From assembly GCA_030740435.1 (NCBI GenBank), contig JASLXG010000225.1, positions 1-34,723 on the forward strand: DNA of 34,723 nt. Reading direction: 5' to 3'. The notes under the pieces were generated by a model, which worked only from the letters and a program-made list of their open reading frames with translations, ran no database searches and was not told where the DNA came from. Within the stretch, counting starts at the first letter, position 1. Each line of letters begins with the position of its first letter. A program made the position numbers and the translations under genes. This stretch comes from Alphaproteobacteria bacterium (GTDB lineage Bacteria; Pseudomonadota; Alphaproteobacteria; UBA2966). Shown in pieces: positions 1-34,723 of the stretch.

Positions 1-1
1 T

Positions 2-124
2 TTGGTCGAGAACTATTTCGCCAAGATCAAGGAATTCCGGGGCATTGCTACGCGCTACGACAAAACCGACACAAGCTATGCCGCAAACTTGAGCCTCGTC
101 GCCACCATCATTGATTTGCGTTAA
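2..124 (+). CDS. IS5-family transposase, C-terminal fragment (5' end outside window)
   Basis: An open frame enters from the left edge and stops with TAA at 122-124, giving 41 codons that begin LVENYFAKIKEFRGIATRYD. The pattern of a Glu followed by a K-x-F-R-x-I-A-T-R-Y-D-K block near the C-terminus is typical of the DDE transposase of IS5-family elements (IS427/IS1031-like group), where the Glu is the last catalytic acid. The short tail after the stop (about 125-140) probably holds the end of the element. I cannot tell from the window whether the rest of the gene is intact. The element lies downstream of the minus-strand TetR gene and separates it from whatever lies to the left. Confidence 0.8.
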   Translation: MVENYFAKIKEFRGIATRYDKTDTSYAANLSLVATIIDLR

Positions 125-170
125 TTGTCAACGGACCCTAAGACCAAGCAGCAAAAATACACACTTGGTA

Positions 171-234
171 GCGGCGCTAAGCCCCAAGGGCTGCAACGGC
201 CAAGCGCGCGGAGCGCGCGCCCGGTGAGGGTCTA
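171..234 (-). repeat. Dispersed repeat family B, copy 1
   Basis: Read on the minus strand, this stretch starts GACCCTCACCGGGCG, continues through a GC-rich palindrome (GCGCGC-TCC-GCGCGC), CTTGGCC and CCTTGGGGC, and ends with GCTTAGCGCCGC. The same order of blocks is found on the plus strand at 27760-27833. In both places the repeat lies shortly after the stop codon of an unrelated gene (TetR here). The inner palindrome may act as a hairpin at the end of the tetR transcript, but there is no T-run directly after it. Confidence 0.6.
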
Positions 235-242
235 CAAAAGCA

Positions 243-839
243 TCAGCCTGCGTGCAGGCTGATGCGCAGGTATTTTACGAATTTGCGGGCGATGCGGCGG
301 GGCGTCTCGGCGCCCGGGCGGTACCAGGTGAAGGACCAGTTCATGGCTCCCAGCAGCATCAGCCTGAGACTGTGCAGATCGACGCCGCGGGGCAGTTTCA
401 GGTCCTCGAGCAAACGGATGAAGATGCTTTCGTAATCGTCGCGCAGCCGTGTCACCCGGGTGCGGATGGGGCTGGAGCCCGTTGGCATCTCCTGCATCAA
501 GGCCTGCACCACGATATCGCCCTCGAGCAGGAATTCGAGGTGTGCGATGCAGGCCGCCTCGAGCCGCTGCCAGGGATCGTCGGGTCCCTCCAAAGCCTCT
601 AGCACGGCATCCGAGATACGCCGCATGCCCTCGTCATGGACGGCCGCCAGCAGGTCCGCCTTGGAGGGAAAATGATAGTAGATCGAACCCGCCTGCATGC
701 CGGCGTCGGCGGCGATGTCGCGCATCGAGGCGGCCGCGTAGCCTTCGTAAAGAAAGCGCCGTGCCGAGGCCTCCAGCAACAGCTCCCGCCGATTGCCCCG
801 CCGCCTGCGCACCGTTGCCGATTTCTTGCCTGCCGCCAT
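243..839 (-). CDS. TetR/AcrR family transcriptional regulator
   Basis: The 198-residue product has a very basic N-terminus and a TetR helix-turn-helix at about residues 17-63, with the characteristic run G-Y-A-A-A-S-M-R-D-I-A...G-S-I-Y-Y-H-F-P-S-K-A-D-L-L. The C-terminal ligand domain is all-helical and ends in a W-Y-R-P-G stretch, as in regulators of lipid or acyl-CoA metabolism (KstR2-like); the ligand cannot be read from sequence. The ATG at 839 follows GAGGTG at good spacing. The gene is divergent from the trp leader, and the roughly 100-bp shared region (840-940) is the natural place for an operator. A short imperfect dyad (GTTA-N6-TAAC at 862-875) is the only candidate seen. Regulation of trp genes by this protein is not implied. 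Confidence 0.9.
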   Translation of the reverse strand: MAAGKKSATVRRRRGNRRELLLEASARRFLYEGYAAASMRDIAADAGMQAGSIYYHFPSKADLLAAVHDEGMRRISDAVLEALEGPDDPWQRLEAACIAHLEFLLEGDIVVQALMQEMPTGSSPIRTRVTRLRDDYESIFIRLLEDLKLPRGVDLHSLRLMLLGAMNWSFTWYRPGAETPRRIARKFVKYLRISLHAG

Positions 840-903
840 CCAATCACCTCACCAAACAAGCGTTAGGTCTATAACCCATGTGGGCTGGCTACAAAAGCAC
901 CCC

Positions 904-932
904 TTGACTGCGCCAGGAGAACCCGTCACTGT
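904..932 (+). promoter_or_regulatory. Putative sigma70 promoter of trpL-trpEG
   Basis: TTGACT (904-909) matches the -35 consensus at five of six positions. After exactly 17 bp comes CACTGT (927-932), a weak -10. A start 7-8 nt downstream would fall on or next to the A of the trpL ATG at 940, making the leader transcript leaderless. This is inferred from spacing only. Confidence 0.45.
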
Positions 933-939
933 CCGCGCC

Positions 940-984
940 ATGACAACCTTGAACCTCAGCCGCAATTGGTGGTGGCCCGCATAA
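940..984 (+). CDS. trpL: trp operon leader peptide TrpL (14 aa, three consecutive Trp codons)
   Basis: The peptide reads MTTLNLSRNWWWPA and ends with TAA at 982-984, directly inside the first hairpin of the attenuator. Three consecutive TGG codons near the end are the classic sensor of charged tRNA-Trp: stalling at them lets the antiterminator form and trpEG be transcribed. Length and codon position match the 14-residue leader peptides of alphaproteobacteria such as Sinorhizobium. There is no convincing Shine-Dalgarno (AGGAGA at 915-920 is too far away), which fits the predicted transcription start at the AUG itself. The function as an attenuation leader is very likely; a trans-acting role like that of the Sinorhizobium peptide is only possible. 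Confidence 0.9.
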   Translation: MTTLNLSRNWWWPA

Positions 985-1049
985 GCGGGCGGCCGGCTGA
1001 TCAGTTCAATCAAATGTCGGGGCCGCCACGGGCGTGGGCGGCCTTTTTT
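975..1049 (+). promoter_or_regulatory. trp attenuator (pause hairpin, antiterminator, terminator)
   Basis: Three alternative pairings are visible. The 1:2 hairpin is GCCCGC (975-980) with GCGGGC (985-990), its loop being the trpL stop codon. The antiterminator pairs GGCGGCC (988-994) with GGCCGCC (1021-1027). The terminator uses the same 1021 segment with the strand ending at 1043. The pairings are mutually exclusive, as attenuation requires. Confidence 0.88.
1021..1049 (+). terminator. Attenuator terminator of the trp leader
   Basis: GGCCGCCACG pairs with CGTGGGCGGCC (one bulged G) in 1021-1043, followed by six T (1044-1049). An open frame for trpEG could in principle start at 1034, but that lies inside this terminator, which supports the downstream ATG at 1106. 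Confidence 0.88.
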
Positions 1050-1105
1050 CATTCCACAATTCGACCCCCCACCCCGCGGCCAGCCGGCGAACGCGGAGTG
1101 GAGAT

Positions 1106-3274
1106 ATGAGCACCTGCCAGCACGACACCCGGGACCAGACGCCCAGCAGCATCGGCGTGCGTTGCGTCATCGAGGAACAACGCTATGAGGGCGCCGTCGA
1201 GCCGCTGATCGACACGCTGGACCAGCGCCGCGGCGCGCTTTTCACCTCGTCCTTCGAGTATCCCGGCCGCTACACGCGCTGGGACACAGGCTTCAAGGAT
1301 CCGCCCATAGTGGTCACGGCGCGTCAGCGCGAGATTGCCGTCGAGGCCCTCAACGAGCGCGGCCGAATCCTGCTGCCGGCCTTCCACGACGCCCTGGCAC
1401 GGCTCGAAGCGGTGCTGGAAATCGAGACCGAGGGGGACTGCATGGCGGCGCGCATAGCCGAACCCGAGCCCGGCTTCGCCGAGGAACGGCGCAGCCGCCA
1501 GCCCAGCGTGTGCAGCGCACTGCGGGCGCTGAACGCCCTCTTTGCCGCGCCCGGCGATGGCCACCTCGGGTTCTATGGCGCCTTCGGCTACGACTTGGCT
1601 TTCCAGTTCGAGCCGGTCGAGCTCAAAAGGCCGCGCGACGGCGACCAGCCCGATCTGGTGCTTTATCTCCCCGACGAGATCCTGGTCATCGACCATCGCC
1701 GCCAGAGCGCCACGCTCAGGCGCTACGAATTCACGGCCGAGGGCCGCACCACGAGGGGGCTTTCGCGCGACACCGCACCGGCTCCCTTCCGGCCGGCCAG
1801 TGGCGGCGAACGCGGTTGCGACCATGCGCCCGGCGAATACGCCGAGGTCGTGCGTCTGGCGCGCCAGGCCTTCCGCCGCGGCGATCTCTTCGAGGTCGTG
1901 CCGGGGCAGATGTTCAGCGAACCGGCGGCGGCGCCGCCGTCCGTCATCTTCCGCCGCCTGCGCCAGCGCAATCCGGCCCCCTACGGGGCGCTGATCAATC
2001 TGGGCGACGAGCACCTGGTGGCGGCCTCGCCGGAGATGTTCGTGCGTGTGCAAGGGCGCCGCGTCGAGACCTGCCCCATCTCCGGCACCGTGGCCCGGGG
2101 CAAGACCGCCATCGAGGACGCCGAGCAGATCCGCTGTTTGCTCAATTCGGAAAAGGACTTGGCCGAGCTCACCATGTGCACCGACGTCGACCGCAACGAC
2201 AAATCAAGGGTCTGCGAGCCCCATAGCATCGAAGTCATCGGCCGGCGCCAGATCGAGATGTATTCGCGGCTCATCCATACCGTCGACCACGTCGAGGGCC
2301 GTTTGCGGCCGGGCTACGACGCCCTTGACGCCTTTCTCGCCCACACCTGGGCGGTCACCGTCACCGGGGCGCCGAAGCCGGCCGCCATGCAGTTCATCGA
2401 GGATCATGAACGCTCGCCGCGCCGCTGGTACGGCGGTGCCATCGGCTCGTTCGGCGTCGATGGCGGCATGACCACCGGCCTGACGCTGCGCACCGTGCGC
2501 CTCAAGGACGGCATTGCCGAGGTGCGGGCCGGAGCGACCCTGCTTTACGATTCCGATCCCCAGGCCGAGGACCGCGAATGCCTGCTCAAGGCCTCGGCGC
2601 TTTTGGACGCCATCCGCCGCCCCGACCGGCCGCTCGTGACCAGCCCGCGGCCCCGCCCGGGCGCCGGCCGCCGGGTGCTGATGGTCGACCATCAGGACAG
2701 CTTCGTGCATACGCTGGGTGGCTATTTCCGGGCCGGCGGCGCCGACGTCGTGACGCTGCGTTCGGGTTTCACGGCCGAGCGCCTGCGGGAGATTGCCCCC
2801 GACCTGGTGGTGCTGTCGCCGGGTCCCGGCCGGCCCGCCGACTTCGCCATCACCGCGACCATCGAGATGGCGCTGGCCGAGGCCTTGCCGATCTTCGGCG
2901 TCTGCCTCGGCCTGCAGGGCATCGGCGAATATTTCGGCGCCCGGCTTGGGCTGTTGCCCGAACCGGTGCACGGCAAGCCCTCGTCGGTGCGGCTTCTGGG
3001 CGGTCGCCTGTTCGCCGGCCTGCCGCGCCACTTCACGGCCGGGCGCTACCACTCGCTGCACGTGCTGCGCGACGGCCTGCCGCCCGATCTCGTGGTCACG
3101 GCCGAGACCCCGGCCGGTATCGTCATGGCGCTGGAGCACCGCAGCCTGCCTGTGGCCGGCGTCCAATTCCACCCCGAATCGATCATGAGCCTGGAGAGCG
3201 ACCTGGGCCGCCGTCTGATCGACGACGTGGTCGAAAACCTGCGACCGGCGGCGGCGGTCGATGCCGTGGCCTGA
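1106..3274 (+). CDS. trpEG: Anthranilate synthase, fused TrpE-TrpG
   Basis: This 722-residue enzyme converts chorismate and glutamine to anthranilate, the first committed step of tryptophan synthesis. The N-terminal two thirds is the chorismate-binding TrpE part (core about residues 230-510, with conserved P-I-S-G-T-V-A-R-G, D-V-D-R-N-D-K and a G-A-T-L-L-Y-D-S-D-P stretch). A linker near 515-525 leads to a class I glutamine amidotransferase. That domain has nucleophile Cys600 in G-V-C-L-G-L-Q and the His689/Glu691 pair in Q-F-H-P-E-S. The fusion is typical of rhizobia, Azospirillum and relatives. The ATG at 1106 follows GGAGTGGAG. Expression is controlled by the attenuator just upstream. Nothing in the active sites looks damaged. 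Confidence 0.97.
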   Translation: MSTCQHDTRDQTPSSIGVRCVIEEQRYEGAVEPLIDTLDQRRGALFTSSFEYPGRYTRWDTGFKDPPIVVTARQREIAVEALNERGRILLPAFHDALARLEAVLEIETEGDCMAARIAEPEPGFAEERRSRQPSVCSALRALNALFAAPGDGHLGFYGAFGYDLAFQFEPVELKRPRDGDQPDLVLYLPDEILVIDHRRQSATLRRYEFTAEGRTTRGLSRDTAPAPFRPASGGERGCDHAPGEYAEVVRLARQAFRRGDLFEVVPGQMFSEPAAAPPSVIFRRLRQRNPAPYGALINLGDEHLVAASPEMFVRVQGRRVETCPISGTVARGKTAIEDAEQIRCLLNSEKDLAELTMCTDVDRNDKSRVCEPHSIEVIGRRQIEMYSRLIHTVDHVEGRLRPGYDALDAFLAHTWAVTVTGAPKPAAMQFIEDHERSPRRWYGGAIGSFGVDGGMTTGLTLRTVRLKDGIAEVRAGATLLYDSDPQAEDRECLLKASALLDAIRRPDRPLVTSPRPRPGAGRRVLMVDHQDSFVHTLGGYFRAGGADVVTLRSGFTAERLREIAPDLVVLSPGPGRPADFAITATIEMALAEALPIFGVCLGLQGIGEYFGARLGLLPEPVHGKPSSVRLLGGRLFAGLPRHFTAGRYHSLHVLRDGLPPDLVVTAETPAGIVMALEHRSLPVAGVQFHPESIMSLESDLGRRLIDDVVENLRPAAAVDAVA

Positions 3275-3276
3275 GC

Positions 3277-3414
3277 CTAATCTTCCTTCCAGGGCCGGCT
3301 GCGGGTCATGGCGAAGTGGGTGTTGGGGCCGGCCCAATCGCGAAACACATCGTAGTCCTGGTGCAGGCGCAGGCGCATCTCGGAGGCCAGCACGGCGTTG
3401 AGATCTTCGAGGCT
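3277..3414 (-). pseudogene. Duplicated 3' tail of the EthD-like gene at 3568-4266
   Basis: About 45 codons on the minus strand, ending in TAG at 3277, repeat the C-terminus of the neighbouring gene. Both carry Q-D-Y-D-V-F-R-D-W-A-G-P-N-T-H-F-A and S-R-P-W, preceded by D-L-[ND]-A-x-L-A-S-E-M. Nucleotide identity is high but with many silent changes, so the copy is not recent. It ends in W-K-E-D rather than W-D. Upstream, the similarity stops abruptly at a REP-like cluster, and the frame continues only into that non-coding sequence. It is best seen as the remnant of a tandem paralogue. It lies two bases from the trpEG stop codon, tail to tail. Confidence 0.8.
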
Positions 3415-3438
3415 GTGGGGTCGGGCCAAACTGGAGTA

Positions 3439-3544
3439 AGAGTCGGTTTTCCCGAATAAACCGACTCTAAAACCTACTCCGACCCCAGTTTTCACAAAAC
3501 CCACTCCGACCCCAGTCCTAAAAACCCACTCCGACCCCAGTTTT
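3439..3544. repeat. REP-like palindrome plus three direct repeats
   Basis: A perfect 11-bp inverted repeat (AGAGTCGGTTT at 3439-3449 and its complement at 3458-3468, loop 8 nt) is followed by three copies of ACTCCGACCCCAGT (within 3474-3492, 3501-3518 and 3526-3544), separated by short A/T-rich linkers. This CTGGGGTCGGAGT-type motif with a palindrome resembles the intergenic REP elements mobilised by RAYT (TnpA_REP) proteins in many proteobacteria. It lies exactly between the gene and its duplicated tail. The spacing is too short and irregular for CRISPR. Confidence 0.7.
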
Positions 3545-3567
3545 CGACCGACCAGTTTTCACCAGTC

Positions 3568-4266
3568 CTAATCCCAGGGCCGGCTGCGGGTCGTGGCGAA
3601 GTGGGTGTTGGGGCCGGCCCAGTCGCGGAAAACGTCGTAGTCCTGGCGCAGGCGCTGGCGCATCTCGGAGGCCAGCGCGGCGTCCAGGTCCGCCAGCGTG
3701 TCGAAAACCACCTCGTTGCCGAACATGCAGCCCGACGGGGCCAGGCCGGTGTCGTTCTGCCAGGCCAGCGGCCGGTAACATATGACGTTGCGGATGCGGG
3801 CGAACTGGCCCAGCAGCGCCGGGTGGTGTTCGAGGTAATAGGCGATGAACTTTTCTTCGTTGCCGGCCGGGCGGTAGTAGCGCACGACGTAGGAGACCGG
3901 CGCGGTGCGCGGGCTGGGCTGGCTTTCGCCGGCCACCGGGCTGGGCAGCACCTCGAAGGCCTCGCAGGTGGCGCGGCAGTCGCTGACGGGCAGGCGCGAG
4001 AGGTCGCAAAGCCAGTGGCGGAAATCCTCACCAACCGCGGCTTTCTCCAGCGCCGCCTGGTCGGCAAAGCCGAACTCGGCGATCAGCAGCGGTCCTTCGC
4101 CGTCGTCCAGGAAAGGATCGTGCGAGGCTTCCGGGGCATAGAGCTCGAGCCCGTTGATGCCGTCAGCGCCACGCAAGGATTCGCCCGGCCCGCTGCGAAA
4201 CCAGCTCTGCAACGCCGGCCCGTCCGCCGCCGCGCCGAAATAGCTGAGAAAGAGTGAAACCGCCAT
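3568..4266 (-). CDS. EthD-like / dimeric alpha-beta barrel protein, two tandem halves
   Basis: The 232-residue soluble protein consists of two similar ferredoxin-like halves. The N-terminal half (about 1-100) starts L-F-L-S-Y-F; the C-terminal half (about 123-232) starts S-Y-V-V-R-Y-Y-R-P and has Y-Y-L-E-H-H-P-A-L-L, resembling the Y-x-x-x-H-x-P-L signature of EthD-type domains. Such proteins accompany degradation or polyketide-type pathways, but no substrate can be assigned. The gene starts six bases after the stop of the alpha/beta hydrolase upstream on the same strand, so the two are likely co-transcribed, perhaps for breakdown of one compound. Its last 45 codons are duplicated at 3277-3414. 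Confidence 0.7.
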   Translation of the reverse strand: MAVSLFLSYFGAAADGPALQSWFRSGPGESLRGADGINGLELYAPEASHDPFLDDGEGPLLIAEFGFADQAALEKAAVGEDFRHWLCDLSRLPVSDCRATCEAFEVLPSPVAGESQPSPRTAPVSYVVRYYRPAGNEEKFIAYYLEHHPALLGQFARIRNVICYRPLAWQNDTGLAPSGCMFGNEVVFDTLADLDAALASEMRQRLRQDYDVFRDWAGPNTHFATTRSRPWD

Positions 4267-4272
4267 GTGGAT

Positions 4273-5085
4273 CTACCTGATGCCCATGCGCTTTTGCATA
4301 ATAGCGGAATAGGCCGCGGCCCGGGTGATGTAGGGAAAATGGCCGCCGCGTTCGAAACTGTGGATTTCGGCGCCGGCGTAGCGCCGGCGAACCTGCAGGC
4401 GCAGTGCTGGCGGGATCAGCGGATCGTCATTGCTGTCGATGATCACCACCCGGTCGGAGCCCAAGGGCAACGGCGCCAGGTCGCCCTCGGTCAGCAGCGC
4501 CCGCACCCGGGCCTTGAGGTGGTGCCCCGACATGCGGGCGGCCTGGGCGACGAGCACCGCCTTGAGTTCGGCGAACACCGGTTCCGGTTCCGGCCAGGCG
4601 GCGACGGACGCCATCATGGCGGCGCGCAGCACCGCGGCCGGCATGGCCGCGACCTGGGCCGGGTCGCCCAGCAGGCCGCGCAACGGCGTGGCGTCGACCA
4701 GGGAGTTGCCCACGAATATGGTTTCGACCCGCCCGGGATGGCAGAGCGCCACGGTCTGCGCCAGGTAGCCCCCCAGCGACGATCCCAGCACGTATGCCCG
4801 ATCCAAGCCGGCCCGGTCCATCAGCGCCACCACGCCGTCGGCCAGCCGCCGCACGTCGGCCACGGCGGGATAGCTCAGCGCCAGCACCCGAAGGCGGCCC
4901 GCCAGGGCCCGGATCTGCTGCCAAAAGACCTCGCCGGTGCCCAGCGTGCCGGGCAGCAGCACCAGGGCGGGGGTTGACGCTCGGCTGGGGCCGGCCTCGA
5001 TGAGGCGCCAGCGCAGCCCCTGCAGAGTGATCGTGCGTTCGGGAAATTCCCGGCGAAAGCCTTCGAGATCGATGATCAACCTCAT
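4273..5085 (-). CDS. Alpha/beta hydrolase
   Basis: The 270-residue product has the order of elements expected for the alpha/beta hydrolase fold. There is an oxyanion-region L-L-P-G-T-L-G-T near residue 45, a nucleophile elbow G-S-S-L-G-G near 101, an acid in I-D-S-N-D-D-P-L-I-P near 218, and a His in R-G-G-H-F-P-Y near 250. The closest look is to the maspardin/homoserine-acetyltransferase-like branch, but the substrate is unknown. The start ATG (5085) overlaps the stop of a 36-codon Fpg-like reading frame by four bases (ATGA). AGGAG lies about ten bases upstream, so it may be translated by coupling or alone. It is followed at six bases by the EthD-like gene. Confidence 0.85.
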   Translation of the reverse strand: MRLIIDLEGFRREFPERTITLQGLRWRLIEAGPSRASTPALVLLPGTLGTGEVFWQQIRALAGRLRVLALSYPAVADVRRLADGVVALMDRAGLDRAYVLGSSLGGYLAQTVALCHPGRVETIFVGNSLVDATPLRGLLGDPAQVAAMPAAVLRAAMMASVAAWPEPEPVFAELKAVLVAQAARMSGHHLKARVRALLTEGDLAPLPLGSDRVVIIDSNDDPLIPPALRLQVRRRYAGAEIHSFERGGHFPYITRAAAYSAIMQKRMGIR

Positions 5086-5192
5086 GTCTCATCTGCTCCT
5101 GCATTGCTCGGCCACACAGCCTCGAGCGGCCGGCCCGGCAAACGCCGTTCCAGGGCCTCGATATAGACCGTGATGTCGGGCAGCTCGGGCAT
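5082..5192 (-). pseudogene. Truncated N-terminus of formamidopyrimidine-DNA glycosylase (Fpg/Nei), 36 codons
   Basis: The frame begins MPELPDITVYIEALERRLPG and stops with TGA after 36 codons. The start is the hallmark N-terminus of Fpg/MutM/Nei glycosylases, in which Pro2 is the catalytic Schiff-base residue and Glu3 the acid. After about 28 residues similarity ends and the frame runs into the start of the hydrolase gene. The zinc finger, H2TH region and most of the enzyme are missing, so it cannot be a working glycosylase. It may be the scar of a deletion that joined the fpg-like promoter to the hydrolase, or it may now serve as a coupled upstream ORF. No strong Shine-Dalgarno is seen. Confidence 0.7.
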
Positions 5193-5197
5193 GGAGA

Positions 5198-5226
5198 TTC
5201 TTATGGCCCCATAAATGGGCTAGAAT
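5198..5226 (+). promoter_or_regulatory. Candidate promoter giving a leaderless tdh mRNA
   Basis: TAGAAT (5221-5226) matches -10 consensus at five of six positions, with a weak TTCTTA at -35 (5198-5203, 17-bp spacer). The expected start seven bases later is the A of the tdh ATG at 5233, which has no Shine-Dalgarno. A small dyad CCCAT-AA-ATGGG overlaps the spacer and could be an operator. Confidence 0.4.
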
Positions 5227-5232
5227 CAAATC

Positions 5233-6183
5233 ATGAAAGCCATCCTCGTCACCGGCGCCCTGGGCCAGATCGGCAGCGAACTGGTGCCGGCGCTGCGCGG
5301 GCGTTACGGCCCGGACAATGTCATCGCCTCCGACCTGCGCATGCCGCCCGATGTCGGCGAGGGGCCCTTCGAGCATGTCGACGTGACCCGCCAGAGCCAG
5401 ATCTCCGAGGTCGTCAGGCGCTACGACGTGGGCACCATCTATCACCTGGCGGCGCTCTTGTCGGCGCTGGCCGAGGACAAGCCGCAGTTCGCCTGGGACC
5501 TCAACATGGGGGGCGTCTACCGGGTGCTGGAGGTGGCGCGGCAATACGGTTGCGCCGTCTTCGTGCCCTCGTCCATCGGCGCCTTCGGGCCCACGACGCC
5601 GCGCGACCAGACGCCCCAGGACACCATTCAGCGGCCGAGCACGATCTACGGCGTGACCAAGGTGGCGGCCGAGCTTTTGTGCGACTACTACTTCCTGCGC
5701 TTCGGCGTGGACAGCCGCGGCCTCAGGCTGCCCGGCATCATCTCCTACCTGGTACCGCCCGGCGGCGGCACCACCGACTATGCCGTCGACATTTTCCACC
5801 AGGCCATCCGCTACCGCCACTACACCTGCTTTCTCGCACCCGACACCCGCCTCGACATGATGTACATGCCCGATACGGTAGCGGCCATCATCGAGCTGAT
5901 GGAAGCCGGGGCGGCCGGGCTGAGCCACCGCAACGCCTTCAACGTCAGCGCCATGTCGATCACGCCCGCGGAGCTGGCGGCCGAGATCCGCGGCCACATC
6001 CCCGATTTCGTGATCGACTACGAGGTCGACCCGGTGCGCCAGGCGATTGCCGATTCCTGGCCGCGCTCGCTGGACACGAGTGTCGCCCGGGCCGACTGGG
6101 GATTCGCGCCGAAATACGACCTGGCCGCCATGACGGCCGACATGCTCGAACAACTGGGCCGCCGTCTGAAGCCGGCAAAATGA
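5233..6183 (+). CDS. tdh: L-threonine 3-dehydrogenase, SDR (NAD-epimerase-like) type
   Basis: The 316-residue enzyme oxidises L-threonine with NAD+ to 2-amino-3-ketobutyrate. The Rossmann motif G-A-L-G-Q-I-G is at residues 8-14 and the catalytic Tyr139/Lys143 pair sits in S-T-I-Y-G-V-T-K. The segment R-L-P-G-I-I-S followed by P-P-G-G-G-T-T-D-Y-A-V is the specific signature of the short-chain type TDH (as in animals and Flavobacterium), distinct from the zinc-dependent E. coli enzyme. The next gene encodes the partner ligase, confirming the assignment. The absence of a ribosome-binding site and the position of the -10 box suggest a leaderless message. Confidence 0.93.
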   Translation: MKAILVTGALGQIGSELVPALRGRYGPDNVIASDLRMPPDVGEGPFEHVDVTRQSQISEVVRRYDVGTIYHLAALLSALAEDKPQFAWDLNMGGVYRVLEVARQYGCAVFVPSSIGAFGPTTPRDQTPQDTIQRPSTIYGVTKVAAELLCDYYFLRFGVDSRGLRLPGIISYLVPPGGGTTDYAVDIFHQAIRYRHYTCFLAPDTRLDMMYMPDTVAAIIELMEAGAAGLSHRNAFNVSAMSITPAELAAEIRGHIPDFVIDYEVDPVRQAIADSWPRSLDTSVARADWGFAPKYDLAAMTADMLEQLGRRLKPAK

Positions 6184-6201
6184 GCCACGGGAGATCGCCC
6201 C

Positions 6202-7422
6202 ATGCCTCATGAACGCCTGGTTGCCGCCCTCGCAGGCGCACTCGACGAACTGGCCGCGAGCGGCGCGCACAAGGGCGCCGAGGACGTCATCGTCGAGGTG
6301 CTGCCGGCGGCCGGCGGCCGGGGCCCGCGCTACCGGCTGGAGGGCGACGAACGGCCTTATTTGCGCATGAACGCAAATTCCTACCTGGGGCTGGGTCTCA
6401 CCGACGAGCTTTGTCAGGCCGACGAAGAAGCCAGCCGGCGCTATGGCGTGGGCCCGGGTGCGGTGCGCTTCATCAGCGGCACCTGGGCGCCGCACGTGGC
6501 GCTCGAGAGCGGCCTGGCCGCCTTTCACGACCGGCAAGCGGCGATGATCTTCAGCTCGGCCTACGCCGCCATCGTCGGCGTGCTGGTGCCGCTGATCACC
6601 AAGGAGACGATGATCATCTCGGATTCCCTTAACCACAACTCCATCATCAACGCCATGCGTCTGGCGCGGCCCGCCGACAAGCAGGTCTACGGCCACAACC
6701 AGATGGCGGAGCTCGAGGCCCTGCTTAGTGACGCCAGCGGCAAACACCGGCGCGCCATCGTCATCAGCGACGGCGTCTTCAGCATGCGCGGCGACACCGC
6801 ACCCTTGGCCGAGATCATGGCCCTGGCCGAAAAATACGATGCCGGCTTCGCGGAAAACGTGCTGGTGGTGATCGACGATTCCCACGGCGTCGGCGCCTAC
6901 GGCCCGACCGGCCGCGGTACGGAAGAAGTTGCTGCCGTCCGGGCCGACCTGCTGGTGGCGACGCTGGGAAAGGCGCTCGGCGTCAACGGCGGCTACGTCG
7001 CCGCCAGCCCCACCATCGTCGAATACCTGCGCCAGCAATCGCCGCTCTACGTCTATTCCAACCCCATCACGGCCGGCGAGGCGGCGGCCGCCAGCCGGGC
7101 CTTGGATATGCTCGACAGCCCGGCCGGGCTCGAGCGCCTGGGCCACCTCAAGGCCATGACCGAGCGCTTCGAGGCGGGGCTCATCGCGCTGGGCTTCGAG
7201 ACCATCTCCAGCCCGCACCCCATCGTGCCGCTGCTGCTGCGCCACACGGAACGCACCAGCGCGCTGGTGGCGCATTTGCGCCAAAACGGCATCCTGGCCA
7301 CCGGCCTCAACTACCCGGTGGTGCCCAAGGGCGACCAGACCATCCGCTTCCAGATCTCGGCCGATCATACGCCGCACGATATCGCCGAGGCCCTTGACGT
7401 GTTGGGCGGCTTTAGCGGCTAG
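6202..7422 (+). CDS. kbl: 2-amino-3-ketobutyrate CoA ligase (glycine C-acetyltransferase)
   Basis: The 406-residue product is a PLP enzyme of the alpha-oxoamine synthase family. The substrate is released by the upstream threonine dehydrogenase; the reaction with CoA gives glycine and acetyl-CoA. Visible family features are N-S-Y-L-G-L near the N-terminus, the D-D-S-H-G-V-G-A-Y-G-P-T-G-R-G stretch and the PLP lysine at residue 257 in T-L-G-K-A-L. The N-terminus has some 25 residues more than the E. coli enzyme. The ATG follows CGGGAG, 18 bp after tdh; the two form an operon, and the following dehydrogenase starts two bases after this stop. Confidence 0.93.
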   Translation: MPHERLVAALAGALDELAASGAHKGAEDVIVEVLPAAGGRGPRYRLEGDERPYLRMNANSYLGLGLTDELCQADEEASRRYGVGPGAVRFISGTWAPHVALESGLAAFHDRQAAMIFSSAYAAIVGVLVPLITKETMIISDSLNHNSIINAMRLARPADKQVYGHNQMAELEALLSDASGKHRRAIVISDGVFSMRGDTAPLAEIMALAEKYDAGFAENVLVVIDDSHGVGAYGPTGRGTEEVAAVRADLLVATLGKALGVNGGYVAASPTIVEYLRQQSPLYVYSNPITAGEAAAASRALDMLDSPAGLERLGHLKAMTERFEAGLIALGFETISSPHPIVPLLLRHTERTSALVAHLRQNGILATGLNYPVVPKGDQTIRFQISADHTPHDIAEALDVLGGFSG

Positions 7423-7424
7423 CA

Positions 7425-8486
7425 ATGGCGGACCGGGACGAGGCCACGGTTTCGCTGCCTGAGCCGGCGCTCACGGGCTTTTGCCGGCAAGTCTTTTCGC
7501 ACCTCGGGTTGCCGCAGGATGACGCCGCCGTGGTGGCGGATTCGCTCGTCGACGCCGATCTTAGCGGCATCGCCTCGCACGGCCTGGTGCGGCTGCCGAT
7601 CTACGTCGAGCGCCTGCGGGCCGGCGTCGTGGCGGCGCGGCCGGAGATGCGAATCGAACGTGAGGGGCCCGCCACGGCGGTGCTCGACGGCGGCAACGGC
7701 ATGGGCCAGGTGGTCAGCCGGCGCGCCATGGAGATCGCCATCGAGAAGGGCCGCGAGCAGCCGGCTTTCGTTTCGGTGGGCGGCAGCAATCACAACGGGG
7801 CGCTGGGCTACTGGGCGGCCCAGGCCGTGGCGCACGACTGCATCGGCATCGCCTTCACCATCGGCGGCATCAACCACATGGCGCCCTGGGGCGGCGCCGA
7901 AGCCATGCTCGGCAACAACCCCTTCGCCATTGCCCTGCCGGCCGGCGAAGAGGCGCCGGTGGTGCTCGACATGGCTTGTTCCGTGGCGGCCCGGGGCAAG
8001 GTCAACGTCGCCGCCGACCGCGGCGAGGCCATTCCCGAAGGCTGGTGCCTGGGGCCCGACGGCCTGCCCACCACCGATCCTCTGACGGCCTTGCAGGGCT
8101 TCGTGCTGCCGCTGGCGGGCCACAAGGGCTATGCCATGACGGTGGCGTTTGGGCTGCTCTCGAGCATGCTTTCGGGTGCCGCGTTTGGATCCGAGGTGAC
8201 ACACCTTTATGACGATCTCGACAACCCGCAGAACGTGGGCCACCTCTTCGGCGTGCTGCCCGTGGCGGCCTTTGAAGACCTGGCGGTCTACCGCCGGCGC
8301 ATGCAGAAGGCGATCAAAGAGATCCGCGGCCTGCGCCGGGCGCCCGGGGTCGAGCGAATCTATCTGCCGGGCGAGCGCGAGCGCTTGTTGCGGGCCGAAC
8401 GCCGGCAAAGCGGCGTGCCGCTGGCCCGCGGCACGGTCGCCGGGCTGCGCCGAGTGGCCGACGAGCTGGGGGTAGATCCGCTCTAA
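7425..8486 (+). CDS. Ldh_2 / MDH2-family NAD(P)-dependent oxidoreductase
   Basis: The 353-residue protein belongs to the malate/L-lactate dehydrogenase family that is unrelated to classical LDH (also ureidoglycolate and delta1-piperideine-2-carboxylate reductases). Typical motifs are S-H-G-L-V-R-L-P-I-Y with the catalytic His52, G-G-S-N-H-N-G-A-L-G-Y-W with His123, and L-G-N-N-P-F-A-I-A-L-P. Close linkage to kbl (two bases) suggests reduction or oxidation of a 2-oxo/2-hydroxy acid in threonine or amino-acid catabolism, but the substrate is not readable. Its stop overlaps, tail to tail, the stop of the minus-strand coiled-coil gene. Confidence 0.88.
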   Translation: MADRDEATVSLPEPALTGFCRQVFSHLGLPQDDAAVVADSLVDADLSGIASHGLVRLPIYVERLRAGVVAARPEMRIEREGPATAVLDGGNGMGQVVSRRAMEIAIEKGREQPAFVSVGGSNHNGALGYWAAQAVAHDCIGIAFTIGGINHMAPWGGAEAMLGNNPFAIALPAGEEAPVVLDMACSVAARGKVNVAADRGEAIPEGWCLGPDGLPTTDPLTALQGFVLPLAGHKGYAMTVAFGLLSSMLSGAAFGSEVTHLYDDLDNPQNVGHLFGVLPVAAFEDLAVYRRRMQKAIKEIRGLRRAPGVERIYLPGERERLLRAERRQSGVPLARGTVAGLRRVADELGVDPL

Positions 8487-9568
8487 GCCGCGGCCACGCG
8501 GGGCCGCATCCAACCCCAGGCGGCGGCGATCAGCACCAAGCCCAGCGCCGCGCCCAGGCCGAGGCGCTGGTTGGCCAGGCTGGCCGAGGCCGCCTCCAGA
8601 CGGCTCGCCCGGGCCTGTGCTTGGGCCAGGGCCGCCTTGTGCTCCTTGGCCTGGCGCTGCGCCGCAGCCAGAGCCGTCTCGGCGGCGTCCGCCCGAGCCC
8701 GGGCTTTTCCCAGCTCGGCGACCAGGGTCTGGCGTTTGCTGGCGGCCTGGGACAGTTTGCCGCCCAGTGCCTTCAGTTCCAGGCGGCTTTTGTCGTAGGC
8801 GCTTTGCAGGCCGGCGATGATGCCCTCGCGGCTGCCGAGCTCGGTGCGCAGCGTCTCCAGGGCCGAGGCTTTTTCGAGCAACTGGTCATGGACGTCGCCG
8901 GCCACGGCGTCGAGCTTTTCAATCTGCCGGCGCAGCGAGGCGATCATGCCATCCTTCTGCTCCAGTTCACCGGCGCTTTGGGCTTCGGCAGCGGTTTTGG
9001 CCTGCTCCCGGGTGGCCACTTGTCGGTGCAGATCGTCGGTCTCGGCGCGTTCTCCGGCCAGGCTTTTCCGCAAGCCCGCGATGACGCCGTCGCGCCCCAA
9101 AAGCGCCGCCTGAAGTCCGGTCAGCAGCCCGTCTTTCTCTCCCAGTTTCGACTTCAGCCCCGCCAGCAAACCGTCTTTTGCTGACAACTGGCTTTGCAAG
9201 CCGGCCAGCAGGCCGTCCTTTCGGCTCAGCGCCGCCTGCAAATCCGAGAGCAAGCCGCCGCGCCGGTTGAGCTGGGCCTCGAGGCTGTCGATAAGGCCGG
9301 ATTGCCGGCCGACGGTCTTTTTGAGACCGCCGATGGTGCCCTTACGAGAGGTCAGGTCGTTCTCGAGCCCCGAAATACGACCGTCCTTTTGCCTCAGTTG
9401 ATCGAGCAGGGCCTGGATCTGCCTGCCGAGTTGGTCCTCCTGCCGGCTGCCCTGCTGGCCGCCCTGCAGCAATTGCTGCAGCAGTTTGGACTGGGCCTGG
9501 GCCGGCCCGCTGGCCAGCGCCAGGCTTGCCAAAACCAGGGCCGCAACGAAACCCTTTGCCTGCATCAT
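8483..9568 (-). CDS. Exported coiled-coil protein with eight 14-residue repeats and C-terminal membrane anchor
   Basis: Starting at the ATG-ATG at 9568 (GGGAG eight bases upstream) the product is 361 residues. Residues 1-26 form a signal peptide ending in A-Q-A. Residues 61-172 are eight back-to-back 14-residue units with consensus K-D-G-L-L-A-G-L-Q-S-x-L-S-x, and degenerate units continue to about 250. The rest, to about 330, is Ala/Lys/Glu-rich heptad sequence. A hydrophobic segment L-G-L-G-A-A-L-G-L-V-L-I-A-A-A-W near 337-353 is followed by a basic tail, suggesting a periplasmic rod anchored at the C-terminus in the inner membrane. I do not recognise a named family. A longer reading frame upstream to 9652 would place the signal peptide internally and is less likely. 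Confidence 0.75.
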   Translation of the reverse strand: MMQAKGFVAALVLASLALASGPAQAQSKLLQQLLQGGQQGSRQEDQLGRQIQALLDQLRQKDGRISGLENDLTSRKGTIGGLKKTVGRQSGLIDSLEAQLNRRGGLLSDLQAALSRKDGLLAGLQSQLSAKDGLLAGLKSKLGEKDGLLTGLQAALLGRDGVIAGLRKSLAGERAETDDLHRQVATREQAKTAAEAQSAGELEQKDGMIASLRRQIEKLDAVAGDVHDQLLEKASALETLRTELGSREGIIAGLQSAYDKSRLELKALGGKLSQAASKRQTLVAELGKARARADAAETALAAAQRQAKEHKAALAQAQARASRLEAASASLANQRLGLGAALGLVLIAAAWGWMRPRVAAA

Positions 9569-9940
9569 GGCCGCTTCTCCCGTTGTGCACCTTGGCAGCC
9601 GCAATGGTATCACCGGCTGAGAAATCCGATCCAGAGCAAGGCCATGGAACAACGGGATTCCAACAACCGGGCTATTTGCGGCGCTAAGTTGCGGGGCTCT
9701 CGAGGCAGGCCAGGGAAGCTTTCGATGGGCCCTGGATTGATCTTACTGCGAGGCGATTTTCTTTTTGAAATCAATTTCTTAGCTAATTGGTGGCAGTGTC
9801 CCGGGGGGACAAGGCTTTCAACCGGCCTGTGGAGCCGCTATCATCTATTTTGCGTGCCGCTGCAGGCGTTGCGCAAGCTGCCGGTCTGCTGCCCCGAGGC
9901 GAGCCCTGGCTCGACTGCGGCGGCCCCTCAGGAAGTCGCG
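9569..9940. other. 372-bp intergenic region between divergent coiled-coil and kinase genes
   Basis: No gene or clear RNA structure is seen. An A/T-rich island at about 9756-9790 contrasts with the GC-rich surroundings and is the likely promoter zone for the kinase gene; TTGAAA at 9765 lacks a well-placed -10. Long open frames through it are extensions of the kinase frame without a start signal. Confidence 0.5.
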
Positions 9941-11266
9941 ATGGCCGATACTTCAGAGATGGACGATGCCACGATTGTCGACAGCGGTCCGGCCGTCGTC
10001 CATCGTAGCTCCGATGAGGAGATTCCCGACAAGCTGGGACGGCACAACATCCTCGAGATCGTCGGCACCGGCGCCATGGGGGTGGTTTACCGCGGCTTCG
10101 ACGAAATCATCGAGCGTTTCGTCGCCATCAAGGTGATCCGCCACGACATCGTCGCCAAGCTCGGCGCCCACGACACCCTGGAGCGCTTCAAGACCGAGGC
10201 CAAGGCGGTGGGCCGGCTGTCGCATCCCAACATCGCCACCATCTTCGAATACGGCAGCGAGGAGGGGCAGGACTTCATCGTCATGGAGTTCGTCGACGGC
10301 GATTCCCTGGCCGCCGAAGTGGGCAACACCACGCGCCCCCTGGCCAGCAAGATCCGCATCATTTCGCAGACCCTGGACGCCCTGGCCCACGCCCACAACA
10401 TCGGTGTCGTGCATCGCGACATCAAGCCGGCCAACATCCTGCTTTCAGCGCTGGGCGACGTGAAGCTGACGGATTTCGGCATCTCGCTGATCGAAAGCGC
10501 CGATAGCGAGGAGCCCGAGGCGGTGCTGGGTACGCCGCGCTACATGTCGCCCGAACAGATCAACGGCAAGGCCGTCGATCACCGCTCCGACATCTTTTCC
10601 CTGGGCAGCGTGTTCTACGAACTGCTGACCGGCAACAAGGCGTTCAGCGGCTCGACGACACAGGAAATCATCCAGAACGTGCTGCACAGCGAGCCGCCGC
10701 CACCCCATTCGGTCGACCACACCCTGCCCCAGGAACTCGACGCCATCATCGCCAAATCCCTGGCCCGGGATCCCGCCGAACGCTACCAGAGCGCCGCCCA
10801 CTTGCAGCAGGCAGTGGGCGAGTTTCTCGATACGCCGACCACCTCGCACAAGGCCAGTACGGTGCTGGAACGGCGGCTCTACAAGGATGGTGAGGTCATC
10901 TTCGAGGAAGGCAGCGAAGGCCGCGAGGCCTATATCGTCGACGAGGGCACCGTCGAGATCGCCAAGGAACAGGACGGCGAGCGCGTGGTGCTGGGTACCA
11001 TCGGCAAGCAAAACCTGTTCGGCGAGATGGCGGTCATCGAGCACACCACCCGGATGGCTGCCGCCGTGGCGCGGGGCGACACCACCGTGATGGTGGTGCG
11101 GGATCACGATTTTCTCGATCGTTACGAATATTCCGACCCGGTCATCCGCTCCATGCTGAGCTCGCTGGTGCGCAACCTGCGCACGGCCAGCGACCAGCTC
11201 GCCTACGAACGCGCCAAACCCGGCAAAACCGCCCCGGTCAACGACGGGGACCCCGAAGAAACCTAA
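9941..11266 (+). CDS. Hanks-type Ser/Thr protein kinase fused to a cyclic-nucleotide-binding domain
   Basis: The 441-residue protein, started at the ATG after AGGA (9930-9933), has a complete kinase domain at about residues 30-290. It includes the G-loop G-T-G-A-M-G-V-V-Y-R-G, Lys64 in V-A-I-K, H-R-D-I-K-P-A-N with Asp160, D-F-G with Asp178, and M-S-P-E-Q. It is followed at about 305-425 by a cNMP-binding fold with the phosphate cassette F-G-E-M-A-V-I-E-H-T-T-R-M-A-A-A-V, including its Glu and Arg. No membrane segment is present, unlike most bacterial Hanks kinases, so it is probably cytoplasmic and could be gated by cAMP or a related ligand. The C-terminal domain could also bind another small molecule. 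Its stop overlaps the convergent crotonase stop. Confidence 0.92.
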   Translation: MADTSEMDDATIVDSGPAVVHRSSDEEIPDKLGRHNILEIVGTGAMGVVYRGFDEIIERFVAIKVIRHDIVAKLGAHDTLERFKTEAKAVGRLSHPNIATIFEYGSEEGQDFIVMEFVDGDSLAAEVGNTTRPLASKIRIISQTLDALAHAHNIGVVHRDIKPANILLSALGDVKLTDFGISLIESADSEEPEAVLGTPRYMSPEQINGKAVDHRSDIFSLGSVFYELLTGNKAFSGSTTQEIIQNVLHSEPPPPHSVDHTLPQELDAIIAKSLARDPAERYQSAAHLQQAVGEFLDTPTTSHKASTVLERRLYKDGEVIFEEGSEGREAYIVDEGTVEIAKEQDGERVVLGTIGKQNLFGEMAVIEHTTRMAAAVARGDTTVMVVRDHDFLDRYEYSDPVIRSMLSSLVRNLRTASDQLAYERAKPGKTAPVNDGDPEET

Positions 11267-12147
11267 CGCCGCCCCGGTTTCATTTCCGGCCCGCCCTGGC
11301 TGTAATCGCCGAAGGGGCCGTCGCGTTCGGCCACGGCGCCTTGTACGCCGTGCTCGAAGGCACTATCGACGAAGCCGCGGCCCTCGGGCGTGTTGCGCAT
11401 GATGCCGTCGAGGATGGGCCCCATGTACTGGGTGGTCTGCAGGCCCATGTTGTCGAAGGCCTGGTTGACCACCAGCTTCATGGCCATGAGCTGGGTGGTC
11501 GGGATCTTGGCCAGGCGCCCGGCCCACTCGGCAACCCGCTGGTCGAGCTCGTCGGCCGGGCAGGAATCGTTGATCAGGCCGATCTCGGCGGCTTCCCGGC
11601 CGCTGACGCTGTCGCCCGTCAGCGCGTACTGCTTGGCCTTGGTCAGACCCAGACGGTAGATCCACATGCCGGTCAGGTGGCAGCCCCAGACCCGGGCATA
11701 GGGTGTGCCCAGGCGGGCGTCGTCGGCGGCCACCACGATGTCGGCACAGAGCGCCATCTCGGAGCCGCCGCCGACGCACCAGCCGTGGATCTTGCAGATC
11801 ACCGGCTTGGGGTTGCGCCAGATCGACATGAACTTGGGCACCGGGCCGGTGAAGGGGCTGGTCATGGCCATGACGTCGAGGCCGGGATCGTAGTCCTCGG
11901 GATTTAGCGCCACACCCATGTCTTTGTACTGCTCCAGATTGCCGGAAAAATCGAAGCCGGCGCAGAACGTCGAACCGGCGCCCTGCAGCACCACTACGCG
12001 GACCTCGGCATCCTTGCTGGCCCGCGCCATGACGGCTTCGAGCTCGTCCGGCATGGGCGGCCGGATGGTGTTGTACTTCTGCGGCAGGTTGAGGGTGACG
12101 GTGGCGATCGGGCCCTCGATCTCGTAAAGCAGGGTCTCGTAGCTCAT
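11263..12147 (-). CDS. Enoyl-CoA hydratase/isomerase (crotonase) family protein
   Basis: The 294-residue product has the two crotonase oxyanion-hole regions, C-A-G-F-D-F-S-G-N near residue 62 and H-G-W-C-V-G-G-G-S-E-M-A-L near 120. The insertion between them is somewhat longer than in short-chain hydratases. Position and composition fit a CoA-thioester hydratase, isomerase or hydrolase of fatty or aromatic acid breakdown; the exact reaction is not readable. The ATG follows ACGGAG. It lies next to a Liv-type transporter that starts on the opposite strand 371 bp away, so the two could share a regulatory region. Confidence 0.85.
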   Translation of the reverse strand: MSYETLLYEIEGPIATVTLNLPQKYNTIRPPMPDELEAVMARASKDAEVRVVVLQGAGSTFCAGFDFSGNLEQYKDMGVALNPEDYDPGLDVMAMTSPFTGPVPKFMSIWRNPKPVICKIHGWCVGGGSEMALCADIVVAADDARLGTPYARVWGCHLTGMWIYRLGLTKAKQYALTGDSVSGREAAEIGLINDSCPADELDQRVAEWAGRLAKIPTTQLMAMKLVVNQAFDNMGLQTTQYMGPILDGIMRNTPEGRGFVDSAFEHGVQGAVAERDGPFGDYSQGGPEMKPGRR

Positions 12148-12230
12148 GGCCGGCTCCGTTGCTGATCACTGATGCGGGGCGTCCGCGTTCAAAACCACCA
12201 GACACCGAATGGACGGACGATGCAATGTGA

Positions 12231-12434
12231 GGCCTCTGGCGGCTGGGCGACGGCCTTCTCACCATCAAGGACCCCGAGGTGGTGCGTGCGCTGGGCTACC
12301 CTCCTTTGGGCGCTTTTCCCGCTGAATCCCACCTCGCTCCGTTGCCAGGACGAGGATTGGCGGCAAACCGTGCCATGCCGGCGAGCCGACCGCCCAAGTG
12401 GCCTTCGTTGAATCGGATGGGGTTGATACAGTAG
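12231..12434 (+). other. Orphan 67-codon open stretch in the crotonase/SBP intergenic region
   Basis: Between a TGA (12228) and a TAG (12432) one plus-strand frame reads like protein (G-L-W-R-L-G-D-G-L-L-T-I-K-D-P-E-V-V-R-A-L-G-Y-P-P) but has no start codon until late. It may be the eroded 3' end of a lost gene. I do not recognise it. The remaining part of the 371-bp region holds the SBP promoter zone. Confidence 0.3.
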
Positions 12435-12446
12435 TATTGTTGCCAG

Positions 12447-12464
12447 GGTTTCCTAGGGGTAACC
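12447..12464. promoter_or_regulatory. Imperfect palindrome upstream of SBP gene, possible operator
   Basis: GGTTTCCTAGGGGTAACC is an 18-bp dyad with one clear mismatch in the outer arms (GGTTxCC / GGxAACC), 55 bp before the SBP start codon. No matching -35/-10 pair could be placed with confidence. Confidence 0.3.
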
Positions 12465-12518
12465 AAACTTGGTCAGTGGTATTGACGGACACAAAGAGTT
12501 CAGGGAGAAGGAAAACCA

Positions 12519-13721
12519 ATGAAATCACGCAAATACGGTTGTAGACAGATTGCCGGCGGCATCTTGGCAGTGGCCGTCCCCTTGTTTTTGTTTGGCCAAT
12601 CGGCTGCCGCTCAGGAGGAAATCGTCATCGGCGCGACGATCGCCCAATCGGGACGACTGATGGGCATCGTTCGCCCCTTTCCCAAGCTGGGCGAAGCCTG
12701 GGCCAAGAGCATCAATGCCCGCGGCGGCATCAAATTGAGCAAGCTCGGCAAGTCCTTGCCGGTGCGCTTCGTGCTCTACGACGATCAATCCAAGCCGCCC
12801 ACCGCGCTCAAGTTCTACGAGCGCCTGGCCACTGTCGACAAAGTGCATGTCTTCATGGGGCCGTTTTCCAGCTTCGTGACGAACGCCGCACTGCAGGCGA
12901 CGGCCACCCACAAGATCCCCTTCTTCATGGTGGAATCCAACGATTCGGTAATGTTCGACAAGCCCAACGCCTGGCGCACCGCGGGCCTGGGGCCGGCCGC
13001 CTGGGAGCACCGGCGTATCGTCGACCTCTACAAGGCCAAAGGGGGCGTCAAGAGCTTCGCGCTGGTATCGCGCGACAACCTGCACGAAAATCAGGCCTTG
13101 CAGGGCTTTGCCGACGCCGTGAAAAAGGCCGGCATGAAGGTCGTCTACCAAAACAACATTCCCAAGGACACCAAGGATTTCTCGTCGACCATCCTGGCCA
13201 TAAAGGGGGCCAAGGCCGACGCCGTGTTCGTCGAGAACATCGCACCGCCCTGGACCATCGCCTTCCTCAAGCAGGCTCGCGAGCAGGGCCTGAATCCCAG
13301 GGAGTTCATCGTCGGCCACATGCCGATCCCGGTGATCAAGGCAATGGGCGGCTGGTCGGAGAACGTCGTCAGCTCGTCCTACGTCTTCGATGGCGACACG
13401 GCCGACCACAAGGAACTCGAGGCGCTCTGCAAGGCGGCCGGATTCCAGTGCTGGCAGTACCCCGAGGCGGGCATCCGCTACAACACCTACAAGCGGCTGG
13501 CGGATTCCCTAGAGCGCGCCGGCAGCCTCGACCGCGAGGCCATTCGCAAGGCCATGTGGGCGACCAACCTGCCGCTCTTCGGTGGCGAGGTGGTGGTCAA
13601 GCACGATCAGCGGGGCTATGGCTCGTTGTACGCCTGGCCGATCCAGATCAGGGGCGGCAAACCCGTCTCGCTGTGGCCGCTGAGCGCCGGCACTGGCAAG
13701 CATCGGCCGAAGAACCCGTAA
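12519..13721 (+). CDS. Branched-chain amino-acid-type ABC transporter substrate-binding protein (cassette 1)
   Basis: The 400-residue protein has a signal peptide (about 1-31, cut after A-A-A or A-Q) and a Peripla_BP_6 fold. The mature part starts E-I-V-I-G-A-T-I-A-Q-S-G-R, the usual first strand and ligand loop of LivK-like proteins. It delivers its ligand to the permease encoded by the next four genes. The ligand could be an amino acid, amide, urea or aromatic acid; sequence does not decide. The start ATG follows AGGGAGAAGG. A 55-bp gap with a small CCAAG-ACC-CTTGG hairpin separates it from the first permease gene. Confidence 0.92.
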   Translation: MKSRKYGCRQIAGGILAVAVPLFLFGQSAAAQEEIVIGATIAQSGRLMGIVRPFPKLGEAWAKSINARGGIKLSKLGKSLPVRFVLYDDQSKPPTALKFYERLATVDKVHVFMGPFSSFVTNAALQATATHKIPFFMVESNDSVMFDKPNAWRTAGLGPAAWEHRRIVDLYKAKGGVKSFALVSRDNLHENQALQGFADAVKKAGMKVVYQNNIPKDTKDFSSTILAIKGAKADAVFVENIAPPWTIAFLKQAREQGLNPREFIVGHMPIPVIKAMGGWSENVVSSSYVFDGDTADHKELEALCKAAGFQCWQYPEAGIRYNTYKRLADSLERAGSLDREAIRKAMWATNLPLFGGEVVVKHDQRGYGSLYAWPIQIRGGKPVSLWPLSAGTGKHRPKNP

Positions 13722-13776
13722 GATTCCAAGACCCTTGGTCGGTATGCGTATGAGACCATAAGGCAGTGGACTGGAG

Positions 13777-14658
13777 ATGGACGCGGCCATACTGGCCCAG
13801 CTGATCATCAACGGGATTCTCCTGGGCGGGGTCTATACCCTGGCGGCCTTCGGCCTCTCCTTGATCTTCGGCGTGAGCGGGATACTCAATCTCGCTCACG
13901 GCGAATTTCTCATGGTCTCGGGGTTCGTCATCTTCCTGGCCTTCGACACCTTCGGGATCGATCCCTTTGTGCTGGTGATATTGATCGCGCCGCTGTTTTT
14001 CTTCGTCGGCTACGCCTTCGAAAAGGTCCTGATCAAGCCGCTGGTTCTGCGCAAGGAGCACGTGCGCTTGGCCTCGGCCACCCTGGTGACGCTGGGGGCG
14101 GCCCTGATGATCGAGGACGTGTTCGCCTTCCTCTCCCAGGGCACGGTGTTCGAGAAAAGCATCGATCTCTACATTCCCAGCATCGTCTGGGGGGAGCTCT
14201 ACCTGCCCAGCCTCAAGCTCGTCGTCTTCGGCCTGGTGGTGGCGCTGATCGTCGCGCTGGTGCTCTTTCTCAAATACACCTATCTCGGACTGGCGGTGCA
14301 GGCGGTCTCGCAGAACCGAGGAGGCGCACTGCTGAGCGGCATCGACCCGGTGCGCATCAACGCCATCGCCTTCGGCATCGGCACCATGCTGGCTGCCGTC
14401 GCCGGGGGCTTCGAGGTGATCCACTCCTTCATCGCACCAAACATCGGCCTGCCGCTGACCTTGAAGTACCTGGTCATCGTCGTCATGGGCGGGCTGGGCA
14501 GCTTCGTCGGCGTCGCCGTGGGCGGCGTCATCGTCGGCTTCGCGGAATCGTTCGTGGGCTTCTTCAACCCGGCCTGGGGGCAGACCATGGCCTATCTGCT
14601 GCTGGTCGCGGTGCTGGTGATCCGGCCCAGCGGCTTGTTCGGAAAGAGCGAGACATGA
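13777..14658 (+). CDS. HAAT ABC transporter permease, LivH type (cassette 1)
   Basis: The 293-residue integral membrane protein shows about eight hydrophobic segments and the LivH start L-I-I-N-G-I-L-L-G-G-V-Y-T-L-A-A-F-G-L-S-L-I-F-G (split here by dashes), followed by N-L-A-H-G-E. The G-x-G-T-M-L-A-A-V-A-G coupling region is near residue 205. The ATG follows CTGGAG. Its stop overlaps the next gene by four bases (ATGA), so the membrane subunits are translationally coupled. Confidence 0.92.
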   Translation: MDAAILAQLIINGILLGGVYTLAAFGLSLIFGVSGILNLAHGEFLMVSGFVIFLAFDTFGIDPFVLVILIAPLFFFVGYAFEKVLIKPLVLRKEHVRLASATLVTLGAALMIEDVFAFLSQGTVFEKSIDLYIPSIVWGELYLPSLKLVVFGLVVALIVALVLFLKYTYLGLAVQAVSQNRGGALLSGIDPVRINAIAFGIGTMLAAVAGGFEVIHSFIAPNIGLPLTLKYLVIVVMGGLGSFVGVAVGGVIVGFAESFVGFFNPAWGQTMAYLLLVAVLVIRPSGLFGKSET

Positions 14659-15596
14659 GGCGGTCCCACGTTCTCCTGGCGCTCCTGCTGCTGGTCTTTC
14701 TGCTGCTCCCCGCGCTGTCGTTCGAAGCCCGGAACTATTACCTGCAGATCGTCATCTTCACCTTCATGAGCGTCGTCATCGCCACCAGCTACGACATCGT
14801 CGGCGGCCACATGGGCTACATCAATCTCGGCCACATCACCTTCTTCGCGGTCGGCGCCTATGCCTTCGGCGTGCTCTTCAACCAGGACTTCGCGCTGGTT
14901 CCGGCGCTCATAGGCGCGACGCTCTGCGTCGTCGCCTTCGCCGCTCTCATGAGCTATCCCTTCTTCCGCCTGCGGGCGCACTATTTTGCCCTCGCCAGCT
15001 TCGGCTTGGTCAAGCTGATGGAGCACGTGACCATCAATCTGAGCTGGCTCACCGGCGGCTCCAACGGCCTCAAGATCGAAGGCGCCGACCGCACCACGCC
15101 GGTCTACTACATCTGCCTGGCCACCGTCGTTCTGGTCATGCTCTGCCACTGGGCGCTGGGGCGCTCGAAGCTGGGGCTGGCCATGAAGACGATCCGCGAG
15201 GACGAGGAGGTGGCGCGGGACTTCGGCGTGCCCACCTTCCGCACCAAGGCCAAGGCGCTAATCATCAGCAGCCTGTTTCCCGGTTTTCTCGGCGGCGTCT
15301 ACACCTGGTACATCAATTACATCATCCCCGATGACATCTTCAGCCTGGAGCGCGCCCTGACCCCCATCGCCATGGCGCTCTTGGGTGGCTCGGGCCTGCT
15401 GGTGGGGCCGGTGGTGGGTGCCGTCTTTTTGACTGCCACCGAAGAGGTGATCTGGACCACCTTCGAGCACCTGCATGGGGCCATGCTGGGGCTGGTGATC
15501 ATCCTGGTCGGGCTGTTCATGCCGGGCGGGCTGGCCCGCCTGGCTCCGGTCGAGCGCTTCCTCGGCCTGCTCGGCTGGCGGGAGGAGGACAAGTGA
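14655..15596 (+). CDS. HAAT ABC transporter permease, LivM type (cassette 1)
   Basis: The 313-residue membrane protein pairs with the LivH subunit. It contains the LivM signature Y-D-I-V-G-G-H-M-G-Y-I-N-L-G-H near residue 48 and E-D-E-E-V-A-R-D-F-G-V near 180, the cytoplasmic loop that contacts the ATPases. Start ATG and upstream stop overlap as ATGA; the next gene starts at a GTG overlapping this stop, so the order H-M-G is fully coupled. Confidence 0.92.
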   Translation: MRRSHVLLALLLLVFLLLPALSFEARNYYLQIVIFTFMSVVIATSYDIVGGHMGYINLGHITFFAVGAYAFGVLFNQDFALVPALIGATLCVVAFAALMSYPFFRLRAHYFALASFGLVKLMEHVTINLSWLTGGSNGLKIEGADRTTPVYYICLATVVLVMLCHWALGRSKLGLAMKTIREDEEVARDFGVPTFRTKAKALIISSLFPGFLGGVYTWYINYIIPDDIFSLERALTPIAMALLGGSGLLVGPVVGAVFLTATEEVIWTTFEHLHGAMLGLVIILVGLFMPGGLARLAPVERFLGLLGWREEDK

Positions 15597-16348
15597 GCCC
15601 GCCCCTGCTGGAGGTACGCGAGGTCAGCATGAGCTTCGGCGCGCTGCGGGCGCTCGACAGCGTCGGCTTCGAGGTGGCCGAGGGCATGATCACCGGCATC
15701 ATCGGGCCCAACGGCGCCGGCAAGACGACGCTTTTCAATGTGCTGGCGGGCAAGTACCGGCCGACCACCGGCCAGGTGACCTTCCTGGGCAACGACATCA
15801 CCGGTTTCCGCCCCGACCGCATCTGCAAGATGGGCATTTCGCGCACCTACCAGAGTGCCCGGCCCTTCCCCGGCCTCTCGGTGGCCAACAATGTCAGGGT
15901 GGCGCTGCTCTACGGCCGCGCTGATGACGGCGACGGAGGCGCCGGCACCGGCCGGCGCAGTGCCGAGGAAGAGATCGGCGAGATACTCGACTTCGTCGAG
16001 CTCGAGCACCAGGCCGCCAAGCGGGGCGAGGAACTGATCCCCATCGAACGCAAGCGACTCGAGCTGGCCCGGGCGCTGGCCACGGAGCCCCGACTGCTGC
16101 TGCTCGACGAACTGGTCGCGGGACTGACGCCGGCCGAGACCACCGAGATGATGGCGACCATCCGCACCATCCGTGAGCGTGGTGTCACGATCCTGCTCAT
16201 AGAGCACGTCATGAAGGCGGTGATGGGGCTCTCGGAGAACATCATCGTGCTGCATCACGGCGAAATGATCGCCCAAGGCGACCCCGAGGCGGTAGCGCGC
16301 GACGAAAGCGTAATCGCCGCCTATCTCGGCTCCCAACACGAGGTTTGA
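15593..16348 (+). CDS. HAAT ABC transporter ATPase, LivG type (cassette 1)
   Basis: The 251-residue ATPase starts with GTG overlapping the LivM stop (GTGA). Walker A is G-P-N-G-A-G-K-T-T at 38-46, and Walker B L-L-L-L-D-E-L near 170, with an H-loop His in L-L-I-E-H. The signature loop, usually L-S-x-G-Q/E-x, reads L-I-P-I-E-R-K-R-L-E-L-A-R-A-L, so the canonical Ser and Gly are missing. A Liv-type subfamily with relaxed C-loop and D-E-[LV]-x-A-G-L exists, so this need not mean loss of function, but it differs from the LivG of cassette 2. Confidence 0.9.
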   Translation: MSPPLLEVREVSMSFGALRALDSVGFEVAEGMITGIIGPNGAGKTTLFNVLAGKYRPTTGQVTFLGNDITGFRPDRICKMGISRTYQSARPFPGLSVANNVRVALLYGRADDGDGGAGTGRRSAEEEIGEILDFVELEHQAAKRGEELIPIERKRLELARALATEPRLLLLDELVAGLTPAETTEMMATIRTIRERGVTILLIEHVMKAVMGLSENIIVLHHGEMIAQGDPEAVARDESVIAAYLGSQHEV

Positions 16349-17058
16349 GGCCCTTGCTCGAGCTCGAACGCATCTCCGTCTTCTATGGTGACGTCCAGGT
16401 CATCTTCGAGCTCTCGCTCAGCGTCGGCGCCGGCGAGATCGTGACGCTGATCGGCTCCAACGGTGCCGGCAAGACGACCACCGTCAATGCGGTCAGCGGC
16501 ATCGTGCGGCCGGCCTCGGGCGACATCCGTTTCGAGGGCGCCTCCATCGTAGAGACGCCGGCCCACCGGCTGGTGGAGATGGGGCTGGTGCAGGTACCGG
16601 AAGGGCGCCTCCTGTTTCCCACTCTCACGGTGCGGGAGAACCTTAAGTTGGGCGCTTATTCCCGCGTCAGCCGCAAGATCTTTGAGAGCAAACTGGAGTG
16701 GGTCTTCGAACTCTTCCCGCGGTTGCGGGAGCGGTCGATGCAGCAGGCCCGCACCATGTCCGGGGGCGAACAGCAGATGCTCGCCATCGGTCGCGGTCTG
16801 ATGTCGTCGCCCAAGCTGCTGATCCTGGACGAACCCTCGATCGGCTTGGCGCCACTCCTCGTCGAGGAGATGTTCCGGGTAATCCGTGAAATAAGCGCGA
16901 ACGGCGTGGCGATCTTGCTCATCGAGCAGAATGCTATCCAGGCGCTGCGCGCCTCGCACCGTGGTTACGTGCTTGAACACGGGCATCTCGCGCACCAAGG
17001 GGCGGCCGGAACGCTCCTCGAGAACGATGAGATCAGGACGGCCTACCTGGGCATTTGA
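16345..17058 (+). CDS. HAAT ABC transporter ATPase, LivF type (cassette 1)
   Basis: The 237-residue ATPase begins at a TTG whose last bases overlap the LivG stop (TTGA), in line with the tight coupling of the whole cassette. Walker A G-S-N-G-A-G-K-T-T, signature M-S-G-G-E-Q-Q-M-L-A-I-G-R and Walker B L-L-I-L-D-E-P are all intact. V-P-E-G-R-L-L-F-P after the Q-loop is the usual LivF hallmark. Only eight bases separate its TGA from the stop codon of the convergent LivF gene, with no terminator between. Confidence 0.92.
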   Translation: MRPLLELERISVFYGDVQVIFELSLSVGAGEIVTLIGSNGAGKTTTVNAVSGIVRPASGDIRFEGASIVETPAHRLVEMGLVQVPEGRLLFPTLTVRENLKLGAYSRVSRKIFESKLEWVFELFPRLRERSMQQARTMSGGEQQMLAIGRGLMSSPKLLILDEPSIGLAPLLVEEMFRVIREISANGVAILLIEQNAIQALRASHRGYVLEHGHLAHQGAAGTLLENDEIRTAYLGI

Positions 17059-17066
17059 ACTGGCCC

Positions 17067-17767
<701 letters not shown>

Positions 17768-17768
<1 letters not shown>

Positions 17769-18523
17769 CAGGTTCCCTCGCCTTCGCCGAGATAGGCCTG
17801 GCGCACCTCGGCGTTGGCGCGGATCTGGTCCGGCGCTCCGGTGGCGATGGGGCGGCCGTAGACCAGCACCGTGATGCGGTCGGCCAGCGCAAACACGGCA
17901 TCCATGTCGTGCTCGATCAGCAGGATGGTCAACTCGCCCTTGAAGCCGCGCAGCATCTCCACCATGCGGCCCGATTCCTCCACCCCCATGCCGGCCATGG
18001 GCTCGTCCAGCAGCAGCATCCTTGGCTCGGTGGCCAGCGCCATGGCGATCTCGAGCTGGCGGTGTTCGCCGTGGCTGAGGTTGGCGGCAATGACCTCGGC
18101 GCGGTCCAAGAGCCCGACACTCGCCAGGGCCGTCCGGGCCGGCGCCTGCAGGGCGGGATCGGAACGCGCGTCGCGCCAGAAGCGAAACGAGTGGCCGTCG
18201 TGGGCCTGCACCGCCAGCATCACGTTTTGCAGTGTGGTGAAGTCGAGAAAGACGCTGGTGATCTGGAACGAGCGCGCCAGGCCGAGGTGCGAACGGGCAT
18301 GGACCGGCAGGTTGGTAATGGTGCGGCCGGCGAACTGGATGGTGCCGGAATCCGATCTCAGCGCCCCGTTCAACTGGTTGATGAGGGTGGTCTTGCCGGC
18401 GCCATTGGGGCCGATCACGGCGTGGATCTCGCCCGGCAGCACGTCGAGGCTGATCTCGTCGGTGGCCACCAGACCGCCGAAGCGCTTGGTCAGGGCCGTC
18501 ACCTCGAGGATGGGCTCAGTCAC
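17768..18523 (-). CDS. HAAT ABC transporter ATPase, LivG type (cassette 2)
   Basis: The 251-residue ATPase starts at GTG and overlaps the LivM gene by eight bases. Walker A G-P-N-G-A-G-K-T-T, signature L-S-H-G-E-H-R-Q-L-E-I-A-M-A-L and Walker B M-L-L-L-D-E-P-M-A-G-M-G are present. The H-loop is L-L-I-E-H-D-M-D. The combination L-S-H-G-E-H-R and P-M-A-G-M-G is seen in Liv paralogues next to amino-acid or amide binding proteins. It is complete and forms one transporter with its four neighbours. Confidence 0.92.
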
Positions 18524-19517
18524 CGGCCGCCTCCCCCGTTGCCGCCTGGCGCCCTGGCCGTATCTCGAAAAGGCCGTCGATGCCCTTGCGCGCGAACAGC
18601 ACCACCAGCACCAGGAAGGGCCCGAAGACCAGGTGCCAGTGCTCCATCAGGCCCGGCATTTCGGAGAGAAATTCGGCCAGCAGCAGATAGACGGCGGTGC
18701 CGGCGACGGGGCCGAAAATGCTGCCCATGCCGCCCAGCACGACCATGAAGATGAGCTCGCCCGAGCGCGTCCAAAAGAGCATGTCGGGGGAGACGTACAT
18801 CTCGAAGTTGGCTTCCAGCACCCCGGCCAGGCCGCAGCCCATGCCCGAGATGACGAAACAGGCAAGCTTGTAGCGATAGCTGGGAAAGCCGATGGCCTGC
18901 ATGCGCGGCTCGTTCGACTTGGCGCCCCTGACCACCATGCCGAAGCGCGAATTGACGATCTTGTAGGTGATGAATAGTGCGAGCAGCATGAAGCCGAAGG
19001 CGATGAAATAGAAGGTCTGGTTGTCGGAGATGTCGAACTGCCAGCCGCCGATGGCGAACTCGCTGCGCTGGTCCAGCGGCAGGCCGTCGTCGGAGCCGTA
19101 CTCCTCGGCGCTGACCGAGAGGAAATAGATCATCTGGGCAAACGCCAAGGTGATCATGATGAAGTAGACGCCGCGGGTGCGCAGGCAGATGGCGCCGAAG
19201 ATCAGCGCCACCAGGCCCGAGGTCGCCAGTGCCAGGGGCCAGTGCAGCCAACCGGAATAGATCTCGTAGTAGCTGAGGATGCCCATGGTGTAGCCGCCGA
19301 TGCCGATGTAGGCGGCATGGCCGAAGCTGACCATGCCGCCAAAGCCCAGAATCAAATTCAGGCTGATGGCGGCGATCGACCAGATCATGATGCGGATGAA
19401 GATTTCCAGCAGATAGGGCTGGCCCACCAGCGGCCCGATCCAGGGCATCAGCGCGAACAGGGTCAGCACCACCGCGGCGAAAATGCCGCGCGGCGTTCGC
19501 AGGATGGCGAGCCCCAC
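18516..19517 (-). CDS. HAAT ABC transporter permease, LivM type (cassette 2)
   Basis: The 333-residue membrane protein begins at GTG three bases after the LivH stop. The LivM signature G-F-G-G-M-V-S-F-G-H-A-A-Y-I-G-I-G is near residue 58, and the cytoplasmic loop R-G-A-K-S-N-E-P-R-M-Q-A-I-G near 192. A periplasmic stretch (about 138-160, S-A-E-E-Y-G-S-D-D-G-L) separates two halves of the hydrophobic segments. It is 20 residues longer than its cassette 1 counterpart and only distantly similar, so the two cassettes are not a recent duplication. Confidence 0.92.
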   Translation of the reverse strand: MGLAILRTPRGIFAAVVLTLFALMPWIGPLVGQPYLLEIFIRIMIWSIAAISLNLILGFGGMVSFGHAAYIGIGGYTMGILSYYEIYSGWLHWPLALATSGLVALIFGAICLRTRGVYFIMITLAFAQMIYFLSVSAEEYGSDDGLPLDQRSEFAIGGWQFDISDNQTFYFIAFGFMLLALFITYKIVNSRFGMVVRGAKSNEPRMQAIGFPSYRYKLACFVISGMGCGLAGVLEANFEMYVSPDMLFWTRSGELIFMVVLGGMGSIFGPVAGTAVYLLLAEFLSEMPGLMEHWHLVFGPFLVLVVLFARKGIDGLFEIRPGRQAATGEAAGD

Positions 19518-19520
19518 GGC

Positions 19521-20444
19521 CTAGCGCCCCCGGGGCGGAAACAGGCCCTGCGGCCTGACCGCCAGGATTGCCGCCATGAGGATGTAGATGAGCATGGCCG
19601 AAAGCGCCGGTCCGGCCGATTCGGCGTGCACCGGTGGCAAGAACTGCAACAGCAGCACGTCCAGGTACGAACGCCCCAGGGTGTCGATGACGCCGGCGAT
19701 GATGGCGCCGATGAAGGCCCCGCGGATCGAGCCGATGCCGCCGATGACGATGACCACCAGGGCCAGGATCAGCACCCCCTCGCCCATACCGCTGGTGGCG
19801 CTGTGGATCGGCGTATTCAGCATGCCGGCCAGTCCGGCCAGCGCCGCACCCAGACCAAAGACCAGGCTGAACAGCAGCTTGATGTTGACGCCCAGCGCGC
19901 CCACCATCTCGCGGTTCGAGGCACCGGCCCGGATCAGCATGCCGATGCGGGTGCGCCCGACCAGTAGATAAAGCCCCAGGCCGACCGCCAGCCCGGTGAC
20001 GATGATGGCGATGCGGTAGCTCGAATATTCCATGCCGAAACCCAGCGGCACGGCGTGGGTGAAGCCGGCCGGGGTAGGGATGGCGATGCCGTCGAGGGGC
20101 CAGATTACCTGCACGATCTGATTGAAAAAAAGAATGATGCCGAAGGTCGCCAGCACCTGATCCAGATGGTCGCGCGAATAGAGCGTACGCAGTGCCACCA
20201 CCTCGATGACGATACCCAGCAGCAGCGTCGCCGGCAGGCCGACCAGCATGCCGATGAAGAAGGATCCGGTGCGCACCGTGAGGTCGGCGCAGAAATAGGC
20301 TCCCATCATATAGAGCGAGCCGTGCGCCAGATTGACGAAGTCCATGATGCCGAAGACCAGGGTCAGGCCGGCGGCGATCAGGAATAGAAGGATGCCGAGT
20401 TGCAAGCCGTTGAGACACTGCTCGGCGAACAGGATCCAGTTCAT
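19521..20444 (-). CDS. HAAT ABC transporter permease, LivH type (cassette 2)
   Basis: The 307-residue membrane protein has the expected start of a LivH subunit (C-L-N-G-L-Q-L-G-I-L-L-F-L-I-A-A-G), then N-L-A-H-G-S. The conserved R-A-G-A-S-N-R-E-M-V-G-A-L-G-V-N loop is near residue 175. The ATG at 20444 lies 98 bp after the SBP stop, with a strong hairpin between them. Ends in P-P-R-G-R, typical of LivH. Confidence 0.92.
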   Translation of the reverse strand: MNWILFAEQCLNGLQLGILLFLIAAGLTLVFGIMDFVNLAHGSLYMMGAYFCADLTVRTGSFFIGMLVGLPATLLLGIVIEVVALRTLYSRDHLDQVLATFGIILFFNQIVQVIWPLDGIAIPTPAGFTHAVPLGFGMEYSSYRIAIIVTGLAVGLGLYLLVGRTRIGMLIRAGASNREMVGALGVNIKLLFSLVFGLGAALAGLAGMLNTPIHSATSGMGEGVLILALVVIVIGGIGSIRGAFIGAIIAGVIDTLGRSYLDVLLLQFLPPVHAESAGPALSAMLIYILMAAILAVRPQGLFPPRGR

Positions 20445-20494
20445 GATGGCAATACGGGCAGAGGGTGATCGTTCAGGCGGCCCTGGACGACAAA

Positions 20495-20518
20495 GCGGGG
20501 GTGCCGGTGCACCCCCGC
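20495..20518 (-). terminator. Intercistronic hairpin between SBP and permease genes (cassette 2)
   Basis: GCGGGGGTGC and its exact complement form a 10-bp stem with a four-base loop. On the minus strand it is followed by only TTTG, so it is more likely a partial terminator or an mRNA 3'-end stabiliser, which would keep SBP levels above those of the membrane subunits. Confidence 0.6.
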
Positions 20519-20542
20519 CCCGTCTTCGTGGACCTCAGCGTC

Positions 20543-21727
20543 CTACATCTTGCATTGGCTGGCGTAGGGATCCTGGTGATCCTTCAGCACCACGCCGCGC
20601 ACCGACGTGGTCCAGTTGCCGTCGCTGTCCGTGACCACCTCACGCGAATAGAAGTTCTGGATCGGGAAGTGGTTGTTGCCCATGCGGAACTTGCCGCGCA
20701 CGGAGGGGAAATCCACCTTCTCGAGGGCTGCCCGCAGGCCGTCCATGTCCTTCAGATTGCCGTTCACGGCCTCCACCGCCGACTTGATGTAGTAGATGGT
20801 GTCGTAGGCCTGGGCGGCATAGAAGGAGGGATAGCGGCCGTATTTCTTGCGGAAGCTGGAGACGAACTTCTTGTTCTGGGGATTGTCCAGATCCTGGACC
20901 CAGAACTGCGTCATCTTGGTGCCCAGCACGCCCGTCATTTTCGCCTTTTGCAGCCTGGGCAGCGCGATGGCATCCAGGGTGTAGACCGAATAAAGCGGGA
21001 TCTTGCCGTTCAATCCGGCTTCCTGGTACTGCTTGAGGAAGGCTGGGCCGTGCTTGCCGGGATAGAAGATGAAGACGGCGTCGGGCTTGGCCGCCTTGAC
21101 CTTCGAAAGCTCGGCCGACCAATCGATCTGGCCCGGCCACTTGGTCATGTCCTTGCCCACGACCTTGCCCTTGAAGGTGCGCTCGACGCCGGCTGCCATG
21201 TTCTTGCCGGCGGCATAATTGGGCGACATGATATATAGCGTCTTGATGCCATTCTGGTTCAGCACCTCGCCCAGCGCCATCGGCGTCTGGTCGTTCTGCC
21301 AGGCAATATTGAAGAAGTTCTTGTGGCAGCGTTTGCCGGCCATCGGCGAGGGCCCGGCGTTGGAGGAGATGATGATCTTGCCGGCACTGGTCACGGTGTT
21401 GACCGAGGCCAGCAGCACGTGCGACCAGATGTAGCCGGTCATGATGTCGACGTTGTCGCTCTTGACCAGTTTTTCGGTCTTCTGTTTGCCCTTTTGCGGA
21501 TTGAATTCGTCGTCGGCGTAGATCAGTTCCGCCTTCAAGGGCCCCATCTTGTGGCCGATCTGGTCCATGGCCAGGTCGTAGGCGTCCTTGAAGTCGCGGC
21601 CGATGATGGCGGCCGGCGTGCTCAAGGTCATGAGAACGCCGATCTTGATGGTGCCTTGAGCCAGCGCCGGGGCCGCCGTGGCCGCCAGCGCCAGGGCCGA
21701 CACGAGCCCGATGATACGCTTTTTCAT
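20543..21727 (-). CDS. Branched-chain amino-acid-type ABC transporter substrate-binding protein (cassette 2)
   Basis: The 394-residue protein has a clear signal peptide (1-23, A-L-A-Q cut) and a Peripla_BP_6 domain starting T-I-K-I-G-V-L-M-T-L-S. The ligand loop and hinge residues G-Y-I-W-S-H and S-S-N-A-G-P-S differ strongly from those of cassette 1, implying a different ligand. A conserved Cys pair (one in K-R-C-H-K-N, one in the final S-Q-C-K-M) could form a disulfide, as in other proteins of this type. It is the first gene of the minus-strand cassette; the start follows GGGAGGTAGAGGG. Confidence 0.92.
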   Translation of the reverse strand: MKKRIIGLVSALALAATAAPALAQGTIKIGVLMTLSTPAAIIGRDFKDAYDLAMDQIGHKMGPLKAELIYADDEFNPQKGKQKTEKLVKSDNVDIMTGYIWSHVLLASVNTVTSAGKIIISSNAGPSPMAGKRCHKNFFNIAWQNDQTPMALGEVLNQNGIKTLYIMSPNYAAGKNMAAGVERTFKGKVVGKDMTKWPGQIDWSAELSKVKAAKPDAVFIFYPGKHGPAFLKQYQEAGLNGKIPLYSVYTLDAIALPRLQKAKMTGVLGTKMTQFWVQDLDNPQNKKFVSSFRKKYGRYPSFYAAQAYDTIYYIKSAVEAVNGNLKDMDGLRAALEKVDFPSVRGKFRMGNNHFPIQNFYSREVVTDSDGNWTTSVRGVVLKDHQDPYASQCKM

Positions 21728-21866
21728 AACCCTCTACCTCCCAATGGCTTGCCGCCCTACCCGTGTGAGCGGGGGGCTCCGATGTTGACAGAGGATAGCC
21801 CGCATGGCGGTTCAAAATCCATCGATTTCCGGTTGCGAGAAGGGCGGTGCGCCTGTGCGACTGGTT

Positions 21867-21894
21867 TTGTCGGTTACTGCCCGTTCATGTTAAT
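21867..21894 (+). promoter_or_regulatory. Weak promoter candidate for the riboswitch transcript
   Basis: TTGTCG (21867-21872), a 16-bp spacer and GTTAAT (21889-21894) would start RNA at about 21901, some 25 nt before the aptamer. TTGACA at 21785 is an alternative -35 but has no good -10. Confidence 0.3.
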
Positions 21895-21924
21895 CCTTCA
21901 CTCACCTTTCGCCGCTATCTCTGC

Positions 21925-22035
21925 GGGCATCCTCGAAAAGGCAAACCGGCGGCAACGGCGGGGCGCAAAGTTTCGGGCCCTGGGCGTCAGGCACGCCTTC
22001 GCAAGACGCCGCCAGGGTGGCCGGACTGCCGAAAG
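21925..22035 (+). promoter_or_regulatory. Cyclic-di-GMP class I (GEMM-I) riboswitch candidate
   Basis: The segment shows the core of the class I aptamer in order. GGCAAACC (21940-21947) leads to a short helix closed by a GCAA tetraloop (21952-21955), then GGGGCGCAAAG (21960-21970) and CGGGCCC. Next comes a long imperfect stem, CCCTGG-GCGTC (21978-21988) with GACGC-CG-CCAGGG (22005-22017), and finally GGTGGCCGGACTGCCGA. In the reference Vc2 aptamer the matching blocks are GGCAAACC, a GAAA tetraloop, GGGACGCAAAGCC and AGGUAGCGGGGUUACCGA. The 3' end of the aptamer is followed at once by AGGAG and the GTG start of the small gene at 22046. No T-run follows, so control of translation is the simplest model. 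A covariance-model search would settle it. Confidence 0.8.
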
Positions 22036-22045
22036 GAGAAAGAGC

Positions 22046-22390
22046 GTGTTGTTTCGTTTCCCTCTCATCGCGGCCATCGCGGCCGCCTTTTTCATGTTCG
22101 CGGCGGCCGTCCAGGCGCGCGCCGACGTCGAGACCCCGGTCGTGCTGCAGGCCGTGACCCGGTGAGAAATGCGGGTTAAGTTCAATCTGCTGGCCGACCG
22201 CTGGCGCGTCAGCCGCCGGCTGGGCAAGCGCCAGAAGATCTTCAGCGTCGGCGTCAAGAACTACAATCTGCGCGACCGTGACGGCCTGGCGGAAAAGCGT
22301 ACGCCCTACCTCTTTCGCGGCAACGGCGGGCCGAAATGCCGGGTCTATACGCTGGCCGGCAACAGCGACCTGGCGAAGTTGCTGAACTGA
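22046..22390 (+). pseudogene. Small exported basic protein behind the riboswitch, frame interrupted by TGA at codon 40
   Basis: A GTG with AGGAG seven bases upstream opens a frame coding for a signal peptide (cut after Q-A-R-A, about residue 26) and D-V-E-T-P-V-V-L-Q-A-V-T-R. It then meets TGA (22163-22165). The same frame continues with 73 codons, strongly basic at first (R-V-S-R-R-L-G-K-R-Q-K), to TGA at 22388-22390. The second part alone has an ATG at 22169 but no properly spaced ribosome-binding site. A one-base nonsense change (for example GGA to TGA) in a gene of about 114 codons explains it best; reinitiation or readthrough is possible. There is no Cys motif or clear stem-loop to argue for selenocysteine. 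I do not recognise the family. Confidence 0.55.
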
Positions 22391-22398
22391 AGACCCTC

Positions 22399-23004
22399 TC
22401 AGAGCCCCAATTCCCGGAGAATCCCGGCGATGGCGGCGACGCCGACGGCACCGCTGCCCTTGAGGCGGCGGGCGTTGGCGGCCTCGATGCCGCCCAGCGC
22501 ATAGACCGGCAGCCTGGCGGCCCGGGTGATGGCGGCGAAACGCACGGCGCCGAGGTGCCGCCGTTCGGGATGGCTGGCAGTGGCGAACAGCGGCGACAGC
22601 AAGGCCGCCTGGGCGCCTGCATTGGCCGCCTTATGTAACGCCGGCAACGAATGCGCCGCCGCCGTCACCAGCCAGCCGGGGCGGGCCCGGCGCCAACGCC
22701 CGGCCTGGCCGGCCAGGGATTCGGGGAGGTGCAGGCCGGCGGCGCCGACCCGGGCCGCCAGGGCGCCGTCGCCGGCCACCAGCAGGCTCACGCCGCGCGG
22801 CCGGCAGATGGCCACCAGCTCACGGGCCAGCTTCTCGCGCCCGGGCTGGCCGTAATGCCTCAGCACCAGCGCCGTGCCCCGCGGCAGCCGGGCGGCGGCG
22901 GCCCGGGGGTCGGCAAGCCTGACCGCGTCGCTCAACAAGACGAGCGGCGGCAGGCCCGGCGGGGCTGCCGAATTGAGGTGCAGGGCGAGCTTTGCTAGGG
23001 TCAT
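22399..23004 (-). CDS. ThiE/TenI-like thiamine phosphate synthase family protein
   Basis: The 201-residue TIM-barrel protein keeps the C-terminal part of the family: S-P-L-F-A-T-x-S-H-P-E, L-G-A-V-R-F, and Y-A-L-G-G-I near residue 168. The pyrophosphate/substrate motifs of true thiamine phosphate synthase are altered: Q-L-R-x-K is V-L-R-H-Y-G and the N-D-R loop is A-G-D-G. It may therefore be a TenI-like or a diverged enzyme. The ATG at 23004 sits inside one arm of a 9-bp inverted repeat shared with the divergent yggS gene. Its 3' end meets the riboswitch-controlled gene tail to tail. Confidence 0.75.
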   Translation of the reverse strand: MTLAKLALHLNSAAPPGLPPLVLLSDAVRLADPRAAAARLPRGTALVLRHYGQPGREKLARELVAICRPRGVSLLVAGDGALAARVGAAGLHLPESLAGQAGRWRRARPGWLVTAAAHSLPALHKAANAGAQAALLSPLFATASHPERRHLGAVRFAAITRAARLPVYALGGIEAANARRLKGSGAVGVAAIAGILRELGL

Positions 23005-23032
23005 CGCGCCATCGTTTTGGAATGATGACCCT
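22997..23032. promoter_or_regulatory. Inverted repeat spanning the thiE-like/yggS divergent start region
   Basis: AGGGTCATC (22997-23005) and GATGACCCT (23024-23032) are perfect 9-bp arms around 18 bp. The left arm contains the start codon of the minus gene and the right arm ends four bases before the plus gene. The 31-bp space leaves little room for two promoters, so it may be a shared operator or a chance of the overlapping 5' ends. Confidence 0.4.
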
Positions 23033-23035
23033 GCC

Positions 23036-23746
23036 ATGACCGTGACCGCACCGCAATCCGACGCTACCCTCGACGTCGCCGCCAACCTGGCCCAGGTGGA
23101 GAGACACATCATCGAGGCCGCCGAGGCGGCCGGCCGCGAGGCCGGCGAGATCGGCCTGGTGGCTATTTCCAAGACCCACGAGGCGGCGCGCATCCGCCCG
23201 GCCCTGGCCGCCGGCCAGCGCCGCTTCGGCGAAAACCGGGTGCAGGAGGCGGCCGCCAAGTGGCCGGCCTTGCGCGAAGAATGGCCCGACCTGGTGCTGC
23301 ACCTGGTCGGCCCCTTGCAGACCAACAAGGCACGCCAGGCGGTCGAGCTCTTCGACCTCATCGAGACCGTCGACCGGCCCAAGCTGGCGCGGGTGCTGGC
23401 CCGCGAGATGGAGCGTAGCGGGCGCCGGCCCGATTGCCTGATCGAGGTCAACGTGGGCCAAGAGCCGCAAAAGGCCGGCGTCGTGCCGCACCTGCTCGAG
23501 GCCTTCATCAAGGAATGCCGCGAGAGCTACCAACTGCCGCTGGCCGGTCTGATGTGCATCCCGCCCATCGATCAGGAACCGGCGCCCTATTTTGCGCTGC
23601 TGGCCAAGCTGGCGGCGGAGAACGGCCTGGCCGCCGTGAGCATGGGCATGAGCGCCGATTACCAGATCGCCATCGAGTTCGGCGCCACTCTGGTGCGCGT
23701 CGGCACCGCCATCTTCGGCCCCCGTCAGCCCTATCCGCGGTCCTAG
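23036..23746 (+). CDS. yggS: PLP homeostasis protein (YggS/PLPBP family)
   Basis: The 236-residue protein binds pyridoxal 5'-phosphate without known catalysis and keeps PLP and amino-acid pools in balance. The PLP lysine is Lys46 in L-V-A-I-S-K-T-H. Other family marks are G-E-N-R-V-Q-E, H-L-V-G-P-L-Q-T-N-K, L-A-G-L-M-C-I-P and the final L/V-S-M-G-M-S-x-D-Y and V-R-V-G-T-A-I-F-G. The ATG at 23036 has no good Shine-Dalgarno; an upstream extension is possible but would run into the opposite gene. Neighbouring kbl and the ThiE-like gene are also vitamin-dependent or vitamin-related, but that may be chance. Confidence 0.93.
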   Translation: MTVTAPQSDATLDVAANLAQVERHIIEAAEAAGREAGEIGLVAISKTHEAARIRPALAAGQRRFGENRVQEAAAKWPALREEWPDLVLHLVGPLQTNKARQAVELFDLIETVDRPKLARVLAREMERSGRRPDCLIEVNVGQEPQKAGVVPHLLEAFIKECRESYQLPLAGLMCIPPIDQEPAPYFALLAKLAAENGLAAVSMGMSADYQIAIEFGATLVRVGTAIFGPRQPYPRS

Positions 23747-23771
23747 CCCGCTGGTTTCTAGGGTGGATGGC

Positions 23772-24626
23772 ATGGAAAGGCTGAGCAGCGAAATCGTCGC
23801 CGAGGGGTTCTTTTTTCTCGAAGGGCCGCGCTGGCATGAAGGGCGGCTGTGGTTCTCCGACATGATGGGCGGCGTGGTTTATGCCCTGGATGGCGAAGGC
23901 CGGTCCGAGGCCATCGTGGCCGTGCCCGAGCGGCCCTCGGGGCTCGGTTTCCTGCCCGACGGCACGCCCTTGGTGGTCTCCATGCGCGATCGCTGCCTCT
24001 ATCGTATCGAAGCCGGCGCCTTGGCGCTGCATGCCGATCTCTCCGATCTGGCGGCCGGCGATACCAATGACATGGTGGTCGACGCCCAGGGCCGTGCCTA
24101 CATTGGCAACATGGGCTTCGATTATTGGCAGGACCCCGATGCCTTCGTGCCCAGCACGGTCATCGCCGTCGAGCCCGACGGCGCGGCCCGCATTGCCGCG
24201 GACGGTTTCGATTTTCTCAACGGCATGGCAATCGATAGCAATACCGGGCGTCTGATCGTCGCCGAATCCTACGGCAAGCGACTCAAGGCGCTGGACATCG
24301 AGGCCGACGGTAGGCTCGCCAACCCGTGCACTTTCGCCGACTTGGGCGACCACACACCTGACGGTATCTGCCTTGATGCCGAAGGTGCGGTCTGGGTCGC
24401 CGCCTACCTGCAAGGCGTCTTTCTGCGGGTCCAGGAAGGCGGCGCCATCAGCTGCCTGGTCACCCCGACGGCTCGGCGCGCCGTGGCCTGCCAGCTTGGC
24501 GGCGACGACGGCCGCACGCTTTATTGCCTGACGTCCTCGGGCGGTTCGGAGCGCCGCCGGGCGGCCGAAAAGGGTGGCCGCGTCGAGAGTCTGCGTGTTG
24601 CGGTGCCCGGGGCGGGCTCGCCTTAA
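23772..24626 (+). CDS. SMP-30/gluconolactonase/LRE family protein
   Basis: The 284-residue product is a six-bladed beta-propeller sugar-lactone lactonase-like protein. The N-terminus has E-G-P-R-W-H, whose Glu binds the metal ion, then W-F-S-D-M. Further metal ligands are in N-G-M-A-I-D (about residue 152) and T-P-D-G-I-C-L-D (about 196). ATG 23772 is preceded by AGGGTGG at five bases; a GTG nine bases upstream lacks a site. The stop overlaps that of aroQ on the other strand by two bases. The physiological lactone is not known. Confidence 0.88.
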   Translation: MERLSSEIVAEGFFFLEGPRWHEGRLWFSDMMGGVVYALDGEGRSEAIVAVPERPSGLGFLPDGTPLVVSMRDRCLYRIEAGALALHADLSDLAAGDTNDMVVDAQGRAYIGNMGFDYWQDPDAFVPSTVIAVEPDGAARIAADGFDFLNGMAIDSNTGRLIVAESYGKRLKALDIEADGRLANPCTFADLGDHTPDGICLDAEGAVWVAAYLQGVFLRVQEGGAISCLVTPTARRAVACQLGGDDGRTLYCLTSSGGSERRRAAEKGGRVESLRVAVPGAGSP

Positions 24627-25075
24627 GCGCTTTCCCGCCTCTCGGCGATCACGCCGAGCAGGGCGTCGAGCCCGACCAGGTAGGAGTTCGCCCCCAGCCC
24701 GGCCACCACGCCGACCGCCTCACCCGAGGTCACGGGTTCGATGCCACGGGCCTCGGTGTTGCTCATGTGGACCTCGACGTAGGGCAGCCGCACCGCCCGC
24801 AAACAATCGCGCAGCGCATAGCCGGCGTGGGAGAATCCGGCCGGGTTCATCAGCAGGCCGTCGACGCCGGCCTCGGCCGCGGCATAGATGCGGTCCATGG
24901 CCAGGCCTTCGACGTTGCTTTGGAAGAACTCGACCGAGCAGCCCCGCTCGGCCGCCCGCGCCGCCACCAGGGCGTTGACCTCTTCGAGCGTCCGGGTGCC
25001 GTAGAATTCCGGCTCGCGCTTGCCCAGCCAGTTCATGTTGGCGCCGTTCAGCACCAGGATGGCGATCGAGGTTAT
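24623..25075 (-). CDS. aroQ: Type II 3-dehydroquinate dehydratase, apparent ATA start
   Basis: The product (150 residues from ATA 25075) catalyses the third step of the shikimate pathway. Family motifs are L-V-L-N-G-A-N-M-N-W-L-G-K-R-E-P with Arg20 and the catalytic Tyr25 in F-Y-G, F-F-Q-S-N-V-E-G, M-N-P-A-G-F-S-H, and E-V-H-M-S-N with His103. N-x-x-A-R-G replaces the more usual N-V-H-x-R-E. No ATG, GTG or TTG lies before the first strand. An AAAGG is seven bases upstream of ATA, and ATA overlaps the TAA of the selenoprotein gene (ATAA), as ATG often overlaps TGA. A GTG at 25054 would remove the first strand. It provides precursor for the trpEG pathway. Confidence 0.85.
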   Translation of the reverse strand: MTSIAILVLNGANMNWLGKREPEFYGTRTLEEVNALVAARAAERGCSVEFFQSNVEGLAMDRIYAAAEAGVDGLLMNPAGFSHAGYALRDCLRAVRLPYVEVHMSNTEARGIEPVTSGEAVGVVAGLGANSYLVGLDALLGVIAERRESA

Positions 25076-25548
25076 GACTTGGCCTTTCGCGATTCGTAGA
25101 ACTTGATCAGGCTGACCACGTCGGCGGCGTCGATGCGGCCCAAGGGGCCCGAGCTGTAGGACGAGGTGACGACACGGCCGTCGCCGCCGACCACGAACTC
25201 CGAGGGCTGGATGAAGTTGCGTTTCTCCTCCCACCAGGCGCCGATCTTGTCGGCGTCCTCGCGCTTCACCCCCTCGGCCACGGCAAAGGGCAGGCCGTCG
25301 GCCACCTCGCGCGCCTTGTCGCCGCTATCGACGCTGGCCGCCGCGACGGCGGCAACGATGCCCTGCAGCTCGTCATGGATCTTGGCGAAGCCGTCCAACT
25401 GACGGCGGCAGTAGGGTCACCAGTGGCCGCGATAGAAGAGGATGACGCGGTAGTTGCCCGCCAGGCCGCCGGGCAGATTCAAGCTTCCGCCGCCGACCAG
25501 GTCGAGGGTGAGCTCGGGAAAGACGTCGCCGGTATTGAGTTTGGCCAT
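25072..25548 (-). CDS. Peroxiredoxin-like (AhpC/TSA) selenoprotein, in-frame TGA = Sec44
   Basis: From ATG 25548 (GGGGGAG nine bases upstream) the frame runs 158 codons with one internal TGA at 25419-25417. The protein reads ...V-I-L-F-Y-R-G-H-W-U-P-Y-C-R-R-Q-L... In the Cys-containing relatives this is F-Y-R-G-x-W-C-P-Y-C, so the TGA stands exactly at the first redox residue and Cys47 is the partner. The thioredoxin-fold context continues undisturbed on both sides, with F-V-V-G-G-D-G-R-V near residue 120. A stem-loop follows the TGA at the right distance. A plain pseudogene is unlikely because the frame is otherwise intact and a downstream gene is coupled to it. Standard gene calling would start at a later ATG (25398) and lose the active site. 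Confidence 0.88.
25390..25419 (-). promoter_or_regulatory. Candidate bacterial SECIS element with its UGA
   Basis: On the minus strand, 16 nt after the UGA comes the loop AGTTG, enclosed by GCCGTC and GACGGC (perfect 6-bp stem). A UGA-to-loop distance of at least 16 nt and a G among the first two loop bases meet the known rules for bacterial SECIS elements. Confidence 0.65.
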
Positions 25549-25655
25549 CGTTGCCGCTCCCCCAAAAGGGTCGATCTGGCGGCTATCTTAGCGCTTCGTC
25601 CGCGCCAGGCAACGATGACCTTGACGCTTGCCCGCCGAATACCAGGTCTTTGCTC

Positions 25656-26144
25656 ATGAACGATTTCCGTTACCAGGTGATCTCGCCCGACGGCGGGCGT
25701 TGCGACGGCTTCGAGCACCGCCCGGCGGCCGAGGCGGTGGCCCTGGAGCAGGGCGAGGGGGCGCACCTTGTCGATACCGTGGCCGCCGTCTACACGCCGC
25801 TGATCGAAATCGTCGAAGGGGGTGGGCTCAAGTTGCTGGGCTTTGGTGCCTGGAATACCGCGCAAGCCCCGGCGCGGAACCTGATCGATGCGGTCAAGAA
25901 GGGATACGAACCCTTGGTCCGGGCCTTCCTGGCCAAGGGCGGCGATCTCGCACCCGCGGCCCGCGACGGCCGCGGTGCCACGGCACTGCATTGGGCGGTG
26001 GCCGGGGGCAAGGCCGGAGTGGTGGCGCTGCTGCTGGCCCGCGGCGCCGATCCCGAGGCTCGGGACGGCCGCGGCACTTTGGTGCGCGAACTGGCCCGAC
26101 AACGCCACCCCGAGCTGCTGGCGATGCTCGATCAGCGGACCTGA
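25656..26144 (+). CDS. Ankyrin-repeat protein
   Basis: The 162-residue soluble protein has an N-terminal part without known domain (R-Y-Q-V-I-S-P-D-G-G-R). From about residue 77 come ankyrin repeats, the clearest being D-G-R-G-A-T-A-L-H-W-A-V-A-G-G-K-A-G-V-V-A-L-L-L-A-R-G-A-D-P (split here by dashes). There is no signal peptide. Ankyrin repeats bind proteins; the partner is unknown. The start ATG follows CAGGT. The divergent neighbour is the selenoprotein gene; 45 bp separate the stop from the 5'-nucleotidase gene on the same strand. Confidence 0.75.
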   Translation: MNDFRYQVISPDGGRCDGFEHRPAAEAVALEQGEGAHLVDTVAAVYTPLIEIVEGGGLKLLGFGAWNTAQAPARNLIDAVKKGYEPLVRAFLAKGGDLAPAARDGRGATALHWAVAGGKAGVVALLLARGADPEARDGRGTLVRELARQRHPELLAMLDQRT

Positions 26145-26189
26145 GAGGGTTATGATCCGGCGCCAGGGGATCCCCGCAGGAGACCGATC

Positions 26190-27692
26190 ATGCGCCACGC
26201 CATCCGCCTGCTCATCGCCGTTCTCGCCATGGCCTGGTTGCCCGCGGCGGCCCAGGGCCAGAGCGCCAAGCTGACGCTGCTGCACGTCAACGACGTCTAC
26301 CGCATCTCGCCCCGAAAGGGGCAAGGCGGCCTGGCCCCGCTGATGACGCTACTCAAGGCCGAGCGGGCCCGGGCCGAGCACCACCTGACGACGCTGGGCG
26401 GCGACCTCCTGTCGCCGTCCTTGCTCTCGGGCCTGACCCAGGGCCGGCAGATGATCGAGATTTTCAATGCGCTCGGTCTCGACGCCGCCGGCTTGGGCAA
26501 CCACGAGTTCGACTTCGGCAGCGAGGTCTTGCGCCGCCGGATCGCCGAATCCAGCTTTCCCTGGCTGGCCAGTAACACGCTCGGCGCCGACGGCCGGCCC
26601 TTCGTGGGCCGGGCCATGCTGCTGCACCAGGTGGGGCCCTTCAAGGTCGGGCTGATGGGCCTGATCACGCCGGAGACCCGGACCCTCTCCAGCCCCGGGG
26701 CCGAGGTCCGCTTCGCCCCCGTGGTCGAGACCGCCCGGGCCATGGTGGCTCTGCTGCGCCAGCAGAAAGCCGACCTGGTGATCGCCCTCACCCACCTCGA
26801 CCTGGCGGCCGACCGGGCGCTGGCCCGGGCCGTGCCCGGCATCGACGTCATCCTGGGCGGCCACGACCACGACCCCATGATGATCTACGAGCGCGGTACC
26901 GTCATCGCCAAGGCGGGCTCGGACGCCCATTACCTGGCGGTGATCGACCTCGAGCTCGAAATGACAAAGGGGCGGAGCGGCCCCAAGCTGGCCATCCGGC
27001 CCCAGTGGCGGCTGGTTTCGACCCGTGGCGTCCAGCCCCATGCCGGGGCGGGCGCCATCGTCGCCAAGTACGAATCGTTGTTGGCCAAGGAACTCGGCGT
27101 CGCCGTGGGCCGCAGCGAAACGCCGCTCGACAGCCGCCGCGCCAGCGTGCGCGGCGGTGAAAGCGCCATCGGCAACCTGATCGCCGACGCCATGCGGGCG
27201 GTTGTTGGTGCCGATGTGGCGCTGACCAACGGCGGCGGCATCCGGGGCGACCGGACCTACCGGGCCGGCACCATGCTGAGCCGCAAGGACGTGCTGGGCG
27301 AGTTGCCCTTTGGCAACGTCACCGTGCTGCTCGAGGTCTCGGGCGCCGAACTCAGGGCGGCCCTGGAGAACGGCGTCAGCCGGATCGAGGACACGGCCGG
27401 GCGCTTTCCCCAGGTCTCGGGGTTGAAATTCGTCTACGACACCAAGGCGCCGCCGGGCAGCCGCCTGCTCGAGGTCGAGGTCGGCGGCAAGCCGCTTGAT
27501 CCCGCCCGGCGTTACCGGCTGGCCACCAACGACTACATCGCCAGGGGCGGCGACGGCTACGCCGTACTCAAGGGCGCCAAGCGTCTTATCGATGCCTCGG
27601 GGGCCAAGCTGATGGCCACCATGGTGATGGATTTCATTGCCGCCCGGGAGAGCGTGGCGCCCAAGGTGGAAGGCCGAATTTTGGCCAAATAG
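26190..27692 (+). CDS. Periplasmic 5'-nucleotidase / bifunctional metallophosphatase (UshA-like)
   Basis: The 500-residue protein has a signal peptide (about 1-24, A-A-Q-G-Q). The metal-binding phosphatase domain shows L-L-H-V-N-D with His32 and Asp35, T-L-G-G-D-L-L-S with Asp72, G-N-H-E-F-D-F-G with Asn104/His105, and I-L-G-G-H-D-H-D. The C-terminal substrate domain has N-G-G-G-I-R-G-D and T-N-D-Y-I-A-R-G-G-D-G-Y. It hydrolyses nucleotides or other phosphate esters in the periplasm to recover phosphate and nucleosides. Size is slightly below E. coli UshA. The start follows CGCAGGAG. Confidence 0.92.
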   Translation: MRHAIRLLIAVLAMAWLPAAAQGQSAKLTLLHVNDVYRISPRKGQGGLAPLMTLLKAERARAEHHLTTLGGDLLSPSLLSGLTQGRQMIEIFNALGLDAAGLGNHEFDFGSEVLRRRIAESSFPWLASNTLGADGRPFVGRAMLLHQVGPFKVGLMGLITPETRTLSSPGAEVRFAPVVETARAMVALLRQQKADLVIALTHLDLAADRALARAVPGIDVILGGHDHDPMMIYERGTVIAKAGSDAHYLAVIDLELEMTKGRSGPKLAIRPQWRLVSTRGVQPHAGAGAIVAKYESLLAKELGVAVGRSETPLDSRRASVRGGESAIGNLIADAMRAVVGADVALTNGGGIRGDRTYRAGTMLSRKDVLGELPFGNVTVLLEVSGAELRAALENGVSRIEDTAGRFPQVSGLKFVYDTKAPPGSRLLEVEVGGKPLDPARRYRLATNDYIARGGDGYAVLKGAKRLIDASGAKLMATMVMDFIAARESVAPKVEGRILAK

Positions 27693-27722
27693 GTTTTGCG
27701 TCGAAGCGAGAAGGCGGTGGTT

Positions 27723-27833
27723 TTGTGGGATCCTCACCGGCCGGGCGAAGTCTTGATTCGACCCTCACCGGGCGGGCGCTCCGCGCCCTTGGCCTCCGCC
27801 CCCCCCCAAGGGGCGCGCGGCTTAGAGCTGCGG
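27723..27833 (+). repeat. Dispersed repeat family B, copy 2 with partial duplication
   Basis: Thirty bases after the nucleotidase stop, TTTTGTGGGATCCTCACCGG leads into two direct copies of CCTCACCGGSCGGGCG (27732 and 27763). The second copy continues through GCGCTCCGCGCCCTTGGCC, a run of C, CAAGGGGC and GGCTTAGAGCTGCGG. The same blocks, in the same order, form copy 1 (171-234, minus strand), where TTTTGTAGACCCTCACCGG again follows a gene end. Confidence 0.6.
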
Positions 27834-27894
27834 CCACTTGTGTCTTTTTCTGATTAGTCTTGGTGCAACAGGAGCAACGCGACCCGCCGCTACT

Positions 27895-27986
27895 GCGGCG
27901 CCCCCGCGGAGGCTGCGGACCGTGAGGTCCGCCGCCGTGAGCGACAAAAAACTAGAGTGGATCTCATCAACTGAGATCCGCTCTAG
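27895..27986 (-). repeat. Dispersed repeat family A, copy 1 (terminator plus conserved flank)
   Basis: Read on the minus strand from the dac stop codon: AGCGGATCTCAGTT...TGAGATCC, T6, then GTCGCTCACGGCGGCGGACC and a further GC-rich part. The same series follows the phasin stop at 34090. Similarity fades at about 27895. Confidence 0.7.
27946..27986 (-). terminator. Intrinsic terminator of the DD-carboxypeptidase gene
   Basis: A 15-bp stem (27952-27966 with 27972-27986, one G-T pair, five-base loop) includes the stop codon TAG in its arm and is followed on the minus strand by six T (27951-27946). Confidence 0.88.
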
Positions 27987-29401
27987 CGTTGCGCCACTTC
28001 GAGGAACCGGCTGTCGTTCGGTGGCAGGGTGACGCAGCCCAGGCCGCGTTGCTTCAAGAGCCGGCAGGCCTCGCCGGCGTCGCCTTGGCTGAGGCCGATC
28101 AACTGGGCCCGGTAAAGTGCCCGGGCCGAGCCCAGGTCGATGGAGACGCGGGCGTGGCGCAGCCGCCGGGGCAGCAGCCGGGCCGCCCGTTCGGCCCGCA
28201 GCCGGGCCTTGCCGTAGCCCCTGTAGGCGCCCACCTGGACGCCCCACCAGCCACTGGAGGGTGGTGTCGGGCTGGCCGCCATGGGCTTGTCGGGTAGGGT
28301 CCGGCTCGACGCCTGCCTGGTTGTCTGTTCGGTCCCTGTGGCGGCCGTCGGGGCCTGGCCGGGCCGGGCCGGCCGGCGGCCGATGTTCTCGAGGCGGGCC
28401 AGCAGGCGGCGCGTCAGGTTCTGCTTGGCGGCCTTGCCCGGTTTGGCCCCATTGCCGGCGCTGCGACGCAAGGGTTTGAGTTTGACCGCCTGAGGTTTGC
28501 CGGCCTGGCGCCGGGCCACCATGTCGAGCGTCTGGGCGCGGCGGAAGGCGATGTCCATCAACCGCGCCGTCTTGCGGTCGCGCCACTTGGGGCTGCGCCC
28601 GCCCAGGACGACGCCGATCAGGCGCCGTGATCCGCGCCGGGCCGAGAAGGCCACGTTGAAGCCCGAGGCCCGGATGTAGCCGGTCTTGAGGCCGTCGGCG
28701 CCCCGGTAGCTGCGCAAGAGACGGTTGTGGTTCGTGAAGGTGCGGTTTTTGTAGCGAAACTCGCGGGTCGAGAAATAGTGGTAGTACTGCGGGAAGTCGC
28801 GCTGCAGCGCCAGCGCCAGCGTCGCCATGTCGCGGGCGGTGCTGCGCTGGTACCGGTTGGGCAGGCCCGAGGCGTTGCGAAAGCGCGTCCGTTTCATGCC
28901 CAAAAGCTTGGCCTTTTTGGTCATCTGGCCGGCGAAATTCGCTTCGTTGCCGCCCAGCGCCTCGGCCAGCACGGTGGCGGCGTCGTTGGCCGATTTCGTC
29001 ACCAGCGCCAGGATGGCGTCCTCGACGGCAATGGTCTGGCCGCGCTTGAGGCCGAGTTTGGAGGGCGTCTGGCCGGCTGCGCGCCGTGACACCGCGAGCG
29101 CCGATGAGAGTTTGATGGTGCCCTTCTCCAGGGCCTCGAAGGTCAGGTAAAGCGTCATCATCTTGGTCAGCGAGGCGGGATAGTGGCGGCGGTCGGCATT
29201 GCGCGCGAACAGCACCTTGCCGCTGTTGGCGTCGACCACGATGGCGGTATAGCGCGCTGCCTGCGCCGGGCTGGCGCCCAGGCCACAGACCAGTCCCAGT
29301 CCCAGCGCCAGACCAAGCGCCAAGCCATACCTCGCTGTGGCTAGCCTCAATGGCCAGCCGGCGGCTATCGGACCGGCCCAACCAAACAGTCGACCAAACA
29401 T
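27983..29401 (-). CDS. D-alanyl-D-alanine carboxypeptidase (peptidase S11) with C-terminal SPOR domain
   Basis: The 472-residue protein trims pentapeptide stems of peptidoglycan. A long signal/anchor region (about 1-48, ending P-A-Q-A) precedes the S11 domain. Its active-site motifs are S-L-T-K (77-80, nucleophile Ser77), S-A-N (137-139) and K-T-G (239-241). A Lys/Arg/Pro-rich linker (about 285-385) leads to a SPOR domain (about 390-465, W-G-V-Q-V-G-A-Y), which binds denuded glycan at division sites, so it probably acts at the septum. ATG 29401 is chosen because it directly precedes the signal sequence; GGAGG is closer than usual. ATGs at 29458 and 29530 are alternatives. The transcript ends at the terminator overlapping its stop codon. 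Confidence 0.92.
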   Translation of the reverse strand: MFGRLFGWAGPIAAGWPLRLATARYGLALGLALGLGLVCGLGASPAQAARYTAIVVDANSGKVLFARNADRRHYPASLTKMMTLYLTFEALEKGTIKLSSALAVSRRAAGQTPSKLGLKRGQTIAVEDAILALVTKSANDAATVLAEALGGNEANFAGQMTKKAKLLGMKRTRFRNASGLPNRYQRSTARDMATLALALQRDFPQYYHYFSTREFRYKNRTFTNHNRLLRSYRGADGLKTGYIRASGFNVAFSARRGSRRLIGVVLGGRSPKWRDRKTARLMDIAFRRAQTLDMVARRQAGKPQAVKLKPLRRSAGNGAKPGKAAKQNLTRRLLARLENIGRRPARPGQAPTAATGTEQTTRQASSRTLPDKPMAASPTPPSSGWWGVQVGAYRGYGKARLRAERAARLLPRRLRHARVSIDLGSARALYRAQLIGLSQGDAGEACRLLKQRGLGCVTLPPNDSRFLEVAQR

Positions 29402-29613
29402 GACCTCCAGTTCCTTACCGCCCCACCAGACCTTATTCGGCAGAAGGCTCAAGGTCATATCCCCACCCTGATTGCCGGCCGATTTTCCGGCAACCTTGCT
29501 GCCATTTTGTAAGCCATTGAATCCTAACATCGATTTCAAGGCAAGTATGCAATTTACGGCGATAAATTTTGGTTAACGCGAAGAATCCGAATTCGTGAAA
29601 TCATGCCACCATC

Positions 29614-30834
29614 ATGAGCAAAGGCCGTCCCCTTCGCGAGCTGCTTGCCGAGCCGATTTTTCGCCGCATCTGGCTGGTCGGCGTTTTTGCCGGCGTGGCG
29701 CGCTGGCTGGAGTTGCTGGTGGTGGGCATCTTCGCCTTCGAAGTCACGGCCTCACCCTTCCTGGTGGCGCTGCTGGTGATTCTGCGCATGCTGCCGCTGG
29801 CGGTTTTCGGCCCGCTGGTCGGCACCCTGGCCGACCGCTGGCCGCCGCGGCTGTTTCTGCTGGCCAGCCTGGGCCTGGCGACGCTGACCGCGGTGGTGTT
29901 GCTGGCGCTCTTCGTATTCGGCCTGGCCGTCTATTGGCACGTGGCGCTGGCCAGCTTCCTGGGCGGTGTGGTCTGGACCACCGACATGCCGTTGCGCCGC
30001 CGCCTCTTGGGCGATGCCGCCGGTCTCGAGCGCCTGGTACCGGCCATGAGCCTCGACAGCGCCAGCAACAATGCCACGCGCATGCTGGGGCCGCTCGTGG
30101 GCGGCGTGCTCTACCAGGCGCTGGGCAGCATCGGCGCCTTCGCCCTGATCGCCGGGCTTTCGGCGCTCTGCCTGCTGCTCATCCTGGGCGTGCCGGTCGG
30201 CACCTCGGCCGCCAAGCCGGGCCCGGCAACCCGGGTGCTGCGCGAGTTCCGCGAGGCCTTCGCCTTCGTTGCCCGTGACGGCGAAGGCGACGTGTTGCGC
30301 ATCCTGCTGGTTACCGTGGTCTTCAACATCTGGGGCTTTCCCTTCATCTCCATGATCCCGGTCATCGGCCAGGACGAACTGGCGCTCGAGGCCGGTTGGA
30401 TCGGCGGCCTGGCGGCGCTGGAGGGCGGCGGTTCCTTCCTCGGCGCCCTGGTCATCGCCGTCGCCGGCCGGGGGCTCAATCTGCGCGCCGTCTACTATTT
30501 CGGCACCATGGGCTTTCTCGCCCTGATCTTCGCCGCCGGCTGGGCGGGGGCGGCCTGGCCCCTGGCGGCCCTGCTGTTTTGCGTCGGCCTGGCCGGGGCC
30601 GGTTTCACCACCATGCAGAGCACCCTGATCTACGCCGTGGCACCGCCCGACATGCGGGGCCGCCTCTTTGGGCTGTTGGTGCTGTGCATCGGCACAGGCA
30701 TCATCGGCTTTTCCAATGTCGGCTTGATGGGCGAATGGTTCGGCGGCTCCACCGCCCTTCGCATCATCGCCCTCGAGGGACTGGTGCCGCTGCTGCTGAT
30801 CGGTATCGGTTGGCGCAAGCTGTGGCGGGGGTAG
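29614..30834 (+). CDS. Major facilitator superfamily transporter
   Basis: The 406-residue inner-membrane protein has about twelve hydrophobic segments. The loop between helices 2 and 3 reads G-P-L-V-G-T-L-A-D-R-W-P-P-R, the common MFS motif, and the central loop (about 195-225) is charged. It resembles the MFS_3/enterobactin-exporter-like group (EntS type), which exports siderophores or drugs; the substrate is unknown. The ATG at 29614 has no clear Shine-Dalgarno. It is divergent from the DD-carboxypeptidase gene and followed by the copper gene cluster 72 bp downstream. Confidence 0.88.
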   Translation: MSKGRPLRELLAEPIFRRIWLVGVFAGVARWLELLVVGIFAFEVTASPFLVALLVILRMLPLAVFGPLVGTLADRWPPRLFLLASLGLATLTAVVLLALFVFGLAVYWHVALASFLGGVVWTTDMPLRRRLLGDAAGLERLVPAMSLDSASNNATRMLGPLVGGVLYQALGSIGAFALIAGLSALCLLLILGVPVGTSAAKPGPATRVLREFREAFAFVARDGEGDVLRILLVTVVFNIWGFPFISMIPVIGQDELALEAGWIGGLAALEGGGSFLGALVIAVAGRGLNLRAVYYFGTMGFLALIFAAGWAGAAWPLAALLFCVGLAGAGFTTMQSTLIYAVAPPDMRGRLFGLLVLCIGTGIIGFSNVGLMGEWFGGSTALRIIALEGLVPLLLIGIGWRKLWRG

Positions 30835-30906
30835 GACAAGGTCCCGGGATGCGCCCGCTTGCGTGCCATGGTGCTTTCAAATAGGTTGCGCGCCGAAGGC
30901 GAATTC

Positions 30907-31320
30907 ATGAACCTCGGCAACATTCAATCCCGACGCCGCCGCTACTGCGCCTGGCTCGGCATGGTGGCGCTGCTGTTGCAGTTGGCGGTGCCGCTGGGCC
31001 AAGGGCTGAGGGCCGCGGCTTTCGGCGGCGGCCAGGGCGAGGCGGGCAAATCGCTTGTCCTGTGTACGCTGCTGAGCTCCGTCTCGAGGCCGGCGCACGA
31101 GGACGGCCACAAACCGGGCTCCGAGCCCGGGGCGCCCGCCGATTTCTGCCCGGTATGCCTGGCGCGAACGCTTTCCGGCAACCTGCTGGCGGCCGCCCCG
31201 GCCGTGCTGGCACGGCCTGTCGAGTGGGCCGAAGTTGCGGCGCCAACAGGGGACCGGATACCCGATCCCGCTCGGAGGCAATTTCGACGGCTCGCCCGCG
31301 CTCCTCCTTCCCTCGCCTGA
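30907..31320 (+). CDS. DUF2946-like protein, likely copper-related
   Basis: The 137-residue protein has a basic start, a hydrophobic segment at about 15-38 that serves as signal or anchor, and Cys residues at 53, 81 and 84. The F-C-P-V-C-L motif with a preceding His/Asp stretch is the pattern of DUF2946 proteins, which are commonly found beside copper chaperones. The two following genes are PCuAC and SCO1, so a role in copper binding or delivery in the periplasm is likely by context. The ATG follows AAGGCG. Confidence 0.7.
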   Translation: MNLGNIQSRRRRYCAWLGMVALLLQLAVPLGQGLRAAAFGGGQGEAGKSLVLCTLLSSVSRPAHEDGHKPGSEPGAPADFCPVCLARTLSGNLLAAAPAVLARPVEWAEVAAPTGDRIPDPARRQFRRLARAPPSLA

Positions 31321-31424
31321 TTCCCACAAAAACAACGTGAAAGCCCGTGCGGTGCCACGCAGGTGGTGTGCCGCTGGTTTGCCGCTTTGCGGGCATGGAT
31401 CAGACTGAGCGAAGGAATCGAACG

Positions 31425-31910
31425 ATGAAAAGAGTCTCTACACTATTTGCCGTCCTGGCTGCCGTGGTTGCCTTGTGGAGCGCCGAAACCAGGGCCGCGG
31501 ATACCATGTACAAGATCGGCGAACTTACCGTGGTGCAACCCTGGGCCCGGGCCACGGCCAAGCTGGCCAAGACGGGCGCCGCTTTCCTGACCATCAAAAA
31601 CGGCGGCGCCAAGGCCGACCGGCTGGTGGCAGTGCGAAGTACGCTGGCCAAGAAGACAGAACTGCACCAGAGCCTGATGGAAGACGGTCTCATGAAGATG
31701 CGGCCGGCGGGCGCCATCGAGGTGCCGGCCGGCGGCATGGCGATGCTCAAGCCGGGCGGCTATCACGTCATGTTCATGGGCCTCAAGGCGCCGCTGAAGA
31801 TGGGCGAGATGATCAAGCTCACCCTGGTCTTCGAAAAAGCCGGCGAGATCGAGATCATGGCCCATGTCATGAAGGCTGGCGCCATGGGCGGCATGAAAAT
31901 GAAGCACTAG
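31425..31910 (+). CDS. Periplasmic copper chaperone PCu(A)C
   Basis: The 161-residue protein has a signal peptide (1-24, E-T-R-A) and the full Cu(I) site of the family: His81, Met92, His114 and Met116. This fits the H(M)-x10-M-x21-H-x-M pattern exactly. An additional Met/His tail (G-A-M-G-G-M-K-M-K-H) may hold another copper ion. PCuAC hands copper to the CuA or CuB centre of cytochrome oxidase together with SCO1, encoded next. The ATG follows GAAGGA. A longer frame upstream to 31347 would bury the signal peptide and is rejected. Confidence 0.93.
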   Translation: MKRVSTLFAVLAAVVALWSAETRAADTMYKIGELTVVQPWARATAKLAKTGAAFLTIKNGGAKADRLVAVRSTLAKKTELHQSLMEDGLMKMRPAGAIEVPAGGMAMLKPGGYHVMFMGLKAPLKMGEMIKLTLVFEKAGEIEIMAHVMKAGAMGGMKMKH

Positions 31911-31993
31911 CGCCCAATCCCCGAGATCCCAAGCCGGGCCGCCTGGTATTCCTGCCGGCCGGCCTGGCGGGGTCAAAGCAACGGATCCCGACC

Positions 31994-32593
31994 ATGCAAC
32001 GCCGTTACGTCTTCGCCGGCCTGGCCATCGTGCTGGCGCTTGCCGGCCTCATGAGCTGGAAAACCTGGCAAAGACTAGACCAGCCCCCCGCCGTCACCGC
32101 GCCTGTGCCCGTGGCCCCGGAATTCAGCCTCGTCAACCAGGACGGCCGAAGCGTCAGCGAAACCGACTTCCGCGACCGCCAGCTGCTGGTCTTCTTCGGC
32201 TACGTCTATTGCCCCGACGTCTGTCCCACCACCATGTCGACGGTGACGGCGGCGCTCGAGCAAATGGGCCCGCAGGCTGCCGGGATACAGCCGCTCTTTA
32301 TCAGCGTCGATCCCCAGCGCGACACGCCGGAAGTGCTGAAATCCTTCATCGAGAATTTCCATCCTTCGATCGTCGGGCTGACCGGTAGTCCCGAACAGAT
32401 CGCGGCCATCGCCAAGTCCTACCACGCCTATTACATGAAGGTGATCGAGGGCGAGGAAGAGGCCGACGAGGGCTATCTGATGTACCACATCTCGAACCTC
32501 TACCTGATGGCGCCCGGCGGCAAATTCCTGGCTCGATTCCCTCACGACATAGCGCCCGAGGCGCTGGCGGCCGGCTTGCGGAAATATCTTTAA
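31994..32593 (+). CDS. SCO1/SenC copper metallochaperone
   Basis: The 199-residue protein has an N-terminal membrane anchor (about 6-22) and a periplasmic thioredoxin fold. It has the copper ligands Cys73 and Cys77 in Y-C-P-D-V-C-P and His165 in Y-H-I-S. V-D-P-Q-R-D-T-P-E is the standard SCO motif. It assembles or reduces the CuA site of cytochrome c oxidase subunit II. The spacing of 83 bp to PCuAC and the common direction argue for one transcript. The stop overlaps the convergent DUF4336 gene. Confidence 0.94.
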   Translation: MQRRYVFAGLAIVLALAGLMSWKTWQRLDQPPAVTAPVPVAPEFSLVNQDGRSVSETDFRDRQLLVFFGYVYCPDVCPTTMSTVTAALEQMGPQAAGIQPLFISVDPQRDTPEVLKSFIENFHPSIVGLTGSPEQIAAIAKSYHAYYMKVIEGEEEADEGYLMYHISNLYLMAPGGKFLARFPHDIAPEALAAGLRKYL

Positions 32594-33330
32594 TTCCCCA
32601 GCCAGGAAAAGGCGCGCTCGAGGTAGGCCTGGCCACCCGTGCGCTGCCATTCGCCGTGCGCCATGACGACGCGTTGGGCCTGCCAGCCGAGCACCTTTGC
32701 CCGGGCCCGGCGGGCCGGCGCGCGATGCCAGAATGTCAGGCGCCACTCCAGGGGCGGATAGCCGTGGGCTTCGGTAATGCCCCAGGGGCCGGCGATGGCA
32801 CGCTGCCAGCCGCGCCAGTGGCGCTCCAGGAAGGCCCGACCGAAGTTTTCCGAAAGATCGGCGATGATCACCGTGGCCGAGGGTCGGTGGCAGAAAACGA
32901 TCTCGTCCATGAAGAAGGAGCCTTGGAACCAGGCCTGGTCGATTTCCGGCCCCCAGACAGCGGGCGGCGTGTCTTCGAGTGCTGCCTCGAATTGCAGGTC
33001 GCGGCGCTTGCGCACGGTCGAGGCGGGCCCCCAGAGCTGGGCCTGGGGAAAGGCCTCCCGCCATTGGGCGAGAAAGAGATGATGGATCTTGTTGGGGCTG
33101 ACGAGATGGGCGACGGGGCCCAGGGCCTCGACTTCGGCCCGCAGATCCGCTGTCAGTTCCACCGGCGACCAGACCCAGAGGCCACCGTCGGCGAGCCGCA
33201 CCACGAGGCAGCGGGTGGGATAGGGAAAGCCGTAGAAATCGACGATGGCGCCCTCGCCCAGCCAGATCGCCTCGGCCAGGGGGGTGAGGGTGGGGGTGAG
33301 CGCCTGAGCGCTGGCTCGGGTTTCGCCCAT
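32590..33330 (-). CDS. DUF4336 (metallo-beta-lactamase-fold-like) protein
   Basis: The 246-residue soluble protein matches DUF4336 by its overall pattern. This includes L-A-E-A-I-W near the start, D-F-Y-G-F-P-Y-P-T-R-C-L-V-V-R-L, V-S-P-N-K-I-H-H-L-F (about residue 78-87) and V-V-M-A-H-G-E-W near the end. The fold resembles metallo-beta-lactamases, and the H-H and H-G-E motifs may bind metal; the reaction is unknown. ATG 33330 follows AAGG. An in-frame extension to 33675 crosses the phasin promoter and is not real. Confidence 0.85.
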   Translation of the reverse strand: MGETRASAQALTPTLTPLAEAIWLGEGAIVDFYGFPYPTRCLVVRLADGGLWVWSPVELTADLRAEVEALGPVAHLVSPNKIHHLFLAQWREAFPQAQLWGPASTVRKRRDLQFEAALEDTPPAVWGPEIDQAWFQGSFFMDEIVFCHRPSATVIIADLSENFGRAFLERHWRGWQRAIAGPWGITEAHGYPPLEWRLTFWHRAPARRARAKVLGWQAQRVVMAHGEWQRTGGQAYLERAFSWLGN

Positions 33331-33447
33331 GGCGGCCTTCTCTGCGGATTCGGGCAGGACAGCGAGATCATAGCCCGACGCCGATAGGGGCGGTATGGGG
33401 CTTTTTCGCATATGCAAAAGAAAATATGCTGCAACGCAAAAAAAACG

Positions 33448-33476
33448 TTGACACCCTGCCTTCACCCCCCTATATG
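33448..33476 (+). promoter_or_regulatory. Sigma70 promoter of the phasin gene
   Basis: A perfect -35 TTGACA (33448-33453), 17-bp spacer and TATATG (33471-33476). It lies in an A-rich stretch, with RNA start expected near 33483, 77 bp before the phasin ATG. Confidence 0.75.
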
Positions 33477-33493
33477 CAGGCCAGACAGATTTA

Positions 33494-33507
33494 TTGCAGT
33501 GCAGCAA
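33494..33507. promoter_or_regulatory. TGCA-containing dyad, possible PhaR operator
   Basis: TTGC-AGTGCA-GCAA lies just after the expected transcription start. Related TGC/GCA elements occur at 33408-33415 (GCATATGC) and 33427-33438 (TGCTGCAACGCA-like). PhaR repressors of phasin genes bind TGC-N-GCA type repeats, so this arrangement is suggestive. Confidence 0.45.
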
Positions 33508-33559
33508 AAAAGCTTCCGGAGAAGCCTGGACGCGCGCCACCCAGCAGGAGACCGAGATC

Positions 33560-34093
33560 ATGAGCAAGCAGAAAACCAATTCCGCCCAGGCCACCAGCGA
33601 AGCCGCCGCCCAGACCCTAGACGCCGTCGCCCAGGCCGGCAAGGAGACCGTCGAGACGGTGGTCAAGGTCGGCACCGACGCCGCCGCCCGGGGCTACGAG
33701 AAGGCCTTTACCATGGGCCAGGAGCAGATCGACGCCGCCGTCAAGGGCTACGACCAGATGACCACTGCCGGACGCGACAACATGGACGCACTTGTGGCCG
33801 CCGGATCGGCTGCCAGCAAGGGTTTCGAGGCCATCAACGCCGAGGTCGTCGATTACACCAAGGGCACCATGGCCGAGCACATGGAGACCTTCAGCCAGGT
33901 CGTCGCCGCCAAGACGCCGCAAGACGCTTTCGAGCTGCAAAGCGCCTTCGCCAAGTCGGCCTTCGAGGCCTGGGTGGCGCGCAGCACCAAGGTCAGCGAG
34001 CTCGGCGTCAAGATCGCCAGCGAGGCCGGGGCGCCCGTGAACGCCCGTTTCCATGCCGCCATGGAGAGCTTCGTCAAGCCCTTCGCGTCCTGA
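33560..34093 (+). CDS. Phasin family protein
   Basis: The 177-residue, Ala-rich, all-helical protein without signal peptide or Cys fits phasins, which coat polyhydroxyalkanoate granules. Residues about 50-150 give amphipathic helices with the motif G-Y-D-Q-M-T-T-A-G-R-D-N-M-D-A-L-V and the later F-E-L-Q-S-A-F-A-K-S-A-F-E. The ATG has AGGAG nine bases upstream. The strong promoter and TGCA-type operator sites fit a highly expressed gene turned on when polymer is made. Two terminators follow. No PHA synthase or depolymerase lies in the window. Confidence 0.85.
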   Translation: MSKQKTNSAQATSEAAAQTLDAVAQAGKETVETVVKVGTDAAARGYEKAFTMGQEQIDAAVKGYDQMTTAGRDNMDALVAAGSAASKGFEAINAEVVDYTKGTMAEHMETFSQVVAAKTPQDAFELQSAFAKSAFEAWVARSTKVSELGVKIASEAGAPVNARFHAAMESFVKPFAS

Positions 34094-34130
34094 AGCGGCT
34101 CTCAGTTCCTGAGAACCGCGTCAGGATTTT
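34090..34130 (+). terminator. Terminator-like hairpin at the phasin stop codon
   Basis: A 16-bp stem with two mismatches (34090-34105 with 34109-34124) includes the stop codon and is followed by GATTTTG, a weak T-run. Confidence 0.6.
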
Positions 34131-34165
34131 GTCGCTCACGGTAGCGGACCTAAAGGCCCGCACCT
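34090..34165 (+). repeat. Dispersed repeat family A, copy 2
   Basis: Directly at the phasin stop codon: AGCGGCTCTCAGTT...TGAGAACC, TTTT, GTCGCTCACGGTAGCGGACC and GGCCCGCA. It matches copy 1 at 27895-27986 on the other strand block by block. The hairpin differs from copy 1 at several bases in a way that mostly keeps pairing. Confidence 0.7.
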
Positions 34166-34258
34166 GCGCAGGCGCGCCGGACGGCCAGTGGGCTGCGGTC
34201 GCAGCCTCAAGCGTTTCACATCAAATGTGAATCGCTTCCGCGTACAACAGTGTTCCCG

Positions 34259-34323
34259 GCGGCCCGCCCCGCGGGCCGCAGGATAAAAGGGCCCGGCAAT
34301 GCCCCCCCTGCCGGGCCCTTTTT
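34259..34323 (+). terminator. Tandem hairpins with strong intrinsic terminator
   Basis: The first hairpin is GCGGCCCGC-CCC-GCGGGCCGC (34259-34279). The second is GGGCCCGGCA (34289-34298) with TGCCGGGCCC (34309-34318), followed by TTTTT. AAAA just before it may make it work in both directions. It may be a backstop for the phasin message or end an unrecognised small RNA. A further dyad with CATCAAATG centre lies at 34211-34235. Confidence 0.8.
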
Positions 34324-34413
34324 CTTTGTGCACAAGGCACTTGCGCCCCCCTAGCCCGCATTTCTCGCCGGGTCATGGCCTGCGTCGCCCCCAGTTGATG
34401 CGATCCGCTAGGA

Positions 34414-34454
34414 GAAGTCCGAAGATCGTAGCGGGGCTACGTTCTTCGGACTTC
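34414..34454. repeat. 19-bp inverted repeat with 3-nt loop
   Basis: GAAGTCCGAAGATCGTAGC (34414-34432) and its complement (34436-34454) pair with one mismatch around GGG. No T-run follows. It is the first of two large dyads ahead of the IS1380 fragment. Confidence 0.7.
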
Positions 34455-34494
34455 GACGACGTGGGCGCGCGGCTGGGAGCGACCCTTCGGGCGT

Positions 34495-34583
34495 CGCTGT
34501 GGCGCCGACAGGGTGTGTCGAGGTGCTTGCCCGATGTCCCACATCGCGCGGCGCAGCGCTCCTACCCTGGCGGCGCCACAGCG
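34495..34583. repeat. Long inverted repeat next to IS1380 fragment
   Basis: Arms of about 21 bp (34495-34515 and 34563-34583; 13 outer bases perfect, CGCTGTGGCGCCG) enclose about 47 bp that themselves contain CGATGT-CCC-ACATCG. The right arm ends four bases before transposase-like codons begin. Confidence 0.7.
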
Positions 34584-34586
34584 AAG

Positions 34587-34723
34587 CGGCGCGTGGTGGC
34601 CAAGGTGGAATGGCACCCCGGCGAGTTGTACCCCCGCGTCGGCTTTATCGTCACCAACCTGTCGCGGCCCGCCGAACGGGTGGTGGCGTTTTATAATCAC
34701 CGTGGGACAGCGGAGCAGTACAT
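34587..34723 (+). pseudogene. IS1380-family transposase fragment (continues beyond window)
   Basis: In frame with 34593 the sequence reads R-R-V-V-A-K-V-E-W-H-P-G-E-L-Y-P-R-V-G-F-I-V-T-N-L and then V-V-A-F-Y-N-H-R-G-T-A-E-Q-Y. This is a well-conserved internal block of IS1380 transposases (DDE fold; the E in A-E-Q is near the last catalytic acid). Upstream codons in the same frame are not transposase-like, so the N-terminal part is missing and the fragment starts abruptly beside the long inverted repeat. The rest lies outside the window. Confidence 0.75.

Follow-up and report, generated by a model that had tools for sequence, protein, structure and literature searches.

In the trp attenuator of E. 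coli, a ribosome that stalls at Trp codons decides between an antiterminator and a terminator, and the same principle probably applies to the locus described here; in E. coli, however, a 5' leader carrying a Shine-Dalgarno sequence precedes trpL, which heads a multi-gene trp operon. In trans-action by the leader peptide peTrpL, the stability of the mRNA of a TetR repressor is altered, and an antisense RNA and an antimicrobial compound take part as well. Leaderless trp leaders are in print for two genera. The attenuator RNA of Sinorhizobium meliloti, rnTrpL, begins at the trpL ATG according to the accessible parts of PMC7298713 and PMC10117765, and RcsR1 is reported in the accessible part of PMC7143759 to be transcribed from the same position. 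For Streptomyces lividans, the available portion of PMC8079986 reports a leaderless leader gene with three Trp codons (WWW), trpL1, before trpE. Given these reports for Sinorhizobium and Streptomyces, the leaderless trp attenuator is of a known kind, and the present locus is a well-formed, conserved further case. A literature search, with most subscription journals outside its scope, found no survey of leaderless trpL across alphaproteobacteria.

The window analysed here is one whole contig of 34,723 nucleotides from a draft genome of 4.5 Mb (98.6% complete). A preliminary description of this DNA had claimed a complete trp attenuator at 904-1049. All of its parts are present, and their layout is kept in a sister species of the same genus (G001). 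The features are as follows.

243-839, minus strand: divergent gene for a TetR-family regulator (TetR_N and TetR_C_24 domains), a neighbour that is probably not part of the attenuator
904-909, plus strand: putative -35 element of the trpL promoter, TTGACT
927-932, plus strand: putative -10 element of the trpL promoter, CACTGT, a weak match 7 nt 5' of the trpL ATG
940, plus strand: predicted transcription start, the A of the trpL ATG, placed by geometry
940-984, plus strand: trpL, 14-residue leader peptide MTTLNLSRNWWWPA, recognised from the sequence and by comparison with relatives
967-975, plus strand: three consecutive Trp codons, the putative ribosome stall site
942-1018, plus strand: predicted hairpin of the unstalled RNA (pairs 949-954/1004-1009, 956-961/995-1000 and 975-980/985-990)
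986-1030, plus strand: antiterminator (pairs 988-994/1021-1027, 986-987/1029-1030 and 997-1000/1017-1020), predicted with 940 to about 979-988 masked
1019-1049, plus strand: intrinsic terminator with its stem at 1019-1045 (-18.2 kcal/mol) and T6 at 1044-1049, from the fold and the sequence
1106-3274, plus strand: trpE(G), the regulated gene, encoding a fused anthranilate synthase (TIGR01815, TrpE-clade3, 1048.3 bits against a cut-off of 739.15)

The 14-residue trpL with three Trp codons was thus correctly recognised at the outset, and this short ORF with tandem Trp codons lies upstream of a gene for Trp biosynthesis. The T6 terminator is located 56 bp 5' of trpE(G), whose ATG at 1106 is preceded by GGAGTGGAG. 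From the sequence, we consider it very probable that the locus belongs to the alphaproteobacterial trpLE(G) attenuators, in which the ribosome controls transcription, and that its trpL is leaderless. The genome of the window has no second match to the TrpE domain, and its other three matches cover the glutamine-amidotransferase part only. A search of the same 98.6% complete draft with trpE(G) as the query gave no second chorismate-binding (PabB-like) protein at E 0.001; several members of the class show more than one chorismate-binding protein. Downstream of trpE(G), a long imperfect inverted repeat (GGAGTAAGAGTCGGTTTT ... AAACCGACTCTAAAACCTACTCC) was seen by eye at 3433-3480.

The locus is like S. 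meliloti trpLE(G) in its 14-residue WWW leader, its terminator and the fused trpE(G) downstream; the RNA start at the trpL AUG was measured in S. meliloti and is predicted in the window. The covariance model of RcsR1 (Rfam RF02552) matches 956-1048 with 29.8 bits (281 bases searched, E 2e-4), below the gathering score of 60 bits, at a position 5' of the fused trpE(G) and with the start predicted at the trpL AUG. Trp leaders were matched by this model in six of nine given loci, all below 60 bits (56.2 in Rhizobium, 36.1 in Brucella), and no match up to E 0.5 was obtained in the other three; one leader region among the nine is matched on the opposite strand as well. Judged by its sequence, the window element is distantly related to RcsR1 (= rnTrpL), the attenuator RNA of Sinorhizobium. 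It departs from S. meliloti in its sub-threshold Rfam score, in the N-terminal residues of the peptide (the S. meliloti peptide is given in the accessible part of PMC7298713) and in its TrpEG, which branches deeply in the tree and falls outside the rhizobial group. One leader from the same class, MSIAVRPARFWWRTS, nearly equals the Bradyrhizobium peptide printed in that part of PMC7298713. With the placement of same-class genomes beside Azospirillum and Skermanella in the TrpEG tree, this suggests that the window comes from an alphaproteobacterium. With S. lividans trpL1, the locus shares the WWW leader, the leaderless start (predicted in the window) and a monocistronic trpE, but the trpL1 peptide has 18 residues and its host is an actinobacterium (PMC8079986, available portion).

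A strict consensus scan of 780-1120 found neither a sigma-70 promoter, the -10 element CACTGT being weak, nor an intrinsic terminator, whose stem carries a bulge. A second promoter scan picked an upstream pair in the window, CTCACC-N16-TATAAC, at 8.5 points; by the rule of the same scan, worked by hand, TTGACT 904-909 and CACTGT 927-932 with their 17-nt spacer also reach 8.5 points. Since the strict scan was empty and the upstream pair scores equally, the predicted start at 940 rests mainly on the comparison with relatives.

Fused trpE(G) loci were sampled from the best 80 of 587 relatives from named genomes, together with genomes of the same class, of which 41 of 385 have the TrpEG family at E 1e-150 or better and 30 supplied loci, and genomes of the family and order. 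The leader recurs widely: an ATG-start leader with adjacent Trp codons (WW) occurs in 70 of 116 rows (112 distinct loci) and was not found under this rule in 46 rows, equal to 42 distinct loci. GTG-start WW leaders (e.g. in L040) were excluded from the leader counts. The leader, promoter, terminator and fold counts omit the duplicates L120 and L130 (of L001 and L009), and the duplicates L122, L134, L135 and L136 (of L007, L006, L008 and L010) stay within the 116 rows. In L011, L117 and L140, a misplaced frame put the upstream stretch outside the scripted leader scan, and L011 was read by eye. Upstream of trpE(G) in L006 and L010, short frames with a single Trp codon were seen by eye that may be diverged leaders, such as MKAYPPKSKTFLWRSR in L010, which has a hairpin and a T-rich tail.

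The distance between the -35 element and the leader ATG is strongly conserved. In 60 of the 70 loci, TTG[AC] begins 35-38 nt 5' of a leader ATG that is in frame, compared with 5.7 ± 2.0 (maximum 11) in 200 shuffles, and the commonest distance is 36 nt, as in the window. The same geometry was found in 19 of 22 representatives after clustering at 70% TrpEG identity and in 33 of the 38 loci having a single in-frame ATG; it occurs at 7 of 70 trpE(G) starts and, among the other ATGs nearby, at 21 of 747. Shine-Dalgarno matches of 4 nt or more precede 13 of the 70 leader ATGs, compared with 20 of 70 in shuffled sequences, and 56 of 70 trpE(G) starts, the latter taken as the best of several candidate starts. 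In 16 of 19 representatives, the leader ATG follows a C or a T, as would fit transcription beginning at the A. In addition, a consensus promoter scan of the 70 loci, in which the in-frame ATG with the gap nearest 7 was taken among several, placed 37 at a gap of 4-9 nt (shuffles, 4.8 ± 2.2, with 11 as the maximum of 100). The sister species has the leader MLTTNPSRFWWWPA in the same layout as the window; the two share TTGAC, CACTGTCCGCGCC-ATG and almost the entire stretch that begins with the Trp codons and ends with the terminator, and they diverge in the promoter spacer and the N-terminal trpL codons.

Because 60 of 70 loci keep this geometry and the leader ATGs show no enrichment of Shine-Dalgarno matches, the leaderless start appears to be a conserved design and not a local oddity. 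The sequence comparison strongly supports such a design across these trpE(G) loci, and the window fits it in its promoter distance and its absence of a Shine-Dalgarno sequence. The suggestion that trpL might be leaderless is supported by comparative geometry, from which we infer both the start site and leaderless translation. The same two observations bear against a conventional leadered attenuator. In that alternative, transcription would start about 55-60 nt upstream, from CTCACC-N16-TATAAC (3' end at 875), and translation of the leadered mRNA would yield the trpL peptide or a longer one that starts in frame at the GTG at 880. This pair is the one that the window promoter scan chose, and in the window as in the sister species, no stop codon interrupts the frame that runs from the GTG 60 nt upstream to the end of trpL; the TATAAC block, however, may belong to the divergent TetR promoter. 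As a joint claim, the leadered arrangement seems very improbable. The survey indicates that, among fused trpE(G) loci that have a tandem-Trp leader, leaderless trpL is the norm and not a quirk of one species, and it supplies natural leaderless small mRNAs whose start would be fixed by the -35-to-ATG distance.

The attenuator RNA folds more stably than expected by chance. The RNA of 940-1055 has a fold energy of -54.4 kcal/mol, compared with -41.1 ± 3.7 for dinucleotide shuffles (z -3.6), and 1 of 200 such shuffles matches it. In the unstalled hairpin, the UAA stop of trpL lies within the AUAA loop at 981-984. Masking the RNA to +39, +42, +45 or +48 (979-988) made the antiterminator the best predicted fold in the window; without a mask, with masks up to +36, or with masks of +51 and more (991 and beyond), the terminator was predicted. 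If the ribosome shields 13 nt counted from the start of the A-site codon, stalling with one of the Trp codons in that site would mask the RNA up to about +40, +43 or +46; a footprint-sized mask at the trpL stop codon restores the predicted terminator. In the sister species, masks to +42 and +45 switch the best fold, and those to +39 or +48 do not. The antiterminator and T6 terminator claimed earlier therefore behave as exclusive alternatives in silico, with a stall at the Trp codons selecting the antiterminator.

The switch was also assessed across relatives. A terminator-like site lies at most 170 nt from the leader stop in 59 of 70 loci (17-26 in five shuffles), and these 59 loci with a recognised terminator were used for the fold tests. 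With the RNA cut before the 3' arm, the 5' terminator arm of the window was sequestered to 0.05 when free, 0.87 when stalled and 0.32 at the stop; the means of the same test over the 59 loci were 0.38, 0.74 and 0.33, respectively. Sequestration in the stalled state was at least 0.5 in 59 of 59 loci, compared with 34-47 in 20 shuffles, and the difference between stall and stop was 0.41, compared with 0.06-0.16 in shuffles, which in this co-transcriptional test preserve base content but not dinucleotides. In full-length equilibrium folds with a stalled ribosome, the terminator was still favoured in most of the 59 loci; 5 of 59 switched, the window among them by the rule of that test, and 10 shuffles gave 0-4. 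Since equilibrium folds switch in just 5 of 59 loci, the switch model needs folding to follow transcription.

In the mechanism that we propose, RNA polymerase would start at the trpL AUG, or about one nucleotide off, and a ribosome would load on the 5' AUG without a Shine-Dalgarno sequence. When Trp-tRNA is plentiful, the ribosome would reach the stop codon at 982-984 and the antiterminator would fail to hold; we infer that the terminator at 1019-1049 then forms in the cell and releases an rnTrpL-like RNA of about 110 nt. When Trp-tRNA is short, the ribosome would stall at 967-975 and cover the RNA up to about 980-988, leaving 986-994 to pair with 1021-1030 and block the terminator. trpE(G) would then be transcribed, and translated from its own Shine-Dalgarno sequence.

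Among the family and order members searched, a fused trpE(G) is present only in the same-genus G001, and the others have a split TrpE as their best match. No tandem-Trp leader was found before the split trpE in five family genomes (G002-G006). Two W..W frames were judged by eye to be chance: that of G006 has a GTG start and no adjacent Trp codons, and that of G002 lies inside a frame open into trpE. In the TrpEG tree, the window and G001 occupy a long, deep branch, and their group, a weakly supported open fork, contains Legionella, Binatota, Myxococcota, Chloroflexota and others; same-class genomes are placed with Azospirillum and Skermanella. On this sequence evidence, a transfer of the fused trpE(G) into this genus is plausible. 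More tentatively, and in our view with the balance against it, the leaderless trpL attenuator and fused trpE(G) could form a self-contained cassette of promoter, sensor peptide, switch and enzyme, passed from one lineage or phylum to another. This reading is based on the fused gene in the genus alongside split trpE/trpG without a matching leader in five other family members, and on the WWW leaders and similar promoter-to-ATG distance of the Binatota and Myxococcota copies. If it were true, the leaderless start would free the switch from the need for a ribosome-binding site fitted to each host, so that it could function in any of them. WWW leader peptides upstream of fused trpE(G) were observed in the Binatota and Myxococcota records L035, L038, L044, L047 and L048, three of which have TATAAT 9 nt before an ATG-ATG start.

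The adjoining TetR gene had been taken as a hint of a Sinorhizobium-like trans role, and this part of the preliminary description is not supported. Of 118 rows, 114 of them with 1 kb or more of upstream sequence, those of the window (two, one a duplicate) and G001 are the only ones with such a TetR gene upstream of trpE(G). In G001, the regulator is 96% identical, occupies the same place and adjoins genes for thiolase, methylmalonyl-CoA mutase and 3-hydroxyacyl-CoA dehydrogenase. An NCBIfam scan of the protein gave no model above its cut-off, the best being of ScbR and FasR type. The domains, the G001 neighbours and the genus-only adjacency speak for a fatty-acid-type regulator that happens to adjoin trpL, and we rejected it as a conserved trans target or part of the system. 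In Sinorhizobium, smeR sits in the smeABR operon (PMC7298713, accessible part); no RND efflux pump was found among the 20 window ORFs scanned with Pfam, which include one MFS transporter 28 kb away.

By analogy with Sinorhizobium rnTrpL/peTrpL, which act on trpDC, sinI and smeR, the attenuated RNA or peptide might act in trans as well, possibly on the TetR gene. The shared architecture and the RcsR1 similarity favour this, as does a report that the peTrpL homologues of Agrobacterium and Bradyrhizobium, although unlike as peptides, also act in trans (PMC7298713, accessible part). We nevertheless regard it as unlikely: beyond the genus-only adjacency and the resemblance to a fatty-acid-type regulator, the N-terminal residues of the peptide differ between the window species and G001. 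Pairing with trpD and its flanks was also unexceptional, with 0.7% of 1302 background windows reaching the best of about 77 windows tried, by a test of base-pairing energy without accessibility that is weak either way. Finally, TetR could bind the shared 100-bp intergenic region and co-regulate trpL initiation. The divergent genes are 100 bp apart in both species and a block at about 852-873 is conserved; against this, 830-945 holds no inverted repeat of at least 8 bp that could serve as an operator, and the TetR neighbour is not conserved elsewhere, which makes such co-regulation quite improbable. For the window, ribosome-mediated attenuation with a probably leaderless trpL is the likely mechanism, and the proposed TetR link is removed.

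Two further elements were observed on the plus strand of the window. A 690-residue frame at 9194-11266 encodes a protein kinase domain followed by a cyclic-nucleotide-binding domain, and a c-di-GMP-I riboswitch aptamer at 21930-22033 (56.3 bits, compared with an Rfam gathering score of 35) lies just 5' of what may be a small open frame with its start near 22047.

Follow-up and report, generated by a model that had tools for sequence, protein, structure and literature searches.

An open reading frame on the minus strand of the window, by which we mean the whole 34,723-nt stretch of DNA analyzed here, is interrupted by a TGA codon, and this raises the question whether the frame is a gene broken at this position or one that reads through it. 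Our analysis indicates that it is very probably a real gene, encoding a small redox protein into whose active site selenocysteine (Sec) is inserted. We assign a probability of roughly 95% to a selenoprotein gene in which UGA 44 would be decoded by SelB and tRNA-Sec, yielding a UxxC product of the Prx/thioredoxin fold. As far as this estimate draws on sequence data, it combines a conserved TGA, an exchange between Sec and Cys, a covarying SECIS element, a complete Sec machinery and the predicted fold.

A Prx-like gene with a single in-frame TGA

The features of the gene are as follows:

25072–25548, minus strand: probable Sec-containing Prx-like gene (158 aa, ATG to TAA), a UxxC redoxin of PF00578
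25417–25419, minus strand: in-frame TGA, probably read as selenocysteine (residue 44); TGA in 25 genomes, TGC/TGT in distant homologues
25408–25410, minus strand: TGC encoding Cys47, the putative resolving residue, in the alignment column of the peroxidatic Cys of peroxiredoxins
25557–25563, minus strand: ribosome-binding-like GGGGGAG upstream of the Prx-like ATG, read directly from the sequence

Between positions 25548 and 25072 the TGA at 25419–25417 is the sole internal stop, and the frame ends with TAA at 25074–25072. The sequence-only reading of this DNA had placed the TGA exactly at the first Cys of a W-C-P-Y-C motif with the second Cys retained, and this assignment holds: the TGA is directly followed by CCC TAC TGC, so that the product reads MAKLNTGDVFPELTLDLVGGGSLNLPGGLAGNYRVILFYRGHW-U-PYCRRQLDGF... 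and contains the motif W-U-P-Y-C. The resulting UxxC motif, U44-P-Y-C47, comprises all Sec and Cys residues of the 158-residue protein. The read-through protein matches PF00578 (AhpC-TSA) with 58.3 bits (cut-off 26; positions 2–122 of 124) and Redoxin PF08534 with 31.7 bits. None of the NCBIfam models reaches its cut-off for this protein, and hence the family is without a curated name there; routine gene calling would overlook the full gene, and an annotated product would probably end at the active site. The earlier description of the gene as ‘unannotated’ is only indirectly supported by these NCBIfam cut-offs.

Conservation of the TGA and exchange with cysteine

A further 24 alphaproteobacterial genomes contain the Prx-like gene with TGA at this codon, which gives 25 distinct TGA genes in total, each with exactly one TGA. 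Four near relatives from the genus and the family share it, with an identity of 83% within the genus (on NZDS01000030.1, ‘Rhodospirillaceae bacterium’) and of 53–55% within the family; a contig-end copy of the TGA form is also present in a more distant genome. In a class-wide sample of 385 genomes the TGA form was observed in 21, the window's own included, and the Cys form in one. Homologues with TGC or TGT at the Sec codon occur in Chloroflexota, Thermomicrobiota and Actinomycetota as well as in two genomes of the same class. Eleven Cys homologues carry their Cys at the same alignment column as the TGA, and the residue exchanged for Sec is Cys, never Trp or Arg. In a tree built from 35 sequences, of which 24 are Sec and 11 Cys, a branch with a support of 93/80 has all Sec forms on the same side. 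Plasmid records yielded distant homologues only (identity below 60%), and no match to the TGA–SECIS pattern was found in viral contigs.

The TGA might still be a sequencing or assembly error, or mark a recent pseudogene, with TGC or TGT as the true codon, since the window's genome is a 4.5-Mb draft in 236 contigs and TGA is one base away from either codon. However, the same TGA is conserved in 24 other independently assembled genomes from many families, and the multiple frame breaks in relatives that the sequence-only reading had considered are absent: no break other than the TGA lies between the start and the own stop of any of these 24 copies, which speaks against both error and decay. In addition, the dN/dS value after the TGA is low (0.27 for the same-genus pair and 0.05–0.38 for six other pairs). 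The codons 3' of the TGA are, judged by these substitution ratios, under purifying selection, so that translation in the Prx-like frame continues beyond the TGA. As the hairpin following the TGA covaries as well (see below), sequencing error, pseudogene and chance open frame are excluded for practical purposes.

A covarying hairpin downstream of the TGA

Immediately 3' of the codon lies a further feature:

25390–25406, minus strand: putative bacterial SECIS hairpin with a stem of 6 bp; its loop, AGUUG, starts 16 nt after the UGA

The hairpin GCCGUC-AGUUG-GACGGC has a loop of 5 nt, and its stem begins 10 nt after the UGA. It had initially been described as a 6-bp stem 16 nt after the UGA with a G at the loop start; the stem length stands, while the distance of 16 nt applies to the loop and the G is the second loop base. 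Published limits for bacterial SECIS elements, as quoted in PMC13188914, are a loop of 3–9 nt, a stem of 4–16 bp, a G at loop position 1 or 2, a UGA-to-loop distance of 16–37 nt and an MFE of at most -7.5 kcal/mol. With a loop of 5 nt, a stem of 6 bp, a distance of 16 nt and -11.3 kcal/mol for 44 nt, the hairpin falls within all of them. As a single-sequence observation the hairpin is nevertheless weak: 22% of the TGA triplets in the window are accompanied by a stem that fits the SECIS geometry with 6 bp or more when G-U pairs are included, or 4.4% if only Watson–Crick pairs are counted, and the single-sequence z-score of -1.05 is unremarkable, for which reason we did not use it as evidence.

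It is the comparison between sequences that makes the hairpin significant. Across the 25 Sec genes 96.4% of the stem cells are paired, and three of the six pairs changed on both sides (C-G to U-A; G-C to A-U; U-A to G-U and A-U). We counted 14 cells with two-sided changes compared to 4.8 in shuffles. The covariation score of 0.343 is higher than in all 500 shuffles (mean 0.178) and in every slid version of the stem; owing to the relatedness of the sequences the shuffle count should not be read as a probability, but the slid controls, in which this relatedness is preserved, score far lower. Moreover, some of the stem changes alter amino acids, so that codon conservation alone is no explanation. 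Against the hairpin, three Sec genes have a U-U or U-C mismatch in one pair of the stem, one gene has a G-A and one an A-G. All 25 Sec genes use TTG or TTA for the Leu in the loop (TTG in 23, TTA in two), compared to 44 of 302 among their other Leu codons (24 genes counted). In the Cys homologues, the stem is missing and this Leu codon is freely CTC, CTG, CTT or TTG.

These data also bear on the view that the UGA is a true stop, ending a short N-terminal peptide, and that a separate protein starts at TTG 25398, with CAGTTG being a start and not a loop. The TTG, kept in 23 of the 25 Sec genes, would open a frame of 108 aa; however, a single Prx domain would thereby be deprived of its active site and its first strands, TTA takes the place of TTG in two relatives, the stem covaries on both sides, the homologues are one continuous Cys protein and selB co-occurs with the gene. 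We consider a true stop very improbable. The original proposal of a peroxiredoxin-like selenoprotein with a UxxC active site is supported by the PF00578 match, the conserved TGA, the Cys homologues and the covarying hairpin.

Selenocysteine machinery and further candidate selenoproteins

If the UGA is decoded as Sec, the genome should contain selA, selB, selC and selD, as had been predicted from the window alone, and we detected all four of them. A full-length selB (412 bits) is immediately preceded by selA (561 bits), and the tRNA-Sec gene selC (73.5 bits, anticodon TCA) is directly followed by selD (419 bits). The loss of selB or selC that had been named as an argument against a selenoprotein is thus not observed. 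Among the 24 other TGA genomes selB was found in all and tRNA-Sec in 23; in the 12 genomes tested that are without the TGA form, selB was present in three, and both selB and tRNA-Sec are missing from the one Cys carrier tested. The genome in which tRNA-Sec was not detected (G376) contains selB and the TGA gene, and an assembly loss is probable there, or else a divergent tRNA-Sec. In 7 of the 24 genomes, belonging to four families, the Prx-like gene and selB share a contig and are no more than about 5 kb apart, and in one of the genomes (G126) it adjoins tRNA-Sec and selB.

A reading of the UGA as Trp, Cys or Arg, by a general change of the code or by near-cognate suppression, would yield the full-length protein by read-through alone, too. 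Against this stand the presence of selA, selB, selC and selD, homologues exchanging the residue to Cys but never to Trp or Arg, a UGA-specific hairpin that is kept, and the restriction to one TGA in each of the 25 genes. Such a reading appears extremely improbable, and decoding as Sec is favored.

The Prx-like gene is probably not the only Sec client. Directly downstream of selC–selD in the same genome (L169:1259–2476, contig C164) we found a PrdB/GrdB-type gene matching the GRDB family PF07355, which is split by one TGA and reads IUPFCTRAVGGLAHYLE around it (UPFC); it is a likely second selenoprotein. Matches to the formate dehydrogenase alpha subunit in the window's genome were below the cut-off and none had an internal stop, so Sec is seemingly not kept there for formate dehydrogenase. 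A deiodinase-like gene (PF00837) was not found in the own genome by a search run without a positive control, which is not evidence of absence. Beside selAB of another genome (G311) there is a deiodinase-like gene (L167:7020–7694, PF00837 with 81 bits) with one in-frame TGA (SYTUPPF), and adjoining ORFs beside selAB of G126 (L166:3582–4448) resemble, by eye, a split copy of this gene. Two members of the window genome's family (G002 and G004) contain selB and tRNA-Sec and no close copy of the Prx-like gene, and therefore other Sec clients probably exist in them.

Genomic neighborhood of the Prx-like gene

The following feature lies directly downstream of the Prx-like gene:

24623–25075, minus strand: aroQ-type gene (class II dehydroquinase; PF01220 with 142 bits), exact start uncertain

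This aroQ neighbor is common to the window's genome and the same-genus relative. Its position behind the Prx-like gene on the same strand agrees with the sequence-only reading; the overlap with the stop codon, from which a live operon had been deduced, is weak. The aroQ frame is open across the junction, and an overlap with the TAA would need a non-standard ATA start at 25075–25073. The nearest standard starts do not give this overlap: GTG 25054 falls within the protein's first strand, and GTG 25234 lies far inside the upstream gene. At 25052–25075, in this genome and in the same-genus relative, a GTC-ATA overlaps the upstream stop (ATAA / ATAG); the aroQ start might be a rare ATA coupled to that stop. 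Elsewhere in the window we observed a c-di-GMP-I riboswitch (21930–22033, plus strand, 56.3 bits at a gathering score of 35) and a SCO1/SenC-domain protein (31475–32593, plus strand, 156.5 bits), which is a second thioredoxin-fold gene in the window.

Predicted structure and proposed mechanism

The AlphaFold model of the Prx-like protein has a pLDDT of 95.3 and is a peroxiredoxin fold by structural comparison: it matches 3hjp (Sulfolobus Bcp4; Z 21.2, rmsd 2.1, 152 aligned) and 6q5v (Z 19.4, rmsd 2.5, 155 aligned), and Z values to typical Prx and AhpE are about 19–20. A phmmer search of the single sequence against the PDB gave no match; a profile search did. In peroxiredoxins a T-x-x-C motif holds the peroxidatic Cys, and the strand that precedes F-x-I/V-D carries an active-site Arg. 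When the profile is aligned to the Prx6-type 6q5v, C47 occupies the column of the peroxidatic Cys, U44 that of the Thr of T-x-x-C, and P115 that of the active-site Arg. With Sec44 in place of the Thr and Pro115 in place of the Arg the protein is not a canonical peroxiredoxin, and the missing Arg leaves peroxidase activity not assured.

One could nonetheless regard the product as a selenoprotein that acts as an ordinary peroxide-reducing peroxiredoxin and not as a UxxC enzyme of the thiol:disulfide type, given the fold match to peroxiredoxins (Z up to 21) and Cys47 on the peroxidatic Cys. The replaced Thr of TxxC, Pro115 at the Arg position and the fact that no NCBIfam peroxiredoxin equivalog reaches its cut-off argue against it, and we regard an ordinary peroxiredoxin as rather unlikely. 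For a UxxC oxidoreductase we propose the following course. The hairpin just 3' of UGA 44 would direct Sec insertion by SelB and tRNA-Sec, giving a predicted cytoplasmic Prx-like selenoprotein that acts as a thiol/selenol oxidoreductase. Most likely, the Sec44 selenolate would attack a peroxide or disulfide, Cys47 would then close a Sec44–Cys47 selenenylsulfide, and a donor of the thioredoxin or glutathione type would reduce it again. As U44 and C47 are the only available residues, selenenylsulfide catalysis seems the simplest reading. Sec insertion in vivo, cytoplasmic location, reaction, substrate and electron donor are what we infer here.

Relation to known selenoproteins

The kind of protein is not new: UxxC Prx-like selenoproteins of PF00578 from marine bacteria have been known since 2004–2008, with 22 sequences from the Sargasso Sea (PMC1088965) and 225 sequences of ‘Prx-like 1’ in the Global Ocean Sampling set (PMC2398784), and they are included in a 2026 review (PMC13188914). 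A literature text search for the motif WUPYC retrieved no relevant paper. In an earlier description, formate dehydrogenase was the sole use of Sec in Alphaproteobacteria (PMC1794560). We tentatively propose, at somewhat less than even confidence, that the genes form a distinct unnamed alphaproteobacterial clade with the motif YRGHWUPYCRRQL, gained once from a Cys ancestor, and that together with PrdB-like and deiodinase-like selenoproteins they make up a selenium redox set near selAB/selCD, which may sustain the Sec trait without a Sec formate dehydrogenase. The selenoprotein clade that our data add is well supported and extends over many families of Alphaproteobacteria, and the SECIS covariation together with the 25 TGA sequences is enough for a model that would recover the clade automatically.

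Compared to known systems, PrxU (NF040737, TxxU) has the same fold, but its Sec is at the peroxidatic position, whereas the window's protein has Cys there and Sec three residues earlier, and scores 13.6 bits against the NF040737 cut-off of 270. Deiodinase-like bacterial selenoproteins (PF00837) are alike in a Prx-like fold and an in-frame TGA but are a different family. Cys-containing AhpC/TSA redoxins with YRGHWCPYC from Chloroflexota and Actinomycetota are full-length homologues (36–43% identity in the best segment) with Cys at the Sec position, without a TGA and without the SECIS stem. Prx-like 3 (PF08534) shares UxxC and a related fold, but the window's protein fits PF00578 clearly better (58.3 versus 31.7 bits). 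Closest are Prx-like 1 and the Prx-like thiol:disulfide oxidoreductase, which share PF00578, UxxC, bacterial origin, marine abundance and Cys homologues (PMC1088965, PMC2398784, PMC13188914); the window's protein is placed with them by domain and motif only, and its clade differs from Prx-like 1 in being alphaproteobacterial with the motif given above.
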